Shown one piece after another: positions 1-64,000 of a stretch of DNA of 64,000 nucleotides. Within the stretch, counting starts at the first letter, position 1. Each line of letters opens with the position of its first letter. Source of the stretch: Sutcliffiella horikoshii (GTDB taxonomy: Bacteria > Bacillota > Bacilli > Bacillales > Bacillaceae_I); assembly GCF_002157855.1 (NCBI RefSeq), contig NZ_CP020880.1, positions 1,674,001 through 1,738,000 on the forward strand, written 5' to 3'. A program made the position numbers and the translations under genes. The notes under the pieces are model-generated. The model ran no database searches and had not been told where the DNA came from. It saw nothing but the letters and a program-made list of their open reading frames with translations.

Positions 1-228
1 AAAGAAATATCGTTGCTTGACTATCGCATTCAATCTACGACAAATGGTAGTGATGCGCTTGCAGAGGTGTATGTGAAAATAAACTGCGAAGGTGAAGTTT
101 CAAGCGGTAGAGGAATAGAGCATGATGTGTTAGAAGCTTCTGCAAAAGCTTATCTGGATGCAGTCAATCGCTTATCGATAAAAGAAAAATTTTCAAGATA
201 CTCAGCAAAAGGGGTGGAGGTAGGATGA
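1..228 (+). CDS. leuA: 2-isopropylmalate synthase, C-terminal fragment
   Basis: The reading frame is open from the first base and ends in a TGA that overlaps the leuB start (ATGA, 4 bp). About 75 residues are visible. They match the end of the C-terminal regulatory domain of LeuA, where leucine binds in the family, with the typical pattern of AEVYVKI followed by a conserved [12 protein letters not shown] stretch. LeuA makes 2-isopropylmalate from 2-oxoisovalerate and acetyl-CoA, the first committed step of leucine synthesis. The catalytic TIM barrel lies outside the window. The overlap with leuB and the order leuA-leuB-leuC-leuD support the call more than the short fragment does. Confidence 0.88.
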
Positions 229-1316
229 GCCAGTTTACCATTAGTGTCCTGCCTGGTGACGGTATCGGCCCGGAAGTGGTAAGGGAAGCGCTCCTTATAT
301 TAGAGCAGGTGGCCAAGAATTTTCAACATACATTTACATTTAACTATGGCAAGGTAGGGGGAGTTGCTGTCGATGAGACAGGAACTCCTCTTCCACAAGA
401 GACGGTGGAATTATGTAAAAACAGCCACGCGGTCCTTTTAGGAGCGGTTGGCGGACCAAAATGGGATCAAGAAACCCCTGAAAGAAGGCCGGAAGCTGGA
501 TTGCTCGGGATTCGCAAGGCCTTGAAGCTTTACGCGAACCTTCGTCCTGTCACCTTGTTTGAATCACTTATCCATGCATCTCCACTAAAAAGAGAAGTAG
601 TTCTAGATACTGATATTTTAATAGTCAGGGAACTGACAGGCGGCATTTATTTTGGCTCTCCACGTGAAAGAAGACAAGGAAGGGATGGGCTAGAGGTAAT
701 AGACACGCTTCACTATACAGAAAAAGAAATGGAACGTATCATCCGAAAAGGTTTTGATGTCGCGCAAGGAAGGAAGAAAAAACTTACCTCTGTTGACAAG
801 GCTAATGTATTAGAAAGCAGCAGGCTTTGGAGGGAAACGGCCAACCGGGTCGCGAAAGAATACCCAGATGTCCAATTAGATCACATGCTAGTGGACAATG
901 CGGCCATGCAATTAGTCAGAAACCCAAGACAATTTGACGTAATCGTGACTGAAAATATGTTTGGAGACATTTTAAGTGATGAAGCTTCTATGCTGACAGG
1001 CTCACTCGGGATGTTGCCGTCAGCAAGTCTCGGGGTAGGCGGTCCAGGCCTATACGAACCTATCCACGGTTCTGCTCCTGATATTGCCGGCAAGAATGTA
1101 GCCAATCCATTAGCTACCATCCTGTCAGCCGCTATGCTTCTAAGGCACTCCCTAGGCTTAGAAGAAGAAGCGGCCTCTGTCGAACGAGCTGTAGACCTCG
1201 CACTAGAAGAAGGCTACCGCACCCAAGACATCGGCTCAGAATGGGAACGCCTCCTCGGCACCGCCCAAATGGGAGAAGTCGTAAGAAGCTACCTGAGATC
1301 ACCAATTAAGAGCTGA
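225..1316 (+). CDS. leuB: 3-isopropylmalate dehydrogenase
   Basis: A 363-residue protein of normal family length that oxidises and decarboxylates 3-isopropylmalate with NAD+. It starts with the family signature around [10 protein letters not shown]. It carries the substrate-binding [10 protein letters not shown] segment and the catalytic and metal-binding region [12 protein letters not shown] followed by [14 protein letters not shown]. Near the C-terminus [14 protein letters not shown] is the NAD-binding loop. The ATG overlaps the leuA stop and is preceded by GGAGG. The protein acts in the cytoplasm. A structured repeat separates it from leuC, which is unusual inside a leu operon. Confidence 0.97.
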
Positions 1317-1330
1317 TAACTAATTAACCT

Positions 1331-1459
1331 AGCTGTCGATTGGAGCAATGGGCGAAGACTCCGGCGGGAGGTAGCGGTAGCTTGAGACCCCGCAACGAAG
1401 TGAGGAGGCTCAAGCACACGCCCCGCGGAAAGCGAAGCCCAGTGCGGAAATCGACAGCG
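1331..1459 (+). repeat. Structured intergenic repeat, single forward copy, inside leu operon
   Basis: A single forward-orientation copy (about 129 bp) of the repeat family described at 3583-3918. It fills most of the 183-bp gap between leuB and leuC. The ends CTGTCGATT and AATCGACAG can pair. They differ from other copies (CTGTTGATT/AATCAACAG) by a matched change on both sides. An inner TTGAG/CTCAA stem is also kept. No inverted partner copy is seen here. Confidence 0.9.
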
Positions 1460-1499
1460 GTGTTAAGTAGGAAAATTAAAATTTCGGAAGGTGAGTGAC

Positions 1500-2921
1500 A
1501 TGCAGCCAAGAACACTATTCGAGAAAATCTGGGATCGTCATACAGTAGTAAAAGAGGAAAGCAAACCAAGCCTGTTGTACATTGACCTCCACTTGGTGCA
1601 CGAAGTCACCTCTCCTCAAGCATTCGAGGGACTACGTCTATCAGGAAGAAAAGTAAGACAACCAGACCTAACATTCGCAACCATGGACCACAATGTCCCA
1701 ACCATCAACCCATACCATGTGACAGACGAAATTGCCTCCAAACAAATGACCACACTAGAAGCAAACTGCAAAGAGTTTGGAATTAGACTCGCAGACCTTC
1801 ACAGTGCAGAACAAGGTATTGTCCATGTAATCGGACCTGAACTAGGCTTAACATTACCAGGAAAAACAATCGTTTGCGGTGACAGCCATACCTCCACCCA
1901 TGGAGCTTTTGGTGCTTTGGCATTTGGAATTGGTACAAGCGAAGTTGAGCATGTCCTTGCCACACAATGCTTGTGGCAATCAAAACCGAAAACATTAAAG
2001 ATTGATTTTACCGGTCTCAGACCACTGGGAGTCTCTGCAAAAGATCTCATCTTAGCAGTGATTGCAAAGTACGGTACAGATTTTGGTACCGGTTATGTGC
2101 TTGAATTTACCGGAAAAGTGATTGAAGAGATGTCCATGGAAGAACGCATGACCATCTGTAATATGGCCATTGAAGCTGGTGCCCGCGCTGGACTTGTGGC
2201 ACCGGATGAAACGACATTCTCCTATTTAAAAGGGAGGAAATATGCTCCTGTCGGAGAGGAACGCGACAAGGCGGAAGTGGATTGGTACTCGCTTCGTTCA
2301 GATGAAGGTGCGGTTTATGATAAAGAAATCCAATTTGACATTACTAATCTCGAACCGCAAGTCACATGGGGAACAAATCCATCCATGGGTACAAGTATCA
2401 GCGGGAAGGTTCCGGACCCAGCAACCATTGAAAATGAAGGGGAAAGAAAATCTGTCGCTCAAGCAATCGACTATATGGGTCTGACCCCTGGTATGAAGAT
2501 TTCCGAAATCGCCATTGATTATGTATTTATCGGATCCTGTACCAATTCACGTATTGAGGATTTACGAAAAGCAGCTGAAGTGGTAAAAGGAAGGTCCGTT
2601 TCACCGCAAGTAACCGCGCTTGTCGTGCCAGGTTCCAAACAAGTGAAAAAACAGGCGGAAGAAGAAGGCCTTCATGAAGTGTTTTTAGAGGCAGGATTTG
2701 AATGGAGAGAGGCCGGTTGCAGCATGTGTCTCAGCATGAACCCGGATGTTGTCCCAGCAGGGAAAAGATGTGCTTCCACCTCCAACAGAAACTTTGAAGG
2801 CCGACAAGGAAGAGGGGCCAGAACGCATCTTGTCAGTCCTGCAATGGCCGCCGCTGCTGCGATTAGCGGTAGATTCGTCAATGTAAATGAATGGCGATAT
2901 GAAAAAGAGGAGGTCGTCTAA
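1500..2921 (+). CDS. leuC: 3-isopropylmalate dehydratase large subunit
   Basis: A 473-residue aconitase-family protein that isomerises 2- to 3-isopropylmalate together with LeuD. Iron-sulfur ligands are visible as GSCTNSR and the [12 protein letters not shown] pair of cysteines. The substrate region [13 protein letters not shown] is intact. I chose ATG 1500, giving [11 protein letters not shown], because B. subtilis LeuC begins in the same way and GGAAGGTG sits just upstream. An in-frame GTG at 1491 overlaps that ribosome binding site. The gene ends in TAATG, overlapping the leuD start by one base, which fits translational coupling of the two subunits. Confidence 0.97.
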
Positions 2922-3511
2922 TGGAAGCACTCATCAATCATATCGGAAAAGTAATCCCTTTAGATAAGGCCAACGTCGATACTGATCAAATAATTCCGAA
3001 ACAATTTCTGAAGCGAATCGAACGAACAGGGTTCGGTCAATTTCTCTTTTATGATTGGCGTTTTGAAGCAAATGGGGAAAAGAATGACACCTTTGTCATG
3101 AACGATCCGAAATTTGAAGGTGCTTCCATTCTCCTGGCTCGAAAGAATTTTGGTTGTGGTTCCTCTCGTGAACACGCACCATGGGCACTGAAGGATTATG
3201 GAATCAAAGTGGTCATTGCACCATCTTTTGCAGATATCTTTTATAACAACTGCTTTAAAAATGGAATTCTGCCGGTTGTATTAAAAGAAGCAGAGGTGGA
3301 GGAGCTTTTTGAAAAAGCATCTAAAAACGTTCTTGAACTAGAGGTAGATCTTGAGTTACAAGAGGTTTGTGTTAAAAATGAAATGAAGTATCATTTTGAG
3401 GCAGATGAGTATCGAAAGCAGATGCTGTTAAAAGGACTGGACGATATCGGCCTGACGGAAATGTATACAGATGAGATTTATGAATATGAGCAAACAAGAA
3501 GAGTTTACTAG
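2921..3511 (+). CDS. leuD: 3-isopropylmalate dehydratase small subunit
   Basis: A 196-residue swivel-domain subunit of isopropylmalate isomerase. The N-terminus ([19 protein letters not shown]) and the loop [15 protein letters not shown] are the family hallmarks that shape the substrate pocket. Length is normal. It is coupled to leuC by a one-base overlap and followed at once by a strong terminator, so it is the last gene of the operon. Confidence 0.97.
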
Positions 3512-3521
3512 ATTAGTGAAG

Positions 3522-3556
3522 ACCATCGCCTTTTGAGTAAAGGCGGTGGTTTTTTG
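3522..3556 (+). terminator. Intrinsic terminator of the leu operon
   Basis: ACCATCGCCTTT and AAAGGCGGTGGT form a 12-bp stem (one G-T pair) with a 5-base loop, followed by a T run, 10 bases after the leuD stop. Confidence 0.9.
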
Positions 3557-3582
3557 TTGAAAGATATGAAAGTATATAATTC

Positions 3583-3918
3583 GGTTGATTTCCGTTCCAG
3601 GCGCTTCGCTTGCCTGCGGGCGGTCCGTGAGCCTCCTCAGGCTTCGCCTTCCGGGGTCTCACCTGTCCCTTCCTCCCGCGGGCGTCTTCGCGCCTTCCAC
3701 TCAAATCAACAAGGCGACTTCATTCAGCTAAAGGTTAATCTAAAAGAGTTAACTTAAAATAAAGTAACCTATCGTACAAGTAACTTCTAGCTGTGGATTG
3801 AAGCTAATGGCGAAGACTCCTACGGGGGAGTAGCGGCAATGTTGAGACCCCGCAGGCTTGCCGAGGAGGCTCAAGGTCGCCCCGTGGAAAGCGAAGCCAT
3901 TAGCAGAAAGGAACAGCG
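3583..3918. repeat. Composite structured repeat, locus 1 (inverted copy 3583-3710, forward copy 3789-3918)
   Basis: An inverted copy runs from GGTTGATT to AATCAAC, then a spacer of about 78 bp, then a forward copy from AGCTGTGG to GAACAGCG. The inverted copy, read on the other strand, is clearly related to the forward copy. Shared blocks include GAAGAC, TGAGACCCCG, GAGGAGGCTCA and AAGCGAAG. The forward copy can pair GCTAATGGC with GCCATTAGC, where other copies have GCAAATGGC with GCCATTTGC. The spacer carries AAGGCGACTTCATT and GAGTTAACT, both recurring at other loci. The repeat and the 52-bp duplication after it fill most of the gap 3557-4290. No gene is seen there. Confidence 0.92.
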
Positions 3919-3943
3919 ATGATTAACCAAGGTTTATAAGACT

Positions 3944-3967
3944 GGGCGTTTCATGCCCGTTTTTTTT
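3944..3967 (+). terminator. Possible weak terminator after repeat locus 1
   Basis: GGGC and GCCC flank a short loop and are followed by eight T residues, just after the forward repeat copy. The stem is short, so the call is weak. Confidence 0.4.
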
Positions 3968-3994
3968 ATGAATTTATTATATTAGGTAGAACCT

Positions 3995-4098
3995 AAACAC
4001 CCGAAGCTTCGTCTGAAAAGGAAAAAATGTCTAATAGAAGCTTTCTAAACGCCCGAAGCTCTGTCTGAAGAGGAGGTAATGTCTAATAGAAGTAGTCC
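3995..4098. repeat. Two-copy direct repeat, 52-bp period
   Basis: Two adjacent copies start at 3995 and 4047. Both read CCCGAAGCT, then GTCTGAA.AGGA, then AATGTCTAATAGAAG, with scattered differences. There is no good reading frame across them. The rest of the gap up to the lipoprotein gene (4099-4277) shows nothing I can name. Confidence 0.75.
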
Positions 4099-4290
4099 AA
4101 CTAGGCATATTTTACTAATTATCCCTATTATTGAAACCAACTAGCAACCCCCCTCGTATTTAGAAGTGAGAAACAAAGAGTTTACTAGAAAATATTTACT
4201 TATGAACTTTTTGTTAATACTGTTATTTTTATCCTTTATAAGGGTAAAAGAAAATAGTCTATAAAACAACAGTGAACAGGAGAGGATTAT

Positions 4291-5256
4291 GTGAAATCTT
4301 TGAAAATGATGCTTGTAAGTATTTTGGCTGTTATGTTACTTACAGCTTGCGGCAACACTTCCAATGGGGTCAACGGAAATGTTGAAGGGAATGCTGAAGC
4401 GGAAGAGACGACTAACGAAGAAACAACTAACTCTACCACAGATGTAGAGGAAGTTGATGCATCAGAGGAAACTGAAGAACAAGAAGCACTAACTGCAGAA
4501 GAAGTTCTGCAAAAGTCCACAGAAGCGATGGCTGATCTTTCTAGTTATTCCATGGAAATGATTTCTGATCAGGAAATTACCATGGCAGGGGAAGATACGA
4601 TTAAGATGGTAACCACCACCACAACTGATATGTCATTAAACCCAATGGCAATGTATCAGGTAACTTCTATTGAAGATGCTGATGGAATGATGGAGGGCAT
4701 GGAAAATGAATCGTATTTCTCAGAAGACGGTTTCTTTCTATACGATTCCATGGCTGGACAGTGGTTTAAAATGCCGGAAGAATTTACTGCACAGTTAAAC
4801 GCAATGTCAGAAATGCAAACAAATCCGGCACAACAGTTAGAGATGTTAAAAGACTACACAGATGAAATCACCATGACGGAAGAAGAAGACCACTATGTGT
4901 TGAACTTTGAAGGATCTGGTGAACAATTTAATGAAATGGCAGGGATGATCGGCGGAATGATGGGAGATGACATGGGAGAAATGATGCAAGAAATGCTTTC
5001 CATGATGACTGTCAATCAATTAAGCTATTTAGTTCATATTGATAAAGAAAGCTTCTATCAAACGAAAGTATTATTAAATATGGATATGGAAATGGATGTG
5101 GATGGAGAAACAATCTCAAGCATTCAAGTGATGGATTCGACATTAAGCAACTTTGATGAAGTGGGGGAAATTACTGTCCCACAAGAAGTCATAGACAGTG
5201 CACAGGAAATTACCCAAGAAGATATGGAACAAATGGAACAACAAGGCAGCTACTAA
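4291..5256 (+). CDS. Lipoprotein of unknown function, DUF6612-like
   Basis: A 321-residue protein with a lipoprotein signal peptide: basic start, hydrophobic stretch, then LLTAC with lipidated Cys20. A low-complexity, Glu- and Thr-rich linker (about 25-70) leads to a domain of about 240 residues. I think this resembles the LolA/LppX-like DUF6612 lipoproteins of Bacilli, from memory of the family only. The segment around GMIGGMMGDDMGEMMQEML is strikingly methionine-rich. The start is GTG 4291 with AGGAGAGG 5 bases upstream. The gene stands alone and ends at a bidirectional terminator. The protein should sit on the outer face of the membrane. The ligand is unknown. Confidence 0.7.
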   Translation: MKSLKMMLVSILAVMLLTACGNTSNGVNGNVEGNAEAEETTNEETTNSTTDVEEVDASEETEEQEALTAEEVLQKSTEAMADLSSYSMEMISDQEITMAGEDTIKMVTTTTTDMSLNPMAMYQVTSIEDADGMMEGMENESYFSEDGFFLYDSMAGQWFKMPEEFTAQLNAMSEMQTNPAQQLEMLKDYTDEITMTEEEDHYVLNFEGSGEQFNEMAGMIGGMMGDDMGEMMQEMLSMMTVNQLSYLVHIDKESFYQTKVLLNMDMEMDVDGETISSIQVMDSTLSNFDEVGEITVPQEVIDSAQEITQEDMEQMEQQGSY

Positions 5257-5262
5257 AAAAAT

Positions 5263-5293
5263 GGGAGGACCCAATAAAGGTTCCTCCCTTCTT
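5263..5293. terminator. Bidirectional terminator between convergent genes
   Basis: GGGAGGA and TCCTCCC pair around a 12-base loop, with T-rich sequence on the plus-strand side and A-rich sequence before it. It lies between the lipoprotein gene and the minus-strand gene ending at 5294. Confidence 0.8.
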
Positions 5294-5848
5294 TTACGTT
5301 ATTCTTAGCTTTACAGGTTCATAGTCATACAGCTTTCCCTCATATACCCACTCCAACCGTTCGCTTTGCCTAAAATCATCAGGGGTAACAAGAGAGGGGA
5401 GTTTATCCCATAACTTGATACCTGAGCGGTGAAGAACATCTGAAACGAACTGGGAACAGAAATAACTGGAATCAATTTCTACCGGTTCATTGATGGAAAC
5501 GCCGATTACACCAAGCAGATTATAGAACCATTTTGTTTCTTTCTTTCGAAAGACCCCAATGATTCTCCTCATTTTTTCTACTTCCCGTTGCGTAACGGTC
5601 ATTTTGTATATAACACAAGTGGTGCCGGGATATTTTCTATAGGTTCCATTCTCTACATCTTCCCTGACAAAGCCTCCGTTAAAAGGGTTGCTTGGCCGCT
5701 TTCTACCAAAGCTGTACAACTCCTTTAAATCACCGTCAAAGGAAAGGGAGACATGATTATAAGGTGCTTTCGTATATTTTTTTATGGATTTGGTAAATAA
5801 GGTACCTGTATCAGTAAGTAATATGTAAACATATGTATCTTCCATCAT
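5294..5848 (-). CDS. Permuted NlpC/P60 (papain-like) hydrolase family protein
   Basis: A 184-residue protein without signal peptide or membrane segment. A His in YNHVSLSFD (about residue 32) comes before a Cys in YFCSQFVSDVL (about residue 131). This reversed order is typical of permuted papain-fold proteins of the YiiX/YycO type, which cleave amide or ester bonds in peptidoglycan or lipids. The substrate cannot be told. I prefer ATG 5848, because AAAGGTG is well spaced before it. A GTG at 5857 would add three residues but overlaps that ribosome binding site. The gene is divergent from the CdsA-like gene. Confidence 0.72.
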   Translation of the reverse strand: MMEDTYVYILLTDTGTLFTKSIKKYTKAPYNHVSLSFDGDLKELYSFGRKRPSNPFNGGFVREDVENGTYRKYPGTTCVIYKMTVTQREVEKMRRIIGVFRKKETKWFYNLLGVIGVSINEPVEIDSSYFCSQFVSDVLHRSGIKLWDKLPSLVTPDDFRQSERLEWVYEGKLYDYEPVKLRIT

Positions 5849-5953
5849 CCCCAACACCTTTTTTAAAAATAATTTCTACCATTATATTATATAATTTCTC
5901 TTGACCAAAATTAACCATTAATTTCATAATAATAGGTAGATAGGGGGATTCTT

Positions 5954-6880
5954 ATGTTTATTTTCGAGAAAGAGGCAGTCATCACGTTATTAGTTATTGC
6001 ATTTGGATTAAGTGTGTTTAATATTATCTTTTACATAGTAAAAAGAAATACCACGTCTAAAGATTTTTCGGATTTATCGGTGAGGGTGAAAACGTGGTGG
6101 GGGATGCTTGCAGTATTTAGTATTGCGACGCTGTTTCATCCAATGGTATCTTTATTTGCCCTTATGTTTTTATGTTTTTTTTCATTAAAAGAGTATTTCT
6201 CGATATTGCGAACACGCAAGGTCGACAGGCAATTATTTTTGTGGGCGTATCTCTCTATTCCCATTCAGTTTTATTGGATCTATATCGGGTGGTATGGCAT
6301 GTTCATTGTTTTTATACCAGTCTACGTATTTTTATTCTTGCCTTTACCGAGGATCCTTGGGAAAGGAACGGTCGGTTTTCTTCGCTCAGTATCATCTACT
6401 CAATGGGGGTTGATGCTGATGGTATTCGGACTGAGTCATTTAGCATTCTATCAAGTTGCAAGCCCAGAATATGGTGCAAACCTAGTGTTATATTTGGTTG
6501 TTTTGACACAATTGCATGATGTGATTCAATATTTAATTTCACTCTATATTGGAAAAAAGAAGGTTATCCCGTCATCCAATCCAAACATCACGTGGGAGGG
6601 TTTTCTGATTTCCACCTTTGTGACAACAGGAGTTTCCTATAATCTATTTGCCTATTTAACCCCACTAAATGAATTGTTTGGCATATTATCTGGTCTGATT
6701 ATAAGTGTGGCTTGTTTTGGAGGAAGTTTGGCGGTATCGGTTTTAAAACGTGACCTTTTAGTGGGGGATGACGAAAAAGCGTCTGTTTTAAAGAAAAGCT
6801 ATTTGACAAGGGTGGATAGCCTAGCATATTCTGCCCCAATTTTCTTTCACGTGATCCGGTACTATTTTGATTTTATGTAG
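5954..6880 (+). CDS. CdsA/YnbB-like phosphatidate cytidylyltransferase family protein with altered active site
   Basis: A 308-residue integral membrane protein with about eight hydrophobic segments. The C-terminal part SVLKRDLL...DSLAYSAPIFFHVIRYYF aligns by eye with the CDP-diglyceride synthase signature of YnbB-type proteins. In that signature a GHGG-x-LDRxD motif normally binds metal and CTP. Here the GHGG is missing and the DRxD is TRVD, so synthase activity is doubtful. The family makes CDP-diacylglycerol from phosphatidic acid and CTP in the cell membrane. The gene has its own ribosome binding site (TAGGGGG) and stands alone. A membrane role is likely, but the reaction is unknown. Confidence 0.68.
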   Translation: MFIFEKEAVITLLVIAFGLSVFNIIFYIVKRNTTSKDFSDLSVRVKTWWGMLAVFSIATLFHPMVSLFALMFLCFFSLKEYFSILRTRKVDRQLFLWAYLSIPIQFYWIYIGWYGMFIVFIPVYVFLFLPLPRILGKGTVGFLRSVSSTQWGLMLMVFGLSHLAFYQVASPEYGANLVLYLVVLTQLHDVIQYLISLYIGKKKVIPSSNPNITWEGFLISTFVTTGVSYNLFAYLTPLNELFGILSGLIISVACFGGSLAVSVLKRDLLVGDDEKASVLKKSYLTRVDSLAYSAPIFFHVIRYYFDFM

Positions 6881-6988
6881 GTTTTAGGGCTTGTTTATAA
6901 AGGGGGAAAAGAAATACATCTTTTGAATCACATAATTTTACATCTTGCCTAATATTTTACAATAACAGGATATTAGGAGGAATGATGT

Positions 6989-7921
6989 ATGAAGCTGCTT
7001 ATTTTTTGTGATCCGGGAATAGATGATGCACTTGCTTTGATCTATGCGCTGCTTCATCCTGAGATAGAAGTTCTTGGTCTTGTGTGCAGTTACGGAAATG
7101 TGGATAAGATTACTGCTGCTAATAATGCGGCCCATATTTTGCAATTGGCCGGCAGGATGGATATCCCGATATTTAATGGTGCAGAGATGCCGGTTTCCGG
7201 AGAACTTGCCAACTACTATCCAGAGATACATGGAGAAGATGGTATCGGCCCTATTAAAGTGAAAAAGGGGACCTACCAGTTTAGAATTCATAACCTTGGT
7301 GAGGTATTCGATATTATTAACCGAAATAAAGATGTAGTCATTGCCGACCTTGGCAGATCAACCACTTTGGCTGCTTGTTTTTTATTAAACAGGGAAGTGA
7401 TGGGTAAGGTAAAAGAACTGCATCTTATGGGAGGAGCTTTCATGGTTCCGGGGAATGTTACCCCTGTAGCGGAAGCGAATTTCTTTGGAGACCCTACCTC
7501 AACCAATTTATTATTATCTCACGGTAAAAAAGTCTTCCTAACGCCTCTAAATGTCACTCAAAAGGCAATCATTACAAATGAGTATGGAGAAGCCCTTGAG
7601 TACTATAGTAAAAATAGATTTAAAGATATATACATTCCGATTATAAAATTTTATGCGAAGGCCTATTCAAAACTCGTACCTGGAATGGATGGTGCCCCTT
7701 TTCATGATTTGTTAACAATCTATTCTGTTGCCCATCCACAAAGAATGCAGTACTTGGCTAAAAAAGTGCATGTTGTGGTAGAAGGGAAGACAAGGGGCAA
7801 ATCGTTTGCAGACTTCCGTCATATGGACTCGGATGATGAGAGTAAACATCACATTGCTTTAGGCTTCGACTACGAGCACTTTTTGCAAGAAATTTTTCAA
7901 AACTTAACAAGGCCTATATAA
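6989..7921 (+). CDS. Nucleoside hydrolase (inosine-uridine preferring family)
   Basis: A 310-residue cytoplasmic enzyme family that cleaves the N-glycosidic bond of nucleosides to give base and ribose. The N-terminal motif is FCDPGIDDALAL. The calcium-binding Asp residues of DPGxDD are present, but the preceding Asp of the classic DxDPGxDD is Phe. NAAHILQLAGR and LHLMGGAF are typical family segments. A strong AGGAGG ribosome binding site precedes ATG 6989. The next gene, a sugar acetyltransferase, starts 34 bases later with no clear terminator between, so the two may be cotranscribed. The real substrate is not fixed by sequence. Confidence 0.85.
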   Translation: MKLLIFCDPGIDDALALIYALLHPEIEVLGLVCSYGNVDKITAANNAAHILQLAGRMDIPIFNGAEMPVSGELANYYPEIHGEDGIGPIKVKKGTYQFRIHNLGEVFDIINRNKDVVIADLGRSTTLAACFLLNREVMGKVKELHLMGGAFMVPGNVTPVAEANFFGDPTSTNLLLSHGKKVFLTPLNVTQKAIITNEYGEALEYYSKNRFKDIYIPIIKFYAKAYSKLVPGMDGAPFHDLLTIYSVAHPQRMQYLAKKVHVVVEGKTRGKSFADFRHMDSDDESKHHIALGFDYEHFLQEIFQNLTRPI

Positions 7922-7955
7922 TTAGAGAAGCTTCGTCAATGGAGGAGGTAAAAAA

Positions 7956-8519
7956 GTGACTACAGAGAAAGAAAAAATGCTTGCTGGAGAGTTATACAAA
8001 CCATGGGATCCACAATTAATGGAGGAAAGAGTCAACGCAAGAAGGCTAAACCGCCTAATCAATGAAACTACAGAAACAGAAGGGGACCGAAGAGTCGAAC
8101 TGCTAAAGGAGCTTTTCGGATCAACAGGAGAAAATGTCTTTCTTGAACCGAACTTCCGATGTGACTATGGATACAATATCCATGTAGGGGAAAACTTCTT
8201 CGCAAACTTTGATTGCTGCATTCTTGACGTGTGCAAAGTAGAGTTTGGGGATAACTGTATGCTTGCACCTGGCGTACATATTTACACCGCAACACACCCT
8301 ATTGATCCTGTGGAAAGAAACAAAGGTTCTGAATACGGCATTCCTGTAAAAATTGGTCATAATGTTTGGATCGGCGGCAGTGCCGTAATTAATCCAGGAG
8401 TAACAATCGGTGATAACGTGGTTGTTGCATCTGGTGCCATTGTGACGAAAGACGTTCCTCCGAATGTAGTGGTTGGAGGAAATCCAGCACGCATTATAAA
8501 AGAAATCGAAGTAATATAA
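7956..8519 (+). CDS. maa: Maltose/galactoside O-acetyltransferase family enzyme
   Basis: A 187-residue left-handed beta-helix acetyltransferase. An N-terminal MAC domain ([17 protein letters not shown]) leads into hexapeptide repeats. [20 protein letters not shown], the active-site region around ATHPIDP, and the C-terminal GNPARIIK are all as in Maa. It moves an acetyl group from acetyl-CoA to the 6-hydroxyl of glucose or maltose-type sugars, probably for detoxification. The start is GTG 7956 with GGAGGAGG upstream. A strong terminator follows. Confidence 0.88.
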
Positions 8520-8541
8520 AGAATCTATCATTTTTTCTAGT

Positions 8542-8575
8542 AATCGTTGCATATAATGTAACGATTCTTCTTTTG
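8542..8575 (+). terminator. Intrinsic terminator after maa
   Basis: AATCGTTGCAT and ATGTAACGATT form an 11-bp stem with a 3-base loop and a following T-rich run. Confidence 0.85.
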
Positions 8576-8650
8576 TTTATCTATATTTTCAGTGGTTCTA
8601 GTTTAGCTGTGGAACTGTACATACTAGTGTATTTGGTGGGAGGGACGGTT

Positions 8651-9043
8651 TTGGAAAAAGAAGAGCATTCCTTATTTGATCAACCAATTATAGCCTTTGG
8701 CTTGCCGATACTTATTATGTTGTTTGGCGTGTTTTTGCTTGTAGAAGCACATAATTCTGGGAAATTGAAATATATCCCGGTGGTTTTCATTTTGCTTGGG
8801 TTATCTGAAATTATCCGTGCTGTAATGAGGCGCCATTATCGTCCCACGAAAAGAAAGCGTGCTGAAATCAATCAGAAAAGTGGACATGTAGCATACATTC
8901 TCATGGCTACAAGTGTGGTATGTTCCGTGTTGCTATTAATAATGAATCGAATTTCCGTGGAGATGGTTTTATACGTTCAGTTGTCGATGGCGATTGTAGT
9001 ATATCCGTTGTTAAAATTAATATTACTTGTACGGCATTACTAA
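8651..9043 (+). CDS. Small membrane protein of unknown function
   Basis: A 130-residue protein with four hydrophobic segments (about residues 10-30, 36-54, 82-100 and 105-125). A strongly basic loop (RRHYRPTKRKR) lies in the middle and is probably cytoplasmic. I do not recognise a family. I chose TTG 8651 because GGTGGGAGGG lies about 6 bases before it. Further in-frame upstream sequence overlaps the maa terminator and has no good ribosome binding site. A terminator overlaps the end of the gene, and the next gene is convergent. Confidence 0.6.
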   Translation: MEKEEHSLFDQPIIAFGLPILIMLFGVFLLVEAHNSGKLKYIPVVFILLGLSEIIRAVMRRHYRPTKRKRAEINQKSGHVAYILMATSVVCSVLLLIMNRISVEMVLYVQLSMAIVVYPLLKLILLVRHY

Positions 9044-9067
9044 AGTGACGGGGGACCGTCACTTTTT
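9042..9067 (+). terminator. Terminator between convergent genes
   Basis: AAAGTGACGG and CCGTCACTTT form a perfect 10-bp stem with a 4-base loop, then TT. It overlaps the stop codon of the minus-strand glycosyltransferase gene. Confidence 0.78.
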
Positions 9068-10204
9068 AAGTTGTTTGATGGAGTAGAAGGTACCTCTCCA
9101 AATGATGCCGCCTCTGTAGAGAGTGAGGATGGTTGCTCGCGCAATACTGTAAATGAAAAGTAAGACAGTAACAGGGAATACAGTTAGATAGATATTTGCC
9201 CCTTTTGCCATCTTGTTAGCGGTTTGGTTGTAGGCAAGGAATAGCATCAAGATACTTAATAAGAAAATTAGTTGAGTGGTCCCAGTCGTCACAAACAAGG
9301 CTATAAAAGGGAAGAGTTGTGAGAGAAACAAACCACTTATAGCAAACAACACCATGAAGTAACTATAAAAAAGTCCTGCAAAGGTGTTCTTCTCTAATCC
9401 AACAAGTGCGGAACGCAGGTCAGGATACCATTCCACTTGCAGGTGGGTGAGCGCGAGAGCCAAGTGTTGCTTTTTTCCGGCCTCTTTGATCTGCCTCCCA
9501 AGCATCAAGTCATCATCTGGCCGCATTTTAATATTTCTATGCGTACCAATTTCCTCATAGGCATTTCTAGTTAAAAGGTTGAAAGCCCCGATTCCAATGG
9601 CAGATTTACTTTTTGGGTCATTGGATTTCCATGGTCTTTTAAAATAGCCAAAACCGAACAGAAAGAAAGAAACAAACGCATTAGTCCAGAAACTGCTTCC
9701 TTTTAGATTGGGGGCAAGGGTTAAATGGTCGAGTTTTTGGTTTTGAAAATATGTTATTGCTTTTGAGACGGTATCCTTCTCGAATATGATGTCTGCGTCG
9801 GTAAAAAGAATGTACTCGCCTTTGCTTTGAAGGAAGCCTTCGTACAATGCGTGGTTTTTCCCTAGCCACCCTTCACTTAGATGTTCAATATGGATGCATC
9901 TCATTCTCGGTTCGGTTTTTGCCATTCGATCAATTATGGAGCCAGTCTGGTCCGTAGAGCGGTCGTTTACGACAATCCATTCGATATTGGAATACGTTTG
10001 TTGAAATTGAGATAGCAGGCTAGCTTCTATATGCTTTTCTTCATCTTTCGCAGCGACGATGACGGAAAGAAGGGGACCTCTACTATGTAAACTAGTGTTT
10101 TCTTGAACATCTTCTATTTTCGTTGTTTTACTCATACCAATCTTTGCATCCAGCCATACAGCAAACCAGAACAGAAAGGTAAATATAGCTAGATAGAGCA
10201 TCAT
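9059..10204 (-). CDS. Membrane-bound family 2 glycosyltransferase
   Basis: A 381-residue protein with one N-terminal membrane helix, a cytoplasmic GT-A domain and three or four C-terminal helices. The GT-A domain shows LLSVIVAAKDEEKHIEASL at its start, VVNDRSTDQT, the metal-binding FTDADI, and the RPDDDLMLG acidic motif followed by QVEWYPD. This layout resembles CrtQ- or HpnB-like enzymes that glycosylate carotenoid or other lipid acceptors. The acceptor here is unknown. GGAGGG sits 3 bases before ATG 10204 and 6 before a second ATG at 10201. A longer in-frame version to 10261 adds an unlikely polar tail. Confidence 0.82.
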   Translation of the reverse strand: MMLYLAIFTFLFWFAVWLDAKIGMSKTTKIEDVQENTSLHSRGPLLSVIVAAKDEEKHIEASLLSQFQQTYSNIEWIVVNDRSTDQTGSIIDRMAKTEPRMRCIHIEHLSEGWLGKNHALYEGFLQSKGEYILFTDADIIFEKDTVSKAITYFQNQKLDHLTLAPNLKGSSFWTNAFVSFFLFGFGYFKRPWKSNDPKSKSAIGIGAFNLLTRNAYEEIGTHRNIKMRPDDDLMLGRQIKEAGKKQHLALALTHLQVEWYPDLRSALVGLEKNTFAGLFYSYFMVLFAISGLFLSQLFPFIALFVTTGTTQLIFLLSILMLFLAYNQTANKMAKGANIYLTVFPVTVLLFIYSIARATILTLYRGGIIWRGTFYSIKQLKK

Positions 10205-10361
10205 GGACCCTCCAGTAGTTGATTCTTGTATTTTATCAGAAGGAAGATGCAAATAGCACATGGTAAGGTGTGATGGGAATTCAGAAATTCACATTAAATC
10301 ACCTCGTTTTCTTTTTTCGTATGGTAGAATATAGTAAAAAAGCTTAAAAGGTGTGTTAGGG

Positions 10362-10553
10362 ATGATCTGGATATTTTTTATCAGCTTTACCGTACTTGTC
10401 GCTGTTTTCTTCTATTTTCTAAATCTATCATTAAAAAAACATCATGAAATCTACGGCAGCAAGTTTGTGCGCCCATCCATGTGCGTATCATGTGGCAGGG
10501 AATACTTTAATAGTGCATCTAATTTTTGCGATGGTTGCAAGAGTAGGGGATAA
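10362..10553 (+). CDS. Small membrane protein with a zinc-ribbon tail
   Basis: A 63-residue protein. One N-terminal hydrophobic helix (IWIFFISFTVLVAVFFYFL) is followed by a short basic linker and two CxxC pairs (CVSCGRE and CDGC) that form a likely zinc ribbon. No family name is recognised. ATG 10362 is chosen since AAGGTG is 8 bases upstream. GTG 10353 would overlap that site. A terminator follows directly. Confidence 0.65.
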   Translation: MIWIFFISFTVLVAVFFYFLNLSLKKHHEIYGSKFVRPSMCVSCGREYFNSASNFCDGCKSRG

Positions 10554-10561
10554 GCGAGGGG

Positions 10562-10592
10562 GATGAGCCGGTTAGTGGGTTCATCTTTTTTA
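10562..10592 (+). terminator. Intrinsic terminator
   Basis: GATGAGCC pairs with GGTTCATC (one G-T pair) around an 8-base loop, followed by TTTTTTATTTTT. Confidence 0.82.
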
Positions 10593-10654
10593 TTTTTCAC
10601 CTTCTAATTTCTATCAAGGAAGCATACAAATTAGATAGAAAGGAGGAGGGTAAA

Positions 10655-11803
10655 ATAGAGTCTACAAAACGAACAGGTTTTTTTCTATTCATTAATAACA
10701 CCGTAATATTCTTGGTGTTGTTATTTATCGTCATATCCACCATTACTAGCGTCTTATCTACTAAACTCTCCTCTGAATATGTAGGAAATATATTAAGGAA
10801 GGTACAGTCAACCGAACTGTATTTGAACATCATTCAATCACAGAATCACTATTTAACTGGCAAGGATGTCGAGGTTCCAAAGCTCCCAATCATGGAGTTA
10901 TCATTTGAACTGGCAACCAACCTGAAACCTTATGATATTAGAAGTTTTTTGGGAAATGAAATTCCTGGCTTCTTTGCATATGATACACAGTTCTATGTTG
11001 CCGGAAAAGGAACCGACTATACTGATATCCCATTTGAATCCTCGGCCCCTATGGAAGTGCTCCTAAAAGAGCGTGAGATTGCAGAGGAAATGCTTTTGGT
11101 CGATGAGGATGAGGATGAACCGACCCCCTCACCAGAGAAGACTATAGATGAGACGATTGTGCATATCTATCAATCTCATAGTTGGGAATCTTACCTGCCA
11201 CTTTTAAGGGGAGTAAGTGAACCGGATGATGCAACGAGCAATAACCCCGAGGCAAATGTAATAGCAGTTGGAAAAATGCTTAAAAATGAACTTGCAGATA
11301 AAGGAATAAAAGCGAATCATGATACAAGAAATGTCCCGAAGGATCTTGCTGCAAGAGGTTGGAATTACAACCACTCCTACCAATATTCTAGGGAAACCGT
11401 GGAAGCAGCCATGACGTTTAATAGTGATGTGGAATATTTAATTGATATTCATCGTGACGCTTTACGAAAAGAAAAGACAACCGAAGTGATAGATGGAAAA
11501 AGCTACGCTAGACTTTTGTTTGTAGTGGGGACAGCTCATAAGAACTACGAAAAAAATCTGGAATTTGCCGAAAGTATTCATCATGCTATTGAAAAAAAGT
11601 ACCCTGGCCTGAGCAGGGGAGTCATTCCTAAAGGAAAGTCAACTGGAAACGGGTTATATAATCAAGACCTCTCAAACCGAGCCATTCTTTTAGAAGTTGG
11701 AGGGGTGGACAACAACTTGGAAGAAGCGCGTAACGCCATTAAGGCATTTGCAGATATTTATAGTGAAATTGTATGGGAAGAAAGGGAAGCGGGAGAGTTT
11801 TGA
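10655..11803 (+). CDS. SpoIIP-like sporulation cell-wall hydrolase, apparent ATA start
   Basis: A protein of about 380 residues of the SpoIIP family, which in sporulating bacilli degrades peptidoglycan with SpoIID during engulfment. Family motifs are IYQSHSWESYLPLL, DVEYLIDIHRDALRK and AILLEVGGVDN. These hold the His and Glu residues of the zinc amidase and endopeptidase centre. A charged start (KR) and one membrane helix put the enzyme outside the mother-cell membrane. The strong AAAGGAGGAGGG at 10639-10650 has only ATA at 10655 at proper spacing in frame. The next usual start, TTG 10712, would cut the membrane helix. In B. subtilis spoIIP lies near gpr, so this may be a paralogue. Confidence 0.85.
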   Translation: MESTKRTGFFLFINNTVIFLVLLFIVISTITSVLSTKLSSEYVGNILRKVQSTELYLNIIQSQNHYLTGKDVEVPKLPIMELSFELATNLKPYDIRSFLGNEIPGFFAYDTQFYVAGKGTDYTDIPFESSAPMEVLLKEREIAEEMLLVDEDEDEPTPSPEKTIDETIVHIYQSHSWESYLPLLRGVSEPDDATSNNPEANVIAVGKMLKNELADKGIKANHDTRNVPKDLAARGWNYNHSYQYSRETVEAAMTFNSDVEYLIDIHRDALRKEKTTEVIDGKSYARLLFVVGTAHKNYEKNLEFAESIHHAIEKKYPGLSRGVIPKGKSTGNGLYNQDLSNRAILLEVGGVDNNLEEARNAIKAFADIYSEIVWEEREAGEF

Positions 11804-11810
11804 TAAAGGA

Positions 11811-11972
11811 GTGAGCAAGATTAAATATACATTTTTTTGGCTAGTAGTTATGTTTGTAGCTATAGTCATTTCTTTTAATTACTTTCATTGGATTGCTACT
11901 TTGGCTTCCTTTTTTGCAGGGGTGATTGTAGTTTCTATTTCTTTGTTCGAGGATTTTTATATGGCGAAATGA
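11811..11972 (+). CDS. Small two-helix membrane protein downstream of spoIIP
   Basis: A 53-residue protein with two hydrophobic segments separated by FHW, ending in DFYMAK. No family is recognised. It starts 7 bases after the SpoIIP-like stop and is very likely cotranscribed. The start is unsure. GTG 11811 overlaps the AAAGGAG ribosome binding site. ATT at 11820 has better spacing but is a rare start codon. A terminator follows the stop. Confidence 0.5.
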   Translation: MSKIKYTFFWLVVMFVAIVISFNYFHWIATLASFFAGVIVVSISLFEDFYMAK

Positions 11973-12002
11973 AGGGGCAGGATATTCTTCTGCTCTTTTT
12001 TT
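11973..12002 (+). terminator. Intrinsic terminator
   Basis: GGGCAG and CTGCTC (one G-T pair) around a 9-base loop, followed by eight T residues. Confidence 0.65.
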
Positions 12003-12089
12003 GATTTTTAGTGAGTTTGAGGTTTGGATTTACTAGAAGTGGGTTTGGGTAACTAGATTTGTCTTTTCTGGTGGCAGCATCGATTATGC

Positions 12090-12215
12090 TTCTACACCTT
12101 AACCTTTAACTTCTACCTATAATTTTTGACGTTCTACATTTCCCAGACTAGTTTCTACATTTCCCACTCGACCTTCTGCCATTTATATCAAATGTTCTAC
12201 AATTAGGCTAATTTC
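12090..12215. repeat. Six-unit 21-bp periodic TTCTAC array, copy 1
   Basis: TTCTAC (once TTCTGC) recurs at exactly 21-bp spacing at 12090, 12111, 12132, 12153, 12174 and 12195. Units three and four continue ATTTCCC and the last continues AATT. Matching units occur in the same order at 14172-14297. It lies in the gene-free stretch 12003-12324. That stretch also holds an inverted repeat AATTTCAC/GTGAAATT (12210-12241) and no gene I can support. Confidence 0.85.
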
Positions 12216-12324
12216 ACCTTTACTAAGTTAAGAGTGAAATTGTTATTCCCACTCTTTTAAAGGTTTTTACATATTTTTGTAGAAATAAAAATACAACAAC
12301 CAATAGGGAGATGATTTATTATGT

Positions 12325-13161
12325 GTGGGATTTTTAACTAAACATGAACAAAGAGATGCTTGCTTGCCTATAGAAAGACAGAAATTGAGAGAGGCTATAT
12401 ATAAAGACTTAGTTCATGATACTGACATTCTAGCTTTCTTCTATGGAGGTTCGCTTGCTAAAGGCAATGAAGACTTGTACTCCGATTTAGATCTCCGTAT
12501 TGTTGTGGAGGACTCTGCCTATGAAACTTATCGTTTGAATAAAAAAGAACGCGCAACAAAGTGGGGTGATGTATTATATTATGAAGATTTTCCGAGGGCA
12601 CCATATTCCATCGCTCATTTTAGTTCTTTTATAAAAGTGGACACATTTTATTACCGGCAATCTGATTTGCAACCTTCTCCTTATTTAAAGCATCTTTTGA
12701 TTGAACATGATCCTAACGGAATTATCTCTCAGATAAGAGACAAGTCCCAATCAATAGACTATCTATTTTCTGAAAAAGAATTTGAAGTGTGGCGTGGCAA
12801 ATTCTTTGCTTATCTGCATGAAGTTTATCGCCGGGTTCAACGCGGGGAGTATAATTATGCTTTTCAAATGGTCAATTCTCTGAGCTATTCCATTGTAATA
12901 GGTTGGTATGTGGAAATGGGGGAAGTGCCTAATTCATTTGGGGACTGGTCGAAGGTTGAAGGGCGGAGGAGTCCTTTGAGTGAGAAGCAGATGAATCAAT
13001 TAGTTTCCTGGGATGTTGGGATGCGTGATGAGCAAAAGTTGGTTCATGTTTTTAGAAGTCAGGTAGAAGAGTTTACCCGGGTCCACCGTGTTCTTGCTGA
13101 AAGGCTAAGGGTGCCTGTAAATCAAGCTTGGTTAAATGAAATTATAGGGATGGTTCTATAA
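12325..13161 (+). CDS. Nucleotidyltransferase-domain protein
   Basis: A 278-residue protein with a Pol-beta-type nucleotidyltransferase motif near the N-terminus. GGSLAKGNEDLYSDLDLRIVV holds the GS and DxD residues that bind nucleotide and metal. The remaining helical part (about 150-278) resembles the C-terminal half of aminoglycoside-adenylyltransferase-like proteins, but no substrate can be assigned. GTG 12325 is a tentative start: GGGAG at 12306-12310 is rather far upstream, and a six-codon ATG frame at 12321 overlaps it. A strong terminator follows. Confidence 0.7.
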   Translation: MGFLTKHEQRDACLPIERQKLREAIYKDLVHDTDILAFFYGGSLAKGNEDLYSDLDLRIVVEDSAYETYRLNKKERATKWGDVLYYEDFPRAPYSIAHFSSFIKVDTFYYRQSDLQPSPYLKHLLIEHDPNGIISQIRDKSQSIDYLFSEKEFEVWRGKFFAYLHEVYRRVQRGEYNYAFQMVNSLSYSIVIGWYVEMGEVPNSFGDWSKVEGRRSPLSEKQMNQLVSWDVGMRDEQKLVHVFRSQVEEFTRVHRVLAERLRVPVNQAWLNEIIGMVL

Positions 13162-13164
13162 ACA

Positions 13165-13198
13165 AAAAAGCAGCATGTGCTCAAACATGTTGCTTTTT
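13165..13198 (+). terminator. Intrinsic terminator
   Basis: GCAGCATGT and ACATGTTGC (one G-T pair) form the stem, extended by A and T runs on either side. Confidence 0.88.
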
Positions 13199-13293
13199 CT
13201 ACTATTAAGGGAATAGTATCCGTGAGCAGTTCATTTGCTATCATTTCATGCATTTGTCATAATGCACACAAAAGAAAAGGGAGAGTGTTATCG

Positions 13294-13938
13294 ATGAAAG
13301 TAACAGTAGTTGGAGCAAACGGACAGATTGGAAAACAACTTGTGCATTTCTTAAAAGAAGAAGAAGGATACACCCCTATAGCAATGGTTCGGAAAGAAGA
13401 GCAGGCAGAAAGTTTTGCAAAGGATGGAATTGAATCGGTATTGGCGGATTTAGAAGGTTCGGTGGAAGATCTAGCGAATGCTTTTAAAGGCAGTGATGCA
13501 GTCGTATTCACAGCAGGATCTGGAGGAAGCACGGGATCCGAGATGACCTTATTGATTGATTTAGATGGAGCAGCGAAAACAGTGGAAGCGGCGGAAAAAG
13601 CAGGCATTTCCCGTTATGTAATGGTAAGCGCGTTCCAAGCGGACAATCGCGAAAATTGGAACGACGACCTTCGTCCATACTATGTTGCCAAACATTATGC
13701 GGATAAGGTGTTAATGGCAAGTGGTTTGGACTACACCATTGTGCGACCTGGTGGATTGGTGAATGAATCAGGTACCGGCAAGGTGGAAATCGGAGACAAC
13801 ATTGAACCTGGATCTATCGCTAGAGAAGATGTAGCGAAGGTATTGCTAGCAGTAATAGGGGCTAAAAATACGTATGGTGCTGCGTTTGACGTCGTTGCTG
13901 GAGAAGATAACGTAGAGGAAGCTGTGAGTAAAATATAA
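13294..13938 (+). CDS. NAD(P)-binding atypical short-chain dehydrogenase, YhfK-like
   Basis: A 214-residue Rossmann protein, the same length as B. subtilis YhfK. The N-terminal dinucleotide motif is VTVVGANGQIGKQL, followed by a conserved AMVRKEEQ and later YYVAKHYADKVL and YTIVRPGGL. The catalytic Tyr-Lys pair of classical SDRs may be the YxxxK in YVAKHYADK, but the reaction of this group is not known. ATG 13294 follows AAAGGGAGAG. An in-frame extension upstream runs into the previous terminator and is rejected. Confidence 0.83.
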   Translation: MKVTVVGANGQIGKQLVHFLKEEEGYTPIAMVRKEEQAESFAKDGIESVLADLEGSVEDLANAFKGSDAVVFTAGSGGSTGSEMTLLIDLDGAAKTVEAAEKAGISRYVMVSAFQADNRENWNDDLRPYYVAKHYADKVLMASGLDYTIVRPGGLVNESGTGKVEIGDNIEPGSIAREDVAKVLLAVIGAKNTYGAAFDVVAGEDNVEEAVSKI

Positions 13939-13950
13939 AAGGGAACGTCG

Positions 13951-13980
13951 AGACTGTCTCTTTGGAGGAGGCAGTCTTTT
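13951..13980 (+). terminator. Intrinsic terminator after the YhfK-like gene
   Basis: AGACTGTCTC and GAGGCAGTCT form a 10-bp stem (one G-T pair) with a loop of about 7 bases and a short T run. Confidence 0.75.
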
Positions 13981-13999
13981 ACGTCTTATTTTCAGCTTA

Positions 14000-14110
14000 T
14001 TTTCCAAACTGCAGATTTTATTTTCAGTTAGTGGAATTTACGAGCCGAAAAGGCAATTATATTTTCCAAACTCCATCATTTATTTTCCGTTACAGAAATA
14101 TACGAGCCGT
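14000..14110. repeat. Two-copy direct repeat, 62-bp period
   Basis: TTTTCCAAACT recurs at 14000 and 14062, and TACGAGCCG at 14039 and 14101, both exactly 62 bp apart, with TTTATTTTC between them in each copy. It occupies the first part of the gene-free stretch 13981-14375. The TTCTAC array fills most of the rest. No gene is seen. Confidence 0.72.
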
Positions 14111-14171
14111 TCCACACTAGCCCCTTAATATTGGGACAACTTTCTACTCGACGCAATCTCTTCGTTCAAGC

Positions 14172-14297
14172 TTCTACAGTTTAGTCCTCACCTTCTACCA
14201 TAAAAAGTGGATCTTCTACATTTCCCGGACTACCTTCTACATTTCCCAAGCCCACTTCGACCACTAAAACCATATATTCTACAATTTGACCACCAAA
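14172..14297. repeat. Six-unit 21-bp periodic TTCTAC array, copy 2
   Basis: TTCTAC (once TTCGAC) at 14172, 14193, 14214, 14235, 14256 and 14277, exactly 21 bp apart. Units three and four continue ATTTCCC and the last continues AATT, matching the unit order of the array at 12090. One more TTCTAC lies out of phase at 14142. Confidence 0.85.
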
Positions 14298-14375
14298 ATC
14301 AACAAACTTGAAACTAAACCCACCCCCATTTCGTTATACTAATAGACAAACTAAACCAGATAAGGAAAAACAAAC

Positions 14376-14954
14376 ATGATAACTAAAAAGCGAGTAAAAA
14401 CGTTAATGAAAATCACAATGGTTATGCTGTTAATTTACATAATCATCGTCCACTCTCTCATCTATCAGACTGCTAAACAAGAACCTCCCAAAGGTATGGA
14501 TTACCTGATCGTCCTTGGAGCACGAGTGAAGGGGGAAGTGATGACGAAGGCACTCCTATTTAGAGTAGAAGCAGCGCTAGAGTACCTGAAGGAGAATCCA
14601 AATACCAAAGTCATCGCATCAGGAGGTCAGGGACCAGGAGAGGATATTACAGAAGCTGAGGCAATGAGAAGGTACTTTGTAAAACATGGCATTGAAGAGG
14701 AGAGAATCATCCTCGAAGACCGATCGACTACCACGTTTGAAAACCTGTCCTATTCAAAAGCTCTAATGGAGGACGGTGCCTCTGTTGCGATTGTGAGCAA
14801 TGATTTTCACATGTATCGTGCATCCCTAATAGGAAAAAGACTCGACTTTGCAGAGGTTCATACACTTGCCGGAAAAACTCCAAAAATAGCAATCTTAAAG
14901 CTATGGTCACGGGAATATTTCGCTGTTGCGAAGACTTGGATAATGGATAAATAG
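14376..14954 (+). CDS. YdcF/SanA-like DUF218 membrane protein
   Basis: A 192-residue protein with one N-terminal membrane helix and an extracytoplasmic DUF218 domain. Family motifs are DYLIVLGARVKG, VIASGGQGPGEDITEAEAM and EDRSTTTFENLSYSK, followed by VSNDFHMYRA. Members are linked to envelope integrity and vancomycin tolerance (SanA in E. coli). Their substrate is not settled. The gene stands alone between two terminators. The start ATG 14376 has only a weak upstream site (AAGGAAAA). Confidence 0.83.
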   Translation: MITKKRVKTLMKITMVMLLIYIIIVHSLIYQTAKQEPPKGMDYLIVLGARVKGEVMTKALLFRVEAALEYLKENPNTKVIASGGQGPGEDITEAEAMRRYFVKHGIEEERIILEDRSTTTFENLSYSKALMEDGASVAIVSNDFHMYRASLIGKRLDFAEVHTLAGKTPKIAILKLWSREYFAVAKTWIMDK

Positions 14955-14983
14955 AGCGGAAGCATACACAACGAGCAACCCAA

Positions 14984-15012
14984 AAGCCTCCTCCCCAAAA
15001 GGAGGTTTTTTC
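14984..15012 (+). terminator. Intrinsic terminator
   Basis: CCTCC and GGAGG enclose a loop of about 9 bases, with A residues before and a T6 run after. Confidence 0.75.
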
Positions 15013-15063
15013 TATCCCCACTTTCCTATATAATAAGCAGTACTAGAAATAAGAGGTGACAGC

Positions 15064-15531
15064 ATGCTATATCTACTTTCACAGTTGGGATTCAGCTTTA
15101 TTGCGGCTGCTGGTTTTGGGGTCCTATTTAATGCACCGAGAAGGGCTTTGATTCATTGCGGCACGGTTGGGATGATTGGTTGGATTTTTTACATAATATT
15201 GGCCGATGCGGGTGTGGACCCCGTGGTGGCTTCATTTGTCGGGTCTTTTATGGTGGCGCTTGTGGGTCATATAATGGCAAAGCGTTTCAGGATGCCGATG
15301 ATTATTTTCAGTGTGGCAGGAATCATCCCGCTTGTACCGGGGGGATTGGCCTATAATACGATGCGGCAAATTGCGGAAAATGATTATCTAGCAGCCATTC
15401 CTTTGGCGGCAAAGGCATTTATGATATCAGGTGCCATCGCGATGGGGTTGGTGTTTGCTGAGGTAATTATGCAAGTAGTCATGAATATCATAAAGCGGGC
15501 TTCTAATAATGTTAAACGTGAGGTGAGTTAG
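15064..15531 (+). CDS. Threonine/serine exporter family, small subunit (DUF3815, YjjB-like)
   Basis: A 155-residue protein with five hydrophobic segments, equal to the C-terminal domain of ThrE-type amino-acid exporters. Motifs include GVLFNAPRRAL, FVGSFMVALVGHIMAKRFRMP and IIPLVPGGLAYNTM. It ends in TAG, and the second subunit starts at the very next base, so the two are an operon that together rebuilds a split ThrE protein. The order here is small subunit first. Confidence 0.84.
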   Translation: MLYLLSQLGFSFIAAAGFGVLFNAPRRALIHCGTVGMIGWIFYIILADAGVDPVVASFVGSFMVALVGHIMAKRFRMPMIIFSVAGIIPLVPGGLAYNTMRQIAENDYLAAIPLAAKAFMISGAIAMGLVFAEVIMQVVMNIIKRASNNVKREVS

Positions 15532-16287
15532 GTGACAAAGGAAATGACAGAACGGGAAACGGAGAAAATTCTGGAAGTCTGCCTGCTTGCCGGAAGGATT
15601 ATGATGGAAGGGGGAGCGGAGACGTACCGGGTGGAGGATACGATGACAAGAATTGCTGCATCATACGGTATAAAAGAAACGCACAGTTTCGTTACTCCTA
15701 CCGGAATCATCGTTTCACTTCAAGGAGATAACCCTACACGGTTAGTCAGAATCAATTCTAGAACCACCGATTTAGAAAAGGTGGCACAAGTCAACCAAAT
15801 CTCTCGAAAAATTGCAGCGGGTGAGCTATCTGTGCAAGAGGCCCATCAATCACTGATTCAATTAGAGGAGTCGCATCTTCTCTTTCCGATAAGCTACCAG
15901 ATTCTCGCTGCGGCATTAGTCAGCGGCTCTTTTTTAATCATGTTCAAGGGTGTGTGGACGGATTTTCTACCCGCAATGATTGCCGGTGGTTTGGGGTATT
16001 CCGGATTATTACTGATACAACATTACACACGTGTTAAGTTTTTTGCAGAGTTTTTCGCATCATTGATCATTGGTCTTGTCGCTCTGGCGATGGTTACCAT
16101 TGGATTTGGGATGGAGTTGGATAAAATTATCATTGGTTCTGTTATGCCATTGGTCCCTGGTCTCCTTATCACAAATGCTGTCCGAGACCTGATGGTGGGG
16201 CATTTCGTTTCAGGGTTATCGAAAGGAGCAGAGGCGCTTTTTACAGCTTTTGCTATCGGAGCAGGTGTGGCGGTTGTATTCCTCTGA
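15532..16287 (+). CDS. Threonine/serine exporter family, large subunit (DUF1212, YjjP-like)
   Basis: A 251-residue protein. A soluble N-terminal half (about 1-115) holds the conserved LLAGRIMMEGGAETYRVEDTM and THSFVTPTGIIVS. Four or five membrane helices then follow, including PLVPGLLITNAVRDLM. In the ThrE family the soluble part is thought to form a hydrolase-like cap. The start is GTG 15532, directly after the preceding stop. ATG 15544 is an alternative. No terminator with a T run was seen in the 146-bp gap that follows. Confidence 0.84.
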   Translation: MTKEMTERETEKILEVCLLAGRIMMEGGAETYRVEDTMTRIAASYGIKETHSFVTPTGIIVSLQGDNPTRLVRINSRTTDLEKVAQVNQISRKIAAGELSVQEAHQSLIQLEESHLLFPISYQILAAALVSGSFLIMFKGVWTDFLPAMIAGGLGYSGLLLIQHYTRVKFFAEFFASLIIGLVALAMVTIGFGMELDKIIIGSVMPLVPGLLITNAVRDLMVGHFVSGLSKGAEALFTAFAIGAGVAVVFL

Positions 16288-16433
16288 ACTGCCACCGACC
16301 ACCCCAACCAGCCCCCGCAGAAATGTTGGAATATATTTCTCATTACAGTCATGACAGGCAATTAACAGTATATTTCGTTATTTTACAATAATTACTTGTT
16401 TTCATAATGAGAAATTCATATTAGATTAATAGT

Positions 16434-17054
16434 ATGAAAATTTTACAGAAAGTCCTCATAACTTTGTCGGTTGTCGCACTAGTCTTAGGTGGAAATTCAG
16501 CTGCATTTGCAGCTACTACTCACACGGTTCAATCCGGTGATACAATGTGGAAGATCGCGGTGAAATATCAGGTTGGGGTATCCGAACTGATCGCAGCGAA
16601 TTCTACACTCAAGAACCCTGACCTAATCTATCCAGGTCAAGAAATTACTATTCCAGAAAAAGGAGAGGGGCAAACACAAGAAGAGCAGGTTGCTAAGTTA
16701 GTAAACCAGGAACGTGCTAAGCATGGTTTAAAGCCTTTGAAACTAAACTGGGAGTTATCCAGAGTTGCAAGATATAAATCTCAAGATATGATTGATAAAA
16801 AATATTTCAGCCACACGTCACCAACATATGGATCTCCATTCGATATGATTCGTAACTTTGGTATTTCTTACCGATCAGCAGGTGAAAACATTGCTGCTGG
16901 GCAACAAACACCACAAGAGGTCATGAATGCTTGGATGAACAGTGAAGGGCATCGTAAAAATATCTTATCCAGTCAATATACAGAAATTGGAGTGGGCTAT
17001 GCCAAAGGCGGCCAATATGGTCATTACTGGACGCAAATGTTCATCTCCAGATAA
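16434..17054 (+). CDS. Secreted LysM and CAP-domain protein (YkwD-like)
   Basis: A 206-residue exported protein. The signal peptide ends near AAFAA (about residue 27). A LysM domain follows (about 29-74: HTVQSGDTMWKIAVKYQVG ... DLIYPGQEITIP), then a CAP/SCP domain (about 85-205). The CAP domain has LVNQERAKHGLKPL, YFSHTSPTYGSPFDM, AGENIAAGQQTPQEVM and HRKNIL. LysM binds cell-wall glycan. The role of bacterial CAP domains is not settled. The start codon is ATG 16434 with no strong ribosome binding site. A bidirectional terminator separates it from nagR. Confidence 0.88.
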   Translation: MKILQKVLITLSVVALVLGGNSAAFAATTHTVQSGDTMWKIAVKYQVGVSELIAANSTLKNPDLIYPGQEITIPEKGEGQTQEEQVAKLVNQERAKHGLKPLKLNWELSRVARYKSQDMIDKKYFSHTSPTYGSPFDMIRNFGISYRSAGENIAAGQQTPQEVMNAWMNSEGHRKNILSSQYTEIGVGYAKGGQYGHYWTQMFISR

Positions 17055-17058
17055 AACG

Positions 17059-17093
17059 AAGGCGGTACCTCATCCTTAAGGTACCGCCTTTTC
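17059..17093. terminator. Bidirectional terminator
   Basis: AAGGCGGTACCT and AGGTACCGCCTT form a perfect 12-bp stem between the CAP-protein gene and the convergent nagR gene. Confidence 0.88.
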
Positions 17094-17104
17094 TATGAAA
17101 ATGT

Positions 17105-17830
17105 CTAATTTCGCTCCATCTTAATCTGAAATTTATAACGGTCTCCTCTATAAACGGACCTAACAAGTTCAAGGGGGGTTCCATCATGAAGAAAGGTGTT
17201 GCGTTGAATATATAACATCGGATGATTTTTCTCGATATTCAATAGTTTTTCATGATCGTCTGTAGCCCTAACTGATTCTATCATCTGTTCGGCATGGGTT
17301 ATTCGCAGGCCCAGCTTCTCTTCTACATAGGAATAAATAGACGCTTTCACCTTTTCTTCTGTAAGGCCTTTTACCAAGTTCGCAGAAAGGTAGTTTGTTT
17401 CAAGGGCCATTGGTTCACCGTCGGCAAGGCGGATCCTCTTTATTTCATATACAGGGGCATATTCACTGATTTTCAATTCATTTGCGATAAAACTGTTTGC
17501 CGGAATGACTTCAAAGTGAATCAGTTTACTAGTTGGGGTCATGCCGCGTTTTTGCATATCTTCTGTAAAACTTGTCAAACCTTGAAGGGGCTGCTCGATC
17601 TTTTTTTCCGAAACAAAAGTGCCGCTTCCTTTTTTTCTATAAAGAAGTCCTTCATTAACAAGGGAATTGATAGCCTGTCTAACAGTCATACGGCTGATAC
17701 CATAGTTTTCGGCATATTCCCTTTCTGAAGGGATGTTTTCACCTGGTAAAATGAATCCTGCTTCAATTTGGTTTTTTATATAAGATTCCAATTGATAATA
17801 AATTGGAATAGGGGATGTTTTATCAATCAT
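17105..17830 (-). CDS. nagR: GntR/HutC-family repressor of the nag operon
   Basis: A 241-residue regulator. An N-terminal winged helix (PIYYQLESYIKNQIEAG ... SRMTVRQAINSLVNEGLLYR) is followed by a UTRA effector domain (about 85-235). In B. subtilis NagR (YvoA) binds dre sites and is released by glucosamine-6-phosphate or N-acetylglucosamine-6-phosphate. It is the third gene of nagA-nagB-nagR, 19 bases after nagB, so it probably controls its own expression through the double operator before nagA. Confidence 0.92.
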   Translation of the reverse strand: MIDKTSPIPIYYQLESYIKNQIEAGFILPGENIPSEREYAENYGISRMTVRQAINSLVNEGLLYRKKGSGTFVSEKKIEQPLQGLTSFTEDMQKRGMTPTSKLIHFEVIPANSFIANELKISEYAPVYEIKRIRLADGEPMALETNYLSANLVKGLTEEKVKASIYSYVEEKLGLRITHAEQMIESVRATDDHEKLLNIEKNHPMLYIQRNTFLHDGTPLELVRSVYRGDRYKFQIKMERN

Positions 17831-17849
17831 TTAGGGTAGTTCGCTCCTT

Positions 17850-18584
17850 TCATGCAATAATGCTGGAAGTGTCAAGTGCAGATTGGTCTGCTAAGATTTT
17901 TACACAAGGGTGTTTCTTCAAAATAGAAGCAGGGAAGTCTTCTGAAATATCGCCGTACAACAGTTTCTCAAAGGCTTCTTTTTTGATCGCTCCGGATACA
18001 AGCAGAAGTATTTCTTTGGCATTCACAATCGAGTCGATTCCCATTGTGATGGCATGCGTCGGAACATCCTCTATACCTTTGAAGAAACGGGAATTAGCCT
18101 TGCGAGTGGAGTCAGTCAGCTCCACCACATGTGTCCTGCTGCAAAATGGAGTGCCAGGCTCGTTAAACCCGATATGTCCGTTAGCTCCTAAGCCCAAGAT
18201 TTGAAGGTCAATTGGTCCATGCTTTCTTAATTTTTCCTCGTATAGGCCACATTCCTTTTGTGGATCACTCATCCCATCCGGTATAAAAGTAAATTCGTTT
18301 TGGATGTCTATATGCTGAAAAAGATGTTTCTCCATAAAAGCATAGTAGCTGTTATGGTTTTTCTTGCTCATCCCTACATACTCATCTAGATTAAATGTGG
18401 TTACATTTCGGTAGCTTGTTCCCAGGGTTATATGATTCTTAATCAATTGTTCATACATACCGGTAGGAGTGCTTCCAGTGGCGAGCCCGAGTACGATGTG
18501 AGGATTTTCTTGGACTTTTCTTGAAACATAAGATGCCGCTTCCTTACTTAAAGCTTCATAAGAAGGGGTAGTGATGATGTCCAT
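17850..18584 (-). CDS. nagB: Glucosamine-6-phosphate deaminase
   Basis: A 244-residue enzyme that converts glucosamine-6-phosphate to fructose-6-phosphate and ammonia. LGLATGSTPTGMYEQL binds the phosphate, FNLDEYVG holds the catalytic Asp, and ILGLGANGHIGFNEPG holds the catalytic His. Length is normal for the short Bacillus form. It follows nagA by 4 bases, which indicates translational coupling. Confidence 0.96.
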   Translation of the reverse strand: MDIITTPSYEALSKEAASYVSRKVQENPHIVLGLATGSTPTGMYEQLIKNHITLGTSYRNVTTFNLDEYVGMSKKNHNSYYAFMEKHLFQHIDIQNEFTFIPDGMSDPQKECGLYEEKLRKHGPIDLQILGLGANGHIGFNEPGTPFCSRTHVVELTDSTRKANSRFFKGIEDVPTHAITMGIDSIVNAKEILLLVSGAIKKEAFEKLLYGDISEDFPASILKKHPCVKILADQSALDTSSIIA

Positions 18585-18588
18585 ACGT

Positions 18589-19779
18589 TTACTCTCCTTT
18601 ATATGACAGAATCCCTTTACAGAAGGTCATTTTCACTTGCATTTCTTCATCTAAGATAACAATGTCTGCATCCTTGCCAATCGAAATGCTACCTTTTCGA
18701 TCCCATACATGAAGTCGTTTGGCTGGATTGGCTGTTGCCATTTGGATTGCTTCTTGCATCGTACAATCGGTGAATTTCTTCATGTTTCTAATAGCGTCGT
18801 TCATTTTTAGTACACTTCCAGCAAGGGTTCCATCTTCCAGAAGGGCGGTGTTATTCTCTACTATCACTTTCTGGCCACCAAGCTCGTACTCTCCATCGTC
18901 CAACCATTTAGCTCTCATGGAATCGGTTATCAATAGGATATGATCTACGCCTTTAGCAAGAAAAGTTGCTTTTACCATGGCAGGATGAACATGTATGCCG
19001 TCTGCAATCATTTCCAAATAGAGTTCAGGGTGGGCGAGGCCGGCACCAGCGACGCCTGGTTCACGGTGATGACTTCCGCGCATTCCATTAAAGAAATGAG
19101 TAATATGCTCTGCACCAGCTTCTATTGCTTTCACTACTTCTGCATATAAAGCATCGGAATGCCCGATGGAGGCGATTACTCCCGTATCGGAAAGGTGTTT
19201 GACCAACTCCAAACCATTTTTTTCTTCAGGAGCGAGAGTAACCAATTTAATATGATTGCCAGACTCGGACTGGAAATGACGAAATGTTTCTACAGATGGT
19301 TCTAAAATAAAGGCAGGTGGCTGAGCACCAGCGCGTTTTTCATTGATAAAAGGTCCTTCAAGATGCACTCCTAATACTTCGCTTCCAACATCACTCTGAT
19401 TTTGAAAAGGAATAAAGGAATTTACATTTTGTAATGCTTTTACTAGTTCCGATTTTTCTTGCGTTATGGTAGTAGCTAAAAAACTAGTGGTTCCCTCTTT
19501 TGGTAGAGTATTCGCCATATTTTTGATACAATCCGTACTTGCATCCATAACATCGGCCCCATTTAATCCGTGGATGTGTAGGTCAATAAAGCCTGGGGCG
19601 GCATAAAGCTCTTCCGATAAGTGTATTTGGGGCAGATTATTATTATTGGTGTATTCGTTTAGAGGGCCAAAATCAGCGATCTTTCCCTCTTTTATAATCA
19701 TATATCCATTTTCGATTAGTTCCTCTTCTGTCACGATCTTCATAGAGAGGAGGGCGTAGCTATTTGGTTGCAAAGCCAT
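18589..19779 (-). CDS. nagA: N-acetylglucosamine-6-phosphate deacetylase
   Basis: A 396-residue amidohydrolase-fold enzyme that removes the acetyl group from N-acetylglucosamine-6-phosphate. Metal and substrate residues are in GFIDLHIHGLNGADVMD, VHLEGPF, SIGHSDA, THFFNGM and LITDSM (catalytic Asp). It is the first gene of the nagABR operon. Its upstream region carries two NagR-type operators as an inverted pair. The genes together feed amino sugars from the cell wall or chitin into glycolysis. Confidence 0.95.
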   Translation of the reverse strand: MALQPNSYALLSMKIVTEEELIENGYMIIKEGKIADFGPLNEYTNNNNLPQIHLSEELYAAPGFIDLHIHGLNGADVMDASTDCIKNMANTLPKEGTTSFLATTITQEKSELVKALQNVNSFIPFQNQSDVGSEVLGVHLEGPFINEKRAGAQPPAFILEPSVETFRHFQSESGNHIKLVTLAPEEKNGLELVKHLSDTGVIASIGHSDALYAEVVKAIEAGAEHITHFFNGMRGSHHREPGVAGAGLAHPELYLEMIADGIHVHPAMVKATFLAKGVDHILLITDSMRAKWLDDGEYELGGQKVIVENNTALLEDGTLAGSVLKMNDAIRNMKKFTDCTMQEAIQMATANPAKRLHVWDRKGSISIGKDADIVILDEEMQVKMTFCKGILSYKGE

Positions 19780-19833
19780 GTCAAAGTCCTCTTTTCCTAC
19801 TTATTATATGTATAGCTTAGCAAAAATATGTCT

Positions 19834-19871
19834 AGTTGTATATACCAATTTACTTATTGGTATATACAACT
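19834..19871. promoter_or_regulatory. Double NagR (dre-type) operator
   Basis: AGTTGTATATACCAAT (19834-19849) and its exact reverse complement ATTGGTATATACAACT (19856-19871) face each other across 6 bases. This makes a 38-bp inverted repeat upstream of nagA. Each half resembles the known B. subtilis dre site (ATTGGTATAGACCACT, from memory). The divergent acetyltransferase gene starts 100 bases away and could also be affected. Confidence 0.85.
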
Positions 19872-19970
19872 ATAGTGACGCAAATTCCAAAATTATTCTA
19901 TCCAATTTTCTTATGAAATAATATACTATTAACAGAATAAAAGCATAGAATACTAGAAAGGTGAATCATC

Positions 19971-20477
19971 ATGAATAACTTATCCATTCAATTAAGAAAT
20001 GCTGTTATAGAAGACCTTCCCGAGATAGTTTCCATTTATAATTCCACCATTGAAAGCAGGATGGTGACGGCGGATACTTCTCCTGTCACAGTGGAGAGTA
20101 GAAAAGAATGGTTTCACAAACATAATAATGATAGACCATTAAAGGTAGTGGAACTTGATAATCAAATTTGTGCATGGATTAGTTTCCAGAACTTTTACGG
20201 TCGCCCGGCCTATCAGGCAACGGCGGAGGTAAGTATTTATCTTAGCGAAGAAACGAGAGGGAAGGGACTAGGAGCCTTATTATTAGAAAAAGCGATAAAA
20301 GAATGTCCAGCCCTTCAGATCGAGAATTTATTGGCATTTATTTTTGCACATAATGTACCAAGTATACGTTTGTTTGAAAAATATGGATTTGAAAAATGGG
20401 GATATCTTCCGGGTGTCGCAGAACTTGATTCTGTAAAAAGGGATTTGGTGATTATGGGGAGAAAAATAGTAGAGTAG
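19971..20477 (+). CDS. GNAT acetyltransferase, phosphinothricin-acetyltransferase-like
   Basis: A 168-residue GNAT protein. Its N-terminus (LRNAVIEDLPEIVSIYNSTI) and the acetyl-CoA loop (SEETRGKGLGALLLEKAI) match the Pat/YwnH group, which acetylates phosphinothricin, methionine sulfoximine or similar small amines. NLLAFIFAHNVPSIRLFEKYGFE is the usual C-terminal GNAT motif. It starts a run of three closely spaced genes (gaps of 11 and 7 bases), probably one transcript ending at the 21388 terminator. Confidence 0.84.
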   Translation: MNNLSIQLRNAVIEDLPEIVSIYNSTIESRMVTADTSPVTVESRKEWFHKHNNDRPLKVVELDNQICAWISFQNFYGRPAYQATAEVSIYLSEETRGKGLGALLLEKAIKECPALQIENLLAFIFAHNVPSIRLFEKYGFEKWGYLPGVAELDSVKRDLVIMGRKIVE

Positions 20478-20488
20478 GAGGAAGTAGA

Positions 20489-20827
20489 ATGAAATGGAAA
20501 TGGGGGCTCATCATTTTCACAGGCATACTACTAGTCACAGGAACACTACTTGCATTCAATGAAGAGGTAAGGGGTGCGGCAAAGTTAGCTTTGACCGGTT
20601 CACCTGTTGTAACACTTTCCTCTGCAGAAGATTCGACAACAGTTATGGCAAAAATGGACGAAGGTACAGGATTACAGGATGTACTTTCCCATGTGGAAGA
20701 GAACGGTTGGGTATTTGAAAAACAATTAGGTTCTACCTTTCTATTTTCAAAAGGGGATGAAAGCCTCGTTATCATGTTAAAAATGTGGACAAACCAATAT
20801 ATCGTAGCAGAGATGACAGAAGGGTAG
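20489..20827 (+). CDS. Membrane-anchored small protein of unknown function
   Basis: A 112-residue protein with an N-terminal hydrophobic helix (WGLIIFTGILLVTGTLLAF) that anchors a short outside domain of about 85 residues. No family is recognised. GGAGGAAG precedes the ATG. It sits between two acetyltransferase genes with short gaps, which suggests cotranscription but not a shared function. Confidence 0.6.
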   Translation: MKWKWGLIIFTGILLVTGTLLAFNEEVRGAAKLALTGSPVVTLSSAEDSTTVMAKMDEGTGLQDVLSHVEENGWVFEKQLGSTFLFSKGDESLVIMLKMWTNQYIVAEMTEG

Positions 20828-20834
20828 GGAGATC

Positions 20835-21377
20835 ATGTTAAAGCCAGTACCAATGCTCAGAACCGAGCGACTTCAGTTAAGAAGTCTTACGTTAAGAGAT
20901 TCAGATGTTATTTTTTCTTATTTTTCCCAACCGGAGATGACGAGATTTTATGGGATGGAGCCCTTCCAGACAAAAATAGAGGCAAATAAATTCATTAAAG
21001 ATTTCATTGATGACTATACATCTCTTTATAGATGGGGAATCGTTGAAAAGGAAACGAATAGTCTTATAGGAACATGCGGTTTTCATGCAATATCGGAAAA
21101 ACATCAACGTGCAGAAATAGGGTATGAAATAGATATTCCTTATTGGGGAAAAGGTTATGCAACAGAGGCTATTGGGGCATTGGTCCACTTTGGGTTCGAG
21201 GCGATGAATTTCCATCGAATTGGAGCCAATGTCTATCCTGAAAATGTCGGGTCGAGAAAGGTTTTGGAAAAATTAGGGTTTACTCATGAAGGCCTTTTGA
21301 GGGGATATTTATATCAAGGTGGAACATTTCATGATGCAAATGTCTTTTCCATACTTAGAGAAGACTTAGGTAAATAA
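20835..21377 (+). CDS. GNAT acetyltransferase, RimJ/RimL-like
   Basis: A 180-residue protein of the RimJ/RimL group, which acetylates N-terminal amines of ribosomal proteins or other amines. LRTERLQLRSLTLRDSDVIF is the typical start. IGYEIDIPYWGKGYATEAIGAL is the acetyl-CoA loop, and GANVYPENVGSRKVLEKLGF the C-terminal motif. Substrate unknown. A strong terminator follows. Confidence 0.85.
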   Translation: MLKPVPMLRTERLQLRSLTLRDSDVIFSYFSQPEMTRFYGMEPFQTKIEANKFIKDFIDDYTSLYRWGIVEKETNSLIGTCGFHAISEKHQRAEIGYEIDIPYWGKGYATEAIGALVHFGFEAMNFHRIGANVYPENVGSRKVLEKLGFTHEGLLRGYLYQGGTFHDANVFSILREDLGK

Positions 21378-21387
21378 AGGTTTAGAA

Positions 21388-21428
21388 ATACAGGTCGGAA
21401 TCCATAATTTCCAACCTGTATTTTTTTT
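21388..21428 (+). terminator. Intrinsic terminator
   Basis: TACAGGT-GGAA pairs with TTCC-ACCTGTA (one internal mismatch), followed by eight T residues. Confidence 0.88.
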
Positions 21429-21444
21429 GAAAAGGTTTAATCCA

Positions 21445-21785
21445 GTTGATTTCCGTTCCAGGCGCTTCGCTTGCCTGCGGGCGGTCCGTGAGCCTCCTCA
21501 GGCTTCGCCTTCCGGGGTCTCACCTGTCCCTTCCTCCCGCGGGCGTCTTCGCGCCTTCCACTCCAATCAACTAGGATACTTCATTTAACTTATGGCTAAA
21601 AAAAGATACCTAACGAGTTACTGATAACCAATAACAATACTTTCACTAAATCTCTAGCTGTGGAATGGAGCAAATGGTGAAGACTCCAGCGGGGGAGTAA
21701 CGGTAGGTTGAGACCCCTGAAACGTTGTGAGGAGACTCCAGCACCGTCCCGCGGAAAGCGAAGCCATTTGCGGAAAGGAATAGCG
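21445..21785. repeat. Composite structured repeat, locus 2 (inverted 21445-21571, forward 21657-21785)
   Basis: Same layout as locus 1. The inverted copy is almost identical in sequence to that of locus 1. The forward copy has the ACGGT/ACCGT variant of the inner stem, and its outer end is GGAATAGCG. The spacer is 85 bp and starts AAGGATACTTCATT-like sequence. It fills most of the gap 21429-21921, where I see no gene. Confidence 0.92.
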
Positions 21786-21921
21786 ACGATTAACCAATCA
21801 TCAGAATTTCTTTCAGAAAAAATCTATTTGTTAGAATATACTGTAAGTTTTTCTGTTATTATTATAAGATAGTAATTAGGTTGTCTTCATTTATAAGTAG
21901 AAGGGGTAAGGGGGCATTTAC

Positions 21922-22809
21922 ATGTATCAAATTAAACGTTTGAGTGAGTGTACATTAGATCAAGCACTTGAAGCATGGAACAAGGGTTTTGAGGGGTATT
22001 TTTTTGATGCTACTATGGATGTGGACCGATTTGCTGCTAGATTGGGACAGGAAAATATATCTGCTTCTTTATCTATCATTGCATTTGATGGTGAGACTCC
22101 TATAGGACTCTTATTAAGTGGAAGCAAAAAGATAGGGAATAATCACATTGCCTGGAATGGCGGCACTGGGGTAGCTGCCACTCATCGCAAAAAAGGAATT
22201 GGGAAGCTATTGGTAGAAAAAGCTTGTGAGATTTATAGAGCAAAAGGGATCCATACATCAACATTGGAAGCGATCTCTAAAAATGACCAAGCAATTGCCT
22301 TATACGATTCTAAAGGATACAAGATTGTGGATCATGTGGTACACCTTTCCCTAGAAACTTCAGTGGAGTTTAACGATTCCTTGGAATATTATCCAGTAAT
22401 CACATCGGCACATGATGCCCAGTTTTTACCCATCTATCGTCATGATACGCCATGGCAAAGTCAATGGTGGTGTATGAAAGATGGTTTAACGTTACAGCTG
22501 ATGGGTCCTGACGGGGAGACTGCCGCTTACGCCATGTTCAAAAGGCAATATAGTCCTGACGGAACCTTGAAGGCGATCGTCGTCACTCACTGCTTTATAA
22601 ATGATGAACAAAAAGACCCGGAAAAAGTATTGGAAGCTTTATTTTTTCATCTTTTCCCACCGACAGTAGCATCTTACCAGTGTACGTTAGCATTTTTTCA
22701 AACGTCCAATAAAAATGTGTATGACTATCTTATTGACAAAGGATTTTCGACGAAAGTGGACCAAGTTTGGATGAAGAAGCCAATAGCAGCAGGTGTGGAT
22801 ATCGGGTAA
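21922..22809 (+). CDS. GNAT acetyltransferase with a second degenerate GNAT-like half
   Basis: A 295-residue protein. The first half is a clear GNAT domain with VAATHRKKGIGKLLVEKACE as the acetyl-CoA loop and a following LEAISKNDQAIALYDSKGYK. The second half (about 150-290) ends in FQTSNKNVYDYLIDKGF, a weak GNAT-like motif without a clear loop, so it may be a decayed second domain. AGAAGGGG lies upstream of ATG 21922. It is followed after 60 bases by the peptidase gene. Confidence 0.8.
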   Translation: MYQIKRLSECTLDQALEAWNKGFEGYFFDATMDVDRFAARLGQENISASLSIIAFDGETPIGLLLSGSKKIGNNHIAWNGGTGVAATHRKKGIGKLLVEKACEIYRAKGIHTSTLEAISKNDQAIALYDSKGYKIVDHVVHLSLETSVEFNDSLEYYPVITSAHDAQFLPIYRHDTPWQSQWWCMKDGLTLQLMGPDGETAAYAMFKRQYSPDGTLKAIVVTHCFINDEQKDPEKVLEALFFHLFPPTVASYQCTLAFFQTSNKNVYDYLIDKGFSTKVDQVWMKKPIAAGVDIG

Positions 22810-22869
22810 TTTAAATAGAAAGCTATAGTCAAAGTACATATATTATTTGTTAATTTTGGAGGGATCGTC

Positions 22870-24462
22870 ATGATGGTTGAAAAGTTTTTAGAAGAACAAA
22901 ATGAACAGTTTCAGAAACTATTAAAAAAATCCACTCATGCTGGATGGATGGCACAAACAACTGGAGAAAAGAAATGGGCGGAAGAAGCCGGTAAAGCTTC
23001 TAGTGAATTCAGCCTTTTTTATGCCAATGAGGATCGTTACAACCAGGTAAAGTCCTACTTGCAAGATCCTGAACTTACGATGGAACAGAAAAGACAGTTA
23101 GAAATTCTCGAATATGGAATGAAAGAAAATCAATTGGATAAGGAAACAATTGAAGAAATGTCTACTATGTCCTCAGAGCTGAACTACCTTTTTAATACGT
23201 ACTTGCCTGAAGTAAATGGGAAAAAATTATCAGCCAATGATATCAGAAATATTTTGTTGAATAGTACCGACAGCAAAGAGCGGGAAGAGGCTTGGAAGGC
23301 AAGCAAAGAAGTGGGGCAAGTAGTGTCGCAAAAGCTATTGACGTTAGTAAAAAAACGAAACGAAGCAGCACGGAAGTTAGGCTATGGAAACTATTATGAA
23401 ATGTCGTTTGCGAATCAGGAACTCGATTTGGAAGAAGTATTTTCTATGTTTGAAAATCTTGTAGACCAGTCGGACACCACCTATCGCAGGTTAAAAGGCG
23501 AATTAGATAACGAACTAACCAAAAAGTTCGGAGTGAGTGTGGAAGAATTACGACCTTGGCATTACGTCGATCCTTTCTTCCAGGAAGCTCCTGCAAACGA
23601 ACAAACAAATCTTGATCCATATTTTAAAGGGCAAGATCTAGAAAAATTGACTGCAGATACATTCGATTCTATGGATATGCCAATTGAGGGTTTGTATGCA
23701 TCATCCGATTTGAATCCGCGTGAAGGAAAGAATCCTACGGCGTTTTGCATGGATATGAACCGAGAGGGAGATATTCGTGTACTTTGCAATAACGTCGATA
23801 ATACATATTGGATGGGAACCATGCTACATGAGTTTGGCCATGCAGCATACAACAAATATGTAAACCGTGATCTTCCCTATCTATTAAGAAGCTTCGCGCA
23901 CATTTTAACAACAGAGTCCATTGCGATGTTATTTGGGAAAATGACGGAAAACAGAGAATGGCTTTCTAAATTCTTGAAGTTAGACGATGCGAAACTTGAT
24001 ACCTTAATGCCATCCCTTGAAAAGCATGAACAATTGAAAATGCTCATATCTGCAAGATGGATTATTACGTTTGTTTTCTTTGAAAGAAAGCTGTATGAAA
24101 ATCCTGATCAGGACCTTAACGCTCTTTGGTGGGAAACAGTGGAAAAAGTTCAATTGCTTCATCCTCCAGAAGACCGAAACAATCCGGATTGGGCGGCAAA
24201 AATTCATTTTACTCTTGCTCCGGTTTATTATCAGAACTACTTGTTGGGTGAACTGACAGCTGCACAACTCTATCAACATATTAAAAACAACGTTTCTGAG
24301 GAGTTTTTCTCCCTTAAGGTCGGGGCGTTTATTCGCGATGAATTTTTGGCACCGGGAGCAACCTATCACTGGAATAAAAAAATTGAGAAAGTGACAGGAG
24401 AGCCTCTAAACCCAGAACACTTTATAAAGGCCTATTGCGACTACCAAAAAGTGAATAACTGA
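22870..24462 (+). CDS. M2/M3-type zinc metallopeptidase (oligopeptidase or dipeptidyl carboxypeptidase)
   Basis: A 530-residue cytoplasmic peptidase without signal peptide. The zinc motif is HEFGH (His320, Glu321, His324), and the third ligand is probably Glu349 in TTESIAML. The long N-terminal helical part and the C-terminal LHPPEDRNNPDWAAKIHF ... PVYYQNYLLGEL resemble M2/M3 gluzincins of the ACE type, which cut short peptides. GGAGGG precedes ATG 22870. It ends at a terminator and is not close to pepF at 42.6 kb. Confidence 0.83.
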   Translation: MMVEKFLEEQNEQFQKLLKKSTHAGWMAQTTGEKKWAEEAGKASSEFSLFYANEDRYNQVKSYLQDPELTMEQKRQLEILEYGMKENQLDKETIEEMSTMSSELNYLFNTYLPEVNGKKLSANDIRNILLNSTDSKEREEAWKASKEVGQVVSQKLLTLVKKRNEAARKLGYGNYYEMSFANQELDLEEVFSMFENLVDQSDTTYRRLKGELDNELTKKFGVSVEELRPWHYVDPFFQEAPANEQTNLDPYFKGQDLEKLTADTFDSMDMPIEGLYASSDLNPREGKNPTAFCMDMNREGDIRVLCNNVDNTYWMGTMLHEFGHAAYNKYVNRDLPYLLRSFAHILTTESIAMLFGKMTENREWLSKFLKLDDAKLDTLMPSLEKHEQLKMLISARWIITFVFFERKLYENPDQDLNALWWETVEKVQLLHPPEDRNNPDWAAKIHFTLAPVYYQNYLLGELTAAQLYQHIKNNVSEEFFSLKVGAFIRDEFLAPGATYHWNKKIEKVTGEPLNPEHFIKAYCDYQKVNN

Positions 24463-24473
24463 AAAATAGTACC

Positions 24474-24510
24474 GGGTAAGTAGAGATTTCCTCTATTTAC
24501 CCTTTTTTTT
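24474..24510 (+). terminator. Intrinsic terminator
   Basis: GGGTAA-TAGAG and CTCTA-TTACCC form the stem, followed by eight T residues. Confidence 0.88.
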
Positions 24511-24649
24511 GTTAAGTTTTTATGACTTTTCTAACAAAACCTTATTTTTGCATGAAAATACAAGAAATATAATATAAAATAGTAGATAGTGAGATTTTTC
24601 GAGTTTTTATGACAGAACACTACACTGACAATAGATATAGTAGAAAGGT

Positions 24650-25906
24650 ATGTCTTCTTTTATGATAAAAAAACTACAACTTTGTGTGATTATCCCATTA
24701 CTTGTTATGGTTTTTGGGAATTCAATAACAGTACATGCAGAAGGTCCTGGGGACTTATTTAGTGAGTCCGTTATATTAATTGATTCTAAATCAGGTAATA
24801 CTTTATATGAAAAAGATAGTAAGCGTGAGATGTATCCTGCAAGTATCACTAAAATTGTAACAGCAATCATTGCGATTGAAGAGGGGAACCTACAAGATAT
24901 CGTAACCGTTAGTGAAAATGCGAGAGATCAGGACGGTACTAGGGTCTATTTACTTGAAGGTGAAAAGGTTACACTTAAGAAGTTGGTCCAAGGCTTGTTG
25001 ATAAACTCTGGAAATGATGCAGGCACTGCTATTGCAGAACATCTTGATGGTAGCGAAAAAGCTTTTGCCAAGAGAATGAATACGTTTGTGAAAGAAAAGG
25101 TTGGTGTGAAAAATACTAATTTTACCAACCCACATGGTTTATATCATCCTGATCATGTAACAACTGCACAGGATATGGCAAAAATCGCCCAGTATGCAAT
25201 GAAGAATGAAACATTTAGGGAGATTGTGGGAACAAAGGAAATGGAATGGATAGGTGAAGGGTGGGAGACCACGTTGTTTAACCATCACCGATTGTTATGG
25301 GACTATGAAGGGACAACTGGTGTGAAGAACGGGTATGTTCCGGAGTCAGGTCATACACTGGTCACTTCTGCGAAAAGGGATGGTATGGATCTTATTGTGG
25401 TTACCATGAAGGCTGCGTCTAAGTATTACATCTATAAAGATACGATGACCCTTTTGGATTATGGATTTGCCAATTTTATTACAGATGAAATCAAAAAAGG
25501 TGAAATGGTTACAGACGCTTCAGGTAGAGAGTACATGCTTGCGAAAAACGTGCATGTAGCGAAGCGGGATGAGGAAACGATTAACTTACGTGTAAACAAG
25601 GACAAGGATTTAGTTGTGAAAATTGGCAACCGGGAACACCTCGAAGAAAACGTGTTAGTCGAGCAAGAACGGAATGATTTGACACCTGCTCCCACTGCAA
25701 CTTCATCAGATCCGGCTAATTCATCAGCAGTAAATGGAGATGCGGGAACCAAGAGCAGCTTGATACCAACCATTTTTATTTTCATCTCCCTATTAATCTT
25801 CTTTTTTATTATGAATGTGCTCCAAAGAAGAAGAAGGAAAAAGAAAATGCAACAACGTTACTCAGATTCTATCGTTTATTCTAGAAGAAGCAGTTATTAT
25901 AGGTAG
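24650..25906 (+). CDS. D-alanyl-D-alanine carboxypeptidase family protein (low-mass PBP, S11)
   Basis: A 418-residue exported penicillin-binding protein that trims the terminal D-Ala of peptidoglycan stems in this family. A signal peptide (about 1-30) precedes the serine motif SITK (Ser65, Lys68), the SGN motif (Ser120) and the third motif KNG (226-228) in place of the usual KTG. Instead of an amphipathic tail it ends in a Pro/Thr/Ser-rich linker, a true membrane helix (LIPTIFIFISLLIFFFIMNVL) and a basic tail. ATG 24650 has its ribosome binding site very close. ATG 24662 is possible. Confidence 0.84.
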   Translation: MSSFMIKKLQLCVIIPLLVMVFGNSITVHAEGPGDLFSESVILIDSKSGNTLYEKDSKREMYPASITKIVTAIIAIEEGNLQDIVTVSENARDQDGTRVYLLEGEKVTLKKLVQGLLINSGNDAGTAIAEHLDGSEKAFAKRMNTFVKEKVGVKNTNFTNPHGLYHPDHVTTAQDMAKIAQYAMKNETFREIVGTKEMEWIGEGWETTLFNHHRLLWDYEGTTGVKNGYVPESGHTLVTSAKRDGMDLIVVTMKAASKYYIYKDTMTLLDYGFANFITDEIKKGEMVTDASGREYMLAKNVHVAKRDEETINLRVNKDKDLVVKIGNREHLEENVLVEQERNDLTPAPTATSSDPANSSAVNGDAGTKSSLIPTIFIFISLLIFFFIMNVLQRRRRKKKMQQRYSDSIVYSRRSSYYR

Positions 25907-25910
25907 GTTT

Positions 25911-25957
25911 AACAACGGAGCATTCTGTGAGAACAGCAGGATGCTCCGTTGTTTTGT
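25911..25957 (+). terminator. Intrinsic terminator
   Basis: AACAACGGAGCAT and ATGCTCCGTTGTT form a perfect 13-bp stem around a 17-base loop, followed by TTGT. Confidence 0.85.
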
Positions 25958-26050
25958 ATTAAAATAGTGGGGTAGGTTATGAATAAGGGTTTGGCGAGTT
26001 GTCCAAAGATTGTATATAATGGAGATATGTAGATAATAGGAGGTAGGAAT

Positions 26051-26497
26051 ATGCCGAGAAAAGAGAGCGAGCTTAACGAGCAATTGATTGATTTATTGCA
26101 AGGGGAAAAAATCGTATCGTTAATCACAACTGACAAAGATACGAAAAAACCGAATTTAAGCATTGTATCATGGCTGGTTGCACATGAAGATGGTAAAACC
26201 ATTAAATTTGCTTTAGGTCATAAAGCGGAGAGTGCGTTTAATATTCAAGAAAATCCTAATCTGATTTTAGGAGTTGTAGGTGCCGGAAGCTGTTATTCCA
26301 TTAATGGTAAAGGTTCCGTATCCGAAGTTATTGATAAAACAATGAAGTATCGTGTGGTAACTGTTGAGGTTGAGTCTGTGGAAGATGTTATCTTCTATGG
26401 CGGAAAAATAACGCAGGAACCTGACTATGTGAAGACATATGACGAAGAACTTGCCAAAAAATTAGATGAAGAAGTCTATGCACTATTGAAAAGCTAA
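26051..26497 (+). CDS. Pyridoxamine-5'-phosphate-oxidase-like FMN-binding split-barrel protein
   Basis: A 148-residue protein with the split beta-barrel pattern of PNPOx-like flavoproteins (KIVSLITTD ... KPNLSIVSWLVAHED ... IKFALGHKAESAFNIQENPNLIL). Members of this group bind FMN or F420 and act on varied substrates. The true substrate is unknown. AGGAGGTAGG precedes the ATG. It is a single gene between terminators. Confidence 0.75.
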   Translation: MPRKESELNEQLIDLLQGEKIVSLITTDKDTKKPNLSIVSWLVAHEDGKTIKFALGHKAESAFNIQENPNLILGVVGAGSCYSINGKGSVSEVIDKTMKYRVVTVEVESVEDVIFYGGKITQEPDYVKTYDEELAKKLDEEVYALLKS

Positions 26498-26511
26498 TAT
26501 ACTACTGAACA

Positions 26512-26543
26512 GGGCTGTCCAAATAATGAGGGCAGCTCTTTTT
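26512..26543 (+). terminator. Intrinsic terminator
   Basis: GGGCTGTCC and GGGCAGCTC pair (two G-T pairs) around a 9-base loop, followed by TTTTT. Confidence 0.82.
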
Positions 26544-26649
26544 GTTTGTCTTGAATATTCTCTCTCCAATTTAATAGAATCATGGAAAAGTCATACATTT
26601 CCATATATAATAATAGAATAGTAAATTTTTCTAAATGAAAGGGGTTTCT

Positions 26650-27186
26650 ATGAAAAGTTGGTTTAAATCGAACAAGGGCAAACTCCTTCCCTTTGTGGCT
26701 GTTTTTCTTTTGGCAGGTGCACTGATTACTTATTATTTGTACACGTCACCATTTCAGGGAACAGGACTTACAGGGAGTCAAGGGAATCAAGCTTCTTCTA
26801 GTACAATATCCACTTCAAGAAATATTTCAGTCGAACAAGATAATCCTTTTGATCATAAAAAGAATTTGAATGAGGTTCATGTTGTTAATTACATTCATTG
26901 GATGTCCCATCAAAAAGTTAAAGCGGAAAGCAAGTGGACACACTATAAGATGACGCCGGAAAGAATTGATTGGCTATTAGAGAAAGTAAAAGAAGCCGAT
27001 TATAAACATGAAGAAGTGTATGTGGAAATTCTGACAAAATGGCAGAAAGGGGACTTTTCCACAGCTGACATAGATCATAATCGAGTGTGGTCGTTGCTTA
27101 ATGGGACTGTTGGGAAAGCAACTGGCGTAATGACAGAAGAAGAAGAAAAAGATTACTTGAAAAATCCAAATATCAAGTTTAAATAA
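26650..27186 (+). CDS. Membrane-anchored DUF6241-like protein
   Basis: A 178-residue protein. An N-terminal membrane helix (LLPFVAVFLLAGALITYYLY) is followed by a Ser/Gly/Gln-rich linker and a C-terminal domain (about 75-178). The domain contains YIHWMSHQKVKAESKW, MTPERIDWLLEKV and KWQKGDFSTADIDHN. I believe this is the family called DUF6241 in Bacilli. Function unknown. I chose ATG 26650, since AAAGGGG lies 5 bases before it. The upstream ATG at 26635 precedes that site. Confidence 0.68.
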   Translation: MKSWFKSNKGKLLPFVAVFLLAGALITYYLYTSPFQGTGLTGSQGNQASSSTISTSRNISVEQDNPFDHKKNLNEVHVVNYIHWMSHQKVKAESKWTHYKMTPERIDWLLEKVKEADYKHEEVYVEILTKWQKGDFSTADIDHNRVWSLLNGTVGKATGVMTEEEEKDYLKNPNIKFK

Positions 27187-27253
27187 TGGATACAACATCA
27201 CCTTGTGGTAAAATGATGGGTAATTCGCACAGTACAAAGGTGGTATATGTCAG

Positions 27254-28420
27254 ATGAATGAAATCAGAAGTTTTGCAAGAACAGAAGAGCAAGAACATAT
27301 TTACTCTTTAGCATCTTCTTTGGCTTCGGATTTTTCTACCCGTGCTGGTCATTATGATCAGAATGCTGTCTTTCCTTTTGAAAATTTCCAAGCGCTTAAG
27401 GGTGCAGGAGTCCTCGATTTAACCATACCAAAGAAATATGGTGGGAAAGGAGCAGGGCTTTATGACTTTGTTTTACTGCAGGAAACCATTGCTCAAGGTG
27501 ATGGTCCCACTGCGCTGAGTCTTGGTTGGCATTTAGGAATCATGATGAATGAAGGAATTAATCGTTCATGGCCGCAGAATATTTATGAAATGGTATGCCA
27601 GGATATTGTTCAGCACAAAAAATTGATTAACAGTGCACATAGCGAAATAAAGACAGGCAGTCCTGCAAGAGGGGGAAAACCTGAAACGGTTGCAAAGAAG
27701 CATTCCAACGGAGGTTGGGTAATTAACGGGAGAAAAAACTTCACTTCCCTTGCCCCAGTCTTGGATTACTTCATCATATCTGCAAGCGTGGAAGGAACAG
27801 AAGATGTAGGAGAGTTTTTGCTTCCGCGCGAACTGAAAGGAATCTCAATAGAAGAAACGTGGAACTCTATGAGCATGAGAGCCACTAGAAGTGACGATTT
27901 GGTGTTATCAGAAGTCATGGCAAGTAAAGAAGCACTTTTGTATATAAAAAAGAAAAAATCACCAAAACCACAAGGGTGGCTACTACATATACCCGCTTGT
28001 TACTTAGGCATAGCAATAGCGGCAAGAAACGAGGCAGTTTCATTTGCTGATTCGTATCATCCGAACAGCCTTCCTCATCCTATTAGGGAAGTACCGAAAG
28101 TAAGAGAACGGGTTGCAAAGATGGATGTGGAATTGACTGCAGCCAGGCATTTATTGTACAGCGTGGCGAGACTATGGGATGAAGAGCCTGACAAACGCGA
28201 TAAACTTATTGGTGAGCTTGCCACAGCTAAACTTGTTGCAATAAATAGTGCCATTTCCATTGTTGATGAAGCGATGCGGATAGTCGGCGCCCAAAGCCTG
28301 CATGCGGAACATCCTCTTCAACGCCATTATCGCGACGTCCGAGCAGGCCTTCACAATCCCCCTGCAGATGAAATTACGATGGAATTGCTTGCAAAGCAGG
28401 CTTTTTTAAAAGAAAGTTAA
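27254..28420 (+). CDS. Acyl-CoA dehydrogenase family protein
   Basis: A 388-residue flavoenzyme-fold protein with the usual N-terminal helical, middle beta-barrel and C-terminal helical domains. GGKGAGLYDFVLLQETIA and GWVINGRKNFTSLAPVLDYF are typical FAD and substrate segments, and GAQSLHAEHPLQRHYRDVRAGLHNPP the C-terminal FAD-binding motif. The RDVRAGLHNPP ending is typical of the acyl-CoA dehydrogenase/DszC/SfnB-like subgroup, so the substrate may not be a fatty acyl-CoA. It stands alone, followed by repeat locus 3. Confidence 0.86.
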   Translation: MNEIRSFARTEEQEHIYSLASSLASDFSTRAGHYDQNAVFPFENFQALKGAGVLDLTIPKKYGGKGAGLYDFVLLQETIAQGDGPTALSLGWHLGIMMNEGINRSWPQNIYEMVCQDIVQHKKLINSAHSEIKTGSPARGGKPETVAKKHSNGGWVINGRKNFTSLAPVLDYFIISASVEGTEDVGEFLLPRELKGISIEETWNSMSMRATRSDDLVLSEVMASKEALLYIKKKKSPKPQGWLLHIPACYLGIAIAARNEAVSFADSYHPNSLPHPIREVPKVRERVAKMDVELTAARHLLYSVARLWDEEPDKRDKLIGELATAKLVAINSAISIVDEAMRIVGAQSLHAEHPLQRHYRDVRAGLHNPPADEITMELLAKQAFLKES

Positions 28421-28434
28421 GAAAGCGTGTTTCC

Positions 28435-28779
28435 GTTGATTTCCGTTCCAGACGCTTCGCTTGCCTGCGGGCGGTCCGTGAGCCTCCTCAGGCTTTGCCT
28501 TCCGGGGTCTCACCTGTCCCTTCCTCCCGCGGGCGTCTGCGCGTCTTCCACTCCAATCAACAAGGTGACTTCTTTTACTTTAGGGCTTGTGAGAATCATC
28601 TAACGGAGTTAACTGAAAAAATAGTATTATTTCGTTCTAGTAGTTTCTAGCTGTGGATTGGAGCAAATGGCGTAGACTCCAGCGGGGGAGAAACGGTAGG
28701 TTGAGACCCCTGAAGCGTTGGGAGGAGGCTCAAGCACCGTCCCGCGGAAAGCGAAGGCATTTGCGGAGAGGAACAGTGC
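28435..28779. repeat. Composite structured repeat, locus 3 (inverted 28435-28561, forward 28649-28779)
   Basis: Same layout as locus 1, starting only 14 bases after the acyl-CoA dehydrogenase stop. In the inverted copy the outer stem reads AGACGC ... GCGTCT, where locus 1 has AGGCGC ... GCGCCT, a matched change. In the forward copy ACGGTAGGTTGAG can pair with CTCAAGCACCGT. The spacer again carries AAGGTGACTTC and GAGTTAACT. No gene is seen in 28421-28858. Confidence 0.92.
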
Positions 28780-28858
28780 ATCCATCCAGTAACTAGAGTT
28801 TTTTTATAAATAAATGTTTTTTTAGAGATACATAATGAATTAAAAAGAGAGTGATTTT

Positions 28859-29149
28859 ATGCACGAAAACAAGAAGAGAAAAGGAGATTGGCGCTACCCC
28901 ATTGCACATAGAGAAGCATGGATTGGGATTGCGATTGTTCTTTTTCATTTTGCTTGGTGGTACGGTTTTGCTTACGGTTTTGGATCAAAGCCAGTCGAAT
29001 CATATACATATATATTAGGTTTTCCCGCTTGGTTTTTTTATAGTTGTATTCTGGGCTTTTTCTTCATCATTATACTCGTCATTCTAGTTGTTCGATTCTT
29101 TTTTCAGGATCTTCCTTTAGAGTCAGATGAAGAAGGAGATCGCCCATGA
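28859..29149 (+). CDS. yhdT: YhdT-family small membrane protein, partner of PanF
   Basis: A 96-residue protein with two membrane helices. GFPAWFFYSCILGF and the tail VVRFFFQDLPLESDEE match the YhdT (DUF997) family, which in E. coli and others lies directly before panF. The stop overlaps the panF start (ATGA), as expected for a small subunit made together with the symporter. The function of YhdT is not proven. Confidence 0.86.
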   Translation: MHENKKRKGDWRYPIAHREAWIGIAIVLFHFAWWYGFAYGFGSKPVESYTYILGFPAWFFYSCILGFFFIIILVILVVRFFFQDLPLESDEEGDRP

Positions 29150-30609
29150 ACTTGCAAGTGATCATTCCTTTGTTGATATTTCTCATTATTATTTTTCTTA
29201 TTGGAGTTTTTGCATCTAGGAAATTAGCAAATTCCTCTTCATTTGTCCAAGATTATTTCCTTGGGGGGAGAGAGCTTGGCGGACTGTTGCTGGCAATGAC
29301 AATGGTTGCAACGTATGGAAGTGCCTCCAGTTTCATTGGAGGACCGGGAATTGCCTACCAGACAGGACTCGGTTGGGTACTGTTGGCAATGATACAAGTG
29401 GTGACAGGGTATTTTGTTTTAACGATTTTAGGTAAGAAATTCGCCATTATCGCAAGAAAAATGAAAGCCATCACCTTGATTGATTTTTTAAAGGAAAGAT
29501 ATCAGAGTAAGTGGGTCGTATTATTATCTGCAAGCAGCATCATTCTTTTCCTTTTTTCCGCGATGGCAGCACAATGGATAGGCGGGGCAAGATTGATTGA
29601 GTCAATAACTGGTCTTTCTTATATTTCTGCATTATTTGTCTTTGCTGCTTCCGTATTGGTATATGTGATCATCGGTGGATTCCGTGCGGTCGCCATTACA
29701 GATGGGATGCAGGGAATTATCATGGTGGTCGGTACCGTTGTCATATTGGCAGGAACCATCATTGCAGGTGGCGGCATTCCTACAATCATGAGTGATTTAA
29801 TGGCGGAAAATCCTAATCTTATTACCCCTTTTGGAGCAGATGGGTCTCTGACGCCATTATATGTTTCTTCTTTTTGGATCCTGGTGGGGGTTGGCGTAGT
29901 GGGCCTTCCACAAGTGGCTATCAGGGCGATGTCATATAAAAACTCAAAAGCGATGCATGCAGCGTTGATTATTGGTACCATCGTCGTAGGATTTATTATG
30001 CTAGGCATGCACTTGGCAGGTGTATTTGGAAGAGCAGTTTTACCTGGATTAGATACTCCAGATACTGTCATGCCACTATTAGCCCTGCATGTTTTGCCGG
30101 GTTGGTTAGCAGGAATTGTCTTGGCAGCACCGATGGCTGCGATCATGTCAACGGTTGACTCCCTTTTGCTAATTGTGAGTTCTTCCATTGTGAAGGATGT
30201 ATATTTAAATTATATTCGTCCTGACGCTCCGGAAAAAAATATCAAGAGGATAAGCATAGGCGTAACAGCTGTCGTAGGAGTACTTGTGTTCTTTATGGCC
30301 ATTGATCCGCCGGCATTCCTTATTACCTTAAATCTATTTGCCTTTGGTGGATTGGAAGCGGCCTTTATTTGGCCGGTGGTTTTGGGTCTTTATTGGAAAG
30401 CTGGCAACGCAGTTGGAGCTTTAGCTTCCATTTTTACAGGGGTATTTACCTATATAGGAATTACAATATATTACCCTGATGCATTTGGAATGCATAGTGT
30501 CGTAATACCAGTGATGCTTTCTCTTTTGGCATATATAATGTGTAGCATTGTAGGAAGAAATCGAAAGAGGCAGGAACACCAAGAAATTATAAACAAATAT
30601 TTGCTTTAA
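29146..30609 (+). CDS. panF: Sodium/pantothenate symporter
   Basis: A 487-residue solute:sodium symporter with about 13 membrane helices. FLGGRELGGLLLAMTMVATYGSASSFIGGPGIAYQTGLGW is the typical PanF N-terminal region (shown in halves it spans residues 39-78). GLPQVAIRAMSYKNSKAMH and AAPMAAIMSTVDSLLL form the sodium-binding region. It imports pantothenate, the precursor of coenzyme A. The coupled yhdT gene strengthens the assignment over other SSS members. Confidence 0.9.
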   Translation: MNLQVIIPLLIFLIIIFLIGVFASRKLANSSSFVQDYFLGGRELGGLLLAMTMVATYGSASSFIGGPGIAYQTGLGWVLLAMIQVVTGYFVLTILGKKFAIIARKMKAITLIDFLKERYQSKWVVLLSASSIILFLFSAMAAQWIGGARLIESITGLSYISALFVFAASVLVYVIIGGFRAVAITDGMQGIIMVVGTVVILAGTIIAGGGIPTIMSDLMAENPNLITPFGADGSLTPLYVSSFWILVGVGVVGLPQVAIRAMSYKNSKAMHAALIIGTIVVGFIMLGMHLAGVFGRAVLPGLDTPDTVMPLLALHVLPGWLAGIVLAAPMAAIMSTVDSLLLIVSSSIVKDVYLNYIRPDAPEKNIKRISIGVTAVVGVLVFFMAIDPPAFLITLNLFAFGGLEAAFIWPVVLGLYWKAGNAVGALASIFTGVFTYIGITIYYPDAFGMHSVVIPVMLSLLAYIMCSIVGRNRKRQEHQEIINKYLL

Positions 30610-30630
30610 TTAAATGAGTAGGAGTTAAAA

Positions 30631-32838
30631 ATGGACAAGCTCAAACAGCTTTATAATAACAGTATAGAAAAAGCTAGTGGCTTTATGCGGGAAAGCAGTA
30701 GGTATCTTGTAATAAGTCTTATCCTTTATATATCCATTTTTGTAATCGTATTAAGTTATTTCTTTTTTACCGGTGCTGGAAAATGGTTTGATATCCTATT
30801 AATTGTAGGTACGGGTTTATTGGCATTAGTGTTAGGCCTAGGAATAACTTTAGTCCTCTTGAACATTTTAGGAGGATTACCAAGAATTCTGGTGGCTGTC
30901 ATGGTTGCTTGTATCGTTGTGATATATAGTGTTGGCGCATTTATGGGTCCGTTTTTCCGGTTAATGGGTTTTACCATTCTAGTGCTGTCTGTATTCTTAG
31001 GAGTAACTGCTTTTTTATTTCGGAATAAGAAAAAAGCATTTTTTGTCTTTTTTGGTTTTATTACGTTAGGCTTGCACGTAGCTGCTGCCTATCTAGTAGT
31101 TACAGATGGGAAGGAAGGTCCTTGGTCACTTGAAATAGAGAATAATGCAACAGCTTTACCAAATCCGGCTGATAGTGGAGATGCCAAAGTACAGTATTTT
31201 ACATATGGAAGTGGCAAGGATGAACGCAGGGAAGAATATAGAAATGTGAAATTTGAGTCTCATTCTGTCAATATGTCGTCATTTGTTGCCCAGCCTAAAG
31301 GCTTGAATAAATGGTATCGTGAATGGTTTTGGGGCTTTGATTTATACAATGCCCCATTGAATGGTCGAGTGTGGATGCCTGAAAATGAAGAAGAAGAACC
31401 ATATCCTCTCGTGTTAATCGTTCATGGTAATCATAATATGGCCGATTTTTCCGATGATGGATACGCCTATCTTGGAGAAATGCTTGCAAGTAAAGGGTAT
31501 ATTGTTGCCTCAGTGGACCAGAATTTCATCAACTCCGGAAAAACAGGTCATATCGGCTGGGATAATGCAGGCAGGGCATGGCTGTTATTGAAACATTTAG
31601 AACTGTGGCAGTCATGGAACGAAAACAAAACACATGCGCTATTCAATAAAGTGGACATGGATAATATTGCTCTCATCGGCCATTCGAGGGGAGGGGAAGC
31701 TGTTAGTACCGCTCAGCTTTTCAATGAGCTTGATCGGTTTCCGAATAACGCAAAAGTAAGTTTGAACTTTGATTTTTCCATAAAGTCATTGATTGGATTA
31801 TCGCCTGGTGATGGCCGGTTCAAACCTGGAGATCAGCCAGTTAGCCTGCAAGACGTCAATTACCTTACCCTTCAAGGTGGGAATGATACCGACCATACGA
31901 ATTACCTTGGTATGAGACAATTTCAGCGGATATCTTTCACAGATGACTTTGACGGGTTCAAAAGCAGCATTTATATCAATGGAGCCAATCACGGCCAATT
32001 CAATTCTGACTGGGAAGTGGATCAGCCAAGCCCGTATTGGTGGTTTATGAATCGGAAAGAAATAATGGCTCCGGATATGCAAAGAGAAATCACCAAAGTG
32101 TATGTTTCTTCCTTTCTTGACGCCACTTTAAAAGGGAAACGTGAATACCGTGAAGTTTTTTCTAATAAGGAGATTGCTTCATCGTGGATTCCAACCGATC
32201 CGCTTAGAATGCGTTTTGAGGATCGGGACTTTCAATCTATCGCTACATTTGAGGAGGATGCAGATGTAACCAAAACTACCCAAGACGGCGGTAGGTTACA
32301 TGGAAATAACCTTCGTGTGTGGAAGGAGATAAATTTACTTCAAAGAAACAAAGAACAGCAAAATAATCAGGTAGTAAAGCTAGGTTGGACAAATAAAAAT
32401 AGTAGATATACCATCACATTGCCTGAAGGGGCTGCCGATAACTTCTCAGAAGAAACGGTATTGAGGTTTGACGCAGTACAGGCCCATCCAACTCGTTATG
32501 ATTTTTATTCTATCGATCTACCGGAAGGATATGAAGATAAAGCCGTTCCTATATCAGTAAGTGTCAAAGCAAAGGGAATGGCGGACTTTGATGGTAGAGT
32601 AAGAAAAACTATTTACATCGAACCTACCTATACTACTACCTTGTACCGTTTTGATTGGTGGAACGAACGTTATGGTAATCAATATGAACAAATGCTTCAA
32701 ACATACGGTATTCCTTTGGATTATTTAAAAGAGAACTTTCCTGATATAGATTACTCACAGATAGAAGAGGTTACCTTTGAATTCAACCAGACCGAAAGTG
32801 GTTTGATTTTCTTAGATAACATCGGCTTTAACAACTAA
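30631..32838 (+). CDS. Membrane-anchored alpha/beta hydrolase with C-terminal beta-sandwich-like domain
   Basis: A 735-residue protein of unrecognised specific family. Five membrane helices (about 24-46, 54-77, 86-106, 111-130, 136-157) precede an extracytoplasmic alpha/beta hydrolase domain (about 165-500). An oxyanion-type VLIVHGNHN is at 262-270 and the nucleophile elbow GHSRGGE at 350-356 (Ser352). His454 in INGANHGQFN is the likely catalytic His. A third domain (about 505-735) ends VTFEFNQTESGLIFLDNIGF, like carbohydrate-binding beta-sandwich modules. It starts 21 bases after panF, so it may share that transcript. An esterase or peptidase acting outside the cell is plausible. Confidence 0.72.
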   Translation: MDKLKQLYNNSIEKASGFMRESSRYLVISLILYISIFVIVLSYFFFTGAGKWFDILLIVGTGLLALVLGLGITLVLLNILGGLPRILVAVMVACIVVIYSVGAFMGPFFRLMGFTILVLSVFLGVTAFLFRNKKKAFFVFFGFITLGLHVAAAYLVVTDGKEGPWSLEIENNATALPNPADSGDAKVQYFTYGSGKDERREEYRNVKFESHSVNMSSFVAQPKGLNKWYREWFWGFDLYNAPLNGRVWMPENEEEEPYPLVLIVHGNHNMADFSDDGYAYLGEMLASKGYIVASVDQNFINSGKTGHIGWDNAGRAWLLLKHLELWQSWNENKTHALFNKVDMDNIALIGHSRGGEAVSTAQLFNELDRFPNNAKVSLNFDFSIKSLIGLSPGDGRFKPGDQPVSLQDVNYLTLQGGNDTDHTNYLGMRQFQRISFTDDFDGFKSSIYINGANHGQFNSDWEVDQPSPYWWFMNRKEIMAPDMQREITKVYVSSFLDATLKGKREYREVFSNKEIASSWIPTDPLRMRFEDRDFQSIATFEEDADVTKTTQDGGRLHGNNLRVWKEINLLQRNKEQQNNQVVKLGWTNKNSRYTITLPEGAADNFSEETVLRFDAVQAHPTRYDFYSIDLPEGYEDKAVPISVSVKAKGMADFDGRVRKTIYIEPTYTTTLYRFDWWNERYGNQYEQMLQTYGIPLDYLKENFPDIDYSQIEEVTFEFNQTESGLIFLDNIGFNN

Positions 32839-32905
32839 TCAATGAATAAAAATACCCGCTCTCCCTCATAGTAAATATAGACAGATTACAAAGGGGGAGA
32901 GTAGG

Positions 32906-34174
32906 TTGAACTTGAAAAAAATTATCATACTGCTGCTTCTCTCCATTCTTCTTCAGCCTCTAAATGCTTCTGAGTCAAGTACTTTGACACCACTTTCCAT
33001 TAATCAAAAAGATGCATCCTCATTTCTTTATGAAATAGAAAGACCGAAAGACAGCAATATTGTTTCCCTCCCTTTGCTTGTTCACTTTATTGATGTGGGG
33101 CAAGGAGACGCAATCCTCTTGCAAACCCCCAATGGTTCCAACATACTTGTAGATACAGGACCAAAAGAATCGTCGAAAAAGCTGCTTGCTTATTTAAAAA
33201 AGGTAAGCGTGACGTCCATTGATTTGTTAGTCATCACTCATCCTGACTTTGATCATATTGGAGGCATTCCATCCTTACTCGAAAAGCTACCTGTTAAGAA
33301 AATATTAGACAGCGGCAAGGCCCATACAACTTTAACATTTATTCAATACAAACAATACGTATGGAACAACATCGTCCCTGTTCAATATGCAAAAGAAAAA
33401 ATGAAGTTGGACATTGATCCGGATTTGAAAATTAAGGTGTTAAACAGCGGTTCCGAAGAAAAAGAAACAAACAATGCATCTATTGTCCTTCATATTACAT
33501 ATGGAGAGATGAAGTTTCTTTTGATGGGAGATACTGAGGAACAAGAAGAAAAGAGAATGAGCAGGAAATATAACCTTGAATCGACCATCTTAAAGGTTGC
33601 GCATCATGGTTCTAACAGTTCCTCTACCGCCTCGTTCTTGAAGGATGTCCAGCCTAAAATCGCCGTAATATCCGCCGGGAAAAATAATGACTTCCATCAT
33701 CCGCATTTGCCGGTTTTAAACAGATTGATTGAGAGCGGTGCAGATATTTACAATACTGCTGAGTCTGGAAGTATTGTTTTTTCAACAGATGGAAAGCTTT
33801 TATTTGTCAACAATCGTCCATGGCTATATGCTAATCAACAAAAGCAAGAAACGAAGAAATCGATTGTCATCACAGGCTTGGACGTAAAAGAAGAAATGGT
33901 TACATTAGAAAATAAAAGCGCTGAAACGGTTGATATGTCCTATTGGAAGCTTGTCAGTAAGAAAGGATATCAAACATTTGATTTCCCTGAAAATTATAAG
34001 CTACAACCGGGCGAAACCATTTATATTGCTTCAGGTGCACATAAGCAACATTTTAAAAAATATATCCATTGGCTCAGTGATCATTTATGGAATAATAATG
34101 GAGATAAAGCCCAGCTTTATGATGATCAAGGAGATTTGGTGGATGAATATGAAGCAGGTGCGAAGGACGAATAG
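32906..34174 (+). CDS. Secreted ComEC-like metallo-beta-lactamase with lamin-tail domain
   Basis: A 422-residue protein with an N-terminal signal peptide (IIILLLLSILLQPLNASE). The metallo-beta-lactamase domain (about 52-300) has HFIDVGQGDAILLQTPNG, the metal motif ITHPDFDHIGG, LLMGDTEE and VAHHGSNSS, as in the C-terminal hydrolase part of ComEC. A lamin-tail-like beta-sandwich (about 315-420: IVITGLDVKEEMVTLENKS ... QPGETIYIASG) follows. Both features suggest an extracellular nuclease or phosphodiesterase. TTG 32906 has AGGGGGAGAG upstream. Those bases can pair with CTCTCCC at 32859. Confidence 0.84.
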   Translation: MNLKKIIILLLLSILLQPLNASESSTLTPLSINQKDASSFLYEIERPKDSNIVSLPLLVHFIDVGQGDAILLQTPNGSNILVDTGPKESSKKLLAYLKKVSVTSIDLLVITHPDFDHIGGIPSLLEKLPVKKILDSGKAHTTLTFIQYKQYVWNNIVPVQYAKEKMKLDIDPDLKIKVLNSGSEEKETNNASIVLHITYGEMKFLLMGDTEEQEEKRMSRKYNLESTILKVAHHGSNSSSTASFLKDVQPKIAVISAGKNNDFHHPHLPVLNRLIESGADIYNTAESGSIVFSTDGKLLFVNNRPWLYANQQKQETKKSIVITGLDVKEEMVTLENKSAETVDMSYWKLVSKKGYQTFDFPENYKLQPGETIYIASGAHKQHFKKYIHWLSDHLWNNNGDKAQLYDDQGDLVDEYEAGAKDE

Positions 34175-34252
34175 GTTTTAAATCTCTCGAATGGTGTTAT
34201 GTAAGTAGATAAGAGCCAATATCTAAAAGCCAAAACGAGGAGCCTTGAAAAA

Positions 34253-34735
34253 TTGAGAAAATTAAAAAAACCAGTTCGTCTGACACTAGCACTAATAATT
34301 AGTCTTTTCTTATTTATGCTGTACATCCATACCACCAAGGAAGAAGTTATTGCATCAGCAGTAAAAGAATCAAATCAAAACGGCGTGTCATTAAGCCTGC
34401 AGAATCCATACGTCATGCCAATTAAAGTATCCAGCGCTTCCATGGTTGACGGCCAAGAAAAAGAGCTACCCATCACTGCATACAGCATTAAACTGAAAGG
34501 AGTATATAGTGGGGGTAATTCCAGCCTAGATCAGTCATTTATGACGACGCAAACAGAGGAGTTTGAGGAATTAGAGGAGGTCACGATTCCAAGTGACACT
34601 TCCAAAAAAGAAGAAATTTATAGCATCTACATTACAGACCAAAAAAGGGAAGGAAGTGTAGAAGCTGCAGAAAAAGTCAAAATAACATTCAAAATATTCT
34701 CCTTCCTCCCAATAACGACGACCATATCACTCTAA
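34253..34735 (+). CDS. Membrane-anchored protein of unknown function
   Basis: A 160-residue protein with a basic N-terminus, one hydrophobic helix (LTLALIISLFLFMLYI) and an outside domain of about 125 residues rich in Ser, Thr and Glu. No motif is recognised. TTG 34253 is preceded by CGAGGAG at somewhat long spacing. It lies 78 bases after the metallo-beta-lactamase gene and ends in a strong terminator, so the two may be one unit. Confidence 0.55.
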   Translation: MRKLKKPVRLTLALIISLFLFMLYIHTTKEEVIASAVKESNQNGVSLSLQNPYVMPIKVSSASMVDGQEKELPITAYSIKLKGVYSGGNSSLDQSFMTTQTEEFEELEEVTIPSDTSKKEEIYSIYITDQKREGSVEAAEKVKITFKIFSFLPITTTISL

Positions 34736-34763
34736 ACACTGCATAACCTGCAGTGTTTTTTTG
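34734..34763 (+). terminator. Intrinsic terminator
   Basis: AAACACTGCA and TGCAGTGTTT form a 10-bp stem with a 5-base loop and a T run; it overlaps the stop codon. Confidence 0.88.
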
Positions 34764-34775
34764 TATTACAAGACG

Positions 34776-35057
34776 GTTGATTTCCGTTCCAGGCGCTTCG
34801 CTTGCCCGCGGGCGTCTGCGCGCCTTCCGCTCCAATCAACAAGGTGACTTCTATTACTTAAAGGTTTATGAAAAGGCATTTACTGAGTTAACTTAATAAG
34901 TAATAACATTTCTTTTTCGTAATTTTCAGCTGTTGATTGGAGCAAAAGACGAAGTCTCCTGAGGGAAATAGCGCTAGGTGGAGACCCCACAGACGTAGCC
35001 GAGGAGGCTCCAGCAGCGCCCCTAGGAAAGCGAAGCCATTTGCGGAAATCAACAGCG
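34776..35057. repeat. Composite structured repeat, locus 4, inverted copy internally deleted (34776-34840), forward copy 34928-35057
   Basis: The inverted copy is only 65 bp. It keeps GTTGATT ... AATCAAC and GGCGC ... GCGCC but lacks about 60 central bases, with the join at a CCCGCGGGC that occurs in similar form on both sides in full copies. The forward copy belongs to the same subtype as locus 5: TGGAG/CTCCA inner stem and CGCCCCTAGGAAAGCG. The spacer carries AAGGTGACTTC and GAGTTAACT. Nothing else is seen in 34764-35198. Confidence 0.9.
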
Positions 35058-35198
35058 GCTATTAAGGGGCATTTTGGCCAGTTTTTTCTTTATTGTATTA
35101 TCAGAAAAAAGAGTAATTTAAGTGCAGTAGGGGAAAATAAAACAACTTGTGACCGTTAATAAAGGTGTTTAAGGTGATAAAGAGAGGGAATGTACATA

Positions 35199-35714
35199 AT
35201 GGAGATTGTCAATTTTAACTACCTATACAATTGGATAGTTCTAAGCTCAATTGCCGATCCCCGCTGGTGGTTGCTATTCGCCTCCATATTTTGGCCATGG
35301 TTGTTATGGTTGAGGGTAGTGGAAAAATCTAGAATGTTCGAGGTTCTGGCCTTTGGTCTCTTTTGGGCTGCAATGGCGACGTGGCTGGATATACTCGGGA
35401 CAGAATATGGGAAGTGGAGCTACCCCTTTAAATTAAACAATGACATTCAAACACTGCTCCCAGCAGATACAGCAGTTATTCCTGTCATGTATATGCTCCT
35501 TTACCAGTATACGTCTACATGGAAATCATTTGTCATTGGCAGTGTAATATCTGCAGCAGTACTATCTTTTATTTTTGAACCACTCTTTCTAATGCTTGGC
35601 ATGCTGGATTTGAAAGAATGGTCCCACACGAAATCATTTTTCGCCTTTATTTTTTTGGCAATTGCCACTAGAAGCCTTTTCTTTTTTATAAAAAAGAAGC
35701 AGACTACTTTTTAG
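35199..35714 (+). CDS. CBO0543-like integral membrane protein
   Basis: A 171-residue protein with about five membrane helices. WWLLFASIFWPWLLWLRVVE, LDILGTEYGKWSYPFKL and DTAVIPVMYMLLYQY resemble the CBO0543 family of Bacilli and Clostridia, whose function is unknown. I chose ATG 35199 for spacing to AGAGAGGG. ATG 35190 sits too close to it. The gene ends next to the promoter of the trehalose genes. Confidence 0.68.
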   Translation: MEIVNFNYLYNWIVLSSIADPRWWLLFASIFWPWLLWLRVVEKSRMFEVLAFGLFWAAMATWLDILGTEYGKWSYPFKLNNDIQTLLPADTAVIPVMYMLLYQYTSTWKSFVIGSVISAAVLSFIFEPLFLMLGMLDLKEWSHTKSFFAFIFLAIATRSLFFFIKKKQTTF

Positions 35715-35743
35715 TTGACTAACATGTATATACAAGTTAGACT
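35715..35743 (+). promoter_or_regulatory. Candidate SigA promoter of the trehalose genes
   Basis: TTGACT (35715-35720) and TAGACT (35738-35743) are 17 bases apart. The first TreR-type operator lies wholly within the spacer, as expected for repression. The -10 box is weak (4 of 6 consensus bases). Confidence 0.6.
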
Positions 35744-35769
35744 AATTTACATCGACATGTATATACAAG
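35723..35769. promoter_or_regulatory. Two TreR-type operators
   Basis: CATGTATATACAAG occurs at 35723-35736 and again at 35756-35769, in direct orientation and 33 bp apart (about three helical turns). Each is an imperfect palindrome very close to the TreR operator of B. subtilis (CTTGTATATACAAG, from memory). treR itself is the last gene of the cluster. Confidence 0.82.
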
Positions 35770-35781
35770 TTGTTGTAAAAA

Positions 35782-35795
35782 TGTAAGCGTTTTTC
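35782..35795. promoter_or_regulatory. Candidate CcpA catabolite-responsive element
   Basis: TGTAAGCGTTTTTC resembles the cre consensus TGWAANCGNTNWCA, with a mismatch near its end. It lies downstream of the presumed promoter, a usual position for roadblock-type repression by glucose. Confidence 0.55.
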
Positions 35796-35853
35796 GAGTG
35801 AATTAGATTATCTTATAAAGAAAAAATATATCTACTATTTTGGAGGGATTATC

Positions 35854-36363
35854 ATGTTCAAAAAACTATTCGGAATGAAAGAAACCACCGAAACTCCTGC
35901 AGAGGAAACCTTCCTTGCACCATTGAGTGGAAGAGTGACAGAGTTGAGTGAGGTTCCAGATCCAACGTTTTCACAGAAAATGATGGGAGATGGGTTGGCA
36001 ATTGTTCCATCTGAAGGAGAAGTGGTTTCACCAGTTGATGGAGAAATCGTGCAGTTCTTCCATACAAAACATGCAATTGGTATTCGTTCCCTCTCTGGTG
36101 CGGAAATACTTATCCATGTTGGGCTTGAGACGGTGTCCATGAATGGAGAAGGTTTTGAAGGGCATGTAAAAGAGGGCGATAAAGTAAAAGCTGGGGACAA
36201 ATTGATTACTTTTAATATCGATCTTATCAAAGAAAAGGCAGCTGATATTATCACTCCTATCGTCATAACAAATGGTGAAAATGTCGAGAGCCTTAATAAG
36301 AAATCCATGGCTGAAGCTGTAAAAGGCCAAACGGAATTATTTCATCTTACAATGAAAAATTAA
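35854..36363 (+). CDS. PTS glucose-type EIIA component
   Basis: A 169-residue free-standing EIIA of the glucose family. His88 in AEILIHVGLET is the phosphorylated residue and His73 in HTKHAIGI the supporting one. It has the lipoyl-like beta-barrel motifs SPVDGEIVQ and GDKVKAGDKLI. TreP-type transporters lack their own EIIA, so this protein most likely supplies phosphate to the TreP just downstream (58-base gap). GGAGGG precedes the ATG. It is the first gene after the TreR operators. Confidence 0.92.
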   Translation: MFKKLFGMKETTETPAEETFLAPLSGRVTELSEVPDPTFSQKMMGDGLAIVPSEGEVVSPVDGEIVQFFHTKHAIGIRSLSGAEILIHVGLETVSMNGEGFEGHVKEGDKVKAGDKLITFNIDLIKEKAADIITPIVITNGENVESLNKKSMAEAVKGQTELFHLTMKN

Positions 36364-36421
36364 GTATCACCTAATATTAGATTTTTAAACGAATAGAGAA
36401 GGCATACAGGAGGAAACAAAA

Positions 36422-37837
36422 ATGGACATAAGAAAACAGACGGAAGAGATTGTCCAAGCCTTAGGGGGAAAAGAAAACGTTAGCGCAGCCACACATTGTG
36501 TGACTCGACTCCGTTTGGCTTTGCATGATGAAAGTAAGGTAGACCAAAAAGCGTTAGAAAGCATTGATGTGGTGAAGGGTTCTTTCTCCACTAATGGTCA
36601 ATTCCAAGTTGTAATCGGACAAGGAACGGTCAATAAGGTTTACAAAGAGTTTGTAGACATTACCGGTGTTGGAGAGGCCTCAAAGGATGAGGTGAAGAAG
36701 GCTGCCGAATCCAACTTGAATCCCTTGCAGCGTGCCATAAAAACTTTGGCGGATATTTTTATTCCAATACTGCCTGCCATTGTTACAGCAGGTCTACTAA
36801 TGGGGATAAACAATTTATTAACAGGTCCTGGTATCTTTTATGATGAACAATCTGTTATTGATGTTCATACAGAATGGTCGGATATTGCAAGTATCATTAA
36901 CCTGATAGCCAATACCGCCTTTGTCTTTTTGCCGGGGCTGATTGGTTGGTCCGCCGCAAAACGTTTTGGTGGCAGTGAACTGTTAGGGATTGTGCTTGGA
37001 CTTATGCTTGTGCACCCTGATCTTCTTAATGCATGGGGATATGCGGAAGCACAAGAAGATGGAGCAGTTGAAACATGGAAATTCTTCGGATTAGAGATTG
37101 AAAAAGTCGGATACCAAGGACAAGTATTGCCTGTGCTTGTTGCAGCATTTGTATTGGCTAAAGTAGAACAATTTTTATCCAAACGTGTAAGTGATGCGTT
37201 TCATATGCTTATCGTACCGCCAATCACTTTATTATTAACAGGCTTCGTGACATTTGTAGCCATCGGTCCTGTTACATTTGCAATCGGTAATTTCCTGACG
37301 AACGGCTTTGTCGGAATTTTTGATGCAGTACCGGCACTAGGTGGACTTATTTATGGTGGTTTATATGCACCGTTAGTTATTACAGGGATGCATCATACTT
37401 TCCTTGCAGTAGATTTTCAGCTTATTGCTACTATTGGTGGAACGTTCTTATGGCCGATGGTTGCCCTGTCTAACATCGCACAAGGTTCAGCTGCCTTTGC
37501 CATGATGCTTGCGACGAAAGATGAGAAGCTGAAGGGATTGGCGTTAACATCTTCCATTTCTGCTTGGTTGGGGATTACAGAACCAGCAATGTTTGGTGTT
37601 AACTTACGTTTCCGCTATCCATTCTTCGCAGCAATGATTGGATCTGCCATTGCAGGAATCATCATCACCATTGCAGGAGTAAAAGCTCCGTCCATTGGGG
37701 TTGGTGGAATACCTGCATTCTTCTCCATTATGGCGGAATACTGGCCAATTTTCTTCCTTGGAATGGGAATTGTGCTTGTTGTACCATTTGTCATTACTTT
37801 TTTAATAGCAAAAGTGAAAATGAGAAAAGAAGCGTAG
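36422..37837 (+). CDS. treP: PTS trehalose-specific EIIBC component
   Basis: A 471-residue permease. The EIIB domain comes first (about 1-85), with Cys26 in THCVTRLRLAL as the phosphorylated residue. An EIIC domain with about ten helices follows (NPLQRAIKTLADIFIPILPAI, GMHHTFLAVDFQLI, ITEPAMFGVNLRFRYPF). It imports trehalose as trehalose-6-phosphate. Gene order EIIA-treP-GH13-treA-treR supports trehalose over sucrose, whose EIIBC is very similar. A strong hairpin with a T run follows directly. Confidence 0.92.
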   Translation: MDIRKQTEEIVQALGGKENVSAATHCVTRLRLALHDESKVDQKALESIDVVKGSFSTNGQFQVVIGQGTVNKVYKEFVDITGVGEASKDEVKKAAESNLNPLQRAIKTLADIFIPILPAIVTAGLLMGINNLLTGPGIFYDEQSVIDVHTEWSDIASIINLIANTAFVFLPGLIGWSAAKRFGGSELLGIVLGLMLVHPDLLNAWGYAEAQEDGAVETWKFFGLEIEKVGYQGQVLPVLVAAFVLAKVEQFLSKRVSDAFHMLIVPPITLLLTGFVTFVAIGPVTFAIGNFLTNGFVGIFDAVPALGGLIYGGLYAPLVITGMHHTFLAVDFQLIATIGGTFLWPMVALSNIAQGSAAFAMMLATKDEKLKGLALTSSISAWLGITEPAMFGVNLRFRYPFFAAMIGSAIAGIIITIAGVKAPSIGVGGIPAFFSIMAEYWPIFFLGMGIVLVVPFVITFLIAKVKMRKEA

Positions 37838-37839
37838 AG

Positions 37840-37877
37840 ATTGTAAAAAGGGGTTGGACCCCTTTTTACAATTTTTT
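37840..37877 (+). terminator. Strong intrinsic terminator inside the tre cluster
   Basis: ATTGTAAAAAGGGGT and ACCCCTTTTTACAAT form a perfect 15-bp stem with a 3-base loop, followed by a T run. It lies between treP and the first GH13 gene. It could reduce expression of the downstream hydrolases and treR, or protect the upstream mRNA. Confidence 0.88.
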
Positions 37878-37902
37878 CAATTATGAAGGGAGAGATTGAT
37901 AG

Positions 37903-39585
37903 ATGAAGCATTCTTGGTGGAAGGAAAGTGTCGTATATCAAATTTATCCTCGTAGTTTTATGGATTCCAACGGCGATGGAATTGGTGATATCCAAGGTAT
38001 TATTATGAAGCTGGATTATCTGAAGGAGCTTGGTATCGATACCATATGGCTCTCACCTGTGTATGAATCGCCAAATGATGATAATGGATACGACATTAGT
38101 AACTACATGAAAATAATGGACGAGTTCGGATCAATGGAAGATTGGGAAGAGCTGTTACAGCAGGTACATATGAGAGAAATGAGTTTGATTATGGACCTAG
38201 TGGTCAATCATACATCTGATGAGCACAAGTGGTTTATGCAGGCGAAAACATCTAGAGATAATCCGTATCGTGACTATTATATTTGGAGGGACCCAAAAGG
38301 AGACGGCAAGGAGCCGAACAACTGGGCATCCAATTTTGGAGGTTCTGCTTGGGAATACAATGAAGAAACAAAAGATTACTACTTGCACTTATTCTCCAAA
38401 AAACAGCCAGACCTAAACTGGGAAAACGAACAGCTTCGTGAAGAAGTGTATCGCATGATGAAATGGTGGTTGGATAAAGGTGTTGACGGTTTTAGGATGG
38501 ATGTCATCAACTTTATTTCTAAAGTAGATAACTTCCCTGACGGAGAGATTAAAAACGGGAAAAAATATGCTTCAGGAAGTAAGTACTACCGTAACGGCCC
38601 AAAGATTCATGATTATTTGAAAGAAATGAATGAGAAAGTATTATCCCAATATGATGTCATGACCGTCGGAGAAATGCCCGGGGTTACTCCAGATCAAGCA
38701 AAAGACTACACAGGTGAAGAAAGAAATGAACTGAACATGGTGTTCCAATTTGAACATATGGGATTGGATAATGGACCAAATGGGAAATGGGACTTGCAGG
38801 AACTAGATTTAATTGAGCTCAAACAGAGTTTATCAAGGTGGCAGTATGCTCTAGCAGAAGGCGGCTGGAACAGTCTCTATTATAATAACCATGATCAACC
38901 AAGGTCTGTTTCAAGATTTGGAAATGACGGGGATTACCGCATAGAATCGGCTAAAATGCTGGCTACGCTTCTTCATATGATGAAAGGTACTCCATATGTC
39001 TACCAAGGTGAAGAAATCGGCATGACAAATGTACGATTTGATTCAATCGAATCTTACAAAGATATTGAAACTCTTCAAGCTTATTCTGACTTAAAAGAGC
39101 AGGGATGGAGTGAAGAGGAAGTGATGGAGAGTATTTTCAAAAAAAGCAGGGACAATGCCAGAACTCCAATGCAATGGAATGATGAGGATCACGCTGGCTT
39201 TTCTAGCGGGGAACCATGGATGGCCGTCAACCCTAATTACAAATCTATCAACGTAGAAGCGGAAAGAAATAATGAACATTCTATCTTTAACTATTACAAA
39301 CGTCTGATTCAATTGCGGAAGCAAAATGAACTGATCGTTTACGGGGATTACCAATTGATACTTGAGGATGATCCGGAGATTTTCTCCTATGTTAGAAGTT
39401 ATCAAGACAAAAAGCTGCTAGTGATTTGCAACTTCTATGATAAAGAGCCAACATTCAAGCTACCAAGAGATATTAATTTCATGACCAAACAACTATTAGT
39501 AAGCAACTATACGGTAGAAGAACAAAGTAATATTGCTGAATTCACTTTGCAGCCTTATGAAGCACGAGTGTATTTATTGAATTAA
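37903..39585 (+). CDS. Oligo-1,6-glucosidase / alpha-glucosidase (GH13, MalL-like)
   Basis: A 560-residue cytoplasmic TIM-barrel glycosidase. By eye it is closer to B. subtilis MalL than to TreA, for instance in VVNHTSDEHKWF, HLFSKKQPDLNWEN and FEHMGLDNGPNGKW. Catalytic residues are Asp200 (GFRMDVIN), Glu257 (TVGEMPG) and Asp331 (NNHDQPR). Val201 after the nucleophile is the residue found in alpha-1,6-acting members. It should cleave isomaltose-type or other short glucosides. It sits between treP and the true TreA, 33 bases before the next gene, so it is coexpressed with trehalose use. Confidence 0.85.
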   Translation: MKHSWWKESVVYQIYPRSFMDSNGDGIGDIQGIIMKLDYLKELGIDTIWLSPVYESPNDDNGYDISNYMKIMDEFGSMEDWEELLQQVHMREMSLIMDLVVNHTSDEHKWFMQAKTSRDNPYRDYYIWRDPKGDGKEPNNWASNFGGSAWEYNEETKDYYLHLFSKKQPDLNWENEQLREEVYRMMKWWLDKGVDGFRMDVINFISKVDNFPDGEIKNGKKYASGSKYYRNGPKIHDYLKEMNEKVLSQYDVMTVGEMPGVTPDQAKDYTGEERNELNMVFQFEHMGLDNGPNGKWDLQELDLIELKQSLSRWQYALAEGGWNSLYYNNHDQPRSVSRFGNDGDYRIESAKMLATLLHMMKGTPYVYQGEEIGMTNVRFDSIESYKDIETLQAYSDLKEQGWSEEEVMESIFKKSRDNARTPMQWNDEDHAGFSSGEPWMAVNPNYKSINVEAERNNEHSIFNYYKRLIQLRKQNELIVYGDYQLILEDDPEIFSYVRSYQDKKLLVICNFYDKEPTFKLPRDINFMTKQLLVSNYTVEEQSNIAEFTLQPYEARVYLLN

Positions 39586-39624
39586 CATCTATTAATTAAA
39601 ATATAGAAAAAGAGGTGCTTGAAG

Positions 39625-41328
39625 ATGAGCAAAATAATAGAACAAGAACCGTGGTGGAAAAGGTCTGTTGTTTATCAGATCTATCCAAAAAGCTTCAATG
39701 ATACTACAGGAAACGGAGTAGGTGATATCCAAGGTATTATTGAGAAGCTTGATTACTTAAAAGAACTTGGAGTGGATGTTATTTGGTTGACTCCTATTAA
39801 TAAATCACCGCAAAAAGATAATGGTTATGATATCAGCGATTATTTTTCCATTCACGAAGAATACGGAACGATGGAAGATTTTGATCAGCTTTTATCCCAA
39901 GCGCATGATAGAGGAATAAAAGTTATCATGGACATTGTCGTGAACCATACATCCACCGAGCATGAATGGTTTCAGAAATCAATAGAACAGAAAGATAATA
40001 ACCCGTATCGCGATTTTTATATTTGGAAAGACAGCAAGCAAGATGGCAGCGAACCAACAAATTGGGAATCCAAGTTTGGCGGCAATGCTTGGCAATATGA
40101 TGAAAAAACAGGTCAATGGTATTTGCATCTATTTGATGTGACGCAAGCAGACTTGAATTGGGAGAATGAAGAAGTTCGCAAACAAGTCTATGATATGATG
40201 AAGTTTTGGTTTGAAAAGGGAGTGGATGGGTTTAGGTTAGATGTAATTAATCTCATTTCCAAAGACCAGAGTTTTCCGGATGATGACGGATCGGTGCCTC
40301 CAGGCGATGGTCGTAAATTTTACACAGACGGGCCACGCGTTCACGAATATATGAATGAAATGTACGAAAAAGTGTTTTCAAAATATGACAGCATGACAGT
40401 AGGGGAAATGTCTTCTACCACAATTGATCATTGTATCAAATACACTCGACCAGATCGAAACGAGCTCAGCATGACATTTAACTTCCATCATTTAAAAGTG
40501 GATTATCCGAATGGAGAAAAATGGTCTGTTGCAGATTTTGACTTCCAACAATTAAAGGATATTTTATCTACATGGCAAATTGAGATGGAAAAAGGCGGCG
40601 GTTGGAATGCCTTGTTCTGGTGCAACCATGATCAACCTCGTGTCGTATCCCGCTATGGTGATGATGGCAAATATCACAATAAATCAGCAAAAATGCTAGC
40701 AACAAGCATGCATATGATGAGAGGTACTCCTTACATTTATCAAGGAGAAGAGTTTGGAATGACCAACCCAGGGTTTGTGAAAATTAGTGACTACCGGGAC
40801 GTGGAGTCCTTAAATATTTTCAACTTAAAGAAGGAAGCAGGTATGAGTGAGGAGGAGATATTGGAGATTCTTCGCCATAAGTCCCGCGATAATTCCAGAA
40901 CGCCAGTTCAGTGGAATAGAGAAGAAAATGCAGGGTTTACAAATGGCACACCCTGGATTGGAGTAGCAAGTAATTATAAAGAAATTAACGCAGAAACGGC
41001 TTTGAATGACGAAGATTCCGTTTTCTATCATTATAAAAAGTTAATTGAACTACGCAAGAACTATGATGTTATCACACATGGAGATTTTCAATTGATTTCA
41101 GGAGATGATCCGCAAATCTTTGCCTATATCCGTAATTGTGAGAATGAAAAACTTCTTGTGGTAAGCAATTATTATGGCAAAGAAAGTTCTTTTGTGCTGC
41201 CAGTGGATATTGATGTGGATGGCTACAAGTCAGAAGTGTTAGTAAGCAACTATGAAGATTCTAACAGTCAGTTTAATGAAATAACCCTTCGTCCATACGA
41301 ATCCATCGTTTATCACCTGAAAAAGTAG
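39625..41328 (+). CDS. treA: Alpha,alpha-phosphotrehalase
   Basis: A 567-residue GH13 enzyme that splits trehalose-6-phosphate into glucose and glucose-6-phosphate. It matches B. subtilis TreA in many stretches, such as VVYQIYPKSFNDTTGNGVGD, HLFDVTQADLNWENEEVRK and TVGEMSSTTIDHCIKYT. Catalytic residues are Asp206, Glu261 and Asp336. ATG 39625 is chosen because AAAGAGGTG lies 7 bases upstream; TTG 39619 is too close. Its product is the natural signal-removing step for TreR. Confidence 0.93.
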   Translation: MSKIIEQEPWWKRSVVYQIYPKSFNDTTGNGVGDIQGIIEKLDYLKELGVDVIWLTPINKSPQKDNGYDISDYFSIHEEYGTMEDFDQLLSQAHDRGIKVIMDIVVNHTSTEHEWFQKSIEQKDNNPYRDFYIWKDSKQDGSEPTNWESKFGGNAWQYDEKTGQWYLHLFDVTQADLNWENEEVRKQVYDMMKFWFEKGVDGFRLDVINLISKDQSFPDDDGSVPPGDGRKFYTDGPRVHEYMNEMYEKVFSKYDSMTVGEMSSTTIDHCIKYTRPDRNELSMTFNFHHLKVDYPNGEKWSVADFDFQQLKDILSTWQIEMEKGGGWNALFWCNHDQPRVVSRYGDDGKYHNKSAKMLATSMHMMRGTPYIYQGEEFGMTNPGFVKISDYRDVESLNIFNLKKEAGMSEEEILEILRHKSRDNSRTPVQWNREENAGFTNGTPWIGVASNYKEINAETALNDEDSVFYHYKKLIELRKNYDVITHGDFQLISGDDPQIFAYIRNCENEKLLVVSNYYGKESSFVLPVDIDVDGYKSEVLVSNYEDSNSQFNEITLRPYESIVYHLKK

Positions 41329-41355
41329 TGCTACAATAGCTGTAGGTGGTAGAAA

Positions 41356-42063
41356 ATGAAAAATAACAAATATCAGGCAATTTATCAGCAGTTGGTAATG
41401 AAAATAGAAAAACAGGATTTCGTAGCGGGGAGTAAGCTTCCGTCCGAGCATGATCTGATGGAACTTTTCGATACTTCAAGAGAAACGGTAAGAAAGGCTC
41501 TAAATCAACTTGCTCAGAATGGTTATATTCAAAAAGTTCGTGGAAAAGGCTCTATTGTGCTTGCACGTGATAAATTTGATTTTCCTATTTCAGGTTTGGT
41601 CAGCTTCAAGGAATTAGCCGAGAAAATGGGTAGGCCTTGGCAAACAGTTGTGCACGAACTAGAAAGTGTTGTTGACTCTTCTGATTTAGAATCTAAATTA
41701 GGGGAAAGCGAACTATGGAAGGTGGTCCGTTCGCGCAGAGTGGATGATGAAAGTATCATTTTGGATAAAGATTACTTCATCAAAAGCCAAGTTCCTTATC
41801 TTGACCAGGATATTTGCAAAAACTCCATTTACAATTATCTTGAGTCTGAGCAAGGTCTGCAGATAGCTTTTGCCGATAAAGAAGTTACAGTAGAGGAAGC
41901 AACAGATGAGGACAGGCAGTTACTGGACTTAAATGGACTTACTCATGTGGTAGTGGTGAAAAGTATCGTTCATTTGGATGATGCAAGTCCCTTTCAATAT
42001 ACAGAATCGCGCCACCGACTGGACAAATTCCGATTTGTTGATTTTGCAAGAAGAATGAAGTGA
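41356..42063 (+). CDS. treR: GntR-family trehalose operon repressor
   Basis: A 235-residue regulator with an N-terminal winged helix (KYQAIYQQLVMKIEKQDF ... DTSRETVRKALNQLAQNGYI) and a UTRA effector domain. In B. subtilis TreR is released from DNA by trehalose-6-phosphate. It is the last gene of the cluster, 27 bases after treA, and probably binds the paired operators at 35723-35769. A terminator follows. Confidence 0.93.
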   Translation: MKNNKYQAIYQQLVMKIEKQDFVAGSKLPSEHDLMELFDTSRETVRKALNQLAQNGYIQKVRGKGSIVLARDKFDFPISGLVSFKELAEKMGRPWQTVVHELESVVDSSDLESKLGESELWKVVRSRRVDDESIILDKDYFIKSQVPYLDQDICKNSIYNYLESEQGLQIAFADKEVTVEEATDEDRQLLDLNGLTHVVVVKSIVHLDDASPFQYTESRHRLDKFRFVDFARRMK

Positions 42064-42071
42064 TTGTAGGG

Positions 42072-42105
42072 AAAGACACTCTCGGTGGATGGGAGTGTCT
42101 TTTTC
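42072..42105 (+). terminator. Intrinsic terminator of the tre cluster
   Basis: AAAGACACTC and GAGTGTCTTT form a 10-bp stem followed by TT and C. Confidence 0.87.
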
Positions 42106-42114
42106 ATTCGAGCA

Positions 42115-42470
42115 GAACGAGGACAGTGTTTCAGGAATAAGGCAAAAATTGTCCTCGTACGAGTTGAACTAGGACAATGTTTTAGGATTAAGGTAAAAGA
42201 TTGTCCTCGTACGAGTTGAACGAGGACAATGTTTCAGGAATAAGGCAAAGATTGTCCTCGTACGAGTTGAACGAGGACAATGTTTTAGGATTAAGGTAAA
42301 AGATTGTCCTCGTACGAGTTGAACGAGGACAATGTTTTAGGATTAAGGTAAAAGATTGTCCTCATACGAGTTGAACGAGGACAATGTTTTAGGATTAAGG
42401 TAAAAGATTGTCCTCATACGAGTTGAACGAGGACAATGCTTCAGGAATAAGGCAAAGATTGTCCTCGTAT
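42115..42470. repeat. Seven-unit tandem array, 51-52 bp period, hairpin units
   Basis: Units begin GAACGAGGACAAT at 42115, 42166, 42218, 42269, 42321, 42373 and 42425. Each contains GAGGACAAT and its complement ATTGTCCTC about 20 bases apart, so each can fold into a 9-bp hairpin. Two internal variants exist: a 51-bp one (TTTCAGGAATAAGGCAAAG) and a 52-bp one (TTTTAGGATTAAGGTAAAAG), in the order 51-52-51-52-52-52-51. It fills the gap 42106-42571 with no gene. There are no variable spacers, so it is not CRISPR. Confidence 0.9.
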
Positions 42471-42571
42471 TAATATCGTAATTTTCAAAAATATCATTTA
42501 AATTATTTCCTCCTTCTTATATAATGGTTATATAAAATATTCGATTATCGAAATAAATGGAGGGGAAGTAG

Positions 42572-44383
42572 ATGGCACAGGTATTAAATAAAGCATTGAA
42601 AAGAGAGGAAGTCCCTGTAGAGCAAACTTGGAACCTCGAAGATTTGTTTGGTTCCACAAGAGAATGGGAGCAGGAGTTACAAGGGGTCCAACAAGATCTT
42701 TCCACTGTCACCCGATATAAAGGAAAAGTTGTGAAAGATGCGAAAACATTACTTATGTGTTTAAAGGACAAAGATTCATTGACAGAAAGAGTTATGAGGG
42801 TAATGACTTACGCATCCCTGAAACAATCCGAAGATGGAACAAATCCTGATAATCAGGCTAATTCAACTCGTGTAGGCGGCATGCTTTCCAACTTCAGCGC
42901 AAGTATATCGTTTTTCGAATCTGAGATCCTCCAACTAAGCGAAGAAACATTGAATGCATACATATTAGAAGAACCAGAGTTGGAAGAGTATAAAAAGACC
43001 TTGATGGATGTTTTGGAAACAAAGCCACATAAACTTTCGCCTGAGGCAGAAGAAGTACTTTCTGCTTTCGGAGAAGTGCATAATGCACCATATACCATCT
43101 ATCAAAGAAGTTTAATATCGGATATGAGATTTCCTTCATTCTTTACTGATGATGGAAAGGAGCATCCGTTATCTTTTAATTCTTTTCCTAATTATGAAGG
43201 GTCTTCCAATACAGAATTACGTAGAAAAGCGTATCAAACGTTTATTGAGACTCTAAAACAATACAAGCATACGTACGCAGCTACTTATGCAACTGAAGTG
43301 AAAAAGCAGGTAGTAGAAGCGCGTCTGCGAAACTATGATTCTGTAACGGATATGCTTCTTCACGACCAACAGGTGACTAAAGAAATGTATCATAATCAGT
43401 TGGATACCATCCAAAATGAGTTGGCACCACATATGCGCAGATATGCAAAATTGAAAAAGCGCGTGCTGGGTTTGGAGACGATGCATTTCTGTGACTTAAA
43501 AGCTCCACTAGATCCAGATTTCAACCCTGAGATTACCTATGAGGAAGCATCTAAATTAATTTTAGAGTCCTTGGAAGTGATGGGACCTGAATACATAGAA
43601 ATTATGGAAGAAGGGCTAAACAATCGTTGGGTTGATCTGGCTGATAACGTAGGGAAGGGTTCTGGTGCTTTTTGTTCCAGTCCGTATGGTGTTCATCCAT
43701 ACATTCTCATGACATGGAGTGACTCGATGAGGAATGCCTATACACTGGCACATGAATTGGGTCATGCAGGGCATTTCCGCTTAGCAGGCAGATACCAGAA
43801 GCTTTCTAACACCCGTCCATCAAGGTATTTTGTCGAAGCGCCTTCCACTATGAATGAAATGCTCTTAAGTCAGCACATCTTATCTCAGCCAAATGATGAA
43901 AGAATGCGCAGATGGGTAATCTTACAATCATTAGGGACGTATTATCATAATTTTGTGACACATATTCTTGAAGGGGAGCTTCAGCGTAGGGTTTACAACC
44001 TAGCAGATAAAGGGACTCCTATTACTGCCAATGTCCTCTGTGAACAAAAGACCTCCCTGCTTTCTGAATTCTGGGGAGATGAAGTGCAAATGGATGAAGG
44101 GGCTGGATTGACCTGGATGCGACAGCCACATTATTATATGGGGCTTTATCCATATACTTATTCTGCTGGACTGACTGCTTCTACGGCAGCAGCCAAACAG
44201 ATCCAGGAAGATGGCCAGCCGGCTGTGGATCGTTGGTTATCCGCTTTAAAAGCAGGAGGAACATTGAAACCGTTAGAATTGATGCAATTGGGTGGAGTTG
44301 ATATGACAACACCTGAACCAATTAAGACAGCTGTCGCTTATGTTGGATCATTGATTGACGAACTAGAAAAGAGCTTTTCCTAA
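42572..44383 (+). CDS. pepF: Oligoendopeptidase F
   Basis: A 603-residue cytoplasmic M3B zinc peptidase of normal length. The zinc motif is HELGH (His394, Glu395, His398) within LAHELGHAGHFRLAGRYQ, followed by EAPSTMNEMLLS with the third ligand. The N-terminal WNLEDLFGS is typical of PepF. It degrades short peptides of about 7-17 residues. GGAGGGG precedes the ATG, and a terminator follows. Confidence 0.94.
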   Translation: MAQVLNKALKREEVPVEQTWNLEDLFGSTREWEQELQGVQQDLSTVTRYKGKVVKDAKTLLMCLKDKDSLTERVMRVMTYASLKQSEDGTNPDNQANSTRVGGMLSNFSASISFFESEILQLSEETLNAYILEEPELEEYKKTLMDVLETKPHKLSPEAEEVLSAFGEVHNAPYTIYQRSLISDMRFPSFFTDDGKEHPLSFNSFPNYEGSSNTELRRKAYQTFIETLKQYKHTYAATYATEVKKQVVEARLRNYDSVTDMLLHDQQVTKEMYHNQLDTIQNELAPHMRRYAKLKKRVLGLETMHFCDLKAPLDPDFNPEITYEEASKLILESLEVMGPEYIEIMEEGLNNRWVDLADNVGKGSGAFCSSPYGVHPYILMTWSDSMRNAYTLAHELGHAGHFRLAGRYQKLSNTRPSRYFVEAPSTMNEMLLSQHILSQPNDERMRRWVILQSLGTYYHNFVTHILEGELQRRVYNLADKGTPITANVLCEQKTSLLSEFWGDEVQMDEGAGLTWMRQPHYYMGLYPYTYSAGLTASTAAAKQIQEDGQPAVDRWLSALKAGGTLKPLELMQLGGVDMTTPEPIKTAVAYVGSLIDELEKSFS

Positions 44384-44391
44384 ACCAAGCC

Positions 44392-44427
44392 AACACCTTA
44401 TCTAAACACAGATAAGGTGTTTCTTTT
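44392..44427 (+). terminator. Intrinsic terminator of pepF
   Basis: AACACCTTATCT and AGATAAGGTGTT form a perfect 12-bp stem with a 6-base loop, then TCTTTTT. Confidence 0.9.
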
Positions 44428-44459
44428 TAGGCTTTTCTGAAATGAACCAGCTTAATCTA

Positions 44460-44486
44460 TCAACATTTCCGTACTAAACCCGATAG
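44460..44486 (+). promoter_or_regulatory. Candidate SigD (flagellar) promoter of cheV
   Basis: TCAA, a 15-base spacer and CCCGATAG resemble the SigD consensus TAAA-N15-GCCGATAT. It lies 46 bases before the cheV start. cheV is SigD-dependent in B. subtilis. Confidence 0.65.
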
Positions 44487-44532
44487 AAAAAGAAGAGAAC
44501 TAATTAGTAAAGAACGGAAGGGCGTATCAAAT

Positions 44533-45435
44533 ATGGAAAAGACAAGTGGAATCTTATTAGACTCCGGAACAAACGAAGTGGAATTTCTTGAGTTTCTAAT
44601 AGGTAGTACCAGCTTTGGGATAAATGTATTAAAAGTAAGAGAAATCATCAAACCTGTAGCCGTGACCAAAATCCCACATTCTCACAGAAATGTGGAAGGA
44701 ATCATGGAACTAAGGGGAGAAGTGCTGCCAATCATTAACCTGAGAACGGCATTAAATATAGAAGAGAAAAGTGAGTTTTTGGAAGAAAAGTTTATCGTTA
44801 CAGAATTCAATGGCATGAAAGTCATTTTGAGGGTCGATCACGTAACTCAGATTCACCGTTTATCATGGGCTGAAATGGAAAAACCTGCTTCCTTACAGCA
44901 TGGATTTGAAGATCATATCACCGGAATTATCAAACAACCATCACAGATGATACTTCTGTTGGATGTGGAGAAGATTATGTTTGATATATATCCAAACCTT
45001 GATAAAGAAGCGTCCCGTCTTCATGAAAATCTTAACCCTGCTCGAAGTGAAAAACGGATTATGATTGCTGAAGATTCTCCGATGTTAAGAAAACTTTTAG
45101 AAGAGACGTTGCTCGGTGCAGGATTTGAACATATTCAATTTTTTGAAAATGGAAAAAGTGCATGGGATTTCATGGAGACCGTAGTGAAAAATGGAGAGCA
45201 AAATGTAGACTTGTTAATTACGGATATTGAGATGCCCCAAATGGATGGTCATCACCTCACGAAGAAAATCAAGGAAGATGGCTTTCTTTCCAAGATACCG
45301 GTTATCATCTTCTCTTCCCTGATAACCGATCATCTAAGACATAAAGGGGAACAAGTAGGAGCGAATGCCCAAATCAGCAAACCTCAATTGACAAAGTTAG
45401 TGGAATTACTAGATGAGCAACTGCTAATTAACTGA
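44533..45435 (+). CDS. cheV: Chemotaxis coupling protein CheV
   Basis: A 300-residue protein with an N-terminal CheW domain (about 15-155: GINVLKVREIIKPVAVTKIP, GIMELRGEVLPIINLRTAL) and a C-terminal response-regulator receiver domain (about 175-298). The phosphorylated Asp is in LLITDIEMPQMDGHH. It couples receptors to CheA at the membrane and takes part in adaptation. It is the left end of the block syntenic with B. subtilis cheV-ykuS, next to ykyB as in that species. Confidence 0.95.
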   Translation: MEKTSGILLDSGTNEVEFLEFLIGSTSFGINVLKVREIIKPVAVTKIPHSHRNVEGIMELRGEVLPIINLRTALNIEEKSEFLEEKFIVTEFNGMKVILRVDHVTQIHRLSWAEMEKPASLQHGFEDHITGIIKQPSQMILLLDVEKIMFDIYPNLDKEASRLHENLNPARSEKRIMIAEDSPMLRKLLEETLLGAGFEHIQFFENGKSAWDFMETVVKNGEQNVDLLITDIEMPQMDGHHLTKKIKEDGFLSKIPVIIFSSLITDHLRHKGEQVGANAQISKPQLTKLVELLDEQLLIN

Positions 45436-45451
45436 CCTTATAAAGGAATGG

Positions 45452-45484
45452 AACAGCCCAATCTATTAAAAGATTGGGCTGTTG
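45452..45484. terminator. Bidirectional terminator between cheV and ykyB
   Basis: AACAGCCCAATCT and AGATTGGGCTGTT form a perfect 13-bp stem with a 6-base loop. T runs are poor on both sides. Confidence 0.75.
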
Positions 45485-45494
45485 TCAATTCATC

Positions 45495-45977
45495 TTATAA
45501 GTAGCTCTCACCAAGTTTTTTAAATACAGGCTTTTGGTACTGTCTTTTTGGATGATTTTTTTGTCCATCTGTCGGTTGGAAATTGGTGTACCGTTGAAGT
45601 AAACTTTTTGCTACAGATAATGACATGTTAGCTTTGGGATTGCGATAATGATCATTTAACTCGCCAAGATGCGGCAATTCTGTGAAGTCTTCTTTTGAAG
45701 GCGGAAGATGAAAGTAATATTCCCCTGCCAATACAAGAACGTCAGATTGTTGGCGGCTGTTCTTGGGGTTTCTAGAAAAATGCAATCCTTTTTTTGTAGC
45801 TTTGCCTTCGGTGATAAGTTTCTCTAAGGCTTTTCTTTTTAATGTATAGAGAAACTTTGGATCCGGCGCGGTTTTTGCATGCCGATTGACAGTAAAGATG
45901 GCACGTGAGAGGTTTTCAATAGAAGATTCAATAGGGGAATCGGTTTTTCTTTGGTTTGAATAACTTTTATTATGCAT
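45495..45977 (-). CDS. ykyB: YkyB-like protein of unknown function
   Basis: A 160-residue soluble, basic protein. SIENLSRAIFTVNRHAKTAPDPKFLY, LHFSRNPKNSRQQSDVLVL and AKSLLQRYTN match B. subtilis YkyB as I recall it, and the place next to cheV agrees. No enzyme motif is seen. AAAGGAAAGGAG precedes the ATG on the minus strand. Confidence 0.85.
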   Translation of the reverse strand: MHNKSYSNQRKTDSPIESSIENLSRAIFTVNRHAKTAPDPKFLYTLKRKALEKLITEGKATKKGLHFSRNPKNSRQQSDVLVLAGEYYFHLPPSKEDFTELPHLGELNDHYRNPKANMSLSVAKSLLQRYTNFQPTDGQKNHPKRQYQKPVFKKLGESYL

Positions 45978-46050
45978 AATAGGCTCCTTTCCTTTCCCTT
46001 ATTATACTGTGCCTTCACTGAAAATGGAAGGGTAGCCCCAACTTCATCCA

Positions 46051-47562
46051 TTAAAGGGCTGAAGATAGAGCATGTTCCGTGTTTTTATTCATAATGGAGA
46101 TGAAAATATCAACAAACTCCGGATCCCATTGGGTGCCCCTTCCGCTTTGCAGAATAACCAGTGCCTTATCCTTTTTCATCCCTACCCGATATGGACGATC
46201 CGATGTCATGGCGTCATAGGCATCCGCGACAGCAATGATTCTGCCGAAAAGCGGAATCTCGTGACCAATTAATCTATCAGGGTAGCCATTTCCATCAAAG
46301 CGTTCATGATGGTTTCTGACACCTGGGATTAATGGTGACATTGCCTCTTTTGGCTGTACCTGGTCTAAAATTGTCGCGCCAAGCAAAGGATGTCGTTTTA
46401 TTTCTTCGAATTCTAAATCTGTAAGCTTCCCATCCTTTAATAATACCTCGTCTTTCACTCCAATTTTGCCGATGTCATGAAGAAGGGCGGCGTTTTTTAG
46501 CAGCTCAAGCTGATGCGGGGGCAGTCCAGCTTTTTCGCCAATTAATACGGAGTACCTGCTTACTCTCAATGAATGTCCTGCTGTGTAGGGGTCGCGTGCG
46601 TCAAGGGTGGTGGAAAGGGTTTGATAGAAACTTTCCATCAACAGCCTATTCGTTTCATTTCTCTCTTCAAGTCCTTGCACCATGGAGTTAAAGCCTTGAA
46701 TCACTTGGGAAAATTCATCAGAATACAATTCCTTTGCGGGTGATAGATTGTTATTTTCTACGTTTTGCATTCCTTTTAACAGTTGAGAGATGGGTTGGAT
46801 GATGTCTTTAAATAACAAAAAAGCCCCAAAAGAAGAAAATCCTGCAGCAATGAGAAGAATCAATACTCCCCAATTCCAGAAATCCACTTCCAGGGTAAGA
46901 GTTTCAAAACGGACTTCGGTTGCCAAACTGAATAAAAGTACTGGAAAGATCCCGATAAATAATGCTCCTACAAGAAATTTAGTACGTAAAGATACGATGA
47001 TATCACCGTTTATAGATAAAGGAAGTTGATACATTTTCTGAGTGGTTTCCTGTAAACAGTCCAAAACCGGTCTAATAGCTTTGACAGTAAGAAAATACTC
47101 TATAAACGCGTGCATTCCGGCAATTAACACGGCACCAAGAGAAGCAAGAAAGACATATCGAAAGGGCATGTCCAAGAGCCCTGAGTGTATGCAGATTATC
47201 GCAAGGGTGATGGCGGGAACGGAAAGCCCAAGCAGGTGGGGACCTATAATTCTTTTAACTGTTAAAATGGGAAAGCGTTGTATATGTAAAAAAGCTTTCT
47301 GAAAGTCGGTATATGTATTATTTGTATTAGTAAGTATCACTTTGATCGGTTGCAGTTGTTTATGGAATGCGTAAAATTCACACAGCACCATGATGAATGC
47401 AGAAGAAAATAAAATGCTAACCATGATATTAATCTCAGAAAGGGATAGGTTTAGCGTAGAGAAGATTAGGATGCCGCCTACCCCGAGAACTGCTATGGAT
47501 GAACCAAGGATATAATTTATGACAAGCTGTTTTACAAAACGAGTATATGTTTGCTGATGCAA
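46051..47562 (-). CDS. Membrane HD-GYP domain protein, putative c-di-GMP phosphodiesterase
   Basis: A 503-residue protein. Five or six membrane helices make up about residues 18-265. A HAMP-like linker follows, then an HD-GYP domain (about 325-495). The HD motif is LLHDIGKIG, and the GYP motif is HHERFDGNGYP, followed by RIIAVADAYDAMTSDRPYR. All expected metal ligands appear present, so hydrolysis of c-di-GMP to pGpG or GMP is likely. I chose TTG 47562 because AAAGGAAGGG precedes it. The gene takes the place that the MFS gene ykuC has in B. subtilis. Confidence 0.85.
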   Translation of the reverse strand: MHQQTYTRFVKQLVINYILGSSIAVLGVGGILIFSTLNLSLSEINIMVSILFSSAFIMVLCEFYAFHKQLQPIKVILTNTNNTYTDFQKAFLHIQRFPILTVKRIIGPHLLGLSVPAITLAIICIHSGLLDMPFRYVFLASLGAVLIAGMHAFIEYFLTVKAIRPVLDCLQETTQKMYQLPLSINGDIIVSLRTKFLVGALFIGIFPVLLFSLATEVRFETLTLEVDFWNWGVLILLIAAGFSSFGAFLLFKDIIQPISQLLKGMQNVENNNLSPAKELYSDEFSQVIQGFNSMVQGLEERNETNRLLMESFYQTLSTTLDARDPYTAGHSLRVSRYSVLIGEKAGLPPHQLELLKNAALLHDIGKIGVKDEVLLKDGKLTDLEFEEIKRHPLLGATILDQVQPKEAMSPLIPGVRNHHERFDGNGYPDRLIGHEIPLFGRIIAVADAYDAMTSDRPYRVGMKKDKALVILQSGRGTQWDPEFVDIFISIMNKNTEHALSSAL

Positions 47563-47657
47563 GAAATCCCTTCCTTTATCACTAAATATTTCTAGTACAA
47601 TTATAATCAATCTTTTCGGTATGTTCTAGTAAATTTGTTGGATATGGAAGGTAAATG

Positions 47658-48158
47658 TTATGAAGGGCGAATTAGAACACTGGTCCCATTAGGTACCATG
47701 GATGCAAGTTGAAGTACATCTTGGTTATACATGCGGACACATCCGCGTGAGACAGCCTTTCCAATAGAGCTGGGATCGTTCGTACCATGAATACCATAGG
47801 ATAATTTGGAGAGGGAGAGCCACATTGCGCCGAATGGCCCACCAGGGTTAGGTTGTCGGTTTACGATAACATAATTGCCAATAGGTGTTTCAAAGAGCAT
47901 CCTGCCAACTGCAATGGGATATGTTTTAATAATGATCCCATTTTCCTTTAGAACCAGTTTCCTACTAGCAATGGATATTTCAATAGAATAGGGGATGGTA
48001 TTTGCATCAGGCAGACCGGGAATGATGATTTGCTGACCAGGATATATTACATTAGGGTTTGAAATGGAATTTACAGCCAAAATCTCAGCTAATGGCCGCC
48101 GATAATCCAACGAAATAGAACTTAGTGTTTCTCCTCGCCTCACTACATGTACAGCCAC
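47658..48158 (-). CDS. ykuD: L,D-transpeptidase with LysM domain (YkuD)
   Basis: A 166-residue protein, near the 164 residues of B. subtilis YkuD. An N-terminal LysM domain ([17 protein letters not shown] ... [12 protein letters not shown]) is followed by the YkuD catalytic domain with YGIHGTND and the catalytic Cys in SRGCVRM. It makes 3-3 cross-links in peptidoglycan and is a spore-associated protein in B. subtilis. I prefer the GTG at 48158, giving [12 protein letters not shown], because AGAGGTGAG lies just upstream. A longer form to 48179 would start before that site. Confidence 0.9.
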
Positions 48159-48183
48159 CACACTCACCTCTTTTATCATGATG

Positions 48184-48217
48184 TAAAAAAGCCGGTGCAG
48201 AGTGTGCAGCGGCTTTG
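48184..48217 (-). terminator. Terminator of the Pro/Tyr-rich protein gene
   Basis: On the minus strand AAAGCCG-TGCA and TGCA-CGGCTTT form the stem (one mismatch), followed by TTTTTT. It separates this gene from ykuD. Confidence 0.82.
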
Positions 48218-48233
48218 GGTTTCGATCAATCCA

Positions 48234-48431
48234 TTATCTATAATAAGGATAAGGTGGATATGGTCTCGGGTACGGTCCTGGGTATGGTCCATAATAAGGG
48301 TAAGGTGGATAGTATGGTCTAGGAGCTAAAAGAGAACCTACTGCCAATCCCCCTAAAAACGGAAAAAAAGGAAACCCGAAACCTAATCCTCCAATAAATC
48401 TGTTATTCGGGTAGTTTCGATACATGGACAT
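48234..48431 (-). CDS. Small Gly/Pro/Tyr-rich protein, possibly spore coat
   Basis: A 65-residue protein. The middle is hydrophobic and Gly/Phe-rich (GGLGFGFPFFPFLGG). The last 30 residues consist of PYY, PYP and PYG repeats. Such composition is common in spore coat and cell-surface proteins of Bacilli, but no named family is recognised. AAAGGAGG precedes two possible ATG codons (48431 and 48425). Confidence 0.6.
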   Translation of the reverse strand: MSMYRNYPNNRFIGGLGFGFPFFPFLGGLAVGSLLAPRPYYPPYPYYGPYPGPYPRPYPPYPYYR

Positions 48432-48502
48432 ATGCCTCCTTTATAGAGTCTCTATAAGGTATGGCAATGGTAAAGGGCTTGCGCTTGTACCAGATAGCCC
48501 AT

Positions 48503-49363
48503 TTATTGACGTTCTAAAGTGAAAAATGTAATTTCCGGCGGCGCCAAAAAGCGGTAAGGCTCCCTAGTAGTGCCTAGCCCTTTATTCACATATAGAGTCA
48601 AATCATCAAAATAGTAAAAGCCTTCATAAAATTTGGATCCAAGAGGAGGAGTAATAAGCGGACCGAAAAAGGGAATCTGCACTTGTCCTCCATGGGAGTG
48701 TCCGGAAAGTTGAAGATTTACATGAAACTGCTCTGCTATAGAGTCAGCTGCATCTCCTTCATGGGCCAATAATATCGTATAAGCATCTTCAGGGATATTA
48801 CGCAAAGTTTCATTAAAATCAGGTCTTCCCAGCATCAAATCATCCACACCTGCAATGTATATTTGACTTTTGTCTATTAACTCTATGGTAGTATTCTCAT
48901 TTTTTAACACAGTGAAATCGGAAGACTCCATAATTTCCTCATAAGTCTCTGTTCCATATCCTCCATGGTCGTGGTTTCCATAAATCGCAAATTTGCCAAG
49001 TGGAGCTTTGATTTGTTTCAAGATATTTATAAGGTTATAGGAGCCATCGTACTCTAATGGATTGTCCATCAGATCTCCAGTGAAAAAGACAATATCAGGT
49101 TCCTCTTCATTTATAAGGCGTACTACTTTTTCTAATTCTGCTTGTCCGAAATGATGGCCAACATGCGTATCAGAAAATTGAGCAATCTTTATTCCGGAAA
49201 AACTTTTAGGAATAGTAGAGTGCTTAACTTTATGTTTTAATATGTTCATTTGTTTTGGTTCTATATATCTAGCATAAAAATAGCCTACACCAGTTGTCAG
49301 CAAAGCGGTGAAGACTATTGTAAAGATACGTTTAAAAAAGCCTCGCCTCGTCATTTTACTCAT
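48503..49363 (-). CDS. ykuE: Tat-exported metallophosphoesterase YkuE
   Basis: A 286-residue protein. The N-terminus MTRRGFFKRIF and the following hydrophobic stretch form a twin-arginine signal. B. subtilis YkuE is a known TatAyCy substrate bound to the cell wall. The calcineurin-like domain has QFSDTHVGHH, FFTGDLMDN, YGNHDHGG, LLAHEGD and LSGHSHGGQ, which supply the metal ligands. Substrate unknown. It is divergent from fadH, as in B. subtilis. Confidence 0.93.
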   Translation of the reverse strand: MSKMTRRGFFKRIFTIVFTALLTTGVGYFYARYIEPKQMNILKHKVKHSTIPKSFSGIKIAQFSDTHVGHHFGQAELEKVVRLINEEEPDIVFFTGDLMDNPLEYDGSYNLINILKQIKAPLGKFAIYGNHDHGGYGTETYEEIMESSDFTVLKNENTTIELIDKSQIYIAGVDDLMLGRPDFNETLRNIPEDAYTILLAHEGDAADSIAEQFHVNLQLSGHSHGGQVQIPFFGPLITPPLGSKFYEGFYYFDDLTLYVNKGLGTTREPYRFLAPPEITFFTLERQ

Positions 49364-49543
49364 ATATATATACCAACCTTACCTAATATGATATCAACCA
49401 TTATAGCACCTTTTAGAGAGGAATTTCTCTTTCTATCTTTCTACTTTTATATGGAAACTTTTTGTATAAATTTTATAAAACATTTTAATTATTTTGAATA
49501 TTAGGTTAGAATAGTATAGAGACATAGGATTGGGGGAGATTTT

Positions 49544-50311
49544 ATGGGAGAAAAGAAAGTTGTCATCGTTACGGGTGGCTCTAGCGGTATGGGGAAATAT
49601 ATGGCGTTGAAGTTCGCTCAAGAAGGTTATAATGTGGTGATTACCGGTCGTGATCTTGATCGCCTTGCGCAAGCTAAAGAGGAGATTCAGGGACATGATG
49701 GTGAGGTATTGACAGTGCAGATGGATGTAAGAGAGCCTGAGCATGTGGAGAGAATGGTTAAGTTGACGGACGAAGCATTTGGTAGAATTGATGTGCTTGT
49801 CAACAATGCAGCCGGTAACTTTATCTGCCCGGCTGAAAAATTATCTGTTAACGGTTGGAAGTCTGTCATTGACATCGTCTTGAATGGAACGTTTTATTGC
49901 AGCTCTGCCGTAGGGAATTATTGGATGCAAAGAAATGTGAAGGGCAGCATGATTAACATGGTAGCAACTTACGCTTGGAATGCGGGAGCAGGTGTGGTGC
50001 ATTCTGCTGCTGCGAAAGCAGGAGTACTATCTCTTACTAGAACCCTTGCAGTGGAATGGGGAACAAAATACGGAATCCGCGTAAATGCAATTGCTCCAGG
50101 ACCTATCGAAAGAACTGGTGGGGCAGACAAATTGATGCAATCTGAGGAAGAAGCTAAAAAAGTTGCGGAAAGTGTCCCATTGAAGCGTTTTGGTACACCT
50201 GAAGAAATTGCAGAATTAGCATTTTTCCTAAGCTCCGAAAAAGCAGCCTACATAAATGGAGAATGCGTAACCATGGACGGCGGCCAATGGCTCCAACCAT
50301 TCCCGTTTTAA
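49544..50311 (+). CDS. fadH: 2,4-dienoyl-CoA reductase, SDR family (YkuF)
   Basis: A 255-residue short-chain dehydrogenase. The NADP motif TGGSSGMGKYMA is near the N-terminus, then NNAAGNF. The family's catalytic Tyr-Lys region here is ATYAWNAGAGVVHSAAAKAGV, with the usual Tyr of YxxxK replaced, as is typical for the dienoyl-CoA reductase subgroup. It is needed to degrade unsaturated fatty acids with double bonds at even positions. GGGGGAG precedes the ATG. It is divergent from ykuE. Confidence 0.88.
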   Translation: MGEKKVVIVTGGSSGMGKYMALKFAQEGYNVVITGRDLDRLAQAKEEIQGHDGEVLTVQMDVREPEHVERMVKLTDEAFGRIDVLVNNAAGNFICPAEKLSVNGWKSVIDIVLNGTFYCSSAVGNYWMQRNVKGSMINMVATYAWNAGAGVVHSAAAKAGVLSLTRTLAVEWGTKYGIRVNAIAPGPIERTGGADKLMQSEEEAKKVAESVPLKRFGTPEEIAELAFFLSSEKAAYINGECVTMDGGQWLQPFPF

Positions 50312-50326
50312 GTTATAGTGATTTAT

Positions 50327-50455
50327 AGCTGTTAATTGGAGCAAAAGGCGAAGACTCCTGCGGGGGAGTAACGGCAATGTTGAGACCCCGCAACGAAGTG
50401 AGGAGGCTCAAGGTCGCCCCGCGGAAAGCGAAGCCATTTGCGGAAATTAACAGCG
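50327..50455 (+). repeat. Structured intergenic repeat, single forward copy after fadH
   Basis: A 129-bp forward copy without an inverted partner. The outer stem reads CTGTTAATT ... AATTAACAG, again a matched change from CTGTTGATT ... AATCAACAG. GCAAAAGGC/GCCATTTGC pairs less well. It starts 16 bases after the fadH stop and is followed by a strong terminator. Confidence 0.9.
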
Positions 50456-50470
50456 GTTGTAAAGAAGGTA

Positions 50471-50514
50471 AAAGCTCGAGTAAAGCAATTTTATTGCTTT
50501 ACCGGGCTTTTTTT
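50471..50514 (+). terminator. Intrinsic terminator after fadH and the repeat
   Basis: AAAGCTCG-GTAAAGCAAT and ATTGCTTTAC-GGGCTTT form a long stem (one mismatch and a G-T pair) followed by a T run. Confidence 0.88.
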
Positions 50515-50570
50515 CATACTTGTATACCCGTTTTGCTCATACTAAGCAAAAGCAACAAGGAGGAAACCCA

Positions 50571-51143
50571 ATGAGCATTTATTACAAGTATGACTGGGAC
50601 GAAGAAAATAAAGAATTGACAGTATATATTAACCCAACAGAAGCATTCTACGAGTTTTCCGTAGAATACGCCAGTAACCATGAAAAATTATCAAAAAGAA
50701 AAAACCTACTGGATTCAGCAAGGAAATTGGCCTCAGAAGTATTGCCCAAAGGGACGGTTGTCAACAGCTATCGAGTGAAATTTCAACAATTTCTCATAGC
50801 TGTACTAGATGAAAAGAATGGAGCCACAAGAGAACTGTTAGAAGGTCCAGCTTGCGGAAGTTACAAAGTGAAACAAAATGAAACGTTAAAAGACATATCG
50901 CAAATGTTTTCAGTTGATGAGAATAGCTTAAGAAAGGTAAATCAACTTGATGGTGAAACCATATTTGTTGGGATGAACATTAAGGTACCTTGTTATCTTC
51001 ACACAGTGGTAACTTCAGACAGCTTACTAAAAATAGCTAAGAGATATGATATTTCACGGGATTCAATTAGACGATTAAACAATCTCGATACTGATTGCTT
51101 GAAAATTGGCCAAGAATTAAAAATCCCAAAAAGAATGCAATAA
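50571..51143 (+). CDS. Cytoplasmic-looking protein with two C-terminal LysM domains
   Basis: A 190-residue protein without signal peptide. The first 95 residues (YYKYDWDEENKELTVYINP ... SYRVKFQQFLIAVL) belong to no family I know. Two LysM domains follow (about 97-142 and 145-189: SYKVKQNETLKDISQMFSV, LHTVVTSDSLLKIAKRYDI). LysM without an export signal is known for spore proteins such as SafA, placed from the mother cell, so a spore role is plausible. GGAGGAAA precedes ATG 50571. It occupies the place of ykuG/ykuH. Confidence 0.72.
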   Translation: MSIYYKYDWDEENKELTVYINPTEAFYEFSVEYASNHEKLSKRKNLLDSARKLASEVLPKGTVVNSYRVKFQQFLIAVLDEKNGATRELLEGPACGSYKVKQNETLKDISQMFSVDENSLRKVNQLDGETIFVGMNIKVPCYLHTVVTSDSLLKIAKRYDISRDSIRRLNNLDTDCLKIGQELKIPKRMQ

Positions 51144-51228
51144 AATCCTGTCACCTTTTTATTTTCGCGTCATAAATTGGGCTAAATCATGATATAATCG
51201 TTCCAAACAAGACAAAGGGGAGAACGAG

Positions 51229-52446
51229 ATGGATCCACTTGATATTATGACAAATATCGAAAAGGTCACCCCTTATTATCAAGCAATTTTCAGTGCTGCT
51301 TCCCAAGAAGTCATTGGGTATGAAGTACTTGGAAGATTCCAGATGGAGAACGGTGATGTGAAAAGTTTAGGGGCATTTTTTCGTGATAAAACAGTGCCTG
51401 GGGAATACCAGCTCGAAGTGGATAAGGTTATCATAAATAAAGCTTTAACCTATTATACCGAGCAAGATTGCACGTCGAAGTTATTTTTCAACCAAAATGC
51501 AGAACTTCTTTTGGAAGATCAGGGTGAATCTTTGCTTGAACTCTTTCTGTCCTATGTTCCAAGAGGGTTAAAGCTTGAGAATATTGTAATTGAAGTAGAT
51601 GAACATTCATCTATGGAAGGGGAGGAATTTCTCCAACATCTTTTCAATTACTATAGGACTTATGGTATCCAACTTTCTGTAGCAAATATCGGGGATGCTG
51701 GTGCAAATATGGATCGAATTGGACGCTTAAATCCTAATATACTAAAGGTTAATTTAGAAATCCTTCGTCAATCATATGAAGTCGCGGCCCACCAAGATAT
51801 TTTGTATTCTTTATCCATTTTATCTAGGAAAATAGGAGCTGCATTAATGTATGAGAACATGGAAGCATCTTTTCAATTACAGTATGCTTGGAGAAATGGT
51901 GGAAGGTACTACCAGGGTTACTATCTGCATAAACCTGAACCTAATTTTATTGACATTTACCATGCAAAAAATGTTCTTGTAGAAAAGTTCCAACAATTCA
52001 TTCGTTATGAGAAAAGGAAATTGCAAGCCATTCACCAGTTTACCGGTATGCTTCAAACTAGACTTCAACCACTTATTCTGAAAGGACATAACCTTGAAGA
52101 TTATGATGAATGGTTGAACTCCATCGCGGACGAACTAACAAACATCAGCTTCAGAATGTATGTTTGTGATGAAAATGGATTTCAGCTTTCTTCGAATCTC
52201 ACAAAAGATAATGGAAAGTGGAAACCAGACAAAAGTTATAAAGGGAAAAACTGGAGTTGGAGGCCATATTTCCTTGAACATGTCATGAAAATGACTATCG
52301 AGAAAAAAGGAATATTATCCGACTTGTATAGTGATATTGAATCAGGTGAAAGTGTTCGGACCTATTCTTGTCTGATTAATCAAAACCGGTTCCTATATGT
52401 GGATATTTCTTATGAGTATCTATATGAAAACCAGGATCTTTTATAA
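51229..52446 (+). CDS. ykuI: EAL-domain protein YkuI, likely c-di-GMP receptor
   Basis: A 405-residue protein, close to the 407 of B. subtilis YkuI. The EAL domain (about 1-250) has EVLGR in place of EAL (Glu32) and Glu122 in VIEVDEH. The DDxG metal motif has become ANIG (Ala152, Asn153); B. subtilis YkuI has DNIG. A PAS-like C-terminal domain (about 270-400) ends in SRGY-like NRFLYVDISYEYLY. Loss of the Asp makes phosphodiesterase activity unlikely. The protein is soluble. Confidence 0.92.
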   Translation: MDPLDIMTNIEKVTPYYQAIFSAASQEVIGYEVLGRFQMENGDVKSLGAFFRDKTVPGEYQLEVDKVIINKALTYYTEQDCTSKLFFNQNAELLLEDQGESLLELFLSYVPRGLKLENIVIEVDEHSSMEGEEFLQHLFNYYRTYGIQLSVANIGDAGANMDRIGRLNPNILKVNLEILRQSYEVAAHQDILYSLSILSRKIGAALMYENMEASFQLQYAWRNGGRYYQGYYLHKPEPNFIDIYHAKNVLVEKFQQFIRYEKRKLQAIHQFTGMLQTRLQPLILKGHNLEDYDEWLNSIADELTNISFRMYVCDENGFQLSSNLTKDNGKWKPDKSYKGKNWSWRPYFLEHVMKMTIEKKGILSDLYSDIESGESVRTYSCLINQNRFLYVDISYEYLYENQDLL

Positions 52447-52511
52447 GCTATGAATAGAATTTACCCGTTTGTTTACCTTAAGAGTATAGTATGCTCGGTG
52501 AGGTGATAGAA

Positions 52512-52751
52512 ATGGGTTCTTTTGATTTTATTTTGCTAATAGTGGCATTGCTTATTTTAGCTGGTGGAATGATTTACACTTATAAAGTTGGTCGGCAGTC
52601 AAGTACGCAGTCAGCAAATCAGGATTCTTCTATCGATGAGAAGGTTCAGGATCATTATGTGCTAAGAAATCCTGTTTTTTTAACCTACTTAATTGCGGCG
52701 GTATTGGTATTGTCATATATCGTATATGCAGGACTGAATTCCAACTGGTAA
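52512..52751 (+). CDS. Small two-helix membrane protein
   Basis: A 79-residue protein with one helix near each end (FILLIVALLILAGGMIYTY and PVFLTYLIAAVLVLSYIVY) and a polar Gln/Ser-rich middle (about residues 28-50). No family recognised. AGGTGATAG precedes ATG 52512. An in-frame upstream ATG at 52491 comes before that site. It lies 65 bases after ykuI and ends at a terminator. Confidence 0.6.
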   Translation: MGSFDFILLIVALLILAGGMIYTYKVGRQSSTQSANQDSSIDEKVQDHYVLRNPVFLTYLIAAVLVLSYIVYAGLNSNW

Positions 52752-52754
52752 TGC

Positions 52755-52788
52755 AAAAACCCTTACATAAAATGTAAGGGTTTTTGTT
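52755..52788 (+). terminator. Intrinsic terminator
   Basis: AAAAACCCTTACAT and ATGTAAGGGTTTTT form a perfect 14-bp stem with a 3-base loop. Confidence 0.92.
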
Positions 52789-52943
52789 TTATCCGTATTT
52801 TTGTTTTGTCTTTAAAAATGAGGGTAAAAGTTAATAGAGTGAATAATTTGTCAGTTTTCAACGTAATTTTACGAACGGTTACGAACCCTTGTCCGCTCTG
52901 TTCTTGATACAATTAGAACACATCATCTGAGGAGGAGAATGGA

Positions 52944-53624
52944 TTGCTTAAAAGTATGACAGGAATTATTGCCATTATAACCATACTATTTTTCGGATCA
53001 AATTATGCCAGCGCTGAACAATCCCCTAGAGACGAAGAAGTTTATACCTTTTTGAAAGATGCGTTTCAATCACAGCTTTCCTTAGGAGAGAAACATCGTT
53101 CTTTAGAAGAAATTGACCTGGTATTAGATCCGTATTTTACAAAAGAATATCAACAATCATTTCTTAAGGAGCATTTATTCGAGGAAGAAGCAGGCTATAT
53201 AACATACGGAACCGACTTTCCCGCATATTACATTCCTTTCTTTAGCTATGATGAAGAAACGAAGGTGATGGAAAGCAGTGAGGATGAGATAATCATATAT
53301 GAATTTTTCACATCTGAGGAGGATATGCCAAGCCTTTATGATGACCACTATGAGTACGTAAAGCTACAAGAAACACCCTCAGGTTGGAAAGTGAATGACT
53401 ATGGGTTTGAATATGAGATGCCCGATTTTGTTAAAAACAATGAAATGGAACAAGAGGACTCCATCGTTACTACAGGCTCTGTGAAAGATGTAAGGATGAA
53501 TCGAATCACCCCATTTGGAATGTTTGCCTATCCCTTTTTTCATTCCTTACCAGTAACGATCGGGATGATGGCATCTCAATTACTTCATGATTATAATCAG
53601 AATACCTTTCTTGTGACAAGATAA
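52944..53624 (+). CDS. Secreted protein of unknown function
   Basis: A 226-residue protein with a signal peptide ending near NYASA (about residue 24) and an acidic mature part rich in Glu, Asp, Phe and Tyr. It might belong to the DUF3993 group of secreted Bacillus proteins, but I am not sure. TTG 52944 is used since GAGGAGGAG lies 6-7 bases upstream. An ATG at 52939 leads to an early stop. A terminator follows. Confidence 0.62.
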   Translation: MLKSMTGIIAIITILFFGSNYASAEQSPRDEEVYTFLKDAFQSQLSLGEKHRSLEEIDLVLDPYFTKEYQQSFLKEHLFEEEAGYITYGTDFPAYYIPFFSYDEETKVMESSEDEIIIYEFFTSEEDMPSLYDDHYEYVKLQETPSGWKVNDYGFEYEMPDFVKNNEMEQEDSIVTTGSVKDVRMNRITPFGMFAYPFFHSLPVTIGMMASQLLHDYNQNTFLVTR

Positions 53625-53631
53625 TCCCACT

Positions 53632-53662
53632 AAAAAAGAGCGTGGAAATACGCTCTTTTTTT
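53632..53662 (+). terminator. Intrinsic terminator
   Basis: AAAAAAGAGCGT and ACGCTCTTTTTT form a perfect 12-bp stem with a 6-base loop and T run. Confidence 0.9.
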
Positions 53663-53688
53663 AGAAAGATAAGAAAGTATAAAAATCG

Positions 53689-54030
53689 GTTGATTTCCGT
53701 TCCAGGCGCTTCGCTAGCCTGCGTGCGGTCCGTGAGCCTCCTCACTCCGTTGCGGGGTCTCACCTGTCCCTTCCTCCCGCGGGCGTCTGCGCGCATTCCA
53801 CTCCAATCAACAAGGTGACTTCATTCAGCTAAGGGGCTATGAAGAGGTTTTTACTTGAGTTAACTGTTAAAGCACTAACGTATCGTTCTAGTAATCTATA
53901 GCTGTTGATTGGAGCAAAAGGCGGAGACTCCTGAGGGAGATAGCGCTTGATGGAGACCCCGCAGGCGAAGGCCGAGGAGGCTCCAGCAGCGCCCCTAGGA
54001 AAGCGAAGCCATTTGCGGAAATCAACAGCG
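53689..54030. repeat. Composite structured repeat, locus 5 (inverted 53689-53811, forward 53900-54030)
   Basis: Same layout as locus 1, directly after a terminator. The forward copy is the subtype with TGGAG/CTCCA and AGCGC/GCGCC inner pairs, shared with locus 4, and has the outer stem CTGTTGATT ... AATCAACAG. The spacer holds AAGGTGACTTCATT and GAGTTAACT. The gap 53663-54160 holds nothing else apart from a small terminator. Confidence 0.92.
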
Positions 54031-54056
54031 GTGCATAACCAAGCAACAAAACAAGG

Positions 54057-54079
54057 ACCGGGCGGTTTACCCGGTTTTT
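54057..54079 (+). terminator. Small intrinsic terminator after repeat locus 5
   Basis: ACCGGG and CCCGGT form a 6-bp stem with a 7-base loop, then TTTT. Confidence 0.6.
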
Positions 54080-54160
54080 CTTATGGAAATCAATAAAATG
54101 CTTTCTTCTAGCATCTCATTAGTGGTATGATGTATTCTCTTGCGAAATTAGCACAGTGAC

Positions 54161-54397
54161 TTATTCCTCTATACCTAATAAATTTTGCAGCTTTGACAGG
54201 TCAAATCCTTTTACAACCTGCTCATCGACTGTTACAGTAGGAGTGGAATAAGACTGTAATTCATGTACTAAATAATCTCTTGCTTCTAGGTTCTCAGAGA
54301 TGTCAATCACCTTATAGGAGATATTATGGTGTGTTAAAAATTGTTTTACCACCTGACACGGGGGACAATCAGGTTGAGTATAGACGGTTATATTCAT
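54161..54397 (-). CDS. Glutaredoxin-like (NrdH-type) thiol protein
   Basis: A 78-residue thioredoxin-fold protein with the redox motif CPPC near the N-terminus (VYTQPDCPPCQVVKQFL) and the cis-Pro in YSTPTVTV, ending VKGFDLSKLQNLL. It probably exchanges thiol and disulfide electrons for an unknown partner. ATG 54397 has GAGGAG upstream. The longer in-frame form to 54451 is rejected. It is divergent from ykuJ. Confidence 0.84.
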   Translation of the reverse strand: MNITVYTQPDCPPCQVVKQFLTHHNISYKVIDISENLEARDYLVHELQSYSTPTVTVDEQVVKGFDLSKLQNLLGIEE

Positions 54398-54614
54398 GGA
54401 TACAGCTCCTCGTAAGAAAAAATTCACAACTTCGCATGTTTTATTCGTCATTTTAGACTACAATAAAAGGGAAGTTATGTTCGAACATTATTATAAATTT
54501 GTATTCCTAACTTTTATTTTACCGGATATTGAAAGGTTTTGTACAAAAAAACGAATGGCCTTACAAAACAAGGTGAATGATATAGGTAGGAAGGAATAGA
54601 AGGAGAGTTGTTAC

Positions 54615-54854
54615 ATGTCACTATTAGTAGGGATTGTAAAAAGATTGAATGATTTAAAGGAAACATCAGAAGCAGGAAATGAACCAGCACAACGCTTTTT
54701 TGAAGTAAACGGAGAAAAAGTGTGCAGCGTGAAATTCTTCGACAAGACCAATACATATGAATTGGAAGTATTTCTAAAAGGGGAAAACCCTAAAACATAT
54801 CAATTTGATAATATTGATATGATTGCTATTGAAATATTCGACCTGATCCACTAA
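54615..54854 (+). CDS. ykuJ: YkuJ-family protein
   Basis: A 79-residue soluble protein. LVGIVKRLNDLK, QRFFEVNGEKVCSVKFF and YQFDNIDMIAIEIFDLI match B. subtilis YkuJ, a small alpha/beta protein of unknown function. AAGGAGAG precedes the ATG. It is followed by the YueI-like and zinc-ribbon genes in a tight run (gaps of 43 and 14 bases). Confidence 0.88.
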   Translation: MSLLVGIVKRLNDLKETSEAGNEPAQRFFEVNGEKVCSVKFFDKTNTYELEVFLKGENPKTYQFDNIDMIAIEIFDLIH

Positions 54855-54897
54855 GAATTCCAGGGAAACCCTGAATTTCGAAATGGAGGGAAGTTAC

Positions 54898-55284
54898 ATG
54901 GGTAAAAACATTGATGATTATATAGATAAAGGGCTTAAAGGAACACCGGAAACAAAGGCAAGTGAGAGACGGGAATACCTCTCGCAAATTCGTGAGCGAA
55001 TTATTCTTGCATTGACAAACGGCCAAGTGATCCAGCAAAAACCTTATAAGCCCATTGCAGATCTAATGAAAAGATACCCTTCTTCCAAACTGTATCTGGA
55101 TGGGGAATTGGATTATATACATCTTTCCAAATATATTCGAATTGCGAATGATAACAATATCCCATTTACTATTGTCGACGATAAAGCGTCCTCTACCAAT
55201 ATTGGACTAGTCCTTTCTAGTCCTACAGCAATTGATAAAGAAGATATCTTTGTATCAAAGGAAGAGTTTCAACGACATTTATAG
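54898..55284 (+). CDS. YueI-family (DUF1694) protein
   Basis: A 128-residue protein. NIDDYIDKGLKGTPETKASERREYLSQIRERI and FTIVDDKASSTNIGLVLSS are typical of YueI/DUF1694 proteins, whose fold resembles L7Ae-type RNA-binding proteins. Function unknown. In B. subtilis yueI lies elsewhere, so this is an added or moved gene within the ykuJ-ykuK interval. ATG 54898 has GGAGGG 7 bases upstream. Confidence 0.85.
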   Translation: MGKNIDDYIDKGLKGTPETKASERREYLSQIRERIILALTNGQVIQQKPYKPIADLMKRYPSSKLYLDGELDYIHLSKYIRIANDNNIPFTIVDDKASSTNIGLVLSSPTAIDKEDIFVSKEEFQRHL

Positions 55285-55298
55285 TAGGAGTGGTTTAC

Positions 55299-55442
55299 AT
55301 GATGCCAACGGTTCACTGTCCTAAGTGCAATCGCGAAGAAGAAATGGATAAAGTACTTACTGCCCATTCAAATCAAAATGTCATGTATCGATGCCCGCAT
55401 TGTGCGTATTCGAAGTCACAAATCCATACAAGTAAAGGTTAA
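55299..55442 (+). CDS. Short zinc-ribbon protein
   Basis: A 47-residue frame starting MMPTVHCPKCNREEEMDKV with a second CPHC pair further on (RCPHCAYSKSQ), so two CxxC knuckles that can hold one zinc. GTAGGAG lies 8 bases upstream of ATG 55299. The stop is followed directly by the operon terminator. The tight spacing after the YueI-like gene and the intact cysteines support a real gene. Function unknown. Confidence 0.72.
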   Translation: MMPTVHCPKCNREEEMDKVLTAHSNQNVMYRCPHCAYSKSQIHTSKG

Positions 55443-55474
55443 CCAGGCTGTCCATCCACAGCCTGGTTTTTTTG
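55441..55474 (+). terminator. Intrinsic terminator of the ykuJ group
   Basis: AACCAGGCTG and CAGCCTGGTT form a perfect 10-bp stem with an 8-base loop and T run; it overlaps the stop codon. Confidence 0.9.
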
Positions 55475-55487
55475 TGTTTATGATCTG

Positions 55488-55820
55488 GTTGATTTCCGTT
55501 CCAGGCGCTTCGCTTGCCTGCGGGCGGTCCGTAAGCCTCCTCACTCCGTTGCGGGGTCTTACCTGTCCCTTCCTCCCGCGGGCGTCTGCACGCCTTCCAC
55601 TCCAATCAACAAGGAAACTTCATTAATATAAGGGTTATTGAGTAGCTAATAAACCTAGATAATTGAACATCATTCTTTAACGAGATTTTTAGCTGTGACT
55701 TGGAGCAAATGGCGAAGACTCCTGCGGGGGAGTAGCGGCAATGTTGAGACCCCGCAGCGAACGCGAGGAGGCTCAAGGTCGCCCCGCGGAAAGCGCAGCC
55801 ATTTGCGGAAAGGAACAGCG
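55488..55820. repeat. Composite structured repeat, locus 6 (inverted 55488-55610, forward 55691-55820)
   Basis: Same layout as locus 1. In the inverted copy GTAAG ... CTTAC replaces the GTGAG ... CTCAC of the other copies, a matched change on both sides of an inner stem. The spacer is 80 bp and less conserved. The remaining gap to ykuK (55821-56051) shows no gene I can support. Confidence 0.92.
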
Positions 55821-56051
55821 GATTAACCATTTACCTAAGAATTTCAGATTAAAAAGGGCCGGAAAGGTTTTAATGTTTTCTTTGCGAACAACAGCTGAAA
55901 ATTCATTGGATTTAACGTATAAACTTTTGATAATCGCGACAATAATGTAGATATATTTGTCATCCAACCAGCTTGAACGAAGAAAACACTACTTTTTTGG
56001 GAGGAAGGAACATATAAGTATAAGGGAAAGTACGGAAAAGGAAGTGGATAA

Positions 56052-56570
56052 ATGGATAACCCCAGCAAGTTTATTAATATTACCCACGGCTACCTTACTT
56101 TTGAACAAGCTTATGAAAAGATCCTTTTGTTTATCCAAAAAGACGTGAGGGCCCCATACTTACTATCTATCGGTACAGATTCGCATGTTCATCAACAGGA
56201 AACCAAATTCATGACAGCGGTGCATTTGCATCGGGTTGGTAAGGGTGCTTGGGGTTGTGTAAGACCATACATCGTAAATAGAGCCATTAGAAGCCTGCAT
56301 GAAAAAATTTCGCTTGAGACTGCTTTAAGTCAAGAAATTGCGATGTTATTTACAATGGAAAAATTGGAAAAGATACAAAATCTTTTACTGCCACATATAG
56401 AGCATGGCGCGGATTTCCATTTTGAAATTCATCTCGATATTGGACAAAAAGGTGCTACAAAAGATTTCATTCAGGAAATGACAGGTCGGATTACTGCCAT
56501 GGGCCTAGATGCCAAAATAAAGCCGGATGCTTATACAGCTTTTTGTTATGCTAACCGCTATACAAAGTAA
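56052..56570 (+). CDS. ykuK: YkuK-family (DUF458) RNase H-like protein
   Basis: A 172-residue protein. YLLSIGTDSHVHQQETKFMTAVHLHRVGKG and FEIHLDIGQKGATKDFIQEM match the DUF458/YkuK family, whose predicted RNase H-like fold has conserved Asp and His residues. The activity is unproven. GGAAGTGG precedes the ATG. abbA follows after a short gap, as in B. subtilis. Confidence 0.9.
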   Translation: MDNPSKFINITHGYLTFEQAYEKILLFIQKDVRAPYLLSIGTDSHVHQQETKFMTAVHLHRVGKGAWGCVRPYIVNRAIRSLHEKISLETALSQEIAMLFTMEKLEKIQNLLLPHIEHGADFHFEIHLDIGQKGATKDFIQEMTGRITAMGLDAKIKPDAYTAFCYANRYTK

Positions 56571-56602
56571 AACCAATCATGGAAAGGAGGGAAAATGGTG
56601 CA

Positions 56603-56773
56603 ATGGTGACTTTAACTCAAGAGGAAAAAGATCTGCTGGTAACCTTATTAATATCAACTGACGTGGCCAAGGAATTGGTAATCAGTGAAATAAACGATAT
56701 AGAGGTGGGGGAAAAGGAACTTGAGACTAGAACCTATCAAAAACTGATTGAACTGTATGATAAAATCTCATAG
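56603..56773 (+). CDS. abbA: Antirepressor of AbrB, AbbA
   Basis: A 56-64 residue helical protein that binds AbrB and blocks its DNA contact in B. subtilis, where it is switched on by Spo0A-P. TQEEKDLLVTLLIS, SEINDIEVGEKELETRTYQKL match the AbbA pattern, and the place between ykuK and ykuL agrees. ATG 56603 has AAAGGAGGG 11 bases upstream. ATG 56579 in the same frame lies before that site. Confidence 0.82.
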   Translation: MVTLTQEEKDLLVTLLISTDVAKELVISEINDIEVGEKELETRTYQKLIELYDKIS

Positions 56774-56790
56774 CGGGACGTCTTCCAGTA

Positions 56791-56818
56791 GCTGCCTAAT
56801 CTAGGGCAGTTTTTTTGT
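56791..56818 (+). terminator. Intrinsic terminator after abbA
   Basis: CTGCC and GGCAG around an 8-base loop, followed by T7. Confidence 0.72.
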
Positions 56819-56985
56819 TTTACTCTTAATTTTACAAGTTTTAAGTTAATCTTTGTCGAAGAAAGACGATTATTTTATTTTGGTTAAAATTCGAGTCCAA
56901 GTCATATTTGTGCTACAATAATATTGGTCAATTACACAAAGTGGCATATAGTATTAGAGAGTAAATATAGAGAGGAAGAACATTT

Positions 56986-57447
56986 ATGATCAGCCTCCAA
57001 AGTAGTAAAGTATTAGGAGCAACCATTAAAGATTTAATTATTCCAGCCGAACGGGTGGCACATGTGCAAGTTAAGAATAATCTGGAACACGCTTTACTAG
57101 TTCTGACTAAAACAGGATATACAGCTGTTCCTGTTCTAGATCCTAAATATAGGTTACATGGTCTTGTCAGCACTACCCACATTATGGATTCTATACTTGG
57201 ATTAGAGCGAATTGAATTTGATAAACTTGAACATATGATTGTTGAAGATGTGATGAATAAAGAACTTCCTTGTTTAAATGTAACGGATACAGTGGAGAAG
57301 GGTTTGGAGTTACTAGTGGACCATCCTTTTGTCTGTGTACAAGATGAGAACGATGTATTTGAAGGTATCCTGACCCGTCGTACAATCTTAGATAGATTAA
57401 TTACACATTTTCAAACGAATGAAACGAAAAAAGACCCTGAAGCATAG
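56986..57447 (+). CDS. ykuL: CBS-domain c-di-AMP sensor (YkuL, DarB, CbpB)
   Basis: A 153-residue protein with two CBS domains (about 15-70 and 80-140: LVLTKTGYTAVPVLDPKYRLHG, VEDVMNKELPCLNV, VQDENDVFEGILTRRTILDRL). In B. subtilis DarB and Listeria CbpB it binds c-di-AMP. In the free state it activates the stringent-response enzyme Rel, and in B. subtilis also pyruvate carboxylase. GGAAGAA precedes the ATG. Place and length fit B. subtilis ykuL. Confidence 0.92.
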   Translation: MISLQSSKVLGATIKDLIIPAERVAHVQVKNNLEHALLVLTKTGYTAVPVLDPKYRLHGLVSTTHIMDSILGLERIEFDKLEHMIVEDVMNKELPCLNVTDTVEKGLELLVDHPFVCVQDENDVFEGILTRRTILDRLITHFQTNETKKDPEA

Positions 57448-57459
57448 GGTCTTTTTTTG
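57427..57459 (+). terminator. Intrinsic terminator of ykuL
   Basis: AAAAAAGACCCT and AGGGTCTTTTTT form a perfect 12-bp stem with a 7-base loop; it overlaps the stop codon. Confidence 0.88.
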
Positions 57460-57575
57460 TTAAAATTCAAGGTTGCATTAATTTGGTTAAAGGGTACAAT
57501 TTACATAGAGTCACGAAATATATGAAGCATACTAAGAATCTATAGAGTTATTCAATAGAGAGAGAAGGGAAACAT

Positions 57576-59102
57576 ATGGGAACTGCAACACTTGAGAGGC
57601 AAGAAGTGAAACAAGCCTCACCAAACAAAACGAAGAAGCCATTGGTCCTAGCAGCTATTATGCTGGCAATGTTCATGGCAGCCATTGAAGCGACGATTGT
57701 GTCTACAGCGATGCCGGCAATTGCTGCAGATCTTGGGGGATTCTCTTTATACAGTTGGGTATTTTCTTCCTATTTATTGATGAATGCTGTAACAGTCTTA
57801 ATATATGGAAAACTGTCGGACCTGTTTGGTAGAAAACCAATCCTTACATTTGGAATTATCGTCTTTTTAATCGGATCTTTATTATGCGGAATGGCTACTT
57901 CCATTGAAATGTTAATCGTGTTTCGTTTTATTCAAGGTTTTGGGGCAGGAGCCGTTATGCCGATAGCCTCCACTATTGTGGGGGATATGTACACAAAGGA
58001 GGAACGGGCAAAGATACAAGGGTATTTATCGAGTGTATGGGGAATCTCTGCAATCTTAGGGCCAGCTATAGGCGGATTGCTTGTTCAGTATGTTAGCTGG
58101 AGATTTGTATTCTGGGTAAATATCCCTTTAGGCATTTTAGCCATTATCGGTCTGTATCTCTTTCTGCATGAGGGAGTGGAAAAGAAGAAGCACTCCATTG
58201 ACTATGCAGGAGCTGGCTTATTATTTGTATCTGTAAGTTCATTCATGCTTGTCATGGTAGAGGGCGGTGTAAGGTGGGAGTGGATTTCAGCTCCTGTATT
58301 TAGCCTTATTTCCTTATCCTTGATAACTTTTATATTCTTTATTTTGCAAGAAAAGAGAGCGAAAGATCCAATGATGCCGTTTGATATATGGCAAGAAAGG
58401 TCTATCTTAATTGCCAATACGACTTCGTTGACAACAGGTGTCATGTTAATTGGTATTTCTAGCTTCCTACCAGCATTTGTGCAAGGTGTCATGGAAAGGC
58501 CACCGATTGTTGCAGGCTTCACCCTGACTACCATGTCCATTGGATGGCCAATCGCTGCCATGATAGCAGGCAGGCTTTTGTTAAAAATAGGTTTCAGAAC
58601 CACTTCCATTATTGGAGGAGTTGCGCTGATACTTGGAAGCATCATTTTTATGACATTGAGCCCTGATGACGGTCCAGTCTGGGCTGCATTTGGTTCGTTC
58701 ATGATTGGAGTCGGAATGGGGTTTTCCACAACTGCCTTCATCGTCTCTATACAAAGCACCGTTCCTTGGCAAAAACGAGGAGTCGCAACAGCATCCAATA
58801 TGTTTATGAGAACGCTCGGAAGTACCATTGGAGCAGCATTGTTAGGTGGAATCTTGAACTCAAGAATTCAGGAGCATCTACGGGAAAATGGAGCCTTGGA
58901 TCAATTTTCTTTAGACTCGACGACGCTTCTTCTTAATGAGGAGCAGCGCAATCAACTTACAGAATCCATGAGAGTCTTGCTTCAAGATGGACTGACTTCC
59001 GCACTTCAGACCGTTTACCTTGTCGTTGCAGGATTTGCGGTCATCAGCTTTTTATTAATATTGCTCTTACCTAAGAAAAATGAAGAAAACGGCAACTCTT
59101 AA
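57576..59102 (+). CDS. MFS multidrug exporter, DHA2 (EmrB/QacA) family
   Basis: A 508-residue permease with about 14 helices. Helix 1 shows MAAIEATIVSTAMPAIAADLGG, the DHA2 motif D-type equivalent with Glu. The loop 2-3 motif GKLSDLFGRKP and the antiporter motif C region (WGISAILGPAIGGLLVQ) are intact. It should export lipophilic drugs or toxic compounds with proton exchange. B. subtilis has no such gene between ykuL and ccpC. AGAAGGG precedes the ATG. Confidence 0.88.
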   Translation: MGTATLERQEVKQASPNKTKKPLVLAAIMLAMFMAAIEATIVSTAMPAIAADLGGFSLYSWVFSSYLLMNAVTVLIYGKLSDLFGRKPILTFGIIVFLIGSLLCGMATSIEMLIVFRFIQGFGAGAVMPIASTIVGDMYTKEERAKIQGYLSSVWGISAILGPAIGGLLVQYVSWRFVFWVNIPLGILAIIGLYLFLHEGVEKKKHSIDYAGAGLLFVSVSSFMLVMVEGGVRWEWISAPVFSLISLSLITFIFFILQEKRAKDPMMPFDIWQERSILIANTTSLTTGVMLIGISSFLPAFVQGVMERPPIVAGFTLTTMSIGWPIAAMIAGRLLLKIGFRTTSIIGGVALILGSIIFMTLSPDDGPVWAAFGSFMIGVGMGFSTTAFIVSIQSTVPWQKRGVATASNMFMRTLGSTIGAALLGGILNSRIQEHLRENGALDQFSLDSTTLLLNEEQRNQLTESMRVLLQDGLTSALQTVYLVVAGFAVISFLLILLLPKKNEENGNS

Positions 59103-59131
59103 GGATAATAATTTAAGAGTTGCCGTTTTTT
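59088..59131. terminator. Bidirectional terminator
   Basis: AAACGGCAACTCTTAA and TTAAGAGTTGCCGTTT form a perfect 16-bp stem with a 9-base loop. It overlaps the MFS stop and faces the convergent TSUP gene. Confidence 0.92.
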
Positions 59132-59137
59132 CTTTTA

Positions 59138-59878
59138 TTACAGAATAATTTTTATAGACAAATAGAGTATGAGAAAAATAGAAAACGCGCTAAGTATCTT
59201 TTGCCAAGGAAGAAAAGCCAGCCTGTTAGCCAGTTTAATTGCAGTTTGAGCACCTACAAAAGATCCTAACCCTAAGGCCACCCCGACCCTCCAATCGAAA
59301 TACCCCATGGAGAAGTATACCCAAAATGAGACTGTGCAACTTGTAAAAGTTTGGAGTCTTGTTAGTCCAATGCTGGTAAGAAAAGAATGTCCAGCATTTA
59401 AAAAGGAATGCATAAGCAGAGTAGCTTGCCCTGGACCGAATAAACCATCGAAGGCGCCAATACCTATATAAGTTGGATAAAAAAGCGGGGTAGGAGTTCC
59501 GGTGTTTTTTGTTTTTTTAAAATTCGATTTTACGATATTTAGAATGGTGGCAATGAACAACAACACCAAAGCAACTTTAAGCAAGACTTCCTCTGTAAGA
59601 AAGGAGGCCAGCAATGCACCACTGATGCCTCCAATGATGGTAAAAGGCACAATGGATAAACCAAGCTTCAATTGAACTTGTTGCTTTTTCCATATCGTGT
59701 AAAAGCTAGTGAATGAACTAAAAGAATTTGAAAACTTATTTGCGGCAATCGCGGTATGAATAGGTACTCCCAAAAGTAGCATAGAAGGCAAATTAATAAG
59801 GCCGCCGCCTCCTCCGAGGGTTCCGACGAATGTTGCGATAAAACCAATTAAGGTAAGATAGTAGTAGGATGTTTCCAT
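59138..59878 (-). CDS. TSUP (TauE/SafE) family permease
   Basis: A 246-residue membrane protein with about seven helices. FVGTLGGGGGLINLPSMLLLGVP and the later FDGLFGPGQATLLMHSFL are the two inverted halves typical of TSUP permeases, which move sulfite, sulfonates or other organic anions. Substrate unknown. ATG 59878 is chosen because AAGAAGGTG is 6 bases upstream; GTG 59887 overlaps that site. It is divergent from ccpC, so ccpC might regulate it. Confidence 0.85.
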   Translation of the reverse strand: METSYYYLTLIGFIATFVGTLGGGGGLINLPSMLLLGVPIHTAIAANKFSNSFSSFTSFYTIWKKQQVQLKLGLSIVPFTIIGGISGALLASFLTEEVLLKVALVLLFIATILNIVKSNFKKTKNTGTPTPLFYPTYIGIGAFDGLFGPGQATLLMHSFLNAGHSFLTSIGLTRLQTFTSCTVSFWVYFSMGYFDWRVGVALGLGSFVGAQTAIKLANRLAFLPWQKILSAFSIFLILYLSIKIIL

Positions 59879-60000
59879 TGATGTCACCTTCTTTCAACGG
59901 TACTTTCTGTTGCTACTTCATTGTATGCTTTTAAAAGTCATAATGAAATGACATTAATATTAAGATATACTATAAGAAAAACTTATATTGAGGGTAGTTT

Positions 60001-60879
60001 ATGAACACATCAGAATTTCAAATTTTATCGGTATTGGCAAAAGAAAAAAATATGAGAAAAGCATCTGAACGCTTATTTGTTTCCCAACCTGCTTTATCAC
60101 AAAGACTGCAATCCATTGAAAAAAATTGGAATACGAAAATATTTATCAGAACGCAAAAAGGATTACTAATTACACCAGCCGGAGAAAAGATTGTGGAATT
60201 TGCCGAAGAGGTACTGGCAAAAGAAGCGAAGGTAAGAGAAGAAATTACTTCACTCGATAAAGAAATATATGGAACCCTAAAGATTGCAGTGGCAACCATT
60301 ATAGGACAATATTGGCTACCTAAAGTGCTGAAGAGATACATTCAAAAATACCCGAACGCGAAAGTTTCGCTTGTGACAGGGTGGAGTAGTGATATTGTCA
60401 AAAGTTTGTATGAAGATGAAGTTCACTTAGGAATTATTCGGGGAAATCCGGAATGGAAAGGGGTAAAGAAACATCTGCTCAGAGACAAACTTTACCTGGT
60501 AGATACGGAAATAAAAGAGCTTTCTGAACTTGAACTTACGGAGCGCCCGTTTATCCAATTTAAGAGTGATTCCACCTATTATCAAGAAATTCAAGTATGG
60601 TGGCATAAGAAATTTCAGGCACCGCCAAAGCGCACAATTGTGGTAGATCAAATAGAGACATGTAAACAGATGGCGTTGAATGGAATCGGCTATGCAATCC
60701 TGCCGTCCATCACCTTGCAGGATGATTATGATAACATTAAAAAAATTCCGCTAGAAGAAGATGAAGTGTCCAATTTGCACCGAGATACTTGGTTAATTGG
60801 ATATGAGTCTTCCTTTAATTTAAAGCAGGTAGAGGCGTTTCTAGAAGTATTAGAGGAATATGAACATGGAGGAAAATGA
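60001..60879 (+). CDS. ccpC: LysR-type regulator CcpC
   Basis: A 292-residue LysR protein. The N-terminal helix-turn-helix (NMRKASERLFVSQPALSQRLQSIEK) and the effector domain (TERPFIQFKSDSTYYQEIQ, DQIETCKQMALNGIGYAILP) closely match B. subtilis CcpC as I recall it. CcpC represses citZ and controls citB, with citrate as effector, and so ties the TCA branch to carbon supply. Its position before dapH fits the B. subtilis order, though ykuN-ykuO-ykuP are absent here. Confidence 0.9.
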   Translation: MNTSEFQILSVLAKEKNMRKASERLFVSQPALSQRLQSIEKNWNTKIFIRTQKGLLITPAGEKIVEFAEEVLAKEAKVREEITSLDKEIYGTLKIAVATIIGQYWLPKVLKRYIQKYPNAKVSLVTGWSSDIVKSLYEDEVHLGIIRGNPEWKGVKKHLLRDKLYLVDTEIKELSELELTERPFIQFKSDSTYYQEIQVWWHKKFQAPPKRTIVVDQIETCKQMALNGIGYAILPSITLQDDYDNIKKIPLEEDEVSNLHRDTWLIGYESSFNLKQVEAFLEVLEEYEHGGK

Positions 60880-60974
60880 TCCTTCTATTGAGATAATATT
60901 GGATTATCTAGAGAAGAAATAGTAATATAAATCTTTGAGATACTAGACTGCATGTTAAGGTGGAACGATTTTAT

Positions 60975-61811
60975 ATGGAATGGAAAAATATTTTTCGCGG
61001 TATGTTAATGGGTATCAGTGATGTGATCCCTGGTGTAAGTGGTGGAACGATTGCTTTTATTTTGGGAATTTACGATCGTTTAATTGAGTCAATAAGCGGT
61101 ATTTTCAGCAGAGATTGGTTAAAGCACCTTAAGTTCCTTATTCCTTTGGGTATTGGGATTGTAGGAGCGCTGTTAATCTTCAGTCATCTGCTCGATTACT
61201 TGTTACATACCTACCCGCAACCGACTATGTTCTTATTTTTAGGATTGATTATTGGTGTATTACCACTACTAGCTAAAGAATCTAATATGTTACAGACATT
61301 TAAAGCACAACATTATTTTGCCCTTTTACTTTCCCTCGTATTGGTTGGTTCTATGGCATTCTTGCAGGAGTCCACAAGACCGGTAATTGAAACGTTAACT
61401 CTTGGATCAGCCATCAGTCTGTTCTTTGCTGGCTGGATTGCTAGTATGACAATGCTTTTACCTGGTATCAGTGGCTCGATGGTATTATTGATTCTTGGTT
61501 TTTACACCACAGCAATCGCGGCACTTAAAGATATCAATATCCCTATCATCCTTACTATCGGTGCAGGAGTTGCTGTCGGATTTATCATTTCAAGTAAACT
61601 GATCAAATACGTCTTAGAGCACTTTCCGAAAATTACATTTGCAGCTATCATTGGCCTTGTGCTGGGATCGACGCTAATTGTTTTCCCGGGCTTTTCCCAA
61701 AGCATGCTTGCAAATGTAATTAGCATCATTACCTTCATCATTGGTTTAATTGTGGTTCAATTTATCGCACGCACAAATGAAAAAATGGTTGCCAAAAGAG
61801 AGACAGAATGA
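60975..61811 (+). CDS. popT: DUF368 protein, putative undecaprenyl-phosphate translocase (PopT family)
   Basis: A 278-residue membrane protein with about nine helices. GMLMGISDVIPGVSGGTIAFI and the mirrored SMTMLLPGISGSMVLLILGFY form the two inverted halves of DUF368. Recent work (Roney and Rudner; Sit and colleagues) identified this family as flippases that return undecaprenyl phosphate across the membrane for wall synthesis, important at alkaline pH. ATG 60975 (MEWKNIFRGM) is preferred to GTG 60960, with AAGGTGG upstream. It lies where B. subtilis has ykuN-ykuO-ykuP. Confidence 0.86.
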   Translation: MEWKNIFRGMLMGISDVIPGVSGGTIAFILGIYDRLIESISGIFSRDWLKHLKFLIPLGIGIVGALLIFSHLLDYLLHTYPQPTMFLFLGLIIGVLPLLAKESNMLQTFKAQHYFALLLSLVLVGSMAFLQESTRPVIETLTLGSAISLFFAGWIASMTMLLPGISGSMVLLILGFYTTAIAALKDINIPIILTIGAGVAVGFIISSKLIKYVLEHFPKITFAAIIGLVLGSTLIVFPGFSQSMLANVISIITFIIGLIVVQFIARTNEKMVAKRETE

Positions 61812-61824
61812 GTCTCTCTTTTTC
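61794..61824 (+). terminator. Intrinsic terminator of the DUF368 gene
   Basis: AAAAGAGAGAC and GTCTCTCTTTT form a perfect 11-bp stem with a 7-base loop; it overlaps the stop codon. Confidence 0.9.
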
Positions 61825-61919
61825 TATATGAAAAATGTATAATTTTTTTACTTGTCACACTTTTCTTTGTTTGATAGAGTAAAGGGATAAAGACTTATTG
61901 TTTTAGGAGGAATTACATA

Positions 61920-62630
61920 ATGAAAATGATGGATGCAAACGAGATTATTTCTTTTATTCAAAACAGTACTAAATCCACACCTGTAAAGGTTTATGTGAAA
62001 GGTGACGTGGAAGGCATCGACTTTGGTGCTTCCTCAAAAACTTTCTTAAATGGCAATAGCGGAGTTGTATTTGGCGAGTGGGCTGAAATTGAAGTGGCTT
62101 TGAAAGAGAACGAAGCGAAAATTGAAGACTTTGTAGTGGAAAACGACCGTCGCAACTCTGCCATTCCTCTACTTGATATGAAAGGTGTAAAAGCTCGTAT
62201 CGAGCCAGGCGCAATTATCCGTGATCAAGTGGAAATCGGCGACAATGCTGTCATCATGATGGGAGCTTCCATCAATATCGGATCCGTAGTTGGAGAAGGT
62301 ACGATGATTGATATGAATGTTGTACTTGGAGGACGCGCTACAGTCGGTAAAAACTGTCACATCGGTGCGGGAACTGTTCTTGCTGGTGTAATTGAGCCAC
62401 CTTCTGCTAAGCCGGTTGTCATCGAAGACGATGTAGTAATTGGAGCAAATGCAGTAGTACTAGAAGGCGTTACTGTAGGAAAAGGTGCAGTTGTAGCAGC
62501 TGGAGCCATCGTTATTGATGATGTGGCACCATATACAGTGGTAGCTGGAACACCTGCAAGAAAAATTAAAGATATTGATGAAAAAACGAAGTCCAAAACG
62601 GAAATTAAACAAGAACTTCGTCAATTATAA
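61920..62630 (+). CDS. dapH: Tetrahydrodipicolinate N-acetyltransferase
   Basis: A 236-residue left-handed beta-helix acetyltransferase (B. subtilis YkuQ). [20 protein letters not shown] is the family N-terminus. Hexapeptide repeats ([40 protein letters not shown]) follow, then [14 protein letters not shown]. It acetylates tetrahydrodipicolinate in the acetyl branch of the lysine and meso-diaminopimelate pathway. AGGAGG precedes the ATG. dapL follows after 69 bases. Confidence 0.96.
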
Positions 62631-62644
62631 TAAAGAAGAAAAGA

Positions 62645-62680
62645 AAAAAGGCGTGGGTGCTTAACTCCACGTCTTTTTCT
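62645..62680 (+). terminator. Hairpin with T run between dapH and dapL
   Basis: AAAAAGGCGTGG and CCACGTCTTTTT form a 12-bp stem (one G-T pair) with a 10-base loop. It could partly end transcription between two genes of one pathway. Confidence 0.8.
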
Positions 62681-62699
62681 TAGAAAGAGAGGAACTGTC

Positions 62700-63830
62700 G
62701 TGTCTAACTTAATCAATCCCTTTATACAGATAAGAAGAGACCTGCATCAAATGCCTGAAAAGGGATTTCAAGAAACGAAAACACAAGGATATTTGCTTCG
62801 TTATATACATAACCTCCCTCAGGACCATATAGAAATTAAAACTTGGGAAACTGGGATTTTTGTAAGAGTTCACGGAACCAATCCGACAAAAACAATTGGT
62901 TACAGAGCGGACATAGATGGATTGCCTATCACGGAGGAAACAGATCTGTCTTTTCATTCTTTACATGAAGGAATGATGCATGCATGCGGACATGATATGC
63001 ATATGAGTATTGCCCTGGGAATCCTGACTCATTTTTCTCAGAATCCTGCATCTGATAACATCCTGTTTATGTTTCAACCAGCTGAAGAGGGCCCTGGTGG
63101 TGCGTTGCCGATGATTCAATCAGAAATCTTCAAAGCCTGGAAACCGGATATGATCGTTGCCCTCCATATCGCCCCTGAATATCCAGTCGGTACGATTGCT
63201 ACAAAGCAGGGGCTTCTTTTTGCCAACACTTCGGAGTTATTCATCGATCTTAAAGGCCGTGGAGGTCATGCAGCGTACCCACATCAGACAAATGATATGG
63301 TAGTTGCTGCATGTTCGCTGGTAACACAGTTACAAACGGTTATTGCCCGTAATGTAGATCCACTCGATAGCGCGGTTATTACAATTGGGAAAATTACAGG
63401 TGGTACCGTCCAAAATATCATAGCGGAGCGTGCGCGGCTGGAGGGGACAATTCGTACCCTATCCGTTGAAAGTATGAAAAAAGTGAAAGAGCGGATAGAA
63501 GCACTTGTTCATGGCGTGGAAGTGGGATACAACTGCCAAACAACTATCGATTACGGCAGCATGTATCATCAGGTGGATAATGATCCTACACTTACAGAAG
63601 AGTTCATGCAATATGTATCGGAAAACACCAATGTTCGTGTAGTGGAATGTAAAGAGGCGATGACGGGTGAGGATTATGGGTACATGATTGAAAACATTCC
63701 TGGGTTCATGTTCTGGCTTGGAGCGGAATCGCCATATGGACTGCATCATTCAAAATTGAACCCGAACGAAGATGCTATCGGTGTAGCGATTAGTACCATC
63801 ATTTCTTATTTCAATTTCAAAGCGAACTGA
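62700..63830 (+). CDS. dapL: N-acetyldiaminopimelate deacetylase
   Basis: A 376-residue M20-family metal hydrolase (B. subtilis YkuR). Metal-binding motifs are [24 protein letters not shown] and QPAEEGPGG, with a dimerisation domain starting near [13 protein letters not shown]. It removes the acetyl group from N-acetyl-diaminopimelate, a later step of the same acetyl pathway as DapH. The start is GTG 62700 with GAGAGGAA upstream. Confidence 0.95.
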
Positions 63831-63901
63831 CATATTTATTTTCGTCCCTTGTATAATTTGGCGCTTGAAAGCCAAATTAACAAAGAGGAGGTGGATTACA
63901 T

Positions 63902-64000
63902 ATGCCAAAAATCGGTGTAGAACAATCCTTAACAGATGTTCAACAAGCGTTGCAACAAAAAGGTTACGATGTTGTTCAATTAACGAATGAAAACGACGCA
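63902..64000 (+). CDS. ykuS: YkuS-like UPF0180 family protein, N-terminal part
   Basis: The first 33 codons of a gene that runs off the window. [20 protein letters not shown] matches the start of the short UPF0180/YkuS proteins (about 80 residues), and ykuS follows ykuR in B. subtilis as well. AGAGGAGGTG precedes the ATG. The function is unknown. Confidence 0.86.

Follow-up and report, generated by a model that had tools for sequence, protein, structure and literature searches.

A repeated sequence of the Sutcliffiella horikoshii chromosome, built of two inverted hairpins, is mobile and inserts as a whole unit. Wherever its left border can be read, the insert starts at the 3' end of a T-run belonging to an intrinsic terminator of the host, or a few bases from it, and the unit points with the replication fork also where the neighboring genes give no such direction. 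We hold it slightly more probable than the contrary (ca. 0.55) that this composite is a non-autonomous mobile element of ca. 340–440 bp, mobilized in trans by a single-strand route at terminator T-runs. The original prediction, made from one stretch of DNA, had spoken of a miniature element; the composite has indeed turned out to be mobile and inserted as a whole, and no unit was located in a called ORF.

Structure and abundance of the composite

The window (i.e., the whole stretch of 64,000 nucleotides that was analyzed, G000:C1:1674001-1738000 of a chromosome of 4.28 Mb) contains several copies of the unit, whose coordinates are listed in Table 1. The composite consists of a left hairpin (L, ca. 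127 nt), a spacer of ca. 80 nt and a right hairpin (R, ca. 137 nt). L and R are inverted homologues with ca. 70–75% identity, as expected from the earlier description of the halves as distant homologues, and the six loci for which a common order and orientation had been claimed all carry the composite on the plus strand (starts at 3584, 21445, 28435, 34776, 53689 and 55488). The borders given before for one unit (53689–54030) are exact as coordinates, but the conserved element extends past both of them. In the consensus over 36 units with flanks, a conserved AT-rich leader follows directly after the T-run, and the order is fixed as terminator, leader, L, spacer and R, with an own terminator and T-run after R in a minority of copies. 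The leader contains TATAAT, which resembles a -10 box. The number of units inside called ORFs was zero. Unit 53689 matched other places of its own genome with E-values down to 8e-123, which excludes chance. Other repeats of the window are seven direct repeats of 51–52 bp at 42104–42469, with GAGGACAATG-like arms and no relation to L or R, and two pairs of neighboring direct repeats at 13998–14109 and 3993–4092, with spacings of 62 bp and 52 bp.

Table 1. Coordinates of the composite units and associated features (window positions, except in the last three rows, which give chromosome positions).
Feature	Position	Strand	Basis or remark
Host intrinsic terminator and T-run, landing site of unit 53689	53632..53662	+	Sequence; same terminator without unit in 5 named relatives and G001
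Conserved AT-rich 5' leader of unit 53689	53663..53688	+	Consensus of 36 units with flanks; missing at empty sites
Left hairpin L of unit 53689	53689..53816	+	
Spacer of unit 53689, ca. 80 nt	53817..53893	+	
Right hairpin R of unit 53689, diverged inverted homologue of L	53894..54030	+	
Unit-borne terminator (hairpin and T-run), likely right border of insert 53689	54055..54079	+	Sequence, pattern, G001 empty-site match resuming at its T-run
Host terminator ahead of unit 55488	55443..55473	+	Sequence
Composite unit	55488..55820	+	Missing in L070, L071, L072 and L075; whole unit in L074
Composite unit	3584..3918	+	
Composite unit	21445..21785	+	
Composite unit	28435..28776	+	
Composite unit with ca. 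49-nt deletion inside L	34776..35057	+	L complete at orthologous place of G001 (site 1708767)
Solo R hairpin	1330..1459	+	R at same place in G001
Solo R hairpin	50321..50455	+	R at same place in G001
Units also present in G001	1531933, 1584079, 1677574, 1695437, 1702430, 1708767, 1729479, 1771461, 1795523, 1823511, 1902489		
Unit loci empty in G001	1548481, 1588603, 1727680, 1780075, 1872641, 1922235		1727680 is unit 53689
Units against replication	435651, 1065111, 1517328, 2361293		435651 between tandem leading genes, the others between convergent genes

We have searched the genome with models of R and L, scoring 150 candidates per model, so that the counts are lower bounds, and found at least 150 matches to R and at least 147 to L. 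Once the L matches overlapping an R match on the other strand had been removed, 66 of the 69 pairs of neighboring matches (within 700 nt, among the best 150 candidates per model) were L-then-R on one strand; the remaining three were one R- L+, one L- R- and one R- R-. The stretches of genome that were fetched (1.07 Mb) held at least 359 non-overlapping copies or fragments (194 R-like and 165 L-like). These included at least 78 distinct composite loci (80 rows, with two double entries), some of them with truncated halves, and beside the units there were at least 89 full solo copies of R and 52 of L. By way of comparison, 80 kb of stretches not picked for copies plus 18 kb of a second contig gave one diverged R-like copy and one R fragment. 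Among 58 full units, selected with an L-R gap of 40–110 nt, the spacer measured 72–87 nt in 50, confirming that its length of about 80 bp is kept. The two spacer motifs that had been reported for most loci are real but degenerate: AAGGTGACTTCATT was exact in 5 of the 58 and had up to two mismatches in 36, and GAGTTAACT was exact in 14 and within two mismatches in 44.

Empty sites in related genomes

The evidence of mobility is the absence of whole units at orthologous sites, from which it follows that the composite inserts as one piece. Empty sites in related strains had been named as the observation to look for, and we found them at unit 53689, at unit 55488 and at 6 of 17 loci compared with the related genome G001. 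The relatives retrieved with one protein were S. horikoshii strains and Bacillus sp. RO1, RO2 and CHD6a. Unit 53689 was missing in all five named relatives that aligned up to the site, and unit 55488 in four, with a whole L-R unit at this place in a fifth (Table 1). L073 aligned only further out at both sites, with no recognised copy there. The reverse situation was seen near window position 61824, where L070 and L074 carried L plus R or R pieces and the window none. In L072 (Bacillus sp. CHD6a), strings of L and R pieces that look nested were observed at 627–1190 and 19769–20379.

The comparison with G001, of which one protein was 93% identical to that of our genome, comprised 17 resolvable unit loci, of which 11 were occupied at the same place and 6 were empty. 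Locus 1872641 was counted once. Left out were 1495449 and 1501479, which lack an ortholog, 1790735, whose two flanks map apart from each other, 1517328 (a partial unit, in another state in G001), 1761421, with 165 nt remaining in G001, and 1838945, where G001 has 467 nt but no recognised copy. The least certain of the six empty loci is 1548481, with 269 nt of the downstream flank unaligned.

Landing site and borders

At 1588603, 1780075, 1872641, 1922235 and 1727680 the left border coincided with the end of a host terminator's T-run, and at 55488 it lay a few bases beyond. The same can be seen over the whole set of full units. A terminator-like hairpin with a T-run was present within 100 nt upstream in 46 of 58 units, compared with a mean of 3.7 and a maximum of 7 in shuffles in which the T-runs were kept, and with 17 of 58 on the other strand. 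The last T-run ended 10–23 nt before the start of the L model in 45 of the 58 (13 when counted from the other side). The median distance from the unit to the upstream stop codon on the same strand was 60 nt (gene context being taken from the ORFs called in this analysis).

The right border is more variable. Five were examined, of which one is a clean end in the unit's own terminator T-run and a second fits. The clean one, 1872641, ends in the TTTTTC of its own terminator, and directly after it come the bases found behind the host T-run in G001. At 1727680 (unit 53689) the alignment with G001 picks up again at the first T of the T-run that belongs to the unit. The right borders were less clean at 1588603 and 1780075 and could not be located at 1548481 and at 1922235, which has no terminator of its own. 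With left borders at T-run ends, T-runs on both sides of the insert would mask any target duplication. A terminator-like structure was detected downstream in 14 of 58 full units (shuffles, mean 2.7, maximum 5) and the downstream motif GGACCGGGCGG, allowing up to four substitutions, in 20 of 58. A carried landing site is therefore not general, and only a minority of the copies have an own terminator with its T-run.

These borders bear on two alternative movers. One is the resident IS1182, of which the repeat could be a MITE family, with a DDE transposase directed at hairpin tips as the mover. R copies are located inside the IS1182 element and in short elements with its inverted termini, and five near-identical IS copies lie in L or R tips with duplications of 8–9 nt. 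However, the composite starts at T-runs and has no IS1182 terminal inverted repeats at its borders, on which ground we reject this element as its mover, and only a part of the solo R copies would be accounted for; we give this origin hardly any probability. Targeting of palindromes has been recorded for some members of IS1182 (PMC5678879, citing Siguier et al.). The resident IS1182-family element (484-aa transposase, NCBIfam 358.9 bits) is found near G000:C1 2412411, 2446272, 2563926, 3550238 and 3718447 and itself holds an R hairpin near one end. Eight solo R copies, at 1129853, 1168320, 1473611, 1517149, 2200769, 3063079, 3158967 and 3203475, have IS1182-type termini on both sides as judged by eye (MITE-like), several of them in hairpin tips.

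The second alternative is retrotransposition in the manner of group IIC introns, in which a reverse transcriptase encoded by an intron would act in trans and place the RNA of the unit behind terminators. Bacterial-C introns are reported to insert directly behind rho-independent terminators and to have a strong replication-strand bias (PMC8919778), and the unit shares both features, is highly structured and ends in part of the copies in a terminator. On the other hand, the five RVT_1 matches of the genome correspond to two types of group II introns (a 442-aa frame, twice, and a 605-aa frame, three times) that lie elsewhere, and inspection by eye of their approximate 5' ends revealed no adjoining T-run. 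The unit has neither ribozyme domains nor a protein gene, no Rfam match, intron or otherwise, appeared in the window at gathering level, and neither a terminator-targeting group II intron nor a suitable reverse transcriptase was recognised in the genome. This route seems improbable to us. The five introns, at G000:C1 565948, 3259945 and 3848762 (one type) and 347694 and 3245108 (the other), are all oriented with replication, and the copy at 3259945 adjoins an L half, in a former spacer.

Orientation with respect to replication

The replichores were delimited by the genes for DnaA, DnaN and GyrB at the contig start and by a flip of the GC skew between 2.0 and 2.1 Mb. As many as 74 of the 78 composite loci are oriented with replication, compared with 859 of the 1164 genes called in these stretches (p 2e-6 in a binomial test, the gene rate being taken from stretches chosen for holding copies). 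The comparison of orientation with replication direction that had been proposed as a check gives a marked bias, which persists in settings where the genes impose no direction (33 of 36 with replication, p 2e-7): 28 of 31 units between convergent genes (p 5e-6), all three between divergent genes, and the two located among tandem genes transcribed against replication, which oppose those genes. The upstream gene is on the strand of the unit in 72 of 78 cases. In the relatives, among the matches listed, 21 of 23 rows in G001 (one of them at the contig midpoint) and 7 of 8 in G002 run with replication, assuming that these contigs have the origin at their start and the terminus of replication halfway along. 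Solo copies are less biased than units (65 of 89 R and 32 of 52 L with replication). The six loci empty in G001 are all with replication, but they are few and in one replichore.

Selection against wrongly oriented copies could yield the same bias. One alternative is a host-serving element of 3' ends, similar to a BIME, in which a strong hairpin behind the terminator would be useful and selection, not insertion, would set the orientation. BIMEs are often held to serve the host. The absence of units from called ORFs, their short distance behind same-strand stop codons, the strong conservation of structure and the 11 of 17 sites common with G001 fit such a role. Against it, G001, with 93% identity in one protein, lacks the unit at six of the 17 resolvable loci, all six of them with replication (with the reservation just given), and units between convergent genes keep their orientation, although a 3'-end function would permit either one there. 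We regard a host role as unlikely, if less so than the intron-like route, and insertion of a mobile unit in a fixed polarity as the better reading.

Folding of the two halves

Each half folds separately, over ca. 125–137 nt. Covariation was measured on alignments (A4 and A5) that were fitted to the models and are biased towards their structure, made from matches with E of at most 1e-25 in 100 of the fetched stretches. In R (126 distinct rows), 96.9% of the cells were paired and 236 cells were changed on both sides (64 in shuffles); in L (104 rows), the values were 97.2% and 86 (13 in shuffles). None of 500 shuffles reached the observed counts for either half and the slid controls collapsed. 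Compensatory pairs of the same sort appear in MAFFT alignments, e.g., R 53-108 with GC 18 and AU 18. The larger MAFFT alignments folded poorly in RNAalifold and were replaced by A4 and A5. A fold in which L pairs with R, predicted as preferable from the single sequence 53679–54040, is probably not the main one, since the covariation falls within each half.

The mismatches in pairs carry information about the strand. In R, G-T mismatches exceed A-C mismatches (81 vs. 32, p 5e-6), both in unit copies (30 vs. 11) and in solo copies (51 vs. 21), and the unpaired columns of R have no mutation bias in the direction that would favor G-T. This excess indicates that R is kept, as judged from the pattern of substitutions, as a fold of the given strand, be it RNA or single-stranded DNA. 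L has no such asymmetry (27 vs. 32).

Possible exchange among copies, and halves on their own

Within units, the divergence of L is uncorrelated with that of R (Mantel r 0.02, p 0.39) and with that of the spacer (r 0.02, p 0.36), and R and the spacer are weakly correlated (r 0.23, p 0.003). In addition, four tip variants are common to L and R. The lack of correlation between the halves and the shared tips suggest either that copies exchange parts or a star-like descent from a master. The claim that the whole unit of ca. 340 bp moves as one accordingly stands in one sense, as relatives lack entire units at the corresponding positions, and needs to be qualified in another: the halves also exist alone (the solo copies counted above), R is found inside IS1182 and its short derivatives, and the divergence of L shows no correlation with that of R.

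The same data are what favors an explanation by homologous exchange, in which terminator regions would recombine carrying the unit and gene conversion would shuffle L and R. However, the insertions have flanks that match the empty site, and recombination does not account for the replication bias. We consider it very doubtful as an explanation of the composite, on a par with the IS1182 origin.

Regarding the solo R copies with a gene downstream on the same strand, 27 of 55 were within 57 nt of the called start. They are often 27–57 nt ahead of called start codons, e.g., at G000:C1 69482, 2850735, 2940601, 3613012 and 3671989. Solo R hairpins may be leader elements of transcripts.

Proposed mechanism and candidate enzyme

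From the observed polarity, the T-run and the L-to-R strand would be located on the lagging-strand template. The fixed side of the T-run, the fixed orientation to the fork and the insertion as a whole point to single-stranded DNA of this template as the substrate. The likeliest course would be that an enzyme supplied in trans joins a single-stranded or circular copy to the T-run, similarly to the single-strand transposition of IS200/IS605, with L and R as the structures that the enzyme might recognise. IS608 and ISDra2 insert into the lagging-strand template through a single-stranded circle, according to PMC6006769. A unit ending in its own hairpin and T-run would recreate the landing site behind itself, and the pattern would need no host function.

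The only Y1_Tnp match of the genome is a RAYT-like gene (230-aa frame, NCBIfam 77.8 bits vs. a cut-off of 80). No enzyme could be linked to the unit, and the 12-kb stretch around this gene is free of L and R copies; the nearest listed R is at 4016957. Across 16 genomes of the genus the gene is mostly, not always, kept, with 87–100% identity in 11, 61–63% in two, 38–39% in two and no match in G006. It is missing in G006, G023, G029 and G030, all of which have unit matches, and it is matched in G018 (broken) and G019, both without them. In total, among the matches listed, 23 of 31 genomes have both, 2 only the RAYT-like gene, 4 only the unit and 2 neither. We therefore do not accept the RAYT as a proven mover; we see the RAYT-like Y1 transposase as a weak candidate and give an enzyme that is extinct or unknown the same likelihood.

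Relation to known repeats and origin

The composite is similar to REP, BIME and REPIN-RAYT systems in its many intergenic copies, its two inverted palindromic units with a short spacer and the presence of a single RAYT-like gene. REP palindromes serve as targets for IS, and so do those of the composite. As in REPINs, the form that moves is an inverted doublet, seen in the 66 L-then-R pairs out of 69 (best 150 candidates per model) and in the insertion of whole units. The differences are also clear. The palindromes of REPs and REPINs measure ca. 20–65 nt according to PMC3733652 and PMC6006769, and the hairpins of the unit ca. 125–137 nt. The GTAG/GTGG/CGTC tag 5' of the hairpin foot is absent from the consensus, which reads ATAATnCnG before L and TTTCTA before R. 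In REP/REPIN systems the RAYT gene is flanked by repeats, whereas here the RAYT-like gene is unflanked and does not strictly co-occur with them, and the unit, unlike these repeats, inserts at terminator T-runs.

With IS200/IS605 and their non-autonomous derivatives, the unit shares the polarity on the lagging-strand template, a target on the left side and hairpins. Those of the unit are far larger than 20–25 nt, and the genome has no TnpB domain that we could find and no Y1 other than the RAYT-like gene, so that no autonomous tnpA element sharing the ends of the unit was found. The bcr, BOX and RUP repeats differ from the unit in size, in the inverted double-hairpin plan and in terminator targeting, all of them compared by description only. 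They are, like the unit, abundant MITE-like intergenic repeats of Gram positives, often in untranslated regions (PMC3446304 for bcr1-bcr3 of Bacillus cereus, and PMC2267715 for the sizes of BOX and RUP of Streptococcus pneumoniae). Bhal-1, Bhal-2, Bcr1 and Sta-1 are among the repeats listed in the latter stem-loop survey. We have found no description of this repeat in the open literature, subscription papers being mostly outside this scope.

A resemblance was found to tsr24 of Staphylococcus aureus (RF02577). R (window 53917–54013) matches model positions 129–204 with long identical stretches, at 21.6 bits (E 0.0085 in a search of 441 bases), below the gathering score of 50, and a second unit reached 14.5 bits; in contrast to the unit, no composite plan is known for tsr24. 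In a survey of 200 genomes of the class, with strict filters and 15 candidates scored per genome, R-type hairpins (E of at most 1e-6) were detected in 41 genomes, our own included, and in 20 of 95 genera. Both halves at the spacing of the unit were seen only in G015, of the same genus, when one locus was taken from each of 17 related genomes outside the best full matches, together with 23 class-wide loci. The full-length matches, among those listed, came only from genomes of this genus. Phages had no match to the unit, and plasmids only partial ones, in eight records (Priestia, Peribacillus, Bacillus badius and Niallia) with 75–79% identity at the best place per record. The wide distribution of the R-type hairpin and the finding of the composite, among the genomes examined, in this genus only indicate that the hairpin is old and the composite probably younger. 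Together with the homology of L and R, this distribution fits an origin of the composite from two inverted copies of one hairpin, which would have been joined in that way.

Significance

We place the repeat among the MITE/BIME elements, as a variant that follows one rule for its target and one for its orientation. For many bacterial MITE-like repeats neither a mover nor a target rule is known. In the present case the sequence itself reveals the target (the terminator T-run), at least the left border, and replication as a cue for orientation that can be told apart from gene direction, which makes the single-strand hypothesis directly testable in an environmental genus. The annotated small RNA tsr24 of S. 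aureus may itself belong to a repeat family, given its resemblance to the R hairpin. More tentatively, the composite might represent a new class of miniature element, with the intrinsic terminator as landing site on lagging-strand-template DNA, whose complete form would carry a terminator at its end, rebuilding the site and sparing the transcription of the neighbors, and which would have arisen from two inverted class-wide hairpins paired in one genus of Bacilli. The position of the repeat also suggests that, in compact genomes, parasitic DNA may find a low-cost niche behind terminators.
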